Assembly (NCBI RefSeq): GCF_964355755.1
Contig: NC_092674.1
Span: forward strand, 3,477,001-3,541,000
Source of the DNA: Antedon mediterranea
Taxonomy: Eukaryota > Echinodermata > Crinoidea > Comatulida > Antedonidae
DNA: 64,000 bases
Reading direction: 5' to 3'
Positions 1-64,000 of this stretch are shown here, one piece after another. Numbering within the stretch: position 1 is the first letter of the stretch; each line of letters starts with the position of its first letter. The translations under genes and the position numbers were made by a program. The notes under the pieces were generated by a model. It did not search any database, had not been told where the DNA came from, and was given only the letters and a program-made list of their open reading frames with translations.

Positions 1-1
1 T

Positions 2-121
2 ATTTACACTAAAGGAAGTGCTTACTCCTGCCTATCGCCTATTGACGATAATCACATCGGACTTCTCTTTGAAAAAGATGGTTATAAAGAAATGTATTTT
101 GTTAAAATAAAGTTTTTGTAG
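2..121 (+). CDS. Sialidase-like protein, C-terminal exon (partial)
   Basis: An open frame enters from the left edge and ends at TAG 119-121, giving about 39 residues. The reading contains GSAYSCLSPIDD followed by HIGLLFEKDGYKEMYFVKI. This resembles the last beta-propeller blade of GH33-type sialidases (exo-alpha-sialidases that remove terminal sialic acid from glycoconjugates), where a serine/tyrosine-rich strand is followed by 'IG.L.E...Y..I.F'. The exon start lies outside the window, so catalytic Asp boxes and the Arg triad cannot be checked. An AATAAA at about 447-452 is a plausible polyadenylation signal. The family call rests on about 38 residues; another beta-propeller glycosidase is possible. 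Confidence 0.6.
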   Translation: MYTKGSAYSCLSPIDDNHIGLLFEKDGYKEMYFVKIKFL

Positions 122-1280
122 TTTCTAGATATACTGTATTATCATTTACTGATTTCCTATATACACAAACTCGCATTTTGTATATAGAACTTGTATTTCT
201 TTAGTCATCAATGAATATTGGGATTACACGTACTGTTATATTTACATTTTAAAAATATATTTTAGTCTACTCCGTAGCATTGTTATTATTATACTGACAC
301 AGGGGTCATGATTTAATGATGAACTTAATGTGACCTCCTTCCACCCATGTATTATACACTGTATACGTATGTTTGTTTAAATTCATTTAAATGAGTGGAA
401 AATATATGAAACGAATGGTGGTGGTGATTTAATTGATAGTTTGTATAATAAAGTCACTGTTTTCAATGGGTTACAAATTCCAATTAATTAATGCAAGGCA
501 TTAATTATGATAAGCACTACTTAATAATATGATTGGCTTTCACTAATTTATTTAATTTATAAGTCTGCTTTAATTTAATCATGTTATTATTAAGCTATTA
601 ACTTTGAGCAATAGCTTAAAATTAATTTTGTTTTTTTTTAATGTACAGTATACTGTACATATAATACCTTGAAATATTTAGATAAAATGTGTACTTTATT
701 CTTATATTTGATATAAAAAATAAAATTATTGTAAATTTTGATTATATAATTATATTTTTAAATAAATAAATACTGTGATTAGCAAAGCCAAAAAATGCTT
801 AGTTATTTTGTTTTCAACACAAATTTGAAACAAACAATGTATAATCGAATATCAATCAATCAATTAATAATACATTTTATTTCTCAAATAAAAACAAAAG
901 TACAGATACAATTTTCGAAAATAATACATAAAATAATAAATTAAGAACGCCTGTACAAAACTTTGAAATTTATTATAGAGTAAAATAACAAACCTACTTG
1001 GAATACCGTAAATGTAAATATCTTTAAAAAAATTGAATATTTATAAACTTGTCTGATGGTAAACCAATCACCATTCAATGTATCACGTCGAGGGGCGGGC
1101 CCGGATCTAATCAAGCGGAAACGCTACGATCGATTGTTTACGTCGTCCGGCGGCTTCACACGTCAACATCCAAGGCTGGTGGTGATGATAATGAATCACG
1201 AAAAATTCCACTATTTTATATCCGTGTTGATGGAATAAATTCATTTCAATCAGAATTGCCACTGTATTCAACGTCTAAAG
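122..1280. other. Intergenic region: sialidase 3' UTR and GPCR upstream region
   Basis: AT-rich sequence with no supported exon. The left part is the probable sialidase 3' UTR. From about 1070 the base composition rises (GC-rich patch at about 1085-1160), as expected for the promoter or 5' UTR of the receptor gene that starts at 1281. An open frame at 1049-1330 crosses this region but is not the receptor frame. Confidence 0.5.
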
Positions 1281-4200
1281 ATGGAAGTGAATTATCTGTC
1301 AATAGATCCATATCATTGTACTCTTTTTGACGAGCAGAAAAAATGTGTAAGTACTTATTTATATACTGAACTGTGAAAATGAAATAGCCTAGGCCTAGGC
1401 CTACTGCTAGCTAGACCTAGGCCTAGGACCCGACAGAAAAGCCAAACAGACGAGCAAAATAAAACACGCCCACTGCCGCACCTGTGTGTCACTGAGAATT
1501 TAGTCTACCGACCTAACTACAGTAGGCATAGGCCCTAGTAGTATCCCAAGGGTAGTAGGCCTAAAATAAAAAGAATTATAGTGTGCATTTACTAGCCTAG
1601 AGGCCTAGCCTAAACCTGCTAGCTTAGTATTAGTAGGCCTATCGTTTTTATTTTTTAGTTCACATATATATTGAACTGAATAAATTAATATTATTAATAT
1701 TAAATTATTATAAAACAAAAATGTATCTTGTGGGAGGAAATTAAATTGGTTTCTTATTATTATGTTGCAGGATATCATTGTTGCAGTCAAACGATTTGTG
1801 GCGTCCTTTTCTATCATTGGATGGTAAGTTGATTAAATATCGTGGTGAATGGGTGTATAGAGGCCTGCTTTTAACCAATCATAAAAACCATTCAACTACA
1901 CTTTACCACAAACAACAACTCCCTCTCTTTGAAATATTTAATATTTTGATTAAATGTTTTTGTGTAAATAAAAGTGAAGGTAATGATGTAATTATATTGT
2001 ATATTATATATTGATGTGGTGAAATGTATATAAGAAATGTCGTTTCTTTCTGACTTTTATTTAATACTGTATATGTTGTGTTTTTATGTAAAAGGGTTCT
2101 GCGAAAACAGAATTGTAAAATTCTTTATGCAGGACCCTTGCTATCAATTTATATACTGAAATTGTAATTACGATGACTTAATGAATGTGAATTGAAAAAA
2201 AAAAAGAAGTTATGTATAGAATCTTGTCTCAAACCTGCAAGCGATTACCAATATTACAAACTCCATATTTATGTTTAGTATGGAATAAATGATTGACTAA
2301 ATTAGAAAAATGTAACATTATTTTTACAGCGTGGCAATGATCAGTCTTATTTGGCTTTTTCGGAAATATTTATTTTTTGCTCAGCGCATGATACTTTCGT
2401 TGAGCATAGCAGCTCTCTTTGATTCGTTGGCCATGATGGTAAGGAGCCATTTCATACATCATGTTCCATAGAATTCTTTCAGTACTTGTAGTATTATGTT
2501 TATATGTCATCTTTTCCACCTAATATGCCAACTGTGTCAATCATTTACATTATTGTAAGCATATAAAGGAAGTAGTTCAGATCAGAATTTCCTACAGGTA
2601 ATAATAATACATAATGATATTTAAATTAAAACTGTAAATATTTGATTGAATAAAAAAAAACATTTCGCTTACTAGCCCTTTAGCTCCTTAGCAAATGTCT
2701 ATGAATACATGGTTAGATTTTTATATAGTGAGAAATAATGTGTTTAAAAGGAGACAATACCGGGTTCAGTAAGCCTAATCTATTGCAGAGATCAGGAAGC
2801 TGCTTGGATATTTTCTTAATCTTTTGGTTTTGAAGGACTTTAGAAAATCTAAAACAAAAGGCTCACTCACAGGCTTTTATGAATAATGAATCTTATTGTA
2901 AAATAGTATACAATTAATTTTCAGAAAAAGTACTACCTGTTTCAATATTGCAGAAATTAGAAAATTCTAATATTTGTTTATTTTTTCGTTTCAAAGACAC
3001 TGAAATATGATTAAAACAAAGCAAATGTTCTTGATAGTTGATGTTGATCACATTTTCATCAGTTGTATAATAAGATTCACATGATAAATATTGAATTCAT
3101 AATACTGTATTCTTTTCAATCATTTTGAATGTACTTCTCATCAGTGGAGCTATGAGCACTCACTGGCTAAACATTAAAATATGTCAGAAAAAGCTAAGAA
3201 CGCCCAAGGTCTTCAGCATTGGAGGGCAACTTAGAGTGTTCCTGAACCAGGGGCATTTGGTCACTGCTTCTCATCACTCATTTCATAAAAGGAACAGAAA
3301 CTCAGCATGTTTACTTTATTAATAAAAAAAACCTTTTTTTAAAACTGTAAAAGAAAACTCTGAACTATATTATTATTATAAAATGTTTCACTTCTATTTT
3401 CTTCTGTTTGTTGTTTTATATGATAACAAGTACAACCACATTTTGAATTTTCAATTATAGTATATTTATAAAATTGTTACCAATGTTGCTGAGTATTGTA
3501 TATATTCCCATAGTGACTGGGTATGAAATTTGAGAAAAAAATTACCAGGAATGGAATTTAACTTGTTGCGAATTTAGCCTAAATTACTGGGTGCGCTTGT
3601 ACAGTACTACCATTGGATTTACTGGTATTTATTTATCCTACATTCCATGGTGTAGTTTCTATCCTTTTTTTCATATTTTCAGTCTTTTTATCATCACACT
3701 CATATGGCTTTTCAAAAAGTATTTGTTTTTTACGCAACGTCTCATCTTGTATCTAAGCTGTGCTGCTTTCATTGACGCTATAGCGTATGTCATGGTGAGG
3801 ATTCATTTTCAAATATTTTTTACAGTTGTTGAATGCCTCCTTCTTTTGGGACACTATTAAGGAGAAACTTTTCCATTTCAACAAAGAAGGAGAAATATGT
3901 TTGTTTTAATGCTACCGGCAACCCTTCTTTTGGGACACTCCTATAAAGAAAACACTTTTCCATTGAAACAAACAAGGAGACTATCTTCCTCTGGGCGGAA
4001 CAAGAACACTTTTCCCATCAAGGTTGATTCAAGGGGAGAGGCCCAGTCAGTTAATGGCTTGATCTATTTACATATATTGTATAATACAGTATTATATTAT
4101 TAAACTTTATATGATAAAAAATGTAATGTGCCCATATGAACATGTCATATTTGGCCATATCACTAACTTATTTGGGTACATCACACTTTTTTTTGATAGT

Positions 4201-7200
4201 GTAGACAGAGCTTAATAAAAAATTTCCCATTTAAGTAAGTTCACAAAATAATAGAATTTATTTGTTTTATTACAACAGGGAGATATCCATCCTGATGGTG
4301 CCTGGTGTGAGTTCCAGGCTTGGATGTTATCCTTCTTTGGTAAATACATTTATATTTTTAAGTTCAAATGTATTCAGAAAATTATACCGATGTCATCTGT
4401 TATATCATGTTGCATATTCCCTTGTTCCAGTTGCTCCTCTTTTATTCTCTATAGCTTTTAATTGTCTAGAACTTTGAACTTTTGTCATGTATTTAAATAC
4501 TAAATTCTGTAAAAAGAGTGTAAAAACTGGTTTTTTTTTCTGTCATAGATTGGGCGGTACTTTTATGGGTGTGTTGTATCACCTTCAATTTGTATTACAA
4601 CGTGATTAAATTAAAGAGTTCTGAGAAGTTTGAAATGTAAGTAGAAAGTACATTAGGTATTATAGAACTTTTTAAAAAAATAAATAAATACACAATAGAG
4701 AGCTTTCAATTTGCGATGAAAAAGGAATAAGTTAGGTCATGTTATCAAATTCATATGTGGGCAAGTCTGAACATCAGGGCATCACGTATGCAAAACCCAG
4801 GAGAGCAACAAATCGCTCTCCTCAAATCACCGAGGAGAGCAATTCGCTCTCCTTGCAAAAATTTTAAATCGCTCTCCTCAAATATTTATGTTGAAGTTGA
4901 AGGATGGTCGCCCTTATTAAAAATGGCTGGCCCTTATTAATTTTTTGTACACATTTTTTTGCCCGACAGGGGATAACCCCCCCCCCCTCGGGCACAACAA
5001 ATGTATACTGTACCTCTCCCCTAAAATCCCCCACACCCACCTTTACACACAATATTTTCCGTGGGGATCGTATTATTCTACAGTACAAAAAACTCAAGCC
5101 AATTTTTTTTTTATGGCCTGGGTAGATTGGGTTTCAGGAGCCTGGAGAATCCTGTCCTGGCCAACTATATGCCTTTCTTTAGCCTAGCTTTTCTAGCCTA
5201 GCTTGTTGGCCTAGAAATCAGACAGAAAACCTGAAAAGTATTTACCTGCAATTCATAAATTATACAATTCTAACATGCAACAGCCATTAAAATATTGATA
5301 ATAAGTTACAAAGTGTCATTTTAAAATAATTAAGAAAGATATTTGATCGTGTTTACATGTGTCACACATGGGCGCACGCACAATAGGGGAGGGCTGAGAG
5401 AGCTTCTAGAAGATGCTGACGTCACACATCAGCACGTGTTTTGAGGAGGATTTGAGTGACCAAAATTGGTTAGAACTTTTGAAGAAATAATCCATCTTCA
5501 AAATGACATAATTAAAGCAACCAGCAGCTAAGCTTTTTTAAATAATAAACATTATATTTAGGCCTCCTATATTAATGTTTCCTTTTAAATTTAAATATAT
5601 TTTATTAACTCGTTCCATAAAAACATAAAGGGAAAAATTATTGGTTGGGACATGATCTTCCTGTAAAGGAGGTGTTTCTATGACACCGTACTGGTTGCAC
5701 TATGAGGCGATGAAGTAAACTCGCCCTTGAATGCGCGCAGGCAGGGGAATCCCCTTTGTTGGTACCTCGCACTGTGAGATGGAGCGCGATGAATTGCTCT
5801 CCTTTTCGAAGGTTGTTGATTGCGATCGCGCTCGCGATCCTTAAAAACGAGGGACTGCCATTAGGCTTGTAGCTTTATAACTTAGCTTATAGGCCTAGGT
5901 TTTAACTTTTAAAAATCCACGTGTTTTTAGGCCTCTTGACAGAAAAATCAACACTGTCAAAATCTAGGCTCTATTTTGAAAATTAAGGAGCGCGATAAAT
6001 TGCTCTCCTCGAAGCCTGTTGAGGAGCGCGGAGGAGCGCGGTCGCGCAGGCGCTCCTTATAAATGATGCCCTGGAACATACTTGAGTGGTTCCTAGATCC
6101 ATATCAGTTCCCGGTTGTCGCAAATCGAATGCTCTCTAAAGCTCTGTCTACACTATCAAACTTTATGTGAAAAAAAAACGTGATGTGCCCAAATATTTTA
6201 GTGGTATGACATAATCATGTCCATATATTATATGGGCACATCACATTTTGTTGTCACATAAAGTTTGATAGTGTAGACAGAGCTTTACTGATAAAATGCA
6301 CCAAAATGTATTAAATTTATTTGATTCAAACATATTATTATGATTTTAGGACAGATTCTCATAATTCCGAAATAAAGTTTGTTACAAATAATATATGCTT
6401 ACAATGCTTTCTTTATTATTCTAGACTTTATCATGCAATATCATGGGGATTTTCTCTCTTTATTTCACTTCTTCCATTCATTGGTGACCACTACGGGCCT
6501 GCTGGAGCATGGTGGTAAGTTTAAACATGTCTGAAGCTCTGTCTACACTATCAAACTAGTTTGACAAAAAAAAGTGTGATGTGCCCAAATATGGTAGTAA
6601 TATGCCCAAATGTGGTAGTGATATGGTCAAATGTGGTAGTAATATGCCCAAATGTGGTAGTCATGTGCCCAAATGTGGTAGTGATATGACATCATCATGT
6701 CCATATATGGCACATCACATTTGTTTGTCATATAAAGTTTGATAGTGTGGACAGAGGTTTATGGACATTGGACATTGTTTATAAACAAGCAACCAATCAA
6801 TAAGCCCTTCTGTGTGGCGTAGGCAAATTAATGTTATGTGCCACCTGTACTAAAACTGTATTCTTTATGCATGCTGAATTGATTTGAATTAATTTGGAAA
6901 ATCAGTTTAAAAAATACATACAAAGTCATAAAATTTAATATTATAAATATTACAAATAAATATGTTTATAAAAGATTTTCCAGGATAGCCCAAAAAACTA
7001 AGACGTAATCAACTTTGTACTGTATCTCTAAAGCTTTGTCTACACTATCAAACTTAATGTGACAAAACAAATGTGATGTGTCCATATACAGTATGGACAC
7101 GATGACGATATTTGGGCACATGACACTTTTTTCTACCAAACTAGTTTGATAGTGTAGACAGAGCTTTAGATCTAAAATTTCAGAATTAAAACATAAAAAT

Positions 7201-10200
7201 CCAGCTCAAATCATCCAATGTATTTTTACTAAGGTAAATCAATATGTTGAACTAATTTTTATCTGTATTTTAGTTGGATCAATGGAAGTAATGAGACGTA
7301 CTGGCGGTTCTTCACATGGTACGGACCGCTCTTTGTTATCATAGTTATAATGTTTGCTGTATACAGTTACCTCACCTACAGACTCAACCAGAGAGTGCGT
7401 ACTTGGGAGGGTACTTATGACCCCGATATAGAACACAGCAAGGAGCTTCTTAAGCAAGACATCAAACCGCTCAAGGCTTACCCATTTATCTACCTCATCT
7501 TATCAATATTTCCTTTAATTAACAGGTAAATCCATCAATATGATATTTTTATTTAACTTTTATTTCTTAAATTTTTTAAATAAAACATTTGTGTGAAATA
7601 GAAAGCCAGAAATGAGGTGCTTGTGAAAGTAGCGCATTGTGTACATTGTGTTTCAATTTAGTCTTTTGTTAAATTCAATCCAACAGCATAATATCAATCA
7701 TTTAGTTTAGGGCAAAGGTCGTGAATTAGCTCTTGGCAATAGAGTATGGATATCTCATTAAATTGGGAGGTTTAACCATATAATTTATAAGTACATAAAC
7801 CTATGTTTAGCATGCAAAAAGTAATACTAAAACATATGCTTTTCAATCAATAATTTGTAGTCCTAATATTCATGGTTGCACCAAACGGCTACATAGTAAT
7901 AAATAAGTAATAAATGTGATGTTTTTTATTTAAAAAATAGTACTGTTTATATTGATTTATTTTTTGTTAGAATTCAGAATGCAGTTAACCCAGGTGAGGC
8001 TGTCTTTGGCCTGGTTTTAATGCATGCCATTTGCTCTCCACTGCAAGGCGTTTTTAATGCTATTGCATATGGTCTGGATAAGGAGACTATCAGCCGACTA
8101 ACCTGGCCACAAATAAGTGTAAGTTGTCCAGGAAATTGTCCTACTACTCTTTTTCTTATTAATATATTTTTACCTATCTTTACCCAGTTATATGTGTATA
8201 CACAATATAGTAGGTGTATTCGACTGGGCTCTTTTGAGAAGATAATCTACAGACATAACTCCTTGTTGCATGTATAAAGAGTGATATCGCCCTCTATCCG
8301 GGGCAGAGGCAAAAGAGAATGTTGTTAATTTCAAGGTTAATCATTGTCGTATGAAGTCTTCAATCATAAAAAACAATACTTAAAACACCCTTTTAGTAGA
8401 TCATTGAGCCGTTTGTGAGTGACCAGTCGAATACACCTTATAGTCATGTTCATATCCTTCTATTCTACATAAGAGGCTACTAAAACAAACCAAACTCCAA
8501 GATTTCCAGTATGTGAAATTCTGTTATGTGTATATTATATAGGTTTTATATTATATTTATATTGTACAGTTTTTTTACTTGTATTAACTTTTCTCTGTAT
8601 AGAGGTTTTCTAATAGATTTTTTATATTCACTATTCACAGCATTAAGCTTGCATTATATATACACTGATAAATAACATAAGAAAACAGTCATTTTCACGA
8701 CGGTAGCACAATAATGATGGTAAATAGAGAGTCGGCACAATTGCATTAAATTTACATTTATTGGTTTTGAAACACACAGATAAAGTCTCTATGACATCAT
8801 TTCAAACTTTGCAAAACATTGAGAACATTTTACCCCACAATGTACTTTAGGTTGACGTTATATATAAGTCTCGGCCCAGAACCATTTTACCGCGAGGTGG
8901 CTTGAGAAATTGGGAATATGGTAAAACATTAACAATTTTACGGGGTGGTGGGAGAGGCTGATTTAGGTAATATATGCTGTTGATTAACTCTCCATTTTGT
9001 TTTGCTACCATTGTGATATACCACAAGGCTCTATATAGAGACCTGTAATACTATTATTATATCTTATTCTTACACTTTTTTTATTATTAATATTTACTGT
9101 ATGCACAGAAATACCTAGAATAAACAGTAAGGCATCAGTTGAAGGGCCTAAAATTAGTATAAAATAAAGTGATGAACTTAATCTAGATTTTGGGGTTCCT
9201 GGCAGCGATATTTCTTTTCGTACATAAGTTGGGGACCCCTCATGAAACGTCTCAAAATAAACATGAATATTCATTAGTCATGTAAGAATTGAGCCAACTA
9301 CAATTCGCTAATGCAAATGCTTTCCATTATTGCTGTCTGTGTAGTCAATTGGTTAGACTATTTACATGTCATGTACAGCAACTGCTTTTTACTTTGTAGT
9401 GAGAGAGAGATGAGATTATTAGACGGTAATATTTTGCAACTATCTTTCACATAAGGAGTCCCCAACTTATGTACAAAAAAAAATTGCTTCTTGATACACT
9501 CAAAGTTGTGTGTCCATCTGTATGCTAGCACAAGTTGAACATAGGTTTAAAAGATGGACGTACTGTACCATGACTTTGAAGCTACAGTATACCAATCATG
9601 CAAATTTGATTTCAAACCTCAAAAACCTTAAAACATAGACATTTTATCATTTAATATGAATAATGATAGAAATCAAATCAAACAATAAATCAAATCCCTA
9701 TCAATGAATGAAATTATTACTCATGTACACTTACACTTTCAACCAATCAAATCACTTCAAACCACACAAGCCTTATATGGCTGTTATTTTCTCATCTCAT
9801 TTACATATAGGTTGCTTGGAAAGGTCATTTTTACGAGAGGTCACAAATTCGTGAATATCCATTGGCCGTACCAGACAACTTAGACATAGATGAGAGAGAC
9901 TATTTAAAGCAGCCATTAACCGAGTCCTACTCATAACAAAGTTTGTAACCCTTTTGTCCCTTTTTGCATGCCATACATTTACAAATTCATGTAAATTTAG
10001 AATGAAATTTTATTCATTTTTTTACTAATCATATCAACATTTATAAATCATGTTTTCTATAACTACTTGCTACTTCATTAGTTAGTACAGTCAACTCGGA
10101 TGCTTTTCCCAAATCAGAATGTTCCTGTTATGGGCCTATGCATTCCATTAAATAGCAAACTTAATGGTGTTAGTTATTGGCTGGTGTTTAGGGACAGTTT

Positions 10201-10772
10201 GACTGACACCTAATCACTTTTGAATCTATTAAATTAACAAATACTTAATAGGGCACGTTAGTTTTTTTGCTATTTCATGTTTCTTCATTTTGTTTGCATG
10301 TTAAATCCTTCTTTATGTTATAATTCAATTTCAGTTTGCTTTCTACATTTATTTTTGGTACAATAAAATATGTATCAGGATCCAAATGGGGAATTTGGAT
10401 CAGATTTCTAGCATGAGGCACCAAACTCTACCTGTAATTGCTCTGAGAGAACTAAAAAATAAAATCAGGTAGAAGTTTGTACGAATGAGTGAGAGCAGAG
10501 ATTAGAAAATAATCGAAACCGGAAAAAAATTGGTGTCTGAGCAAATTTGATTAATGTCTCATTTATTACAGAATGCGTTTAAAAGCAAGTTCAGTAGCAG
10601 AGCTGTGATTGGTGAATACAATATTGAGGAGAGGACCGACACTATAGAGAGTGTGGACACTGTTCTTGATGACGATGATGATCCAAAAGAAGAGAAAACG
10701 GAACCGGTCGATGAAGATACACCGAAGAAAGATGAAGAACAGTGGTCTTCGGTGAATTTACAGAAAGATTAA
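1281..10772 (+). CDS. Seven-TM receptor of the cAMP-receptor-like (Crl) family
   Basis: Coding exons: 1281-1346, 1771-1823, then either 2330-2438 or 3683-3794, then 4279-4339, 4549-4636, 6425-6514, 7274-7525, 7971-8118, and either 9811-9936 or 10572-10772. All junctions are GT-AG and phases agree; products are about 330-356 residues. The start ATG has A at -3 and G at +4. TM1 is VKRFVASFSIIGC plus the variable exon, which supplies ICL1 and TM2. Next come GDIHPDGAWCEFQAWML (ECL1/TM3), WAVLLWVCCITFNLY, HYGPAGAWCWI (ECL2 with the Trp-Cys typical of the family) and the TM5 block WRFFTWYGPLFVIIVIM. TM6 is YPFIYLILSIFPLINRI and TM7 contains ICSPLQGVFNAIAYG. These match slime-mould cAR/Crl and GPR157-like class E-type GPCRs. 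It acts at a membrane; the animal ligand is unknown. Convergent with MIS12; AATAAA at 11875-11880. Confidence 0.88.
2330..2438 (+). CDS. GPCR variable exon, copy A (TM1-ICL1-TM2)
   Basis: 109-nt exon between a TTTTTACAG acceptor and a GTAAGG donor. It enters with one base completing a Cys codon (TG|C) and leaves in phase 0. It encodes VAMISLIWLFRKYLFF then AQRMILSLSIAALFDSLAMM. Its length is 1 modulo 3, so skipping it, or using it together with copy B, breaks the frame. It aligns with copy B at the invariant core LIWLF.KYLFF.QR.IL.LS.AA..D, with conservative changes elsewhere and one residue fewer at the C-terminal end. Confidence 0.85.
3683..3794 (+). CDS. GPCR variable exon, copy B (TM1-ICL1-TM2)
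   Basis: 112-nt exon between a TATTTTCAG acceptor and a GTGAGG donor, 1.24 kb downstream of copy A. It enters with one base that also completes Cys (TG|T) and leaves in phase 0, so it substitutes for copy A. It encodes LFIITLIWLFKKYLFF then TQRLILYLSCAAFIDAIAYVM split across positions 17-37. The open frame is intact and the coding differences from copy A are mostly conservative, so it looks like a maintained alternative rather than a decayed duplicate. Confidence 0.83.
4102..4213. repeat. MITE family 1, 5'-truncated copy
   Basis: Right end GATAGTGTAGACAGAGCTT preceded by the family core (GTGCCCATAT, CATATCACTA, GGGTACATCACAC). The left inverted repeat is missing. It lies between GPCR variable exon B and exon 4. 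Confidence 0.75.
4775..6073. mobile_element. Non-autonomous hAT-like element in a GPCR intron
   Basis: The ends are inverted: CAGGGCATCA at 4775 and TGATGCCCTG ending at 6073. They are flanked on both sides by the direct repeat GAACAT (4769-4774 and 6074-6079). CAGGG-type termini with short target duplications fit hAT elements, although hAT normally duplicates 8 bp and only 6 match here. Subterminal regions are full of short inverted GGAGAGC/GCTCTCC motifs (4799-4880 and 5985-6055), as in hAT subterminal binding repeats. No transposase is seen. Length about 1.3 kb, in the intron 4637-6424. Confidence 0.7.
6139..6285. repeat. MITE family 1, complete copy
   Basis: Starts AAGCTCTGTCTACACTATC and ends GATAGTGTAGACAGAGCTT; the two ends are perfect inverted repeats around an AT-rich core with GATGTGCCCAAATAT. 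A flanking TA on both sides is consistent with a TA-type duplication. Intronic in the GPCR. Confidence 0.85.
6534..6760. repeat. MITE family 1 copy with internal micro-repeats
   Basis: Full-ended copy starting 19 bp after the donor of GPCR exon 6 (GT at 6515). The core holds five tandem variants of 'ATATGCCCAAATGTGGTAGT' (about 6577-6690), an internal amplification absent from the other copies. Confidence 0.83.
7031..7166. repeat. MITE family 1, complete copy
   Basis: AAGCTTTGTCTACACTATC to GATAGTGTAGACAGAGCTT, flanked by TA on both sides. It sits about 108 bp upstream of GPCR exon 7. Confidence 0.83.
9218..9475. repeat. Inverted-repeat element (possible MITE)
   Basis: GTACATAAGTTGGGGACCCC (about 9219-9238) is matched in inverted orientation by GGAGTCCCCAACTTATGTAC (about 9456-9475), with about 215 bp between the arms. 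This resembles a short foldback or MITE in the GPCR intron before terminal exon A. No clear target duplication was found. Confidence 0.5.
9811..9936 (+). CDS. GPCR terminal exon A (short cytoplasmic tail)
   Basis: Begins in phase 0 after a TTACATATAG acceptor and runs to TAA at 9934-9936. The 41-residue tail includes VAWKGHFYERSQIREYPLA and ends QPLTESYS. It is hydrophilic, with several Ser/Thr/Tyr residues. It joins the exon ending at 8118 in frame. Because it ends in a stop, using it excludes exon B; a polyadenylation or splice choice would decide. Confidence 0.72.
   Translation, partial: VAWKGHFYERSQIREYPLAVPDNLDIDERDYLKQPLTESYS
10572..10772 (+). CDS. GPCR terminal exon B (long acidic tail)
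   Basis: Begins in phase 0 after a TTTATTACAG acceptor and ends at TAA 10770-10772. The 66-residue tail starts NAFKSKFSSRAVIGEYN and becomes strongly acidic (VLDDDDDPKEEKTEPVDEDT). It joins the exon ending at 8118 in frame as an alternative to exon A. The two tails have no evident similarity, so arrestin, kinase or trafficking contacts could differ between isoforms; that is inference. Confidence 0.75.
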   Translation, partial: NAFKSKFSSRAVIGEYNIEERTDTIESVDTVLDDDDDPKEEKTEPVDEDTPKKDEEQWSSVNLQKD

Positions 10773-10850
10773 AAAGATGATAAAATTTAAGGAATGGTGA
10801 GCACATTTTAGGAATATAAGTTTTTCCAGTTAACAAATTTCTAAAATTGC

Positions 10851-10977
10851 CAATACACTATCAAACTAGTTTGACAAAAAAAGTTTGATGTGCCCAAATA
10901 TGGTAGTGTCATATCCATATTTGTTTGGGAACATCACATTTTTTGTCAAATAAAGTTTGATAGTGATAGACAGAGGT
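10851..10977. repeat. MITE family 1, eroded copy
   Basis: Lacks the outer AAGCTCTGTCTA on the left but has ACACTATCAAACTAGTTTGAC and a degenerate right end GATAGTGATAGACAGAGG. It sits in the 3' UTR of the long-tail GPCR isoform. Confidence 0.7.
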
Positions 10978-11084
10978 TAAGAATGCAATTTCTATTTTTT
11001 TTTTCATTTGACGTTATTCAGAACAAGCAAACAAAAGCAGTACAACCTACTCTATGCTGTATGTGTCTGTGCAGTGCTCTATTA

Positions 11085-11244
11085 AGCTTGGTTCCCACTA
11101 GAACGCAACGCAAGCGTTTTAACCGATGACAAGCGAAGTTATAGACAGTTAGCAATCGCAAGCGAATAAGCCATCGCTTGTGATTGGTCAATTCACTTGC
11201 GTTGTGTTACGTCCTTGCGTTGCGTCGCTAGTGGGAACCACGCT
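11085..11244. repeat. MITE family 2 (PIF/Harbinger-like)
   Basis: The inverted ends AGCTTGGTTCCCACTAG and CTAGTGGGAACCACGCT are flanked by TTA on both sides (11082-11084 and 11245-11247). Imperfect 3-bp TWA duplications are a PIF/Harbinger hallmark. The inside repeats GCAAGCG/ACGCAAG words. It lies in the GPCR 3' UTR. The second copy is at 28053-28286. Confidence 0.75.
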
Positions 11245-11874
11245 TTATAGTAGAGTAGAGACTTAATTGACTGAATTATTTAAGTGAAGAAGGCCCAGTA
11301 AATTAAATACCACCTTTTACTCACCAAATAAATCCTTCAATATTAAAATATCCCACCAACAAAATTGAAATGGCTGTTTTACTGGAGTGGAAGATAATAG
11401 AGAAAGGCCATGTGTTCCTAAAGACCTTAATGGCCATTGTTGCATTACGTTTGTTTTTTTTTACTGTACCAAGACGCTATGTTTTTTGGTGTATCAGTGA
11501 CATAAGCAACAGAGTTCTTGAAACAAGATAATAGCATTACTTAAACAATAATGTTGTACAATTCTAAATTATTCATTTATTCTCGTACATACCTTTTAAT
11601 TTTGTAAATGCTTTTTTGCAATGTTCAATATAATTACATAATATTTTAGTTGTATATATTATTTTATACCTCATAATCATATTTATTAATTATTATATAT
11701 TAATAAGAACGTTGTGAGCAATGGAACTTGCAGAATAATATTATGACTGTATCCATAAAGCTTACATGCATTTAAATTATATCGGGTGAATTATTAATTA
11801 ATTAATATTTGTATATAAATTCAATGTATTTTAGTATTGTAAATATGGTATATGATGTGTCACATGACTTTCAT

Positions 11875-11880
11875 AATAAA
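11875..11880 (+). terminator. Probable GPCR polyadenylation signal
   Basis: AATAAA in CATAATAAAGGAAAA, about 1.1 kb after the long-tail stop codon and just before the convergent 3' end of MIS12 on the other strand. Confidence 0.5.
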
Positions 11881-12153
11881 GGAAAATTATATCTTCATAT
11901 TTGTTTCATTGAAAATATGCTTTTATTAATCTATATACAGCAGTACATAATTTATATACAGTTACAGGTACACGGGTGAAACACCAATATTGTATGTTAA
12001 TGGTTGTTACTACTGTACTATTATTTAAACACCCACCCTCTTCTTTTGGTGAGATCCAAGCTTTAGCACTCCATTCCCTGTATGTTTAAGTTAATGGAAG
12101 ACATGGTAAATTACATATTACAGTTTTATTGTATTCTGCTAGTTTAATATCAG

Positions 12154-15100
12154 TTAAAGCAATTTCTTTCTGTCCAGATCACCGTCATCTTCAAAGGTCT
12201 GTTGGGAAAAAACACAAACATAAAAATCAATATTTAAATTACTGTAGCTGTAATGCTCATTCTTGTTGACCAGACTGGCGTTATTTATTCACAGTATTAA
12301 GTGGGCTAATCCTGTCTCCATAGGTTTCAAGGTTGTCATAGCCGGGAGTGGTATTGGGGTTAAGCTCCCTTTACCTAAAAAATGCTCCCATACGGTGTGC
12401 GTCTCAAATAGCCTCTGACAACTAAAAGTCCAACTCCTGGCCTGCACGAATGGCTTAGTTCTTTCTTTAAGCCTGGCGAAACCTGCTTCCTACTGACAGG
12501 AGAAGGGACGAAGGCGAGCCATTGGCGCCTCAAAACCAGAAGCTTACTTGGACAGGTGGAGTTCATCAGCCGTGACAGGCAGTTCACCTAGGAGAAGGAA
12601 AACTCTGATTTTAAACCTCCGCTGCCTTGCGGCTATATCCATCCTGGAAAAGGCTTCAGGAGTAAACCTCAAGGACAAATCCGGAGTGAAGCCCCTAAGG
12701 CGGTTTGGAACATTGACTCAATCTCCTTCCGGCAGCTTCTGCAGCCAAACTGGTACCATACGTATTGCTCTGCTCTCCTATGGACTTTATCGGTAAAGGC
12801 CGAGAGGGGGATTCTGCTGACTGGGCATCGCAGGGTCCCCATATTTTTCTTCGCCCAGGCGTGCGCCCTGGAGAGGTCACTTCAGTGCTGTTGTAAAAAA
12901 CGGCTAAAATCAACACGGGAGACAGCAGTTTACGAGTGATAAGCCAAGACCAATTGGCGTAGGTCAAGGCGCTACGGGTTGTCTCCGACGGTGGGAGGGA
13001 CCATCGCAGTCCCACTGGTCAGCTATCGCCCGCCTCAAGCCGAGCAGCCCTCGGCCAGTAAGATGCTGACCCGCCACAGTCTGCCTGCTTCAATGGGTGC
13101 TTGGAGCTTAGGATTCTTCCGACAAGCGGACTGTAACTACTGCACCAGGCAAAAGATTAAAGAAAAGACTAAAGAATACTACACCTTGCGATTTGCAAGC
13201 TGGAATGTCAGGACCATGTGTCCTGGCTTTTCAAACGACCCACGAACGACCAATGACTTAAGAAAGACAGCTATCATCAACCGTGAGCTCAAGAGGCTCA
13301 ACATCGATATCGCTGCATTACAGGAGACAAGACTCCCCTCGGATGGCAGTATAAGAGAAAGGGACTACACGTTCTTTTGGCAGGGGTTGGAACCTGACCA
13401 ACCACGACTCCATGGAGTGGGGTTCGCTGTTAGAAACTCTCTTGTAGCATCAGTCGAACCACCATCCAAGGGCACCGCCCGAATCCTCTCACTCCGCCTA
13501 TCAACATCTTCGGGCACAGTAAACATCTTGAGCATCTATGCACCAACTCTTTGCTCAACACCCGAGTCTAAAGATGAGTTTTATGAAGAGCTGGACTCTG
13601 CCATCAGAGGAATCTCAGACACAGAACATCTGTATTTGCTTGGCGACTTCAACGCCCGTGTGGGATCTGACCATTTTTCCTGGCCCAGGAGCATTGGACA
13701 TTTTGGTGTAGGAAGACTAAATGAGAATGGCCAGAGGCTTCTGGAGCTCTGCAGTTATCATGACCTCTGCATTACCAACACATTCTTCTCCACCAAGCCT
13801 CAGCACAAAGTGTCCTGGCGACATCCAAGATCTCACCACTGGCATCAACTAGATCTCGTCATCACTCGAAGATCTTACTTAAATTACGTAAACATCACTC
13901 GCAGTTACCATAGTGCAGACTGCGATACTGATCACTCTATGGTGCGCAGCACAGTGTGTCTCAAACCAAAGCAAATTCATCGCTTCAGGCACATAGGATG
14001 CCCACGCATCAACACAGCTAAGACCAATCTGCCAGACCTGTGCGCTCGTTTCGCCCAAACCATCGATAAAATGCTGAAAGACTGTCCAAAAGCCAACTCT
14101 GAAATGAGACGGGCTCATATTCGTGATGCCATCTATACCTCCGCCAAAGACATCTTCGGCGTGAAAGAGAGGAAAACCCCTGATTGGTTTGAATCAGGAA
14201 TTTCTGCGATGGAGCCAGCTTTAGAGGCAAAGCGTGCAGCGCTAATTGACTACAAAAGAGACCCTTCAGAAAGAACACTAGAGGCTCTTCGTAAAGCTAG
14301 AAATAACTCTCAAAAGATAGCTCGACAGTGTGCCAACCAATACTGGTTGAACCTCTGTCAAGATATTCAACTCTCTGCTGATCATGGCAACACTGGCGCC
14401 ATGTACGCTGGTATAAAAAAGGCCTTTGGACCTAGTGCAACGAAGATCGCACCATTAAAGACCGCCTCTGGTACCATCATAACTGATCGTGGAAAGCAGA
14501 TGGAGAGATGGGTAGAGCATTACCAACAACTCTACTTGAGAGAAAACATTGTCACTGACTCAGCCATTGAGTGCATAGATTCTCTCCCCATAATGGAAGA
14601 GCTCGACAATCCACCTACACTGGCGGAACTAAGCAAGGCCATTGATATCTTGGCTTGCGGTAAAGCCCCAGGAAAGGACGGTATCCCACCAGAGGTCCTC
14701 AAGGCTGGTAAACGCTCCACATTATTACTACAAAACCTACACGAGCTTCTGCTACAATGCTGGGAAGAAGGCTCAGTACCCCAGGATATGCGTGACGCAA
14801 ACATCGTTACACTGTATAAGAACAAAGGCGATCGCAGCGACTGCAACAACTATTGTGGAATATCCCTTCTTAGCATAGTGGGTAAAGTCTTCGCACGTGT
14901 TGTACTAACTAGATTACAATCACTTGCAGAACGTGTCTATCCTGAAGCCCAGTGCGGCTTCAGAGCTGGAAGATCAACCATCGACATGATATTCTCAGTG
15001 AGACAACTGCAAGAAAAATGCCGTGAGCAGAGGCAGCCCCTGTACATTGCCTTCATAGATCTAACGAAAGCCTTTGACCTTGTCAGTAGGAAAGGTCTCT

Positions 15101-18100
15101 TCTCCCTAATACAAAGGATCGGATGTCCTCCAAAGCTTCTGGGGATAATCACCTCCTTTCACGAAGACATGCACAGCGTTGTGCAGTATGATGGCTCATC
15201 TTCAGATCCTTTTCCCATCAAGAGTGGAGTAAAGCAGGGGTGCGTTCTCGCGCCTACACTCTTCGGCATATTCTTTTCCCTGTTACTATCATATGCCTTT
15301 CGTCAGTCAAATGAAGGAGTCTACCTACATACTTGAAGTGACGGAAATCTCTTCAACCTTGCCCGCCTTCGCGCAAAGACCAAGGTGCGACGTCTACTTA
15401 TTAGAGAGTTGCTCTTCGCTGATGACGCTGCCATCACAGCCCACAGTGTAGAAGCACTCCAGCGCCTCATTGACTGCTTCTCACATGCATGCGAGGAGTT
15501 TGGCCTTACCATCAGCCTTAAGAAAACGAACGTTCTAAGTCAAGACGCAGCCAATGCTCCTCCTAAGATCAAAATCGGCGATTATACTCTTGAGGTGGTG
15601 GACAAGTTCATTTACCTTGGTTCCACTGTTTCCAGTAACCTCTCATTTGACGCCGAACTCAACATCAGGATTGGAAAAGCGACATCAGCCATGGCTCGCC
15701 TAACAGATAAGGTTTGGAAAAACCGCATGCTGACTATAAACACCAAGATGAAGATCTACCAGGCTTGTGTCCTAAGCACCCTATTGTACAGCAGTGAATC
15801 ATGGTCTCTTTACACCCGCCAAGAGCGCAGATTGAGTTCATTTCATCTGCGCTGCCTGAGAAGGATACTCGGCATCAAATGGCAGGATCATGTCTCAAAT
15901 AAAACCGTTCTAACTCGGGCAAGTTTGCCCAGCATGTACTCACTACTTACCCAGAGACGCCTTCGATGGCTGGGCCATGTAAGGCGCATGGATGACGGAA
16001 GAATACCAAAGGACTTACTCTATGGTGAGCTTGTCACTGGAACTAGACCTAAAGGAAGGCCCATGTTACGCTTTAAAGACGTATGCAAGCGTGATCTTAA
16101 GTCGGGCAACACAAACGTCACAAACTGGGAGGCTGTTGCCTCCGATCGCAGTATGTGGAGATCCACTATCAAGATGTGTGTCCAAACAAGCGAGAGTGGA
16201 CGCGACAAGAAACGGACGCTACTCAAGAAACGTAGAAAGGAGAGAGCATCCTCTGCTCCAACCGATCAGGAGCCAACGTACATCTGCCCAAAATGTGACA
16301 AATCATGCCGCTCAAAAATTGGACTTTTTAGTCACAGCAGGCGCTGTGACCCTGCACCGAATGACGGATAGAGGGCGCATACCTATTGTCTCTCGAGACA
16401 GACGGCTGCCAATAAAAAAAAATCCTGTCTCCAATCTCCCTTGTGAAATAATCCATTTGTACAATGAATAGTATAAAAATAGAAATAAATTTTGAATAAG
16501 TAAAACTTTCTTAGGGCCAGCTGTCTGGACTGGTGAATATACTGTTCTTGTAGACGTTTTCTTCTGAAGACACATGGCCGTCATTGATGGATACTTAGTA
16601 TCAGTTGATTTCACTGCTGGTTTACTAGAGATCTATGTTTATACCATGCTATACACTTTTATTTTAATTATTGATGTTTTTATTATGTATTGGTTAAAGA
16701 AACAACTGTACTGTATTATACCTGTGTGTCATCTAGTTGTTTACTGTACACATCATTTAACTTGGACTGGATTCTGCCAACTTTACCCGCAATAAAAATG
16801 ATACTCTCTTTCATATCGGACACTAACAATAAGAAAAATAGTGAACATTTAATTTTGTTATTTTGCTTACAAATGTTTAGCCTTAGTATGTTTTCATATT
16901 ATTTATAAAAAAATTGTTGATTACAGAATAGTAGTGTGTAGAAAACAACAGAAAAAGAAGCCAAATTATTTTCATTTATATTACTCTGGTTCGAATCAGT
17001 GTTTTTTATTGTATTAATTTTTTGCTGGGCAATCCCAAGAAACCAAATTGTAATTTACTAATTGGTTAAACTAAGGCAATCTAACAACAGGACACTGAGC
17101 TCTCCTTGCCAAGATAGGAACTCGTAACAGTCCTTGGATCTTTTGTCTGGCGGAGACAAATACCAACAGTACTGTGGTATATATCAGTGTTCTCCCCAGG
17201 CCTTTGAAGCGTCACGGTACCGTGACGCTTGGGTTCTCTACCGTGACGCTTTACGGTCGGCCGTGACGCTTAAAACCTTATCCGTGACGCTTAAAAATAA
17301 CAACAATCTAAAAATAGATTAACAGGCAGGAGGTACGGTACTTTCTCTGCGGCATGCATAAAGAGCCTAATGCACACGAGACACGTGACATGACCACTAG
17401 ACGAAAAACAAAAGACTGCGTAACAAAGTGTTAATGTTATGCGCGATTTGAACGATTTGCGCAATTTGAAATTGCGCAAAAAAATCCTTGCGCAATTTGA
17501 AATTGCGCAAAGAATTCTTGCGCAATTTAAAATTGCGCAAGGATTTTTTTGCGCAATTTCAAATTGCGCAATCAACTTGCGCAAGAAAATCTTTGCGCAA
17601 TTTTAAATTGCGCTGCACAATTTGTAAATTGCGCAAGGTAGTTCTTGCGCAATATGACACCTTTGCGCAATTTGAAAACGAACTGTAAATTTTCCCATAC
17701 ATGGCTAGGCTAGGCCTAGGCAGAGGAGTTTAAAATTTAGTATTTTATTATATAAATAAGACCATTTCAATGAAGATAATGTTTAATACTCACTTTTTAA
17801 GTTTTTAATATTAGTTTAGCTAGGCCATGTAACCTAGTCAGTATCAGTAGTCCAGATCCTAGCTAGGCTAGAGTAGTAGGCTATAGCCGGCCGCCCGCGC
17901 CGCGCCCGCCTGGTGGAACACCACCGCTTCGTTTTCCTTCGTCGGTTCTTCGACGGTATGCTAACTTATAACAATATTTGCACTACTAAAATAAGGAAAT
18001 GCAATATTTATCTTTAATTTTGAATCATTCTTAGAAATTACTATAAAAATATGGGTGTGCATGATTTCACAATCTGTCGAAAAACCTTGCGCAATTTGCA

Positions 18101-21100
18101 GATTACTTGCGCAATTTAATACGTTGCTTGCGCAATTTGAAACACATGTTTCAATTCAAATTGCGCAAGGATTTTTTTTGCGCAATTTCAAATTGCGCAA
18201 ATCGTTCAAATCGCGCATAACATTAACACAACTGAGACTCGCTTTCACCGGCCGCCGCCGAGAGATGTAAACACGTGTTTTGTTACTGCCATGTCTCTCT
18301 TTCGATCTCTAGTATTTGGCTGTTGTCTAAAATGTAGTAACTTGTATATTGTAAATAAAGTAAATGATTGATTGTATTATTTTTCTTGTAAAAATGTTAT
18401 GTGTATTAAAAATAAATATCGATGATATTATTATTTTCAATATCACACTGAATTAATCGACTCTATCGGTGGGATTTACTCTTTCGTCGGTAACATACGC
18501 ACGTCATCAAATGATTTCTAGGCGCAATTCAATGCTAGCTGCTTTGATCGTATAATACATTCAAGAAGGCTACGATCGTTTTCCTATTTGCTAGTGCGCT
18601 AAAGTCTTATTTCACTTAACTTAAGGTACATTTGTACATCGGTGCTAGAATGTTTTAGGCCCTACTTCGTGAGAAAGTCGAGTGACAAGGGATGTCACAT
18701 GGTATTGTGATATCAGTACTGCGATACTGTATGTCACATGGTGCTTTCACCGGCCGCCGCCGAGAGTGTAAGCACGTGTTTTGTTACTGCCATGTCTCTC
18801 TTTCGAATGTTTTCCTATTTCCTAGTGCGCTATGAAGTCTTATTTCCGGGCAACTAGAGGTGTCTTACTAATGAGTAGGCCTATTGTTTGATTTCATCGG
18901 GATTTGCCGCCGATGTTTGTATTTGAACGCAAAAAAATGTTTTTTTATCGCATATGTTTACCCGCCGGCGGAAAAAAAAGTAGGCTACGATCGTTTTAAT
19001 GTTTGCTAACGCGCTATGCGGTGTCGTTTCCGGCTAACTACCAGTGGTGGCGCCAGCGGGGGGGCTACGGGGGCTCTAGCCCCCTCGTCGGGGAGCCTAG
19101 CCCCCCCGTCGGGGAACACGGGTACTTTTTGTCGGGGAATATAATATACAGTAAAAAACGTTCGCGTTCACTTCATATAGCTTGTTCAGCGCCTAGAAAA
19201 CCACGACGTTCCATTGACCGTGAGAGTACGTCAGAGGGCTATTATGCACTTTTATGCATTCATTTATTGCCAGCGATCTAACTTACTACTAAACATTAGC
19301 TAGGTACGCACTTGTCTGGCGGTATCCCTTTGTACGAATCGTTCAACGTTGGGTCGAGACGCGTGATATCAAGTTCCATCCAGGGACCAAAATGTGTAAT
19401 GTAGTTATTTTCCAGGCGAAGTTTACCGACGGTTACCGAAGGGAACACGGGTAGACCCTACTTTTTGTCGGGGAATATAATATACAGTAAAAAGCGTTCG
19501 CGTTTACTTCGTAGCTAGCTTCAGCGCCTAGAAAACCGCGACGTTTCATTGACCGTGAGAGTACGTCAGAGTGATATTATGCACTTTATATGCATTCATT
19601 ATTGCCAGCGATCTAACTTACTACTAAACAATAGCCAGGTTCGCACTTGTCTGGCGGTATCCCTTTGTACGAATCGTTCAACGTTGGGTCGAGACGCGTG
19701 ATATCATGTTCCATCCAGGGACCAAAATGTGTACTGTAGTTATTTTCCAGGCGAAGTTTACTGACGGTTACGTCGTGTACTGCGTCGACGTACGCTACAC
19801 TACAGCAAAAACGAATTATGTTAATTGTTCGTATGTTCACCAATTTTTTAATTTACAAGTAACCTTCTGTACCGTGGGGCACCTAAAATAAATTTTTCAT
19901 CCATTACTAAACAAAAAAACATGCCATTTTCGCTTAGCCAACATCTTATTATAGCTAAGTTATTACATTTTCAATGTCCTGTATGTCATGAATTTCTCAC
20001 CACTCGGAAGTCCAGATGGTACGCACGCATACACTTGGAAGGAATAAACTTATTTCCCCGACTGAAAAAGGTCTACGCTTGCGTTTTTTAAGCCTCTAGG
20101 CCTGATGTTTCCGAAGTATTTTTTGAAGACCTGCAGCTCTAGTTTTAAACAGTTTCTTAGCTCAGCCCCAACAATAAAGCTGGTCATATTTCGAAGTACA
20201 AGAAGTGCATTTTCCGGGCTAACATCTCTATTTTTCAAACATTTCTTAGCTCAGACACAACCTTGATAGGGACTTATATATTTTGTTTCATGTTTTGAAG
20301 TATAATAAGTCCAATTTCCGGGACCTTTTATTTTTTAAATTGAAAAATATGGATTGAAACAGTCATCGCGCATCGTTTTTTTGCACGCAGTATTTTATTT
20401 ATGCATTATAAAAAAATGGAAAAAATGGCTACCCTAAATCTGATTAAAATGACCTCAAATGACGCTAGAACGCGTTGCTTCCGGGGGCGAAGCCCCCTGG
20501 ACCCCCACCGGGGGCCCTTGGCGGCCCCCTGGCCCCCAGCCTAGTGATGCTCGCATAGCCCCCTCGTCGGGGAATGTAGCCCCCGCGTCGGGAAGATCCT
20601 GGCGCCACCCCTGCTAACTACAGTTGCCTACTGATGAGTAGGCATATTTTTTTTTCATATATCGCGTACAGTATGTTTACCTGCGGAAAAGTAGGCTCAA
20701 TCGGGCTGTTTGCTAGCGCGCTATGAAGTGTCCTTTCCGGCCAACTACAGAGTTGTCCTACTGATGAGTAGGCATTTTTTATTTCATCGGGGAATTCCCC
20801 TTGACGTTCGTAATGAACGCAGAAAATGTTTCTTATCGCGTATGTTTACCGGCGGAAAAAGCAGGCTACGATCGTGCGGTTTGCTAGCGCGCTATGAAGT
20901 GTCTTTCCGGCCAACTACAGAGAGTTGTCCTACTCATGAGTAGGCCTAGTTTTATTTCATCGGGGAATTCCCCTTGACGTTCGTATTGAACGCAAAAACA
21001 TTTTTTTATCGCGTATGTTTACTGGCGGAAAACGTATGCTACGATGGTTTTACTGTTTGCTAGTGCGCTATAAAGTTTCGTTTCCGGCCAACTAGAGTTG

Positions 21101-23670
21101 TCCTACTGATGAGTAGGCTAATAGATTAGGCCTATTTTTTTCATTGGGGCTTCCCCCTGACGTTCGTAATGAACGCAAAAAATGTTTCTTCGCGTATGTT
21201 TACCGGCGGAAAAAGTAGGCTACGATCGTTTTGTTGTTTGCTAGCGCGCTATAAGTGTTATTTCCGGCCAAACCAGAGGTGTCATTCAACATAAATGTTA
21301 TGTGCGAGAGTACCATTTCCGGCCATCTAGGGTGTAAATTACCCAAAATCGCTTCGCCACAGCCCCAACCATGGTGGGGCTGTGACTCAAGTACTTAGTG
21401 TCGGAATTCCCCCTCCCCCCTCGGGGGGGGGGGGGGCGGCCCCAAGCGTGACGCTTGATTTGAATCCTGGGGAGAACACTGTATATGTACATATTCTCTG
21501 TTAAGGGGCATGAAACTGAGCAGCCACAGATAAACTCATTGATCTCCAGAGCTCGGCATACTATGTACATATTCTCTGTTAAGGGGCATGGAACTGATTG
21601 TGTCGCAGCCACAGATAAACTCATTGATCTCCAGAGCTCGGCATACTATGTACATATTCTCTGTTAAGGGGCATGGAACTGATTGTGTCGCAGCCACAGA
21701 TAAACTCATTGATCTCCAGAGCTCGGCATACTATGTACATATTCTCTGTTAAGGGGCATGGAACTGATTGTGTCGCAGCCACAGATAAACTCATTGATCT
21801 CTAGAGCTCGGCATACTATGTACATATTCTCTGTTAAGGGGCATGGAACTGATCGTGTCGCAGCCACAGGTAAACTCATTGATCTTCAGAGCAGTCTCGG
21901 CATACTATGTACATATTCTCTGTTAAGGGGCATGGAACTGATCGTGTCAGAGTCACAGATAAACCCTTTGATCTCCGGAGCTCAGCATACTATGTACATA
22001 TTCTCTGTTAAGGGAGGGGAAGGGGGAACTGATTGTGTCACAGCCACAGATAAAGCCATTGATCTCCGGAGCTCAATATCCTGTTGTCAGATTGCCTTGG
22101 TTAAACTGTTGACTTGCATAGTTTTTGAAATACAAATAATATACCTCCTGCTTGGTTGCAAATCTTCTCCATACTCTCTACCTTTGATAACACGTTGTCT
22201 AATTGATTCTGCACTTTTTCCATATCCATAATGTACTGCTTCAGATACGCATTCGTATATTTCACCTGAAAAGGTATGGAACTCAATAAGCATAAATAAC
22301 AAATGTTACTGTAAAAACACATGGTTATCCCGGTTTTGATTAAGTAGATATTATTACTGTTGTTTTCAGTCATTATTTTGACTATTAGAAACCATTTTTT
22401 TTTATTGTTGACCACACCCCACTACGCCCTCTAACACTATTGAGTAAAATTATGACTATTTTGTGTACATTTTGAATCTTGATTTGAAGTTGTTGTATTT
22501 CATCATCTAACAACTGTTCTTCGCTTTCTGTGTAATTATTTTCTTGATTGACCTAGTTAGAAAAAAAAATGCAGCAGATTATTCACCAAGAAAAAAACAT
22601 CAGTTAAATGAACATTGTTTTGTTGAATATCCTATTTTTATGTCACATAATACTGTAGTAGTTTTTTGACAAATGATAAAAAAATCATTTAAAGCACCTA
22701 AAAAAAATTGTAATTTAAAGCAAAAAATAGTCAGATTGTCTGTCAGAAAATGTTTTTTTTGGTTCAATTTAACCATTATTTTTTTCATTCTGGATGTGAA
22801 ATTATTATTTTGGTTTTCTTTTATAATATGGAAGGAAAAAACTAAATAAATCAGTAAAATTGCGTAATGCCTATCAAAGTCTAATTTTAATAATCAATTT
22901 TCAAACATAAATGTTATTTAATAATGTCTTACCACATCACAAGTCTGTATCATCTTGCTAGGAATATGGAAGATGTTCTTCATCAGGTACCTTTCAAGTT
23001 TATCACATGCTCTGTCAAAACGAACGCGAAAATGGGATAGAAGTTTCTGAGAACCCTAAAGGAAAAAAAGTTAATTTAATTACTCATTTTTTGTTATTTA
23101 ATATTAATTTTTTCACTTTATAAATTAACTAAAAGTGGAATTTTTATATATATGTATTGTGATCTTACCTCACGCACAATTTCTTTAGACACTCCATCTT
23201 TTTCAAACTGCAATACAATAAAAAAAACAATAGTTGGTTCACATAATAATATTATAATAGTTGGCAATGTGTTTTGATTGGTTTTTTAGCAGATAACTTT
23301 TGACCAATCAGATGGCAGTATACTTACTTCAGATACCAAGTATTTCTCTAGTAGTTCAATGCCATCTCGAAGATATTCAAATATTGCATTATACACTAAA
23401 ATAAAAGAAAAATGATTTATGATGAGTTTATTCATGGAGATTCTTTACTCCAATGTTTATTTGAAGTAGTTTTGAGCAGTAAATTTATAATCGGATGTAA
23501 ATATGTTCGAACATGGGCTTTTGGTATAGTGTACCTCCATCAACAAATGATTTTGGTGTAAATCCAAAAAACTGTGTCTCGTATTCGTTTTTATCGTCAA
23601 CTTGAAGAACACCGCTCTCTTGCCGCATGGACATCCGACTGCCACTGGTACTGCTTTGATCAACACTCAT
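12154..23670 (-). CDS. MIS12: MIS12 kinetochore complex subunit
   Basis: Eight coding exons on the minus strand, in transcript order: 23670-23535, 23395-23328, 23207-23169, 23055-22933, 22552-22469, 22265-22145, 16822-16722, 12198-12154. They total 717 nt, giving 238 residues (human is 205). Splice phases agree throughout. The N-terminal block YETQFFGFTPKSFVDG is the Mis12 signature (human QFFGFTP), followed by VYNAIFEYLRDGIELLEKYL and the helical segment HFRVRFDRACDKLERYLMKN. Coiled-coil stretches follow (DDEIQQLQIKIQN and MEKVQNQLDNVLSKVESMEK). The protein forms the MIS12-PMF1-DSN1-NSL1 bridge between inner centromere (CENP-C) and NDC80. Intron 6 (16823-22144) and intron 7 (12199-16721) are bloated by mobile elements. 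The protein ends DGDLDRKKLL. Start ATG 23670-23668 is head to head with PCTP. The reverse-strand AATAAA at 12130-12125 is a candidate poly(A) signal. Confidence 0.92.
12308..12320. repeat. Target-site duplication of the LINE, left copy
   Basis: AATCCTGTCTCCA, identical to the copy at 16421-16433; the two bracket the retrotransposon. Confidence 0.85.
12321..16420 (+). mobile_element. Near-complete non-LTR retrotransposon (LINE)
   Basis: A 4.1-kb insertion bracketed by a perfect 13-bp target duplication (12308-12320, 16421-16433). It ends in a short A-rich tail (AATAAAAAAA before 16421). It has a 650-bp 5' region, then one long frame for an APE-type endonuclease, reverse transcriptase and C-terminal zinc knuckle. 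It lies antisense in MIS12 intron 7. GC content and codon use differ sharply from the AT-rich flanks. The clade is not certain; the organisation resembles the single-ORF endonuclease-RT families annotated as RTE or related groups in invertebrates. Strong coding conservation and the intact duplication suggest a fairly recent insertion. Confidence 0.9.
12979..16371 (+). pseudogene. LINE endonuclease-reverse transcriptase, one in-frame stop
   Basis: A single frame runs from 12979 to TAG at about 16369-16371 and is interrupted only by TGA at 15334-15336. The endonuclease domain shows FASWNVRTM, ALQETRL, SIYAPT, GDFNARVG, QLDLVITRR and DTDHSM, the APE-type catalytic blocks. The RT domain shows GKAPGKDGIPPEVLK, NNYCGISLLS, QCGFRAGRS, FIDLTKAFD, GVKQGCVLAPTLF and, after the stop, LLFADDAAI (catalytic FADD). 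Near the C-terminus CPKCDKSC..............H....C forms a CCHC-like zinc motif. The stop falls between the GVKQGC block and FADD, so the truncated product lacks the second catalytic Asp pair. The change looks like a CpG-type C-to-T at an Arg codon. Domain identity is clear; clade is not. Confidence 0.9.
16421..16433. repeat. Target-site duplication of the LINE, right copy
   Basis: AATCCTGTCTCCA immediately after the A-rich tail; identical to 12308-12320. Confidence 0.85.
17430..18228. repeat. Foldback with TTGCGCAATTT palindromes
   Basis: A left arm starting TGTTAATGTTATGCGCG (about 17430) and a right arm ending CGCGCATAACATTAACA (about 18228) are inverted. Each arm continues with TTGAACGATTTGCGCAATTT and its complement. 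Between about 17455 and 17670 the palindrome TTGCGCAATTT.AAATTGCGCAA recurs at least six times with varied spacers; a smaller cluster sits at 18085-18200. Central 17700-18050 is ordinary AT-rich sequence. The structure should form strong hairpins. It is probably a non-autonomous foldback element. Confidence 0.7.
19042..20613. mobile_element. hAT element, non-autonomous, nested in the array
   Basis: The ends CAGTGGTGGCGCCAG and CTGGCGCCACCCCTG are inverted repeats (13 of 15 positions), flanked by a perfect 8-bp duplication CTAACTAC (19034-19041 and 20614-20621). Both features are diagnostic of hAT. The interior has GC-rich subterminal repeats (AGCCCCCTCGTCGGGG) and a roughly 325-bp tandem duplication (about 19117-19437 and 19441-19772). 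No transposase frame was found. Confidence 0.88.
19117..19772. repeat. Tandem duplication of about 325 bp inside the hAT element
   Basis: The two copies share ACTTTTTGTCGGGGAATATA, TTCAGCGCCTAGAAAACC, TCTGGCGGTATCCCTTTG, GAATCGTTCAACGTTGGGTC and TTTTCCAGGCGAAGTTTAC in order, with few substitutions. Copy 1 starts about 19117 and copy 2 about 19441. Confidence 0.8.
21487..22075. repeat. 85-bp minisatellite, seven units
   Basis: GTACATATTCTCTGTTAAGG begins units at about 21487, 21565, 21650, 21735, 21820, 21909 and 21994, so spacing is 78, 85, 85, 85, 89, 85 bp. Units also contain GTGTCGCAGCCACAGATAAA and CATTGATCTCCAGAGCTCGG. The inner units are almost identical; the last is degenerate. The array abuts the end of the 4.3-kb TIR element and stops about 70 bp from MIS12 exon 6. 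It contains open frames on both strands that are repeat-derived, not genes. Confidence 0.9.
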
Positions 23671-24604
23671 GCTCAGTCTAATCGAAAATTAAAAGAATGT
23701 TGATACTGTATAAAACTTTGTTTAAATCTTTTTAAATTACTGATAATGAAATTGAAGGTAACTTTTAAAACTTCCATTTCAAGTGATTTATGTTAAAACC
23801 GAAATGTAGGCCTCTCATTAAGGGATTAGCCTGGCAAGTTATTCTTTGCCTACTTCCTGCTGCTAGCCTGGCTTCGCAACACCCGACAAACAATAAATAA
23901 GTCCGGCAAAGCCAGTCCGGTCTGCGGGTCATTTCATGATCAGCAGCTAGCAGGAGGGCCTGGGAATTCATCGAATAAGATTTAAGAACTTCCTATTTCA
24001 AATTGGCTGAAACAATTTTCGGATAAATGATCCGATTCAATATCAGTTATCTATTGTTTAAACTACGTGATCTAAGATAAAAATAAAATATATTCGCAAA
24101 AAAACACAATTTTATAAACCTTGATGTGGCTAGTCACAAAAAGTTACCGCCGTTTTTGCGTTTTGATTTTCATAATAATAAACACTGCTCTCAACGGTGT
24201 TGATTTGACTAAGCTACTCAATTCCCAATTGTCGATCGATAATATTTTGATCAATTGGAGTGATTATTCGATCATCTATATAACAGATAAATAACATATT
24301 TCCGAAATAATATAGTTATGGTAACAACAAGGTAAACAATTATTTATTTAATTCGATCATTTAGTGTCATTCAGACCTAAGTAATTTTCATTTTGTTCTT
24401 GATGGGCGCAGCCATATTTGTTTTGATATGCGTACTCTGGGAAGGTGGATCCATTAAAACTATAAAATGAGTTGCCATTAACCTATACAAACCGAGTCAT
24501 ACCGCAAAATTGATGTAGTTGATTACATTTTTTATAGGCCTATGCTCTTTTTTATATTAGAGACGGAGAGAAGGGGAGCGAGAGACCTTTTAATTTTCAG
24601 AAGA
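23671..24604. promoter_or_regulatory. Probable bidirectional promoter, MIS12 / PCTP
   Basis: The MIS12 ATG (23670, minus) and PCTP ATG (24605, or 24542 if the upstream start is used) face away from each other with under 0.95 kb between them. No exon was found in the gap. Conserved elements cannot be identified by eye; the inference of a shared promoter rests on geometry alone. Confidence 0.5.
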
Positions 24605-27051
24605 ATGTTTGAATGCCAAGAATTCGAAGATGCTTGTAAAGAATTAGACAACCCAATAGTAGAAGACTATGAGTTTTTTGTCGAAGCAATGGATGTAACG
24701 ATATATCGAAAATACAGAGAGGTTAGCGATCATTTTGGATGTTGTTCTGTGTAGGCCTAGCTAGGCTAGGCCTACTCTAGTCTCTACTCCTCTACTCAGA
24801 CTGTCAGTAGTGTCAGGATCATTTTCAGCTGGACACAAGCAGCCCATTTTTAGGTCGAAACGTCCCACTTTTGATATACATTTATTGGTAGCAACTTTTT
24901 TTTTATAGACTAGTAATTTGCCATTCATAAATAATTAATTGTTTTTAAATATGTAAATCTTATTAATATTAATATATTGCATGCTTTTATTTTATGTCTT
25001 TTTCAGTCATCTGGACTTTACGAATACAAGATATTCGGTGTACTTGAAGGTATCTCGCCAGACATATGTGCAAAAGTTTATACTGATTTGGAGTATAGAA
25101 AACAATGGGATACTTATGCTAAAGGTACACTCACTTGATAGACGTCGTCATGGTACTGAGATTGTCTTGTTTTGCAATACTGTACACTTGTCATATTCGA
25201 GTGGATCGTTGAGTAGTTTTTCCATTAAGTACTTATTTAACGGAGTATTTTGAGCGTTGAGATTGTTTTCTTTGTCAACGTTTTCTATTCGAATGACTTT
25301 CTGTTGAGCACAAATTTACAATTCGAATACAAAAAGTACTCAACGAATCTTTACGTTGACAACGAAAGTTCCCAAGCAAATACGACAATTGTGTGTTCAA
25401 CTATATGATGGTTTTCAATATGATTTCTGTGATTTTTTTTTCTTTGATTCACACATTTTACACATTTTTTAATGTATTTTTATTTTTGAACTGTTTGTTA
25501 TAATTTTTTTTTTCCTCTATTTTATTTATTTCAGAATTACATGAATTTAACGAGAAAGAAAAGACAGGCATTTATTGGAATGTCAATTTTCCATTTCCAA
25601 TGTCTAATAGAGATGTATCCTTTTTATAATTTTTAATTTAAAACAAATAAAACATTTTCAGAATACATGAGTTATTTTTATCCAGGGATGCTTCAATGAT
25701 GTTGATGTACAGTATGACCTTTGACATAAGTTTTTTTTTTTAGTTTAACTTATGAAGTTAAAAATGAACATTGTACAGTATTAGTAATTACATAATTTGT
25801 TCTTAACACTTAACTCAGTATGTATTTGTGCGAGAAATGAAAGAGTTTGATTTAGATGATGGGCGGCACGTCTGGGTGGTTCTGGGTAAAAGTTCGCTCT
25901 TTGAGAGTATACCAACAAAATCACGAACAATCAGAGTAGACGACTTCCAACAATCTATGACGATGACAACAGACGGCGGTTCAGGCACAAAAGGTATTTT
26001 ATATTATTTTTATAATTAGATTTTTGTGATATTGTTTATTTTTTGCAGTTTTTCATTGTGAATACACACTAGTAAAGTCAGTCATGTTTGTGGTACATCA
26101 TGTGTTTACAATAGGAAACTAGGAGGGCACTAAGAGAGCTGCCTACAGCTATTAAACCATCCTTTAAAATCTTGTGAAAATTGGGCAATAACTTTTTGAG
26201 TAATCCTGCTATTACTAACTAACAAAATATAGACAGAAACAAACACGACCTCTTGGAATTCTGGTTGAGGTAAAAATAAAGTACATATTATAAGGAAATT
26301 CTCAGCGTTTCTCAACCATTTGGTTCTTGCAGTATGTATTTCACCTTTTTCAATAATTCTTTTTGGTTTTTAGATATAAACAGCTTTTTATAAAGGTTTA
26401 TTATTATTTATTTATATAAATGGCATTTCTATAATCAATTACTAATATTCTGGGTGATTGTTTCATTTATTTTAGCTTTCATGCATTATTATGACAACCC
26501 AAAAGGCATGTTACCGACATGGTTAATAAACTGGGCAGCTAAGGTAAACTTATCTTATTTATATTGTTCATTCAAGGTTTCATATTGAGTAAGAAATAGA
26601 CAACCATAGTCAGAGAAAATAATTACAACGCTTAAGCTCTGTCTACACTATCAAACTAGTTTGACAAACATATGCCCATCAAACTAGTTTGACAAATACA
26701 TGCCCAAATATGGTAGTGGTATGACATCATGTTTATATATGGGCACATATTTTTTTGTCACATAATGTTTGATAGTGTGGACAGAGCTTAAGTTTGTCAC
26801 ATAATGTTTGATAGTGTGGACAGAGCTTAAGAGCCAATAGAAAATTGTGTTGGCTCTAATATCAAGTAAATTAACTAATTAAAATAAATTAACATCTAAA
26901 AATTAAATTAATATTTATGTTACGTATATATTTCCTACAGACTGGTGTTCCAAATTTCATTGCCGATATGAAGAAACACTGTGAAAAATATCCAGCTTAT
27001 TTAGAAAAGAAACGAGAGAAAGAAGAGAAGATTGAAAAGGGAAAGAAATAA
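24605..27051 (+). CDS. PCTP: Phosphatidylcholine transfer protein (START domain, StarD2)
   Basis: Exons 24605-24721, 25007-25124, 25535-25614, 25819-25993, 26476-26543 and 26941-27051 join in phase to 222 residues (human PCTP is 214). Matching blocks in order are FEDACKELDNP, SGLYEYKIFGVLEGISP, DLEYRKQWDTYAKELHE, the hallmark NFPFPMSNRDYVFVRE, TIRVDDFQQS, HYYDNPKGMLPTWLINWAAK and TGVPNFIADMKKHCEKY. The START fold occupies nearly the whole protein and carries one phosphatidylcholine between membranes; in mammals it also contacts acyl-CoA thioesterase 13. The C-terminus is extended and Lys/Glu-rich. An in-frame ATG at 24542 would add 21 residues; 24605 fits the family length better. The exon 1 donor is AG|GTTAGC, weaker than usual. 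Convergent with MMADHC. Confidence 0.93.
26634..26828. repeat. MITE family 1 copy with duplicated right end
   Basis: AAGCTCTGTCTACACTATC on the left; on the right the block GTCACATAATGTTTGATAGTGTGGACAGAGCTT occurs twice (ending about 26788 and 26828), and CAAACTAGTTTGACAAA is also doubled near the left end. It lies in PCTP intron 5. Confidence 0.83.
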
Positions 27052-27366
27052 AATGAAAAACAGGAGAGAAAAAAATAGAAAAAGATGAAGAATTGATAGA
27101 GAGGTCGTAAGTTGTAACTGAATTAACTATTTCAAAAAGCAATAAGTTATTTGAGCACTGAGCAGCTAATATTTAAGTAATGATAATATTTATAAATGCT
27201 ATGCATTATAAGACTATTTGTAAGTAAAGCTAATTTTAAGATTGCTGAGGTGCTGGGTTTTCAGTCCATTCATTTTTTCAGTCTAGGATTTAGATTGATT
27301 TTTAATATTAAACTATGGGATTCTCTTTAAATACATTTTTACCCAAAAAAATGGTTTGGTATTTTT

Positions 27367-27616
27367 ATATACCGTATCCTCGGGTATAAATTCCCACTTC
27401 AGGTCTAATCCCACCCTACTTTATGTCTGATTTCACAAACAGGATATCCCGTTTGGTATAATTGTCCAGTATTGACTTTTGGTATGGATGTAGGCCTCTC
27501 TTTAGCCAGATGAGTTTTTACAAGAAATGCTTACCAATCATTTTTTTTTCTGAACCAGCGTTGGCCCAATTTCGTGTTCTAGGTGGGTGGGATTATACCA
27601 AAGGATATACGGTATA
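27367..27616. repeat. Short inverted-repeat element (MITE-like)
   Basis: ATATACCGTATCCTCGGGTA near 27368 is matched in reverse by ATACCAAAGGATATACGGTAT ending near 27616 with a small indel; the subterminal TTCCCAC and GTGGGAT also pair. Total about 250 bp. A flanking TA is possible but sits inside the palindrome, so the duplication is ambiguous. Confidence 0.6.
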
Positions 27617-28052
27617 TGTTGAATAAAATACAGGTGGTGTATTATTTAAAATGATACACCTGGACAAACCAATAATCAATTTTACCGAAGTTTAATAGCC
27701 AGGCAAGTCTTGTGTACTCAGCACAGTGCCATTCTATTATGGTTTTGTAATGGACTTATATATTTGTAAGTTCTATTATATTATACTTGAACTGTGTGGT
27801 ATCTAGCTTCCGTATGTTAAGTACTCTATTGACAGTTTAGGTTAGGCCGTGATAAACGATACTTTCTCTAAATTCAGGTCCATTATCTCTAATTCAGGTA
27901 TATTTTCATAGAATAATAGTCATATGCTGTATTTGTGCAATATTTTCACATAATAGATATTAAAAAAATATTTTTATAGTCTTCTATTATATAATTTAAA
28001 ATAGTTGAGATGCTTTTTTTTTAGCTTGGTGCTGTTAATGTTATTACTATAA

Positions 28053-28286
28053 AGCGTGGTTCCCACTAGAACGCAACGGCATAGCGACTCAAAGTGCTGT
28101 ATTGCGTAGTCACAAGTGGGAATCATCGACGCAGCAGTGCTGCAAAAATCGCTACGGGAAATCAAATCAGTAGGAAATCACATAGTACAGAGCGTAGCCA
28201 AGTACGTGGGTTGAACCATGTCAACGGCAACGTTGATGCGCAACAAGCAGGTTTGATTTTACGTTGCGTCATTGGGTAACCACGCT
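28053..28286. repeat. MITE family 2 (PIF/Harbinger-like)
   Basis: Starts AGCGTGGTTCCCACTAGA and ends GGGTAACCACGCT with TAA on both sides (28050-28052 and 28287-28289). Same family as 11085-11244. The interior has GCGTAG/GCAACG words but is unique in length. Confidence 0.75.
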
Positions 28287-29066
28287 TAAACTTGTACTAC
28301 TGTTTTTAAGTTTGATAGAATAGAGGCTTAAAGCACAATGGTATCATGACCAAAGTATGGGAAATTGTCGCTTTATAGGACCTTAAAGCATTTCTGTACT
28401 CTTGTAAAATTAATAAATTTACATTACTAATTAAATCGAGTCGGATTTAAGATTATATGTAATGTCTGACAGTTTTAGTTCAATTCCCTTCAATTTTTAA
28501 TTCTCTGCACCTTTGTACTAGTAGTTCATCAGAACACTACTGACACCCAGTTTGGTAGTTACCGAAAACAATACTAGATATATAATACAGTATTTATAAA
28601 TACTGTATATATTATTATAATTACTACTTTCCAATCACAAACATAAAAACACATTGTTTCCAATTTTCCATAAAGCATTTTAATAAACTATGGAACATAG
28701 GACACTGCTAAAGATATACTTTCCCCTGAAAAAAAAACATGTTTAAAATTTTTGTTGAATAAGCAATTCACCTGAAAATAAATAGTCAAATTTTCTAAGT
28801 TTTTGGATAAATTTAACCTTTTTTTTTTTTATCAGTGAAATACAGTAATTATGTTTGTGGTGTTTTTTCTACAGAAGTTAATAACTTGATTAAAACTGCA
28901 ATGGCCTATTCAGAGACTGATTATACCCATCTTTATTTTTCATGTTTTTGAGGGACAATACATCTTTAATATCGCAGTATTCAATTGATCATAATAAATA
29001 GCTGAGAACAGTACTGTCTGATCAAATTTTAAAATAAATTAAATAAAATACTTGAACTAAAACTTC

Positions 29067-31763
29067 CTATTCCATTCCATTAAACATTATCTCCTTCATC
29101 TCATCACAGTCCGGGGGTGCATTTGTAAATAGCGTTCCCACAAATATATGCGTACCCCAGTCTCTGTGTCGCACACATTTGCAGCATCCAAGGTCCTCAA
29201 TTTCAAAGCCTAGTTTTCTAAAACGTTCATCAGTTTCAAATAGTGTTGTGTTTGGGTTGCTTGCGCCTACAAACTAGAGAGAAAAAAGAATTTTAGTTTC
29301 AGTAAATTTTAAACATATAGGTTTTCCACAACATAACAAAGCAAGTGTACTGTTGATACTCCTATTCATGAATACACAGTAGTGTGTATATAGTACCTGA
29401 AAATCTCCACCATTTTAATTTTTTTTTTCTAATAATCTATTGAAGAGTGATTTTTTTCCCTGTTTCTACATAGCAGCAAGTGTAATAGATATTGTCTACA
29501 TTATGTTACAATGACAGAACTGCAAAATGGATTGTGATGCAAGAAATACTCACCGCTTGACCAGACGAAGGGTCAATAAAATCCGCCCAGAACCCTGCCT
29601 TTGTTAACGATTTACAGATCTCCACAGCGCTAGTGATAAACTAAAAGGAGAAAGAAGTGATGTCAATTTCAGAATACGATGGGTTCTCAAAATGATGTTC
29701 TCGCACTAAGTCAGTGTTTTTCCAGGGCAAGCATCAGTGTGAAGTTATGTGGAAGCTTGACTGTTAGTGGCAAATGTTACAAGACGCTTGACCGTTAATG
29801 GTAATTGTTACAAGACGCTGGACTGTTTATGGTAATTGTTACGTGGAAATTGTTAAGAGAAGATTGACCGTTGATACAAGATTTGTGAACACGATGCAGA
29901 CTGGTTAATAACTTACGTTTTCTAACAACTCTTCTCTTTCAACTTCTACTTCTGAACTCCAACCAGACATGTCGCTGTTTGTTTTCTGACAGAGTGTCAG
30001 AATTGTGACGTGTCCTTTAGATAAGTCAACATCTGGGAATAATTCACTAAATCCTAATAAAATATTAGGAAGAATATAAGTGAAAGTTCAGCAATTCATT
30101 CATTTTATAGCCAAAAGCTCTGCCCACACTATCAGAAAAATGTATGTGCCCATATCATATCACTACCATATTTAGGCACAGATCACACTTTTTTTACCAA
30201 ACTAGTTTGATAGTGTAGACAGAGTGTGATGTGCCCAAATATGGTAGTGATATGACATCATCATGTCCATATGGGCACATTTCATTTTGTTGGCACATAA
30301 ATTTTGGTATTGTCGACAGAGTTTAATAAATCATAATGGTGAGTATTTTTAATTTTAGTACCTTTTACTAAAGAAGGTGGGCAATCTTGTGCAATCATTT
30401 CTAAAATATTCTTTGGATTTTTGTAAGCTTCTTTCATAAACTCTTCTGCAGATTCTTCACTCTTCAGAAAAAATAAGATCATATGGAATAAAACATTCAT
30501 TATTTATAGAACTGTAAACTTAAATGTATAATATCCAATAGTTTTGAGACAACACAGCTATTGAGTACAATAGTCATTCTGCTAATTATTTTTCTGAGCA
30601 TACATAGAATGACTTTTGTACTCAACAGCTGCTTAGTTGAGCGGTGCGTTGATATTCTGTGAAGGAGAATGTAACATTAAATTGGTTTTTGTTATTACTG
30701 TACATTCTGTTCCTGTTACCTGCCAAATCCCTAGTTATAATGAATGTTAGGATTTCTGGGTGATCATTCAATTTGCAAGGCTCGACCCACATTATGTTTT
30801 AAAGGTTCAACTTGTGCTATTTACTTGTATTGTAATGTAAATTGTATATTGAGATCCAGCCACTGATACCCACCACAGCATTGTCATTTTTTATACTGAA
30901 AATTAATTAATTAATTTGAAACGATAAAGATGAGGAAATCTAAATATATATATATAATATAAATTATATTTTTATAAATGGAAATTATGAATAAATAATG
31001 AATGAATAAATAAAAAGGTAATTAATTGAACTGGTTTACTTCAGAAACAGCATTGACGAACTGAGCAAACACAGCAGCATGTCGGTCGTGTCGTAGAGGT
31101 TTATATAGAACATCATATGTTGTTTGGTCAGGTGAGGCAGCTATTGGTTGCGGTTGTTGTTTAAGTTGCGTTACTACGCCAACATTTCCTGGTAATGAGA
31201 AACGCTTATCATGTTCGGAAAGAGGACCTAACTTTGTGTCTGGCCAATCAATTCCCTCTGTGTAAAACAAGAACATTTGTGTTGTGAATGTAAACTTCAG
31301 GATCATTTGATGTAATTGAATGTTAAAAAAGATGCAAATCTTTATAACTTTTAATTGTATTTATTAATGTACTCTACCATTCGTTTTTCTTTCTTCTTCA
31401 TTGCATTGTTTTTGTAGAACAGAATTAGAAAATGACCTTTGACATAACACAGTTGAACGAAGAGTTTTAAGACCAGGCAAATAGGCTATTAAACGTGCAC
31501 GACTTAAAAACTGTAGAAAAGAACCAAATGAGAATATATTAATATTTTGTATTCCATCCCTTTGTATATCATCTTGGAATAAAATGTCAATGCAATACCA
31601 AGTATATTAAAGGCCAACAACTTTCCTTAGATATAGAATTATGGTTATGTTAAACAAAACAAGTTACAGTATTTTTATCCTCCAACTTGTGTAGGCCTAT
31701 GTTGGAATTAAAAAGGATACACCATACAAATAAAAATGTACAAACAAGCACCTTGGACATCAT
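29067..31763 (-). CDS. MMADHC: MMADHC, cobalamin trafficking protein CblD
   Basis: Seven coding exons on the minus strand: 31763-31752, 31510-31378, 31257-31040, 30461-30362, 30053-29917, 29640-29554, 29273-29067. Total 894 nt, 297 residues (human is 296). Phases agree throughout. An N-terminal basic leader ([17 protein letters not shown]) fits mitochondrial import. Conserved blocks are [91 protein letters not shown] and [20 protein letters not shown]. CblD works with MMACHC to partition cobalamin between cytosolic methionine synthase and mitochondrial methylmalonyl-CoA mutase; the Cys-Cys in the LGCCK block is at the position of the conserved family cysteine. The first coding exon is only four codons (MMSK). 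Other 5' exons may exist upstream. Confidence 0.94.
30115..30324. repeat. MITE family 1, two overlapping copies
   Basis: AAGCTCTGCCCACACTATC on the left, an internal AGTTTGATAGTGTAGACAGAG at about 30204, then a second core and right end GACAGAGTTT. One copy appears inserted into or recombined with another. It lies in an MMADHC intron, 38 bp from exon 4. Confidence 0.75.
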
Positions 31764-31965
31764 GCACGAGTTGTCCTCGAATAGAAAGAAAAGGATCTGT
31801 TGTTGTCCTATTCCTATATAAAAATAAATAATGAAATATTAATTGAACAGAAACACTGCAAGCAGCACTGAAACAGGCCTCTCTGCGACTCTAGCCTACT
31901 ATTTAGTACTATTGCTCAGCGAGTGGCAGTGGGACCGTGACAGTGTGGTGTCGCAGGTCACAGTG

Positions 31966-32100
31966 CATTTCGGCCGCCAATCAATCATACATATTCAAGA
32001 ATAATTACAATTCTGCTCTGGTGGCCAAAATAAACAATACATATTTTGTCCTTTTTGGCGTTTCATGAATTTGGCAATTCCATAACCGGCGGCCGAAATG
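31966..32100. repeat. Short inverted-repeat element
   Basis: CATTTCGGCCGCC (31966-31978) and GGCGGCCGAAATG (32088-32100) are perfect inverted 13-mers 135 bp apart end to end, in an otherwise AT-rich spacer. They flank GGTGTCGCA-like motifs outside. A small MITE or a foldback near the MMADHC 5' end. Confidence 0.5.
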
Positions 32101-32129
32101 ATCAGACACCGTGTCGCACCTGCCTTCCG

Positions 32130-32290
32130 TAAGTAGCCTAGGCCTAGCTACTACTAGCCTAGTGCTAGAAGTAGGTTAGGCCTAGGCCAGTTACTAGTAG
32201 TAGTAGGCCTAGGCCTGTAGTACTTAGTAAGCCTACCCTACCTAGCTAGCTAGCCTAGCCTACCTACTAGCCTAGGCCTAGGGCCTACCT
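32130..32290. repeat. Cluster of AGGCCTA / CTAGGCCTAG palindromes
   Basis: Dense repetition of TAGCCTAGGCCTAG, CTAGTAGTAG and CTAGCTAGCTAG words over about 160 bp, upstream of the MMADHC start. Similar shorter clusters occur at 1388-1440, 1535-1640 and 24753-24790. Confidence 0.7.
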
Positions 32291-32577
32291 ATAAATCTAT
32301 TTACGCTAGTAAATTCACTAACAGATTTTATATTTAAATTTTACTAGTAAGTAATATTAATAGCCCACACTCTATACAACTGGATTTTTTGCCTGAATAA
32401 GAATAAAAACGGAAATTTTGTAGGCCAGTGGCCTACGTTTCGTGAGTACACACAGAGTGACGATGGAAAAAAAATGTATGTGATTGATATAGCGCCACCA
32501 ACGATCTGGTAAACAACCGCTGCGCGTGTCGTCACGTCTGACCTTTAAATTGGAGGCGCGCGAGAAAAAACCAGACA

Positions 32578-32618
32578 CTGCTTGCTGCTGCTGCTAGCTG
32601 CATGCTGCTGCTGCTGTT
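32578..32618. repeat. CTG/CTGCTG microsatellite
   Basis: CTGCTTGCTGCTGCTGCTAGCTGCATGCTGCTGCTGCTG-type run, two short CTG tracts split by AGCTGCATG. Noncoding as far as seen. Confidence 0.75.
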
Positions 32619-33432
32619 CGTAAAAAGAAAACAAAGCATTTACCCTCTGAAAGTCTAAGTTGTTCTTCCAGTGGTAAGTAGTTGTTATTTTTTATTCGTT
32701 TAGTTGTTACGCGAGTAGGTTTGAATACTATTTAATTAATGTCTCTTTTTAAAAGAATTATTGGGTTCTAAAGTGTTCTGACAATAATGTGACCTCTCTC
32801 CCCGGGTATCGGATCATCTCGGTCGCGTTTCATTTCGGTCGCGCTTCCGGTAAATCGAACTTCCGGCGATTTCTATGGAACGCCGCTCAATGCAGTACTG
32901 TACACTGTAAGCTCTAATTAAAGATCGAAGTGTAGTTCTATTATTTTTTAGGTGTTTATTTAAAAATGATTTTATATAATAATCATTATATTTAAATAAA
33001 TATTGTAAAAACAGTATGTTATTAATATTTAACTTTTTTTTAAATGTTTTTATAAGCATTATATTTTGATATATTTTGTAAATATTCTATTTCTTTCTGA
33101 CGGGAAAAATAACATACAAACTCACTTTACACTTTTGTCAATGATCATTCAATCTTTTTATTTTTAAAACAAAAACATATACACAAATATTTACATATAT
33201 TTAAAAACAAAACATAGATACGTTAATGTAATGCAAAACAAACTCGTTTCACACTGTTTTTCAATTCAATCCTTTTATTTTTTAAATAAAAACGCATATA
33301 CAAATGTTTACATTCATCATTCAAATTGAAACCTTTTTATTTACATCTACAAACGTTATTTTATTTATCTATGTATTTAATATTTTATTTATTAGCAATA
33401 TTTACATCTATCTCATCTACAAATCGCGAACA

Positions 33433-34927
33433 TCATTTGATATAACGCGCGATCAGCGTAAGGAGCGATCTCTCTGATTGTTGGCCTGCGCGATACTCGT
33501 CCCAGAGGCGTAAGAGCGTTCTAGTTGCACGTCGGTAAGCTTGTCGCTGAAGCCGGTCAACATCTTCGCGATGAACTAATTCCATTGTGATGTGAACATT
33601 CTGACTCTCTTCATGCAGCAGCCCGATTAAGAGGTAGAGTTGAAGTTTTGCTGAAATAACAAAAATAACGTACTATAATTATCATGAGCAAGTTAACAAC
33701 ATAATACATAATATTATAATTGAAAATTAATTTTCTTACCACGTCGTCCTTTTCGATTCAGTCTGTTGTGATACGGGTGTCTCGAAAACAGAGACCCGAG
33801 ACCCAGGGTCTCTGTTTTCAAGGAAATCTCGAAAACAGAGACCCCCACTAAAACGTCTCAATATTACGTAATATAGGGGGTCTCTGTTTTCGAGATTTTC
33901 TCGAAAATAGAGACCCCCACTAAAACTTCTAAATAATACGTTATATAGGGGGTCTCTGTTTAACAGAGACCCCCACTAAAGCGTCTCATTATTACATTAT
34001 ATAGGGGGTCTCTATTTTCGAGAAAAACTCGAAAACAGAGACCCCCTATATAATGTATTATTTAGACATTTTAGTGGGGGTGGAGTCCCCACTAAAACGT
34101 CTCGAGAATGACGTATCAGTAATAAACGGTAACTGATATGCCGATCAAAGAACAAGCCGCAACGATAAGAAGAGATTGATGAATTCTTGAACGCGTGTAA
34201 AAAGACTGTCATTTTGGAATACAAGGTCGACGTCCTAGAAGTAAGATGTATAAATATATAGAAGCTAAAAAGCGGGAGATTATTTAAAAAGCTGACATTA
34301 GTTTCGTAACGTACATTTATTTACAAGCATAAAAGATAATAACGTACAATGCAATAACAAAATGATATGAGGTCAGACTTTGAGACAGACTGGAGGATAA
34401 AGACAAATATATTGTGTTGGGCGAGCCTTAAAAAAGAAATGAATAAAAAAAAAAAAAAATTGATAAATAAATAAACATAAATTCACGGTTTTTGCGATAA
34501 AAGTTGGGTGTTAATAATTTATGACCAAGCTTGGTGGGTATTTGCAACACTCTTAATCAACAGGGATTATATTAGGGGGTCTCGGGAAATCTCGAAAAAA
34601 GAGACCCCCAATATAATGAGACGTTTTAGTGGGGGTCTCTGTTTTCGAGTTTTTCTCGAAAACAGAGACCCCCTATATAACGTAATATTGACATTGAGAC
34701 GTTTTAGTGGGGTCTCTGTTTTCGAGAAAAACTCGAAAACAGAGACCCCCTATATTACGTAATATTGAGACGTTTTAGTAGGGGTCTCTGTTTTCGAGAT
34801 TTTCTCGAAAACAGGGACCCTGGGTCTCGGGTCTCTGTTTTCGAGGTCTCTGTTTTGGAGACACCTGTTGTGATACCCCTCAAGGTCGCTGTTGGTCCTC
34901 GTTGTCAACAGACAATATGGTTTCATT
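33433..34927 (-). pseudogene. MULE-type transposase, C-terminal exons, disrupted
   Basis: The last exon (33650-33433, stop TGA at 33435-33433) reads KLQLYLLIGLLHEESQ, then DVDRLQRQAYRRATRTLLRL, WDEYRAGQQSERSLLTLI and ARYIK. The previous exon ends at donor CGTG|GTAAGA (33740). Past an insertion (33775-34864) its upstream part continues at 34876-34927 with TNSDLEGYHNRL in the same frame. In MULE/FLYWCH-associated transposases and their domesticated relatives the order R-T-N-N-D-V-E-G-W-H-N-R-L-N, then YLLI.LLHEE, then LWDEY is characteristic. The DDE catalytic region is not visible in the element, so this is a remnant. Splice phase (CGT G|CA) agrees. Confidence 0.68.
33775..34864. mobile_element. 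1.09-kb palindrome-rich insertion within the MULE exon
   Basis: It starts GGGTGTCTCGAAAACAGAGA and ends TCTCTGTTTTGGAGACAC. The direct repeat CTGTTGTGATAC lies immediately outside on both sides (33763-33774 and 34865-34876), an 11-12-bp target duplication. The left 320 bp and right 290 bp are mirror-image arrays of GGTCTCTGTTTTCGAGA with ACCCCCACTAAAACGTCTCA and CCCCTATATAACGTAATATT spacers; the central 34097-34572 is unique and AT-rich. Excising it with one duplication copy restores the exon reading of the host element, which supports the boundaries. Confidence 0.78.
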
Positions 34928-36605
34928 CTAATTCAATAGCACGAGACATAATGCGACACATCAATGCATTATGCTTTTAAAAAATGTTACATTACATACA
35001 TAATCGTAATAATATCTTTCAATCAGTGCAATATAGTGTATAAAAAAGCTCAGTAAAGTCTCTCACTGATTTTAACTGGCACCAAACAAATATTCCCAAT
35101 TTACTCATTCATAATTATTAACATATAGGAGTCGTCTTCGTAAGCTACTTGTTGTGTCCTTAAAATATAGATAAAAATCGTTACAAATGCAAACAGGTTT
35201 ATAAATTCGAACTGCTACACGTACCGAGTGCTGAAAGAGAGTTAAATCGGACAGTTAAGTCTCAATCCTACAATAGCATCCATTTTCGTATGCTTTATAC
35301 ATAATTGACGCGCCATACACCACGATCGATATTGTTGAAAATTGACCTTAATTGACACGCGACCGAAATGAAACGCGACCGAGATGATCGTAATTCCTCT
35401 CCCCGCCGCCGCCGAGGGACGATATGATTGATTGGAAATTCCAATGGATGCCTGATGGTTGTGTGGTTAAATGATTTTAGCCAGATCCGACATCTCATCT
35501 CATGACATCTGCTATTTTATTATGTATCTGTATGACTATATGACACTGTTGCAGTGACTTGTTGAGAGAAATACTTTTCATCCGGGCAATAATGCCTACC
35601 CTACATACATTCTTCGTGACCTTGCTTGTGTAATTTGAGTATCCCACTTTTATGCATTGTGTCCTCCACCATGAGGAAAAGAAGAAAAGTGGGCCTTGCA
35701 ATACTTTTTTCGCGCCGCGGCTCTAGCCAGCTATGTCCCAGGAGGACACATTCATTAATAAGCTGTTTCAATAGCGGTAGCTTTAGTATCTAAGGCTGAC
35801 AGTTTTGTGAATTTGGAAACTCGACTATAATTTATAGGTAGCTGCTGGACCCAAAAAACGTCTGGGAGAAGAGAGTCTATATGAAAGCCTTTGCTGATAA
35901 TACAGTATTATTGAGATGTAGACGGAAATCTGTAAAATCTTGTTCAATAAATAATAACTTCGTTTTTGCTGTCAACCAGGCCGGTATTATAATAAGTCAC
36001 TGTCAAATAATCATTCGATAATGGTCAACACTTTATTTTGGCTCGGTCAACATAAAGGGAGGTATTTTTTTTACAATGACTTTCTTTTGACTGTCAATCT
36101 AGGCCAATGTTATAATAATACGCCGTCAGATATTAAATCATTGAAACAGTCCTGGTAAATTTTTTTTTTGGTTATCAGATGCCGTGGGGGGGGGGGGGTC
36201 CAATCAATTATCGTCAGAAGGTGAACAATCAATCTAGGTAGCAGCAGCAGATTATTATTAACGCCTGCTCCATTAATTAATCCAGAAAAAGGTTTGTACA
36301 TTATCTATTTGTTTATTAGCCTTCTGCTAACACAATTATATTTTCTTTAAAAACAGGTTTTATAAGTGGTTTCAACATTTATGATAGTAATGTCACAGTT
36401 CTGTGTCTGGACGCAAGTTCATAGACCTACTAGTTATATTATTCATATTAACTGATACTTACTCTTCATTTACCGTAAAGTTCAGTTTTAATGAAATATA
36501 ATATAAATTGGCTTCGTAACAATTAATTAGTGTTGAAAAGGTTAGTTTTTTGGTGATAGGTGAAAATGACATGTAACTTCGTAATCAATTTATTTTTTTT
36601 GTATA

Positions 36606-36938
36606 AAGGCCCAATTACACTATGACGATAACGACGGACGATAAATATATAGCATGTATTTTTTTTACATAAACCAAAAGAAATTAGAAAGGTTTTCGTT
36701 CTAGACCTATAGGATAATCATTTATGCTGTCTTTGATAAAAATAATGTTTTCAAATTCCAATCGAATGACGTCATGATAAATAAAAACAATAAAATCGCT
36801 GTATTGGAACGATATTATTGGACGTGTGAAAATATAATTTTCATCAAAGGAATTGTTTATATTTCTTTTGGTTTATGTATTAAAAATGCACATTTGTCTA
36901 TTTATCGTCGATCGTTATCGTCCTAGTGTATGGGCCTT
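36606..36938. repeat. MITE-like element with 40-bp imperfect TIRs
   Basis: The left arm starts AAGGCCCAATTACACTATGA and contains CGATAACGACGGACGATAAAT; the right arm ends GATCGTTATCGTCCTAGTGT then ATGGGCCTT. The arms are inverted over about 40 bp with a few mismatches. Inside, TACATAAACCAAAAGAAA and TTTCTTTTGGTTTATGTA also pair, lengthening the stem. Total about 333 bp; no clear target duplication. Confidence 0.68.
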
Positions 36939-37489
36939 ATGCTGTAAATGTTCAATTAATTGATCATTCCGATTTTATTAGTTGGACTCTTGCACAGTTG
37001 CTGTCTAATCGTTGTTGTGTAATATCATTTCGAACCATATTAAAATCATAAAGAGATTCATATTCCTTAACATGTGGCTTTGCATGGAAGTCAGGTCTAC
37101 AAAAACTCGGGCCCGGGGTCATTGTTATTGGGCCTGAAAGTGTTGGTGAATTCATAATTATACTTAATATTATATTTATACAGGGAGTTGTTATTAGTAA
37201 TAACAACTTCCTGATTTATATATATATATAATTATATAATTATACAATTGAAAGCAAAACCCGTTGAATCTCAAATCATTAGGACTAAAAATTTGGCTTA
37301 TCAATCAAATAAATACTTTCGTTCAAAATGAAACTCCAACCTCTCTAATCAAAAGATTGAACTCGAAAACGGACCGTTTTTTGAATTGGGTATGTTGAAA
37401 CATTTCAATATTCATTTAAAAAAGTACATTAATTATGGTATTGATCAGTGGCTATAGAGGCGTGAAAACCCTCGGTCAATATCATGTAA

Positions 37490-39190
37490 AATGCACTGTG
37501 GAAGGGTCATTATTAAGACTGCAAAATTGGGCTTATTAACAAATAAATACTTTCTTTCAAATGTAAAATCAAGGCTGAAAAATTGGGCTTATCAACAACA
37601 AAATATTTTATTATTAGACGCGATAACATCAAAGATAATCAGTATAATTATTAATATAGCCTCTGTTACTAGTTTTATTCTACATGATAAAGTAAATAAA
37701 AATCCACTAGAAAACAAACCAGTCTGAATGTTATGCTTATTAGCCATGTTATGTTTGTTACTGTAGGCCTATGATTGTTTGCAATGTCCACATATTATTT
37801 CCGTGGGCATATCCATAGTGTATCACTCACAAAAAAGACGTGTGAGGTTCTTTCTTTAGATTTTGAAGAATGATTTGTGTTACAGGTTGACACATGAGTC
37901 AAATGCTCAAGATATCGGCTAACGCCATGGGACCCTTGGCTTATCAATGAATAATAAATACAGTACTACTTTCGTTCAATTGAAATCAGAATCTGACCGT
38001 TTCATTAAATTGGGTGTGATTAGGCCTAAACATATAATAATTTATTAAAAAGGTACAATAAAAACAAATGCATCAGAGGCGTAAAGAACCCACGGTCAAT
38101 ATCAATGTAAAATGTATATGGTATAAGCACTGTGGAAGGGGTCATTATTATTAAACTGGAAAATTCGGCTTATCAACAAATAAATACTTTCGTTTAAAAT
38201 GTAAAATAAGACTGCAAAATTGGGCTTATCAACAAATAAATACTTTCATTCAAAATGTAAAATAAGACTGCACAATTGGGCTATCAACAGATAAAATACT
38301 TTTTTTTCAAAATGTAAAATTAAGACTGGAAAATTGGGCTTATCAACAAATAAATACTTTCTTTCAAATGTAAAATCAAGGCTGAAAAATTATTGGGCTT
38401 ATCAACAACAAAATATTTTATTATTAGACGCGATAACATCAAGGATAATCAGTATAATTATTAATATAGCCTCTGTTACTAGTTTTATTCTACATGATAA
38501 AGTAAATAAAAATCCACTAGAAAACAAACCAGTCTGAATGTTATGCTTATTAGCCATGTTATGTTTGTTACTGTAGGCCTATGATTGTTTGCAATGTCCA
38601 CATATTATTTCCGTGGGCATATCCATAGTGTATCACTCACAAAAAAGACGTGTGTGAGGTTCTTTCTTTAGATTTTGAAGAATGATTTGTGTTACAGGTT
38701 GACACATGAGTCAAATGCTCAAGATATCGGCTAACGCCATGGGACCCTTGGCTTATCAATGAATAATAAATACAGTACTACTTTCGTTCAATTGAAATCA
38801 GAATCTGACCGTTTCATTAAATTGGGTGTGATTAGGCCTAAACATATAATAATTTATTAAAAAGGTACAATAAAAACAAATGCATCAGAGGCGTAAAGAA
38901 CCCACGGTCAATATCAATGTAAAATGTATATGGTATAAGCACTGTGGAAGGGGTCATTAATATTATTAAACTAGAAAATTCGGCTTATCAACAAATAAAT
39001 ACTTTCGTTTAAAATGTAAAATAAGACTGCAAAATTGGGCTTATCAACAAATAAATACTTTCGTTCAAAATGTAAAATAAGACTGCACAATTGGGCTTAT
39101 CAACAGATAAAATACTTTTTTTTCAAAATGTAAAATTAAGACTGGAAAATTGGGCTTATAAACAAATAAATACTTTTTTTCAAAATGTAA
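37490..39190. repeat. Tandem segmental duplication (~810 bp) with ~60-bp micro-repeats
   Basis: The segment with AAATCCACTAGAAAACAAAC, GTCTGAATGTTATGCTTATT, TGACACATGAGTCAAATGCT and GCATCAGAGGCGTAAAGAAC occurs first at about 37550-38150 and again at about 38358-38960, almost unchanged (offset about 810 bp). Between and after the copies a shorter unit with TGGGCTTATCAACAAATAAA, TACTTTCGTTCAAAATGTAA and AATAAGACTGC recurs at least nine times. Small open frames in the two copies are duplicates of each other and look non-coding. Confidence 0.88.
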
Positions 39191-39216
39191 GAAAACATTT
39201 TTTAAATATAATCCTT

Positions 39217-39366
39217 AAGCTCTGTCTATACTATCAAACTAAATATGATGTGCCCATTATATAGACATGACGATGTCATATCACTACGATATTCGGGCAT
39301 ATCACTACCATATTTGGGCACATCACACTTTTTTTGTTAAACTAGTTGGGACAGTGTAGACACAGA
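39217..39366. repeat. MITE family 1 copy
   Basis: AAGCTCTGTCTATACTATC on the left; the right end is degenerate (ACAGTGTAGACACAGA). It sits just after the tandem duplication. Confidence 0.8.
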
Positions 39367-40455
39367 ACGAAACATAAATCCGAATTGGACTGACGCGATT
39401 GATTTAATTGGGTATTTTTTATTAATGTAATGATTCATTAAAAACTATAATACCGATACGCGTTTGGTATTGATCAATGGTGCAAAAAACCCTGAGAAAT
39501 AATGTTATAACGCGATTTGGTGATAGCTTAGCAATAATACAACCCATATACTATTATTATAAATACCTATATTACAAATCCATTCATATAACTTTTCATC
39601 GCGAACCGAAAATGTATAAATGTTATTCTACAGACAGTAATTATATATTCAAAAGCCATATTATTATTATTATCAATACCTAAATGCGATAGTAATAACC
39701 ACATAAACATACATTATTATTCCCAATACAAGTTTGTGCGTTTAATTCTAGAAAGAAACGACTGTGCTAACAGGCCAATGACATAAATCACAAGTAAGGT
39801 CCCAATTGTTCACTTGCGTTTTGATTGGCCGACCTACTGTATTAGATTAATGAAGACTGTTCTTACAACTGTCCAGTCAAAAAGTTACGCGGCGTTTTTT
39901 GTAAGAAATATTTCTTGTTTAAATTCCAATTACTGTACACACATTATAAGATTAGGCTGCGCAGTATCATTATTTCTAGTGCATAATTATAGGTGTAACC
40001 ATGGTGTAACAATATTTTATATTATTTATACACTCCATAACATTGGAATTTAATAAGAAGAATAATAATAATAATTAATACAATATAATAAAATCTTTTC
40101 TCTATCTCAGACTAGTATTTCAACCATCAACATTTTTGTTTAATTTATGTTATCAATTTTCATGTTTTAACAACAATGCCTAATACTGTACACAATTCTG
40201 AATACTTTAATGACTTTCAACAATGTTGTTTATTTGATTATCATCACATAATTAGCATAACAATAGAACTTAATTGAATCCTGAAGCATTTAAACAATGA
40301 AGTCCAGCAGTATACAGGAAATAAACAACACACCCTCTATTGTTGGACAAATAACTTCACCCTTCCTAAAGTTAGATTAAATGCTTGCATAAATTCAGTA
40401 AAATGTAAAACATTTTTTCATTATAAATTTCTTTTGAATTCAAGTTTTACTCATC

Positions 40456-43400
40456 ATGCCTTGGCGTCAACGTCGTCACAACGGGTGGAAGGAAGATTGG
40501 CCACAGAAGAAAAAGAAATCATCAAACAGCTGGAGAAACAGCAGCTCTTGGACCCTGCCAAGTGTTCCTGGTCTAGACTTGCTGGAGAGGTCTCTGCTTA
40601 GTGTTGATGCCTTAATTGGCGATGATCCATATATTGATGATGACCTAGATGACAGCTCTGATAATCAGAAACTGTTGGCGACCATCAAAGGCAACATTGT
40701 TGGAATTCAGTACTACAATGGCACGGTATTGAATAATCACAGTTAATAATTCTTATAAGCTTTGCTATGTTTTTTTTCTAATTTTTAAATATTACTCATT
40801 TGTTCTTCAGAATGGTTCCATGATTGTTCCGAAATTTCAATCTTTTTTGTCATTAAATTTTATTTTAAAGAGAATTTTTGAGTTAAAATTAAAACACTAC
40901 AGCAGCTTATTAATTGAATTTCTGCATTGTTGTTCTTGTTTTTTACAGGTTAATAATTTTGAAATGGTCGGCTTGGTACGAGAACCTAACAATCCATACG
41001 ACAGAAATGCAGTACGTGTCGACAATGTTAGTAAGCAAAAGGTTGGCCATCTAAATCGACATTTAGCTGCTGCAATGTCTTATATAGTGGACAACAAGTT
41101 AGCACGTGTTGAAGGGTAGGTGTATTGTGATGTGTTTTATAAAATTTTACCTTATTACATTCATATGTTTTTTATGTGTGGAACTGTATGATATAATTAA
41201 TATCTTTGAGTCTATTATGAGGGCTTACAAGCGTCATTTAAAGCTCTACACTATCAAATTTTATGTGACAACAAAATTTCATTTGCCCATATATGGACAT
41301 GATGTCATATCACTACCATATTTAAACATATCGCTACCATATTTGGGTACATGACACTTTTTTGTCAAACTAGTTTGATAGTGTAGACAGAGCTTAAATT
41401 GATGTCATGGATGTCTTTATTTTTTTGTTTAGCATTGTCCCGTCGGGGAAGAATAATCAATATTCAATGCCAGTGAACCTCACCCTGTGGGGAAAACCCG
41501 AAAGACAGAATTCAGTTGCGAGTGCTCTATCCAGACATAATATTCAGTTTCAATATCCTGGTGGAGCCATGTCAACCGCCACTGCCTCATCTTCCGGTGT
41601 GGTTAGTGGTTACCAACCTAGGTCATCTAGTTATACCCCACAGCTCTTGACTCAGGCAGAGGTAATATATTGTTACTTTTTAATGTCCATATTCCTAATA
41701 CGATTGTTGGACTGTTTTCGACACAATGATTTTGAGATGAACTGCCTCCATGTTTTATAATCCTGAGATACTTTTTTGGTTGGGGCCTGAAGGTTTTACT
41801 GTAATTATGAAAAAGTGAATTGTATAAAAAAATGCCTATGGTAGAATTCGAACCTGATACTTCTCACTTGTTACTCTCGAGTGCCAAACCACAGTGCCAC
41901 AAACTGGTGTAGTGTGTTTTAGTGTAGTTCTGTGGTAAGCCTATTCCAAATTCCCGGGAGAAGACGCCATCATTTCTTATGGTCCCCAAATACATGTCAG
42001 ATAAAAGAACTTTTTTCTTTTTTTCCCCTGAAATTATACAAAAATAAAGTAGAATTAAAATTAATATAATTATTGAATTATATTGACATTTTATCCTAAT
42101 TTTCTTACTTCTACTGTAGATGAAAAATGAATTGGATAGTATTTTTGACTCAATGAAGGAACACGATAAAACATCTTGTATGGAGCCAGCCAAGGTAGAG
42201 TAACATATTTACATAGTGTTGATGTTGTTTGTTTTGTTGCTTGTCTTGTTAATTTTATCATATATGTTTTGATGTAATAATAATTATTTAAATTATTTTA
42301 AAAATAATACTGTTTTTTCAGATTAATTCAAAATAATATTTTGTTTCATTTTATGACAAATCATCAGCATGTATATAATCATTCAGATTTGATTGTGATA
42401 CGGTTTTTGCAAGTGTGATATCTGCATATCATTAAGCTGAAGGTTCCGAGTTCGAATCTCGATTGGGGTGGTTTTTTCTCAACGATTCCGTCATTTTTTA
42501 TCGTTTCTAAATCAATAAATTTTCCCTTTTTTTCATTTATTTATTTTTTCATTTAATTTTCAGTATATCATAGGGCGGTTTAGAATTTCTTCTATGAATG
42601 CCTATAAATATTCTATTTACTATTTTCATTGTTTAGGCCATTATGACCAAACTGTACCCACATCAGAAGCGTGCTTTGCAGTGGATGGTGAACCAGGAGA
42701 ACTCCAACACCCTGCCACCATTGTGGAAAGAGAGGAAAGGAAACTACATCAACATCGCTACAAACTACCAAACAACAGTGCGGCCGCCAAGCATTAATGG
42801 CGGCATTCTAGCAGACGACATGGGCCTTGGTAAAACTCTTGAGGTCATAGCACTTATCATGACAAACTTTTGCAATGGGAAGCCGTTAGCTGTCCCTGTG
42901 GAAGGGTTGCCGCCTCCCAAGGTACAGTAACAAATTTTGCATTCAACTGTATATATATACAGTAAATACACTTTTATTGGACACCACTCTAAGGGAACAC
43001 TTTTCTGTTTAAAAACAACAAGGTGAAATATATTTTTGAACTCGTATGAGATAATTCTATTAAGGGAACACTTTGTTGGGTCCTCAAAGTTTCCCCCTTA
43101 GAGGTTTTACTATAAATTATAAATAACACAAATTATGAAAAATGACTTGTAGTATCAAGCAAAGCTTATTAACAAAAGTTCCAATATTATTGTATAAAAA
43201 TGTCTGTTAGGATTTGAACCTGCGACTTCTCACTTACAGCATGAGTACCATACCACATCAAACTGGTGTTTTAGTGTAGTTTTACAACAAAATCTGCTTT
43301 ATATTCATAGGAGGTAGGTAGTATGTCAAGTAAAAGGAAAAATGGAAAAGTGGATACAGTATTTGAGAAACCAGTCTTTGAGGTGAAGACGAAATCAAAA

Positions 43401-46400
43401 CTAGAGGACGTGAAATCAGATGTAAAGGTGGAAATAGACATCAAAACAGAGGTGAAGATGGAACAAGAGATAAAAATAGAAGTGAAGAGAGAGGAAGGGA
43501 AGAAAGAGGAGGAGGAGGAGGAGTATCAACCTAAATCAGGAAAAGGAGGGAAAGGGAAGAGAGCTACAAGAAAGAGGAAAGCCGGCAAAAAGGACAAGGT
43601 GAGTTAAAATACAATATGTGATGATAGTAAACAAGTTCATAATAGTTCATAGTGTGCTTAGGGTTACTATATTTAAATGTCATTTAAATGCCATTACCCA
43701 CATAACCACCTACTTTGTTGTTTCAGAAAAACATGAAAGATGTTGCAAACGTTGAAGAAAACATTGAATCTGGTAGACGACCAAGAAGGTTGGTATGCTT
43801 CTAAAGCTCTGTCTACACTATCCAATTTTATGTGACAAAAAAATGTGATGTGCCCATATAGGGACATGGTGATGTCATATCACTACCATATTTAAGCATA
43901 TCGCTACCATATTTGGGCACATCACACTTTTTTCTTTAGATGAGATTTGCTGTACTTCCATTCTATGGTCAGTCTTAAAAATATTGTAATTTTTTTTTTG
44001 TAATCTGGGCATATATATCTGGGTTTTGTTCTTTGCTGATTGTTGTCTTTATGGAATATTTTATCAACAGAAAAGTTTGTGTACACCACTATTATTTTTA
44101 TTTTAAGATCCTAAAAGCAAATTCAATAAGACTACTAATATGCTATTTTGTGTTTTTTTCAGAACTATTAGGAAACCTGCTAAGTATGTGTACAGTGGTA
44201 GCGAGGATGAGGCTATGATTTCCAGCATAGTTTCACAAAACAAAAAATGTAAGTATTCTTTAAAACTCTATCTACACTATCAAACTTTATGTGATGTGCC
44301 CATATATGGACATAATGATGTCATATCACTACTATCTCTTATTCTTTCTATATTTCAGGTAAAACAAATACTTCTGTGCAAGAAGAGATAAAATCAGAAG
44401 TTAACGTTGAACACAATGAAAAAGAAGAGGAGGTGTTTGAGATGGATATGGTAGAAAACCATTGGGATGATGTGGTACTGCCCAACACATATGGTAATGA
44501 CATTTTGTCTTTTACTTATCTTGTCTTAGTAGTTAAGTTTCATCTTGTTTGTATAAAGACTATTGGAAGATTTTTACGTTTACTTCTTGGGAACTTGATT
44601 CAATCAGTCAATAAACATGATAATAACCAATAATAATATAGTACAATGATTTTTAAAAAATATAATGAAAATAATATATAATGTAAATGCAGATTATTTA
44701 CAATTTGGCCATTTGTTGTGCAAACAAGTTAACTTGCTAGATGTGACTACATCAGTAGCCTTAATCTAAATGCCAACTTTTATGTCAATGGCTACCAGAT
44801 GTCTCTATGATGTTACCTGAACCAGTACCAGATTTAGTAAATTATTTGTTACATTTTGTCTGTCATAGTTAAACATGTAAATTAAATATTTCAAATTCAG
44901 TTCTTTTTCAAGCTCTGTGTATTCAGTGTATTATACACAAATTCTTCCTAAAAAGCATTATTTACAATTACTATTTACAATAAACTATTTATTATCGTTT
45001 ATTTATCAGTATTTTAAATGATCTTTTTAAAATAATCATTACTTTTTGTTTTTAGCGGTTAATAGTACTTAATTTTCATTTTAGATGATCTTCCAGAAGT
45101 ATTGATTACTGAGCCGGAATCGCTGCCATCAATGTCCAATTCCACACAAGCTTCAGTTAATGGTACAACCTCTTCTCAAGTTGACCTTGTTGTAATTTCA
45201 CCCTTAAAATCTTGTAATTCTGAGAAGACATTGCGGCAAACGTCATCTGTTGTTTCAAATTCCTCTACAGCAAATGGCACTTCTGTTCTCAATATAACCG
45301 ATGCCATTCCAGCTAATGACACTACTGTCCCGGAAACAAGCGATGTCGTTGAAGCTAATGGTACTTCTGTTTCGGGAACAACCAATGTCACTCAACTGAA
45401 TGGCACTTCTGTTGGTAATAGTAAGAGTTCTCATGATGGTAATCTTGCTCTTGTACCATGGCTTTCGTTTGAGAATATAAAAGTGCCTTCAGTAAACGAC
45501 GGTGCTCCTGGTACAAAGACTGTTATGAATGATCTCCCTCCTTTACCAAGTCTTCCATCAGAACAAACAAAGATGAAACCTGCATCAAGATTGTCTACTG
45601 GTGTGTCTTGTGCAAGTGGCGCCAGCGTCAATAAAGTTTTTACACCAGCACCTATCTTAATTCAGGAATGGAGAACCTCCGATGTGGCTACCTCCTCTGG
45701 CAGTCCTGATGTATTGAAAAAATCAACCATTGTTCTCAGTGACGAAGAAGATGATGATGATGATGATGACCTCCCAGCAATACAGCTCTCTCACAAAGCC
45801 CCCAGCAGAACATACACAAGAGGTCCAAGAGCAACTCTCATTGTCTGCCCTCTGTCGGTGATGAGTAACTGGTTACAGCAACTCAAAGACCATGTGCATC
45901 CTCATGTGGACATAAGAGTGTACTTGTATTATGGACCAGATCGTGTACGTGATCCTAAAGTGCTGACGTCTAAAGACATCGTGATAACAACCTACAATAC
46001 ATTGGCAATGGATTTTAAAGCAAATGGGGTAAGATTTGTTATTGTTTATTCATTATCAGAATATGTGACGTACCCATATATGGACACGATGTCACATTAC
46101 TACCATATTTGGACACATTACACTTTTTTGTTGTCTAGAATATAGAATAGTACAATCATAACTGCTAATAGGGCACAAATATATCTGGAAAATATTATAC
46201 AGTTAAGTTAGTTATAAAGCTCTGTCTACACTATCAAACTTTATGTGATAACATAAATAAGATTCACCCATATATGGTACATGATGATATCATATCACTA
46301 CCATATTTGGGCACATCACACTTTTTTTGTCATACTAGTTTGATAGGGTAGACAGATCTTAACAGAAAATTGTGCTTCCTTACTGTTAAAATTTACAATA

Positions 46401-49400
46401 TTAAACTATTTTTTCAGGAGAAAAGTGTCTTGCACAAAACTCAGTGGCTGAGAATAGTCTTGGATGAAGGTCACATGATTCGCAACCCTTCGACAATGCA
46501 GAGTAAAGCAGCAATTGCTCTCAAGAGTGAACGTCGATGGATTTTGACGGGTAAGTTTAATTCGACATCTGTTTCTTGTAACATCTTGAGCAAACTAGTT
46601 TGTGAAAAAAAGATGGATGTACCCAAATATGATATGTCATTGTGTCCATGGTCACATCATTTTTTTTTTGTCACATAAAGTTTAATAAGATCAGATTCCG
46701 TTGTGACAAGAAAAAAAATCTTAAAAAAAAACTTTTTTATTGTTATTCCACACACTTTTTTACCAAACAGATTACACTAACTTATTCTGAATTCTGTATG
46801 TGTGTGATCAAAAGCACAACGTTTAAGAATTTTGACTCGGTATGAATGTAGCCTTAAAATAGCATGATAAACAGGATTCACACTTTATTCAAACTTTTCG
46901 TCCTTTGTAGGAACCCCTATACAGAACTCCATGCGTGATCTCTGGTCTCTTACCGTATTTCTAAAACTAGAACCGTTCTGCTCGGACCAGCAGTGGTGGA
47001 AACGAGTGATTTCTCGACCAATAGCTGAAGGCAACAAGGCGGCACTTGGGTAAATATGAGAATGCTTTAAACTTATATGAAATGCCAGACCTTTTCTTTT
47101 GAGGTGCCCTTGATGAGTGTGATTTACACATTAAATTTGGCAAACTTCTACACACCAAAATACAAACAGCACACCTACATCACCCCTGAATGTATTGAGG
47201 AGTGCAATTTGTAGCACACCTATAATTTTAACAAGACAAGGCCTAAAATGTAGTTGAGTTAAGCATAGAGGTACTACCATTTCCAGTTTTCATTTTACAG
47301 ATATTGATACGATCTCTGTTTATTGAATTATAAATACAAATATAGTGTATTTTATAATATATTTGTGTTTTTTTTCGTTTATTGAGGAGTGTTTAACAAA
47401 TTAATAAGAAATAAGTGCATTAAAAGTGTGTCTGGCTAAATAAAACTGTGACTATACCCTGGTCCTCTGCAGCACTTTTTAAAAATGTTCAGTATATTGA
47501 ATATTACTATTAAATATAATAAAAATGTAATTAATTTGTAGACGAGTTCAAGCTCTGATGAGAGCCATTGCGCTACGACGAACCAAAACCCAGAAGATAG
47601 ATGGTAAGCCATTGGTTGAATTGCCAGAAAGAAATGTTTACGTCCAATCAGTGGAGCTGTCTGAAGAAGAAAGGAAAGTGTATGAAACCATGGCTAAGGA
47701 AGGTCGTCTAGCCATAGGCCGGTTAGTATTCATTCAATTCAACTTTTATTTTGGAAAGTGGTTCTATAGATATTTTATTTAAAGCTCTGTCTACACTATC
47801 AAACTTTATGTGACAAAAAAAATGTGATGTGCCCATACATGAACACAATGTCACTACCATATATGGAAATTCACTACCATATATGGGCACTTTTTTTGTC
47901 AAAATAGTTTGATAATGTAGACAGAGCTTAATAAGTATTTAAATACAATTGATAGAATGTGTCTAAGGGACTTATTTGATTTCAATTTTGTTGACAGATA
48001 TTTCAGAGCTGGTACTCTGTTGCATCACTATGGCGACGTTTTGTCGATCTTGTTGAGGTTACGTCAACTTTGCTGTCATCCAGCACTCTGCAATCGAGCA
48101 AGAGCTAAAGCTGAGATAGAAGGTGAGTACATGTCTTATTTGAGGTTAGGCTACTTGGAAGAAAGATAACATTGTTCTGTTAAGCCTCACTGTGAGCACT
48201 TGATAGTTTGTAAACTGTAGGTCAAAATCGTGAGTGAATCACAATCACTACTAAAATTTGCGAGAGGAGTACGGTATTATGTCAAGCGACAATAAACACC
48301 CAACAGTATCGTGTCTGCTGACTGCAACAGTCCTAAGCCTGTCATTTAAAAGTTTTTTACCTTGTCTTCAATATTAGCACTAATTGCACAGGGAGCTAAG
48401 GAGGCTGAATCAAATGTAGTCGTCACAGATGAAGCCAAAAAGAAACTAGTTGAGAAGTTACTTAATGTTCTTAGCCAGGGAGGTGATGAGGTAAGTTAAG
48501 GAGGCTTTTGATTTGCGAGGGCTGACGACCGACCTAGGTCAGGTAAATTATTTACCTGAAAAAACTGTTACTTAAAGCAATGGGTTTTGGTTGAATTTAA
48601 CCATTTATTTTGTCATTTTATAAGTGAAAACATAAATTTTGATTTTTTTTCTATTCAAAGTCTGATTTTATTAATCTTCGTTTTTCATGTTTTTGGGGGA
48701 CAATACATCTTTAATGATAATACTTCATAAATTTGCCAAAAAGTCAGAATAACTACTCTTATGAACACAATATCAAAAGTGAATGTCAAAATGTATGGGT
48801 CTGTATCATTATTGTCTAACCCTGTACTTTGTTTAGGAGTGTTGTGTCTGCCTAGACTCTCTCAAACTGCCTGTCATCACGGCTTGTGCTCATGTCTTCT
48901 GTAGGCCTTGCATTGAGGAGGTGATCAGAAAGGACCAGGTAACTTTATATCTGTTTTGTTTTATATATTGTGTTTTTCACTCGAATTAAGTCTCTGTGAC
49001 TATTCACCAATCACACTTGGGCGAAAGAAAATTCTTGTACTTAAAATTTAACATTTTCTTATTTAAGGGTAATACCACTTTTTTTTGTTAATACTATAAT
49101 TTGATAATAATGTATCTGTATTCTTCTTAGGAGCAAGCAGCCTGCCCTCTATGTCGAGCAGACGTGAAAGATAAAGATCTCGTGGAAGTCCCAAACGAGG
49201 ATAAAGTTGAACCACCTACGCCATTGGCTGGTCCATGGCAATCAAGCGCAAAGGTTAGAGGTCATATTGTAGTATCCAGGGTAAAACATGTTTTCTAGGG
49301 GAAACAAATCAAACTGAAATTTGGCATAGATTCATCAAAGGAAATTAATAGAAAGTACAATGTCATTGGTTGAAATACAAAGAAGTTATTCATTTTAACT

Positions 49401-51008
49401 TTTACAATACAGAAAACAGAACAGGTTACAGAAAAAGATTTTTCTTGTCAAGTTTAACCCCTTTTACAAAAAGTATGATAAATGATAATTTTATTAAATA
49501 GTAATAAAAGGTTAAAGCAGACAACTAGATGAAAGTCATTGCTAATGATGTAAAACTCGAGAAACCTGAAAAAAAATGTATTTGATAATTTATTGCAATA
49601 GAAAAATACTGGATAGTTTTAAATCATTGTTATCTTCATGCAGATAAGTTTAAAAATCACTTTGTTTAATTTATAGGTTGACGCCATGATGCAACATCTA
49701 ATCCAGTTACAGCGTGACGATCCAACCATTAAAAGTCTTGTCGTGTCTCAGTTCACCTCACTACTAGATCTTGTTCAGAAACCACTAAGGTAATTCAGTT
49801 AATTAATATGCATTTCAGAATCATTTATTTCTAAATGTCATAATTAAAATTTTATGTTGTATTTTTGCTATTATTTGAAAACAAATATTTTTGTTTGGTA
49901 TTCAGTGACATTGGAATAAAGTTTGTTTGCTTTGATGGACGTATGAATATGAAGAAACGAACAGAGGCGATATCGGAGTTTATGAAACAAGGGCCCGACA
50001 CGCCAACCGTCTGTCTACTGTCATTAAAAGCTGGTGGCGTTGGCGTCAATCTCGTCTCCGCTTCACGAGTCTTTTTACTTGATCCTGTAAGTACAGCGAA
50101 AGAGATCCCAGAAATATTTTGACAAATTACAAAGTCTGAAATCAAATCAAAGCCCTACTTAAGGCCAATTTAAACAGAAAAGTGGTAACTGTAAGCAGAA
50201 ACGCATAGCTTGCCCCATGTAGAATCTGTATCTATCCTCAGCGGAAAACCGCCCGAATTACATAGATTCTTTATTTTTATTACCATTGCTGCTCTTAAAT
50301 TGCCCTTAATGCAGATATATTTTCATTTTTACGTAGTAGAATTAAATATCCAATCAAATTAAAATAGGTGCAAATTATGCTATTGTAGTTATATAGAACA
50401 TGAAATCATTGAGATCAGCTAATTCGCACCTTGATTTTGTTTTGCCTATCACACATTTATTTTGATTTTAAACTATTCTTCTAGGCTTGGAATCCAGCAG
50501 CTGAAGAGCAATGCTTTGACCGATGTCATCGCTTGGGTCAAACCAAAGATGTTATTATCACCAAGGTATGTAATATTTTTAATTTAATATAATTGAAAGT
50601 TGAATTCTGTTAAAACTAATCTAGAGAGATTCAGAATCCTTTTAATTTGTGGCATTAAACGCCATTTTAGACATCATAACAATCCTTTCCTTACGCTCTG
50701 TCTACTCAAACTAGTTTGACAACAAAAGTCATCATGTCCATATATGGGCACATCACATATTTTTGTCACATCAAGTTTGATAGAGTAGACAGAGCGAGAG
50801 AGATCAGAAATTCAAAAGCCATTTTAGCCATCATAAAAATTGACTTTTTAATTTTTAGTTTATTGTGAAGGATTCGGTTGAGGAACGTATGATGGACCTG
50901 CAAGAGAAGAAGCGCAATCTGATGGCAGGTGCTTTTGGCAAGAAGCAGACTGCAGAAGAACGACAGCGCACCAGAATAGACGACATCAGACTTCTTCTGG
51001 ATCTTTAG
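40456..51008 (+). CDS. HLTF: Helicase-like transcription factor (HIRAN-SNF2-RING)
   Basis: 21 exons: 40456-40725, 40949-41115, 41433-41661, 42120-42194, 42637-42921, 43311-43598, 43727-43788, 44163-44248, 44359-44493, 45085-46028, 46418-46550, 46911-47049, 47542-47721, 47998-48122, 48378-48490, 48837-48938, 49131-49253, 49677-49789, 49906-50086, 50485-50565, 50859-51008. Total 3981 nt, about 1326 residues (human HLTF 1009). HIRAN domain about residues 73-175 ([30 protein letters not shown]). Walker A DDMGLGKT about 307-314, motif Ia [12 protein letters not shown] about 783, DEGH about 863, [12 protein letters not shown]...HVFCRPC...CPLCR about 1079-1120, motif [12 protein letters not shown] about 1235, motif [13 protein letters not shown] about 1260. 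It remodels stalled forks and polyubiquitinates PCNA in the nucleus. The extra length lies between motifs I and Ia: K/E-rich, then Ser/Thr-rich with NGTSV repeats, then an acidic [10 protein letters not shown] run. AATAAA at 51056-51061. Confidence 0.95.
41241..41395. repeat. MITE family 1 copy in HLTF intron 2
   Basis: AAGCTCTACACTATCAAATT (deletion in the terminal repeat) to GATAGTGTAGACAGAGCTT; TAA-like flanks both sides. It ends 38 bp before exon 3. Confidence 0.82.
41848..41925 (-). repeat. tRNA-derived SINE-like fragment
   Basis: On the minus strand CACTGTGGTTTGGCACTCGA resembles an A box and GGTTCGAATTC a B box, spaced as in tRNA-type SINEs. A related fragment is at 43200-43275. In HLTF intron 3. 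Not an intact tRNA. Confidence 0.45.
42411..42480 (+). repeat. tRNA-like fragment (SINE-like)
   Basis: AAGGTTCCGAGTTCGAATCTC includes a B-box-like GTTCGAATC; upstream GATATCTGCATATCATTAAGC could be a decayed A arm. No acceptor stem pairing seen. In HLTF intron 4. Confidence 0.35.
43200..43275 (-). repeat. tRNA-derived SINE-like fragment
   Basis: Minus-strand B box GGTTCAAATCC preceded by AGTGAGAAGTCGCA; similar to 41848-41925, including the flanking AAACTGGTGT...TTTTAGTGTAG. HLTF intron 5. Confidence 0.42.
43804..43935. repeat. MITE family 1 copy, right end lost
   Basis: AAGCTCTGTCTACACTATCC then the typical core to GGGCACATCACAC; the terminal inverted repeat on the right is missing. It starts 15 bp after the exon 7 donor. 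Confidence 0.78.
44264..44336. repeat. MITE family 1 fragment
   Basis: AACTCTATCTACACTATCAA, GATGTGCCCATATATGGACA, then truncated, 22 bp before HLTF exon 9. Confidence 0.7.
46047..46135. repeat. MITE family 1 core remnant
   Basis: GTACCCATATATGGACACGA, CATATTTGGACACATTACAC without either terminal repeat, directly downstream of the HLTF exon 10 donor. Confidence 0.6.
46217..46360. repeat. MITE family 1, complete copy
   Basis: AAGCTCTGTCTACACTATC to TGATAGGGTAGACAGATCTT with TAA on both sides. HLTF intron 10. Confidence 0.82.
46586..46690. repeat. MITE family 1, degenerate copy
   Basis: CAAACTAGTTTGTGAAAAAA, GATATGTCATTGTGTCCATG, then TTTGTCACATAAAGTTTAAT; both ends eroded. HLTF intron 11. 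Confidence 0.55.
47782..47929. repeat. MITE family 1, complete copy
   Basis: AAGCTCTGTCTACACTATC to GATAATGTAGACAGAGCTT with TAA flanks. HLTF intron 13. Confidence 0.84.
50694..50795. repeat. MITE family 1, internally deleted copy
   Basis: ACGCTCTGTCTACTCAAACT to GATAGAGTAGACAGAGCG, about 100 bp rather than about 145. HLTF intron 20. Confidence 0.75.
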
Positions 51009-51413
51009 GTCACGGTGAAGTAATGCCGGTCAGTCCAAACCACTTTTCATTGCAAAATAAAGCGTAAATTTTAATACCTAGCAATAGTTGTAGCAATTCA
51101 TACAAGTTACGTGACCGGTTTGAAGTCTAACGAAAAAATATGTTGCAATATCCCGACAGCCATCTTCTATCCATGTAATACTGTTGATAGTGAGAGATTA
51201 TTTAGAGGATTATGGTTACTATCATCAGATACGATACAGAAGGATGTTTCTTGTCGCTAGGCATAATACTGTCTAACGGCTGCAATCCATTTGTTTTAGC
51301 ACGCTGTGGAGTAAGCATTTTTAAGCAGTATTAAGTATGTCTATTTCCAAAAAAAATTTTCCGTCATGCATGGAACATTGGTTGTCAGAAATATGTAAAA
51401 TCAGAAATGCCTT

Positions 51414-51530
51414 AAGCTCTGTCTACACTATCAAACTTTATGTGAAAACAAAATGTGATATGCCCAAATATGTACATAATGATATCATATATCACTACCA
51501 TATTTGGGCACTAGTTTGATAGTGTAGTGT
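51414..51530. repeat. MITE family 1, right end truncated
   Basis: AAGCTCTGTCTACACTATC, core GATATGCCCAAATATGTACA, ending at TTTGATAGTGTAG. Confidence 0.78.
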
Positions 51531-51920
51531 GCAAGTGTCCGTCCTGAAGAATTGTGATTAAACATAATTTACTTTTAGTCATTTTATTTTAGTTAAGATA
51601 GTTGAAAACACAACTCAAATTAAACTCTCAACTCTCCTAATAATGTTTGATTTTCCAGTAACTCTGATACTGTATTCTGTTGTTGAGAGAGTCTACTATA
51701 TAAATTATAATACAGTATTTTAAGTTTTTTAGTAGTTTCCGATTAGAAAAAAAGACAAAAACATACTATTTAGCAGATATTCCAATCTTTATTCTACATT
51801 CTTTGTAAAATTTTAACCTTGATTTGTGTGTATTTTTATATAACTGTACTAATTATATAATATAGATTTTATACTCTTCTCTTTAGATTATATAATCTAC
51901 TTTTCTATAATCGTCGTCTT

Positions 51921-52059
51921 AAGCTCTGTCTACCCTATCAAACTTTATATGACAAAAAAATGTGATGGTCGCATCACTATCATATTTGGGCACATCACTA
52001 CCATATTTGGGCACATCACTACCATATTTGGCCCGTTTGATAGTTGTAGACAGAGCTTT
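51921..52059. repeat. MITE family 1 copy
   Basis: AAGCTCTGTCTACCCTATC to GATAGTTGTAGACAGAGCTT; the core has three tandem CATATTTGGGCACATCACTA units. Confidence 0.82.
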
Positions 52060-53124
52060 CTTTTTAGTGTTTATAAATAAGTATAAATTAACATATGACT
52101 AATACAGAAATTGTAACTTGCCAAAGATGTTTAAAATAATAAAAATGCATGTTTTTAAAATCTAAAACAACGTGTCATTAATTATGTCATTGGCGTGGAA
52201 AACAATTTAAAGAAATTAACAGTTTTTGTTTATTTTTGCATCTATTGACTACAAGATTCAAAACAAAATCTGCTAATGCTCGCTATACAAAATAATTTTC
52301 TATAAAACAATATAAATGATGAATATATTTTGAACACATGTTGTCAATGCAGTACTTTTTTATAGGCAAATTTAGACGATTAAAATATAATACTAAATAC
52401 AATACTATTTTTGAAAGGCACTGTGTGTGTCTCTGTAATACAATTAAAGGCCGTTTGTATTGCACCTATACATTTTGTGTTTATTGCACCAAAAAGTCTA
52501 CTTGTCGATGAACAATAATCAGCATTATACATTAAAACTTTAAATTTAGCATATTCAACAAAAACACACAAAAGACTTCATTCACATACAATAGTCCCTC
52601 AAATAATCTTTTCACTCATACAGTAATTGCCTTTGGCTCCCACTCCCCTAGATTTTAAAGGTGATAGAGGCAAAATAGTTAAATTATATATTCATATATA
52701 TATAAATCCAAAGGCAAATTACTGAAAAAATAACAATGCTGTGGGTATATATATAAACCTGAGCTGCACTGACGAGATCTAATAAGATCGAAACAGTACT
52801 GTCTGCAGATTGGATATATATATATAAATCCAAAGGCAAATTACCGGAAAAAATGACAATGCTGTGGGTATAATATATATTAAAATCAACACTTTTATAT
52901 GTTTTTAATTAATCTTATTTATATTCCTACTGGCAACACCCACATCAATCAATTTTGATTGAATTCAACTTAACCTTTGTAAAATCTAATTTTTGGTTTA
53001 TGGCACCTTTAAATATTATAATATATGTTATAATAATTAATAACAGTTTATTAATAAGATTAATAAAGGTCAAAACTTTAATAAAATAAACCATTAAATT
53101 ACACATTAAAATCTCATTAATTTT

Positions 53125-56100
53125 TTATATGTATTTTCCATCTGTAGTCTTCACGTTAAACGCCAAGGCAAGCACCAATCCTAAAACAAAACAAAAATGA
53201 ATTATAAAGACTTAGATAGCTAGATCCGTAGAATTCCAATAATATATTTTTTCAAATAATAAAAACTTACCTACAAAAGCAAAACCAGATATTAAGATAA
53301 ACATTCCAAACCAGCCTAACGTGTCACTGAGCGTGGTCGAGAGAACTACCCCTAGCGGACCAGTGAACACTTGAGACGTAAACAACAAACCGTAATTTGT
53401 TCCAACGTATCGTGAACCAAAAGCTCTAGATAAAAAAAAAGCGAACTAGATTGCATTAAACTATTAAACTATTTAGTTCTAGACAGCGATTCGGCTTAAT
53501 GTTTGTATGTAAGATAAAGATTTTGGCACATATTGCTCTTCATACATTTGCATGAGCTGGAGCCACCCTTTAAGATCAATAATGCAATTTAGCCTGGAGC
53601 TACCCTTTAAGATCAGTAATGCAATTTAGCCTGGAGCTACCCTTTGAGATCAGTATTGCAACTTTGCCTGGAGCTACCATTTAAGATCAGTAATGCAACT
53701 TAGCCTGGAGCTACCTTTTAAGAACAGTAATGCAACTTAGCCCGGTGCTATCCCTTAAGATTGAGCAATACAATTGAACCCTTTAAATACAAGTCTTACC
53801 TAGAAACAGCAGCTGGGAAAAGAGCATAATTGCCTGAAAATATGAAGAATAAACAACAAATCCAAATAAATAGCATTGCTCTATCGCCCTCAACTTTTGA
53901 GCACAGTTTGAGCGTCATCATAAACGTTATCATTGACGCACAATTTATAACCATGGCCATCTGTAAAAAAAATGTGTTTATTTTTAAATTCATCTACAGA
54001 CATGAATTTCAGATATAATATATAGTTAAATGTAAACATTTTTAATCAAATTATTTTTTTTTGTCTATAAATTGTGTTTTACCCGCCAACCCACCACTTC
54101 TTATCCACCACAAACAGCTTCACTATGTTAGGCTCTCGTCTGTATACATTACCTTATAAGAGAATATATCAGCCATATGACCCCAGAATACCCTGCCAAG
54201 AGCATTACACACAGCACTAAATGAACCAATTAATGAGAGGAAGTGATCATCACTAATAAATGTCTGACCATAAGCCTAAAAAAAAAAACAACAGATAGGT
54301 CAATGAGGGGGTTTGTGTGTTGGACGTTGGATTACTGATTGTGAGCACGAGTTCAAATCCAACTCTCTTTGCATTGCTTGCATCCTTAAGCAAGATACTT
54401 TACTTAGGTTTTCCTCTCCAACCAAATGTCTAAATGGGTACCTGGTTCGATCAAGACACCACTTAGTGCTAATGACTAGCTGCATTATTAGAGTATGTTT
54501 CCATACGTGTTTGATGAAAAAAAAATGACTGGGGTAATAATGTAAAGTACTTAAAGCAATATTATTATTATATTAAGTAATTCGCTATTAACCAATGCTT
54601 TAGAAAGATAAACATTAAGCTAATGCTGCTATGCCTGCATAGATTAATCTTTACTTAAAGATTGGTTCACTCAGTGCTTCAATAACATTAACTAGTAGCA
54701 AATTAATGTTTAGAAAGTGTGTACACTGGAGTTGTACGTATACGCATATTATTCATATTTAAAACCAGCTACTCTTATCTTACCTTCCATAACGTGGCTA
54801 TAAAAATAGTAGCCTGTCCATTCACAAAAAAAGTAAACCAAAGATTCCAGAAAGCGCCGGTTTTGAGAATTTCTCGAGGTTGCAACTCTAGACCTGATGA
54901 GCGGACATCCACTTGTGGATACTCGCCTTCCTCTGGGAACATTGAACCCACTTCCTTTGTGACCTCGTTCTTGTTTTCAGCTTCGCTGACTGTCAACTTA
55001 GATTCTTCGCTGCATTCACTATCCAACGCAGCATAAACCTAAAACATTGATTATCATATTAAAATTGATTAGAAATATTTTTAATAAACAGATAAATAAA
55101 TTTATATAGTACTTGTACATGGTTTGACATAACGTACAGGTTGGAAGAGGACAATTAGAAAACATGTTTTTTTTTCAAAATATGTACAATACAGACACCA
55201 AATATAATTGGATAACAAATTGTGTACAGTATAAAATAAAATTCTTAAAAAATTTTGAAAATACCTAATTTTGAAAATACTCTTCCCTTGTCGGGGATAA
55301 TGAAATTATATAATTTACATAATAATATTAATTATGGCTGTCTTCTGTCGTGAACAAAAATTATGTCAATTAGTCTTAAATTCATCTGAATGATGCATCA
55401 AAATAAGTCAGGACTGTTTAAAGCACCTTGGTTGGTTCTATAATTGACCAAGGGTTTCTCTTGTTCAGTGCCCACCTTGACCAGAGGAGAGGCATAAGCC
55501 AATATGTCTGAGGCAGATACTAGTAAGGCCGTATATATGGCAGCATATGATTATGTAAGGCTTTAAGGGTATGATAATATACTAGCATTATAATAATAGA
55601 GTATTAGCGTACATCTTTAACAGGTGGGTTTTTAATAAACACCGAACCAATAAGCTGCATGATGACATAAATCAACCCAAGCACCAAGAAGACGGATGGA
55701 ACTTTATCTAGAAGAGATGGCTCAGAAAAATATCTGAAATAATAAAAAACAAAATGACATATGTTATTCATCTATCAGTATGTTTGATGCTAGTTAATGA
55801 AATCGTTGGCTCAAAACTTGGAAAAAAAGAGGCATGCACGATACGGACATTTTCGTTATTCATACCTTTCATTTGGATAGCCTGGTTCCGTTGAGTTTGG
55901 AGACAAGTTGGTTGGATTGATGTAAGCTGTTTGCACAAAGTTGAAAATAAAAGCTCCACCGCCAAATCCTGCTACGATTATTCCGCTAACTAACCCTGTC
56001 TTCTCTGGAAACCACTGGGTATTAAATACAACATTCAGTATAGCTATCATAGTTTGTATATATTTGTGTTTTGAACCTTTACTTAAGCTATACACTATCA

Positions 56101-59100
56101 AACTAGTTTGAGAAAAAAAGTGTGATGTGCACAAATATGGTAGTGATATGACACCATCATGTCCATATATGGGCGCACCACTTTTTTTTTGTCACATAAA
56201 GTTTGATAGTGTAGACAAGGCTTAGCTTCGTTGAGTTGCGGTTATTTATTTTATTTAATTTTTGAAGCTAAACTTTTTTTAAACTTGACTATTTACAGAG
56301 TTCCCGGTTCAATTTCTGATAAGAACTACACCCAGTCCATTCTGCTATATAATTGAGTACATGGTTGAAAAGCGAGTTTAAATATAGGGTAACATGAAAA
56401 TAAACTGGTAACCCTACCACATGTGAGGCTTAGTACAACGCATATCACACAATAATAATACAGTACACACATAGCTACTGTCACTCACAACCACTGATCA
56501 TAACTGGGCCCTCTGGGAGACCAGACTTTGACTGAAGAGGTCTACCAGTATAGATAAATAAATATATTTTTATTTTGTGATTAATGAACCCACCTTTAGA
56601 GCGCAGACAAGTGGCGGAACATACGCAATCCCTGTGCCTATTCCGACTACAATGCCATACGTCACAGATAACAACACAAAGGATATCTGTATAGTGAAGT
56701 AAGACAGTAACACTCCTGTGCTGTAGAAAAAATAATTTTTTTTTTTCCTTTGAAAACAAAAACAATCAAGGACATGCTATACTGTTTTTTTTTAAAAGGA
56801 TGTTTTGCTGTCATAAAAAAAGCAGGAAAATTGATGTGGTGTTGGGGTGTTTATACATTCATTATGCATGAATGCCAAAAAAAAAAGATTTTTATTCAGG
56901 ATTTGAAATTTGTTATAATGCTATTGTCATGTGGAAAACAAAATTAGAAGGATAGTTTAAAAGTGTGGTCGAACTTTACGCAAATCTGGATCGATTGCAA
57001 TCATGCAATATTTATGGAAAATAAAGTGATTTTGAAACAAAAATTTTTTTTTCTTGGCCTTAATCAAAATGACCATGGTCATTAAGCATGGATGGCGTCC
57101 TTTATACTCTTACCTCATCAGTAAGCCACCAGCTAGTGCTATGTGTCTTGGTCCAAACCGCTTTTCTAACTTCCCACCTAGAATCATGGTTGAACCTTGA
57201 CCCACAAGAGTTAATACATAAATAAGGACTACAAGCTAAAAAAAAAATTACAAATTGGTTAATAAAAATAGAAATAAAATTGACAAAAAAAGTAAATATT
57301 AATACATTACAGTAGAACTTCTAGTAAGGGGACACCTTTGGACCCAAAAAAGTTTCCTCTTAATTGGGGCAGGGCAGCTCCCTCTTAATTGGGGCAGGGC
57401 AGCTCCCTCTTAATAGGTGTTAAAATATACAGTAGAACAACACACCTTCAGAACCAAATAAAGTGTCCCCCTAATAGGGTCATAGTGTTAAAACGTATAG
57501 GTGCATTTTAATACAACATTTTTTAAATATTAAATTAAAAAAATGTTTTTATGAATATGTTATTTTCAGTTGCTTTAACCATGTAAGTGAATACAGAGAA
57601 AAATAATTGTCAGTGATTTGGTTAAGCTGTCGTTGGCTCTCTGACGTCAAGAAAAGATTTCTCTCAATCTTCTTAATTGGATTCAATTCAATGACTGAAG
57701 GAGCTTAGGACGAATCCGCTTCGCATAGAAATCTTTTCTGTACGCAGGCCGCTAATAAATTCCAAGTACTGCTTGTATAGTAACCGGCAATAATTAGTAC
57801 AGCGCTTCTGATTGGCTGTGTAAAATGATGAATTGTAAATGATTAATTTTAGTGTGTTCTGTAACGGTTTTACCTTACGCGTTGAGTGGTTATTATTATA
57901 ATTAGCAGCGTGTGTTGGGTATAGTTACCATATGTTAGAGTATTAACCTTTATTATTTAGACTTTTAGCCTGTTTATTAATCTTTATATTTAACATATTA
58001 TATTATATTAACAGTACATTAATTAATGTGCAGTGACATTTTTAAACTAGGCCTATTGCAATAGACCCGTTTGTTCACTACTAAAATAATGGTATATTTA
58101 CTATATGTTAGATTATTAACATTTATTAATCAGGTTTTTAGCCTATTAAGTATTATTAGCCTTTATATATTTAACATATTATTATTATATTAACAGTACA
58201 TTCATTAATGTACAGCGACATTTTTAAATATCAAGTCTGTATAAATCAAGCCTATTGAAATAGACATGGTTGTTAACTATACTTCATCTTTTAGCCACTT
58301 TTTATCAGAGAATTATGTTGTTTTTGTGATTTTCTGTGTTGGTGGAATTGTCTGTGTATTTTTACTGTTTTATTTATTATATATGATGATGATACTGTGT
58401 GCCATTGTCAAAACAAATTTCTTAATTCTTTTTAATGGACAAATAAAGATACTATGACTACTAACTTAATGTTTTATTATGTTATGAATGTTTTTTAATA
58501 CAATAGACACCAGATATTATTATTATTATTATTACTTAGCTATTATGATCTCATTATACAATTTGTATCTCATTATTATTTTACACATTTCCTCGTGAAT
58601 ATTTTAATACTCCAAAGGAAAAAGGAAATATTGAAATATACAATGAGGTCACCAGCCATATGTTAGAATTATACTGTACTTTGCCGATAGAGATTTATAA
58701 CAGAACCTTATTATGATGATTGGAATGCAACACAATAACCAATTATCTGGCATACAATGGATATGGGATTTTATTGTAAGCTTTATACACAAGAAGAATG
58801 TGGGCACTCTTTTGAGCCAGCCAGAATGGCAGGCTGCTTTGTACCAATACAGTATATCAACAGTGCCAGTGTCACACACAATAATACAATTATAGCATTA
58901 TCATTATTATCAACATATGGCTAATATGTTTATATGTATAATGAGTAAATTATAAATATAAATGCATGTAAGTTGTGAAAAATTATGAGGTCATGATAGG
59001 GGAAGGGCGTAGTGTATGTCTTGATGTTTCTCATAAACCTGGGGTTCAAGAAGAACTATATAGGCACTACCAGGTTAACTAAAAACCCAACAACAACATA

Positions 59101-60321
59101 TTAATTGTCATTATTATTTTTTTATTATTTTAAGTCTTGTAATAACATGGTGTTCAAGAATAGCAACTTATTAATTGTCATTATTATTTTTTTATTATTT
59201 TAAGTCTTGTAATAACTTGGTGTTCAAGAATAGCAACATATTAATTGTTATTTTGTAATTATTTTTATTTATTTTTAAACAACATCATTGGACTTGTCAT
59301 AAACTGTGTGTTCAAGACATAGGCTCTACCATGTTAACTAAAAAAAAACCCCCAAAAATCAACAACATAATAATTGTCATTTTTATTTAATTTTAATGAA
59401 CATGTTTGGTCTTCCTTTGCCTTTTTATATCTCTGTTTTGTATTTGGCAGAAATAAATATATAAATAATAACATATAATAATAATACTTTAGGAAATAAA
59501 ATCATTCATAGATGTTTTATGTGACACATTAAAGTTTATTGGCGTGAATGCGTGCTTAATTGATTCATCATCGAACCATACTTAAAGTGCATGTTGTGAT
59601 CTTATTCAGACCAGCAAAAATAACTTATTTTGTTTACCTTATATCGAAGATCTTCTGGTGAGCTTCTTTCACGAATATAAGAAGTAATATATGGTGACAT
59701 GTTTCCTAAACAAATTATGATTTAAAACACATTATAATAAAAAATATACATCAGCTCGAAATAGCAAATTCGTGTGCCATCGTCATTGTACCCCTATAAT
59801 CTGTATCCTCTATGATGAACTCCAACCACGAACTTCCCCTCCATCTTCACACCACCGTAAACCCTTCCCCCAACATCGTAATTTTTTGTCATGACGTTAT
59901 CGTAATCTATTATATTCTTAGAGGCATAGTGGGAATGTAGCGTGGTGGTTAACGTCCCGAGATCCAGGGTTCAATTCTGAAATTCCAGGTAGCAGACGAC
60001 TCTTTTAACTACATGTCTCCCTATAAGTTTCAAGACTTAGTTTATTTATAAACACGATAAATTATTAAATAGTTTATCCATGCTGTAATTGGCGAGGTAG
60101 TCGCTGTTGGATGCGCATAAGAAAGATAGAAAAGAATGATCGCAAAAGAGGCGCGTGTGGGAAATGTCTGTGTCAAGCAATTATTCAATCAAAACATAAA
60201 AATTATAAAAACATTTTCTTCCGGCTCTCTTACCAAACGTGTAAAACGTTCCGATGGTCAAATGTATCAACACGCCTCCAACTATAGCCAACCAGCCCCT
60301 CCACCTCCTGGAAGAAACCAT
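53125..60321 (-). CDS. MFS transporter, OFA / apicoplast-pyruvate-carrier-like
   Basis: Eleven coding exons on the minus strand: 60321-60234, 59705-59638, 57235-57114, 56720-56594, 56014-55866, 55733-55613, 55038-54784, 54275-54153, 53960-53800, 53425-53271, 53180-53125. Total 1425 nt, 474 residues, all phases agree. TM1 WLAIVGGVLIHLTIGTFYTF, then GNMSPYITSY. Later blocks are GQGSTMILGGKLEKRFGPRH, GIVVGIGTGIAYVPP and WFPEKTGLVSGIIVAGFG (the signature of oxalate:formate antiporter-type MFS). A cytosolic central loop follows (VYAALDSECSEESKLTV...). The second half contains FWNLWFTFFVNGQATIF, GRVFWGHMAD and FGSRYVGTNYGLLFTSQV. Family members carry small monocarboxylates across membranes; the substrate here is unknown. 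ATG has A at -3 and G at +4. Introns hold a MITE, a SINE and a 37-bp minisatellite. Confidence 0.9.
53548..53765. repeat. 37-bp minisatellite, six units
   Basis: GGAGCTACCCTTTAAGATCA begins units near 53559, 53596, 53633, 53670, 53707 and 53744 (exact 37-bp spacing), each with GTAATGCAATTTAGCCT. It lies in an MFS intron. Confidence 0.9.
54310..54500 (+). repeat. SINE-like element with tRNA-type head
   Basis: TTGTGAGCACGAGTTCAAATCC has a B-box-like core. It is followed by TTAAGCAAGATACTTTACTT and AAATGGGTACCTGGTTCG, words that I recall from SINE bodies in many invertebrate genomes. MFS intron. Confidence 0.5.
56085..56222. repeat. MITE family 1 copy in MFS intron
   Basis: AAGCTATACACTATCAAACT to GATAGTGTAGACAAGGCTT; both ends slightly degenerate. 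Confidence 0.8.
57310..57480. repeat. Dispersed repeat with duplicated block
   Basis: ACAGTAGAACTTCTAGTAAG, GGGACACCTTTGGACCCAAA and AAGTGTCCCCCTAATAGG; the block TAATTGGGGCAGGGCAGCTC occurs twice. Related words recur at 42975-43110 (TAAGGGAACAC, GGGTCCTCAAAGTTTCCCCC) and weakly at 3834-3960, suggesting a third MITE-like family. Confidence 0.45.
57925..58250. repeat. Tandem duplication of about 150 bp
   Basis: Words in the same order in both copies: TACCATATGTTAGAGTATTA / TACTATATGTTAGATTATTA, TTTTTAGCCTATT-like, AACATATTATATTATATTAA, CAGTACATTAATTAATGT and GACATTTTTAAA. Copy 1 about 57928-58050, copy 2 about 58092-58230. MFS intron 2. Confidence 0.75.
59094..59270. repeat. Tandem duplication, about 70-bp unit
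   Basis: ATTAATTGTCATTATTATTT and TTTTAAGTCTTGTAATAAC, then TGGTGTTCAAGAATAGCAAC, occur twice almost exactly (about 59099 and 59169) with a decayed third unit (about 59239). Confidence 0.8.
59930..60000 (+). repeat. tRNA-derived SINE head
   Basis: TGTAGCGTGGTGGTTAACGT matches an A-box region and CCAGGGTTCAATTC a B box at tRNA-like spacing. Not an intact tRNA gene: the 3' half does not close an acceptor stem. MFS intron 1. Confidence 0.55.
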
Positions 60322-60544
60322 ATTTTCAGTCTTAAAAAGTCGAACAACTTGTGAATATATGAACTGTTCAAAGATACGATCTTTGGCTTAAGTAACTGCT
60401 TATAGCATTTCTTTCTTGCCGTCTGTTACATTTGATATTGTTAGTTAGGTAAGTAAAAGTTGAGGGCGCTAACACAAACTTTTCAAATATCAAAAAAATC
60501 GTTCGTTTTTTTTCTTTTTTCGCCAATCGACAATTGTGCGAATC

Positions 60545-60655
60545 GAACCGATTTGTGGAACTCGACCGATCGAATGCACCCGATATAAACCGATTTGTGG
60601 AACTCGACTGACTGCACCCGATATAAACCGATTCGTGGGACTCGACCGACTGCTA
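60545..60655. repeat. Imperfect repeat, unit with AACCGATTTGTGGAACTCGA
   Basis: AACCGATTTGTGGAACTCGA occurs near 60546 and 60588, and AACCGATTCGTGGGACTCGA near 60627, each followed by CCGA or CTGA and a GCACCCGATATA block. Three units of about 40 bp. Confidence 0.8.
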
Positions 60656-60954
60656 AAAATGTAAGCCAATCCAATCGTTCGAAATACTAATTTAAATAAA
60701 GTGTGCAACATTCCATGGACATAATAGAATCATTGCTTTGTTTCATTTTTTGTGAAGAAGGGAAGCAGGAAAGATGGCGATAACAGTAAGCTAGGTTCTA
60801 ACCATGAAGGTAGGCTGCACGTTTATGCTGTAACACCATATTATGCTAATTGAAATTCTAAAACACACGTTCTTTTGGCCTAATTAAACTATATACTTTT
60901 GTGGGTGAATGTGACGTAATGTGGCTTACTGGAGTCATCATCATTCCCCTTCCC

Positions 60955-61192
60955 CAAAAAAGTCTTTGGAATTTGTTTCATCGATCTTTGGACATCAAAG
61001 TTTTTAATTTTGTTTCATCGAGCTTTGGACATCAAAGTCTTTGACTTTTGTTTCATCGTAGCTTTGGACATCAAAGTTTTTGATTTTGTTTCATCGTAGC
61101 TTTGGACATCAAAGTTTTTGATTTTGTTTCATCGTAGCTTTGGACATCAAAGTTTTTGATTTTGTTTCATCGTAGCTTTGGACATCAAAAAT
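60955..61192. repeat. Tandem repeat, about 38-bp unit
   Basis: TTTGATTTTGTTTCATCGTA followed by GCTTTGGACATCAAAG repeats about six times from 60966 to 61190; the first units are shorter or variant (TCGATCTTTGGACATCAAAG). Confidence 0.9.
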
Positions 61193-61359
61193 AGTAAGAA
61201 CTAATACTACTGAATCAAAATATTAATTTGTATTATATTATTAATATAAATCAATGTGTTGGTTCAAACTATTACTAACACACATAAGATTTGCTACCGT
61301 GAGTATTATTTGGACGATTTTTGATTGGTCGAGGAGTTGACAGGTGGAGTTAACATTAC

Positions 61360-61455
61360 CGATCTCTTAAACGCGTTACCGATCCTTTAAACGCGTTACC
61401 GATCTCTTAAACGCATTACCGATCTCTTAAACGCATTACCGATCTCTTAAACGGG
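61360..61455. repeat. 21-bp tandem repeat, about 5 units
   Basis: TTACCGATCTCTTAAACGCG and variants (GATCCTTTAAACGCG, CTTAAACGCAT) repeat head to tail, ending AAACGGGTCTAC. Confidence 0.9.
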
Positions 61456-63519
61456 TCTACATCTCACAAATTGACACAGTACGAGAATTTATTTTCACGT
61501 CGGAATAATAATCACTGGTACAAAGAATTATAATTTTAGAAATTCAATTCTTTGGTCTTTTGTGTTTTTTTTTCCACAGCGCATCAGGTCAACGAGAGAC
61601 ATCCATTTTTTAACAGGAATAAATAATTAATACTGATTATTTGGTTGTATCATGCATGAACAAGTCTGTATGCATTAGGCATCAACCCTTATCAAATATA
61701 TTGTAAAATTACGTAATATAATCTGTATTCCAAAATATATTGCAAATATATTATGGGTTGCGAATTCTATTTATCATATGTTGTTATTATGTATTATTAT
61801 TTATTATATGTCATGTTTATTTCATAGCTAGACAGTTCGCATGGTAGACTACACTTGAACTGATTCCTGTTTAAAAGAATTAAAATTGTCACCATGGTGA
61901 TTATGTGAGATAGGTCCCACAACATATCTTATTTAATTGCATTGGTTGAACATAAATATAGCAATTTTGAATAGTGTATATAATGTTGAAATATTCATCA
62001 TCATAATACTCGCATTATAAACAGATGACATGTTATTTACTTTATATTTAGTTATTTATTTTTGACCTGTCTGTAATATCATGATTTGTAGACAGAAATG
62101 TGAACATCATCAAAACACATACAATTAAAAGTACAATTACAACTGTAACTATTTTAGATATTGTTCTATATAATACAATGTCTCCGATAATTACATTTGT
62201 CACTGGTCTTTTCGTTTTCTCTAGTTTGATTTTCGGTGACAAACTCCTATGAATTGTCCCTTAACATGTCATAGATTTGTCACTGTGAATACATTCTAGA
62301 GATTGTTTCCAAGTATGACATCATCACCGTCACTACATCATCATACGCGGCACTCCTCCCCCATCACGTGGCATCATCAACAAAACCTTTTTTTTTTACA
62401 AATGAATGCTACTTGGATTAGTGCCAAGTAGTGTATATTTTTTATGTTTACATCATCATACATCGATTATTATGTGTTTTAACTAACAAAGTTTAGTCAT
62501 GCATGATACAACCCCAGTTGTGCAACTTAAGTATCCTGACATGCGCACTGGTTTATTGTGATTTATATTTTGTGTAATGTACAGGTGGCCAAAGGTAGGT
62601 TACTAACGCAGCAAGACATCCTGATTCACCTGGATTCATACCTCATGGTAGTGTCAGGCTTGTAAATTTACTTTTCAGGAACTATAAACAGCCAGTCTTT
62701 TTAACTTTGAATCGCGATTAATTAATTTTAATTCAATTAATAAATTTAATTAATTTTTATAATTTATGTTATATAAATTTATATTTTTTAATCATTTAAT
62801 GTACAATTTCAAGGCATTTTCCTCTTTTAATATGAATAAGAAGTTTCTTTGTTTGATTTGATTTGATTTATTAGCATCTCATTAAAAAGACACAGTTTAT
62901 GAAACAGAGATAATACACAATTTAAAAATGTTAAAAATACAAAAACAGAGATGCAGGATAGCCCATGAAAGTCTCAATTTGAGACTTATTTCCAATGGGG
63001 TCCTCAAATTTAATTTTTCTATTACACTGATATATTTTCCTCTGCATTTAAGCCGATGATTTTACTTTATAGTTTTTGAGAAAACTTCAATTTGTTTTTC
63101 ATCGTTACCATATTTTTATCGTACAAAAAGTTGAAATTGTCTGTACCTTCCATTCATACAAACGGCTGAACAAAATAAACCAACTTAAAGTTAGGAACTA
63201 CGCACACCAAATTCAGAAGTCATTACATTTTTTCTTCGAATTTGCAGATTTTTTAATCACTCAAGTCTTCGATTTTGCTTTAATCACGGAGTTCTTTTTT
63301 CAACAAGATTTTCACTTCTTTTATCAACAATTCGATTTATGTATCATCGTTTATTTTGCTTTTTTTCTTTGAAGAGAATGGTTCCATCGTTTCAACACGG
63401 CGTTTCTTTGAATTAATTTTCACGTTTTTCCCCTATTTTGTGTCATCGTTTATTTTGCTTAACATCAAATTTTTTCTGCACATCAGCAACAAAAATAATG
63501 CTTTTATTCGAATTTTCAC

Positions 63520-63815
63520 AACAGGATTTTTTCATCACTTCGATTTTGTTTTCCATCACTTCGATTTGGTTTTCATCACTTCGATTTGGTTTTCATCACT
63601 TCGATTTTGTTTTCCATCACTCCGATTTTGTTCGATTTTGTTTTTATCATCACTTCGATTTTGTTCTTATCACTTCGATTTTGTTTTTATCACTTCGATT
63701 TGGGTTCCAACACTTCGATTTGGGTTCCAACACTTCGATTTTGTTTTCATCACTCCGATTTTGTTTTCATCACTTCGATTTTTTTCTTCATCTCTTCGAT
63801 TTTGTTCTCATCACC
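63520..63815. repeat. 18-19-bp tandem repeat, about 14 units
   Basis: TTTTCATCACTTCGATTTTG and variants (CCATCACTCCGA, CCAACACTTCGATTTGGG, TATCACTTCGA) run for nearly 300 bp. Degenerate forms (CATCGTTACC, CATCGTTTATTTTGCT, CAACAAGATTTTCACTTC) extend left to about 63090. Overlapping open frames in three phases are the expected product of an 18-19-bp repeat and are not a gene. Confidence 0.88.
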
Positions 63816-64000
63816 GCGTTTCTTCGAATTATTGTGATTTAAGGTATATGTAAGTATTCAAGTTGGGTATAAGTAAGTAATATACCAACACAACAAAATA
63901 TAATTGACATGGCTGCGTAAGTATGGTTGGTTGGTAACCTTTTCTCTTTATCGAATAGCTAGGCCCGTGTAAGAATATAGTGTATTTTGTAGTATTGTTG

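Follow-up and report, generated by a model that had tools for sequence, protein, structure and literature searches.

Can a single gene of the crinoid Antedon mediterranea give rise to two versions of a GPCR by choosing between two neighbouring exons? This question is raised by a receptor locus in a 64,000-nucleotide stretch of contig NC_092674.1 (positions 3,477,001 to 3,541,000, hereafter referred to as the window). The receptor gene, rebuilt from the sequence, is complete. It spans 1281-10772 on the forward strand, which carries all its exons, and has nine exon positions, the third of which exists in two versions, 3a and 3b. Inspection of the splice sites revealed GT-AG at every intron. Exon 1 (1281..1346) contains a predicted start codon, MEVNYLSIDPYHCTLFDEQKKC and the extracellular N terminus, with an open frame and a gtaagt donor. 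Exon 2 (1771..1823), which has AG/GT sites and an open spliced frame, encodes the first half of TM1 and ends on the letters TG, in phase 2. The alternative exons 3a (2330..2438, 109 nt) and 3b (3683..3794, 112 nt) encode the same segment, namely the inner half of TM1, ICL1 and TM2, and their products read (C)VAMISLIWLFRKYLFFAQRMILSLSIAALFDSLAMM and (C)LFIITLIWLFKKYLFFTQRLILYLSCAAFIDAIAYVM, respectively; each has AG/GT borders, homology to the other and an open spliced frame. This frame continues through exon 4 (4279..4339; ECL1, a conserved Cys and the start of TM3, a region aligned to the adhesion receptor ADGRD1), exon 5 (4549..4636; TM3), exon 6 (6425..6514; TM4 and the start of ECL2), exon 7 (7274..7525; ECL2, with WCWI spanning the 6/7 junction, followed by TM5, ICL3 and TM6), exon 8 (7971..8118; TM7, with QGVFNAIAY) and exon 9 (10572..10772; cytoplasmic tail and stop codon).

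The surrounding DNA contains several other elements. The sequence CTCTGTCTACACTATCAAAC is present in 23 copies (0 expected), at 4191-7163 and at further sites up to 56220, and many of these copies form inverted pairs about 110-220 nt apart that correspond to the ends of a MITE-like element; several lie in introns of the receptor gene. A LINE-type retrotransposon occupies 12943-16371 (+), where two ORFs in the same frame are split by a single stop. The first encodes an endonuclease and a reverse transcriptase (797 aa), and the second the end of the reverse transcriptase and a possible zinc finger (344 aa). The GC content of this stretch is 47%, versus about 32% just upstream. Further downstream, exons for HIRAN and SNF2 domains (40733-46145, +) likely belong to an HLTF-like helicase gene.

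As read in the spliced frames, the end of exon 2 (..GGA TG) is completed to a Cys codon by either version of exon 3, giving TGC with the C at 2330 and TGT with the T at 3683, and both versions finish on a codon boundary before joining 4279 (GGA..) in phase 0. The coding sequence comprises 1068 nt (355 aa) with 3a and 1071 nt (356 aa) with 3b, and both are open to the stop codon at 10770-10772. When 3a and 3b are included together, a stop is met at codon 107 (3773), 658 nt ahead of the last junction and with six junctions downstream. When both are skipped, the stop is at codon 79 (4603), 521 nt ahead of the last junction and with four junctions downstream. Double inclusion and joint skipping are thus the non-productive forms, and since each of these stops precedes the last junction by >500 nt and leaves several junctions downstream, NMD of such mRNAs is to be expected by the general rule. 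An earlier, sequence-only reading of this DNA had given the same coordinates, lengths (109 and 112 nt, both 1 modulo 3), phases and junctions, had described the Cys formed at both exons and the join to 4279, and had claimed that the frame survives with exactly one exon. All of this was recovered exactly when the gene was rebuilt.

A stop that appears on double inclusion could in itself be put to use, unproductive splicing being a common form of regulation. One of the two exons would then act as a poison exon, which, when added to the other, directs the mRNA to NMD and lowers the receptor level, and the double-inclusion stop (codon 107), with six junctions after it, would suit such a role. However, the amino acids of a poison exon need not be preserved, yet both copies are constrained as protein, as described below, and each exon alone yields a full receptor. 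A role of this kind is very unlikely.

The peptides encoded by 3a and 3b are identical at 23 of 37 aligned residues, with a length difference of one residue, and their DNA is 60% identical. Their BLOSUM62 global score is 114, compared to a mean of -3.5, a standard deviation of 8.5 and a maximum of 33 in 2000 shuffles. This similarity is not due to chance, and the earlier description of two tandem homologous exons stands. In a 14-kb search of both strands, the best other match of each exon was its partner (110-111), the next matches scoring 22-27. No third copy of exon 3 was found within these 14 kb on either strand, nor was any duplicate of exons 2 and 4 or of the other tested exons of the gene. 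When the exon peptides were searched against the 354-Mb genome, each matched itself and its partner only (E 2e-7 and 9e-7). The rest of the receptor gene occurs once, and the genome search found no spliced retrocopy, which could have revealed exon use in the germ line.

These searches also bear on the idea that different promoters are involved, an unseen first exon within intron 2439-3682 feeding 3b. Animal genes often have alternative 5' exons, and this intron is long enough to host one. The open frame leading into 3b (3534-3794), however, lacks an ATG before 3683, and a transcript carrying 3b needs an upstream exon that ends on TG and supplies the first half of TM1, whereas no second exon 2 exists within 14 kb. 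A separate promoter for 3b is hardly credible.

The manner in which 3a and 3b have diverged is informative about their history. Among the 37 aligned codons, the first position differs in 13, the second in 5 and the third in 26, a contrast with a chi-square p of 3e-6. Third-position divergence reaches 0.70, versus 0.74 expected at saturation, and second-position divergence is 0.135 versus 0.64; dN amounts to about 0.28, whereas dS has reached saturation. With these values, both copies have been maintained as coding sequence. Because third positions are saturated and second positions nearly fixed, the tandem duplication must be old, and selection on the protein has acted on both copies through most of their subsequent history. 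Free drift would have made second-position changes as frequent as third-position ones, so neither copy can have gone unselected beyond a small part of its history. Neutral decay simulated up to this divergence never left the frame, the splice sites and the similarity intact together (0 of 3000 runs in each of four settings).

The same figures limit the room for an explanation in which one copy was recently disabled, or is practically unused, and the other alone makes the receptor. A short exon can indeed stay free of stops for a while: in runs where drift was confined to one branch and taken to the observed non-synonymous divergence, 13% remained stop-free with intact GT/AG. However, with 5/37 second positions changed, neutral drift in either copy can amount to no more than about 0.14, while third positions are saturated. 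Moreover, splice sites, phase and frame are kept in both copies, and the family scores of the two forms are similar. That only one of the exons serves the receptor is therefore improbable.

The homology of 3a and 3b, their phases, a frame that allows one of them at a time and the constraint on both copies are best explained by mutually exclusive splicing. We estimate at roughly 85% the probability that 3a and 3b are a mutually exclusive pair derived from an old tandem duplication in a single-copy gene for a cAMP-receptor-type GPCR. In this scheme, an ancestral internal exon would have been duplicated in tandem long ago, and each mature mRNA would carry either 3a or 3b, resulting in two receptors that are alike except for the segment from mid-TM1 through ICL1 to TM2. 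The reading frame and NMD would clear mRNAs that contain both exons or neither. In vivo, each exon would presumably be spliced in without the other.

The sequence features of a mutually exclusive pair, i.e. similarity, similar length, same phase and compatible U2 GT-AG sites, are all present, and the same criteria have been used for predicting human mutually exclusive exons (PMC5740500). The human homologous exons of this type are likewise tandem and internal, of similar length and identical phase, with compatible sites; they also encode part of a folded region, and inclusion of both breaks the frame (PMC5740500). Compared to that catalogue, the receptor pair is predicted from DNA alone. RNA confirmed a minority of the human candidates predicted from sequence, 855 to 1,399 of 6,541 (PMC5740500). 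The earlier reading had also held that reads joining 2438 to 3683 would refute exclusivity. Since joining reads were found in 22% of frame-incompatible human clusters that were still counted as mutually exclusive (PMC5740500), this demand is too strict.

As for the choice between the two exons, their splice sites are unequal. From -23 to -4 of the acceptor, pyrimidines occupy 10 of 20 positions in 3a, the lowest count in the gene, and 17 of 20 in 3b, the highest. The donor match is 6/9 for 3a and 5/9 for 3b, the latter being the gene's lowest. Exclusivity would most likely be enforced by ordinary regulated splice-site choice, the acceptor being weak in 3a and strong in 3b, which also has the weakest donor. 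Steric exclusion was ruled out by the 1244-nt intron that separates 3a and 3b, and U2/U12 incompatibility by the sites, all of which look like ordinary U2 GT-AG. Competing base-pairing segments in the introns, for which the sequence-only reading had proposed a check, were not present beyond chance: compared to shuffled sequence, p was 0.20 for the upstream and middle introns, 0.75 for the upstream and downstream introns and 0.50 for the middle and downstream introns. Docking/selector complementarity between introns, as known from Dscam, is not supported by these values.

Two smaller features flank 3a. The first is a weak candidate stem of 12 bp that may loop out 3a, formed by an inverted repeat (I1) with arms at 2286..2297 and 2536..2547 (+); its p value is 0.014-0.027 for the near flanks only and 0.20 across the whole intron pair. 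The second is a group of four YCAY motifs (a Nova-type binding motif) at 2447..2469 (+), just downstream of the 3a donor. Four such motifs in the first 50 nt after this donor are matched in 1.6% of the gene's 50-nt intron windows, YCAY having been picked after six motif types, and they are taken only as a candidate lead. Just downstream of 3b, at 3839-3980, an imperfect tandem repeat of ~84-87 nt (CCTTCTTTTGGGACACT...AAGGAGA) was also observed. Among pairing, splice-site type and spacing, no convincing positive device enforcing exclusivity beyond frame and NMD was found. Of the validated human clusters, 60% contain exons not divisible by three, possible steric interference concerns 9% and U2/U12 incompatibility <1% (PMC5740500). 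Such devices being rare there, the lack of a visible one is normal.

The identity of the product as a cAMP-receptor-like GPCR, also proposed earlier, was borne out by the Dicty_CAR family (PF05462). The two isoforms score 65.6 and 67.3 bits (E about 1e-18; residues 23-282/283), far above the curated cut-off of 21 bits and across the 7TM region, and a version without exon 3 scores 61.8 bits, below both. The nearest solved structures by sequence are those of ADGRD1 (E 4e-8). A Pfam family search of the animal's own genome returned nothing, controls included, and is therefore uninformative for an intron-rich gene; viral contigs contained no relatives. The sole other cAMP/GPR157-type receptor noticed in the genome is an ORF on C3 (C3:29307445-29308089; L010 1384-2043, strand -), which we take to be GPR157 by its resemblance to the human protein and from the WCWV and TM2 pattern of the ORF. 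It also matches 7tm_2; a single exon covers its TM1 to TM5, and the next one seems to lie at L010 25-309 (-). The motifs WCWI and QGxxNxI, which are present in the receptor described here, are also given for GPR157 (PMC12716839). Since the GPR157-like ORF on C3 is separate, the receptor gene is probably distinct from GPR157 and would encode a cAMP-receptor-type GPCR of its own, two motifs being shared. Receptors of the cAMP type are ancient, occur in diverse metazoans and were lost from vertebrates (PMC12716839).

Alignment to ADGRD1 and to the GPR157-like ORF places the cassette over the inner half of TM1, ICL1 and TM2. With region limits set by our own reading, 3a and 3b are identical at 7/11 residues in the TM1 part, 7/9 in ICL1 and 9/17 in TM2, and one of the two differences in ICL1 is R/K. 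Near the outer end of TM2, 3a is one residue shorter, and 3b retains the GPR157-like spacing. The GPR157-like ORF belongs to a related GPCR family, and its TM2 resembles that of 3b more than that of 3a, both in length and in the YLS pattern; it differs from the receptor gene in that no duplicated segment was seen in it. Given that 3b has the GPR157-like TM2 spacing and 3a does not, the ancestral state seems better preserved in 3b, 3a being the derived copy, as far as this one outgroup can tell.

The sequence-only reading had proposed that exchange of the TM1-ICL1-TM2 segment could retune G-protein coupling or ligand response. The extent of the segment was confirmed, with differences mostly in TM2, and a retuning of coupling through ICL1 was made less likely by the near identity of this loop. 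As the cytoplasmic loop is nearly constant, altered TM1/TM2 packing, or an altered outer end of TM2, would be a better first guess than the contact between ICL1 and the G protein; the swap would thus affect the membrane core more than the cytoplasmic side. Splice variants in ICL1 of class B1 receptors do alter signalling (PMC8796428), so coupling through ICL1 may also be affected. We hold it possible, with the odds leaning somewhat against, that the pair constitutes a regulated TM1-ICL1-TM2 switch through which different cells make receptors that differ in ligand response or signalling, perhaps steered by the Nova-type YCAY sites.

Known systems offer partial parallels. In insects, ETHR-A and ETHR-B are two forms made from one GPCR gene by two mutually exclusive exons that replace transmembrane segments (PMC5572281). 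This ecdysis-triggering-hormone receptor is, however, a different GPCR, and its alternative exons are 3' exons running from TM4 to the C terminus (PMC5572281), whereas here one internal TM1-ICL1-TM2 exon is exchanged. In the calcitonin and CRF1 receptors, splicing also changes the TM1/TM2 side, and the CRF1 insert shifts signalling bias (PMC8796428); these ICL1 variants are insertions rather than swapped homologous exons, and in the present receptor ICL1 is almost unchanged. Local duplication leading to mutually exclusive exons has likewise been described in genes of GPCR signalling, for G-alpha in amphioxus and for vertebrate GNAO (PMC5896119), but in the G protein rather than in the receptor. 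In the open-access literature, no paper was found that links mutually exclusive exons to GPR157, describes alternative exons in animal cAMP receptors or reports a TM1-ICL1-TM2 swap by an internal exon, in line with the sequence-only reading, which knew of none for animal receptors of this type. Mutually exclusive exons are a known phenomenon, also in GPCRs such as the insect ETH receptor, and the view that the pair in an animal cAMP-type receptor is a new example of it is well supported.

To our knowledge, cAMP-type receptors have been little studied in animals. If the proposed splicing is true, this would be the first internal transmembrane-cassette swap in the cAMP-type receptor family. It would add such a swap to the gene architectures of GPCRs, for which few examples were found. 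With two natural isoforms that differ in a single cassette of 37-38 residues, the tuned part of the receptor and the cells in which tuning occurs could be identified, and the pair would provide a ready-made tool for finding the ligand.
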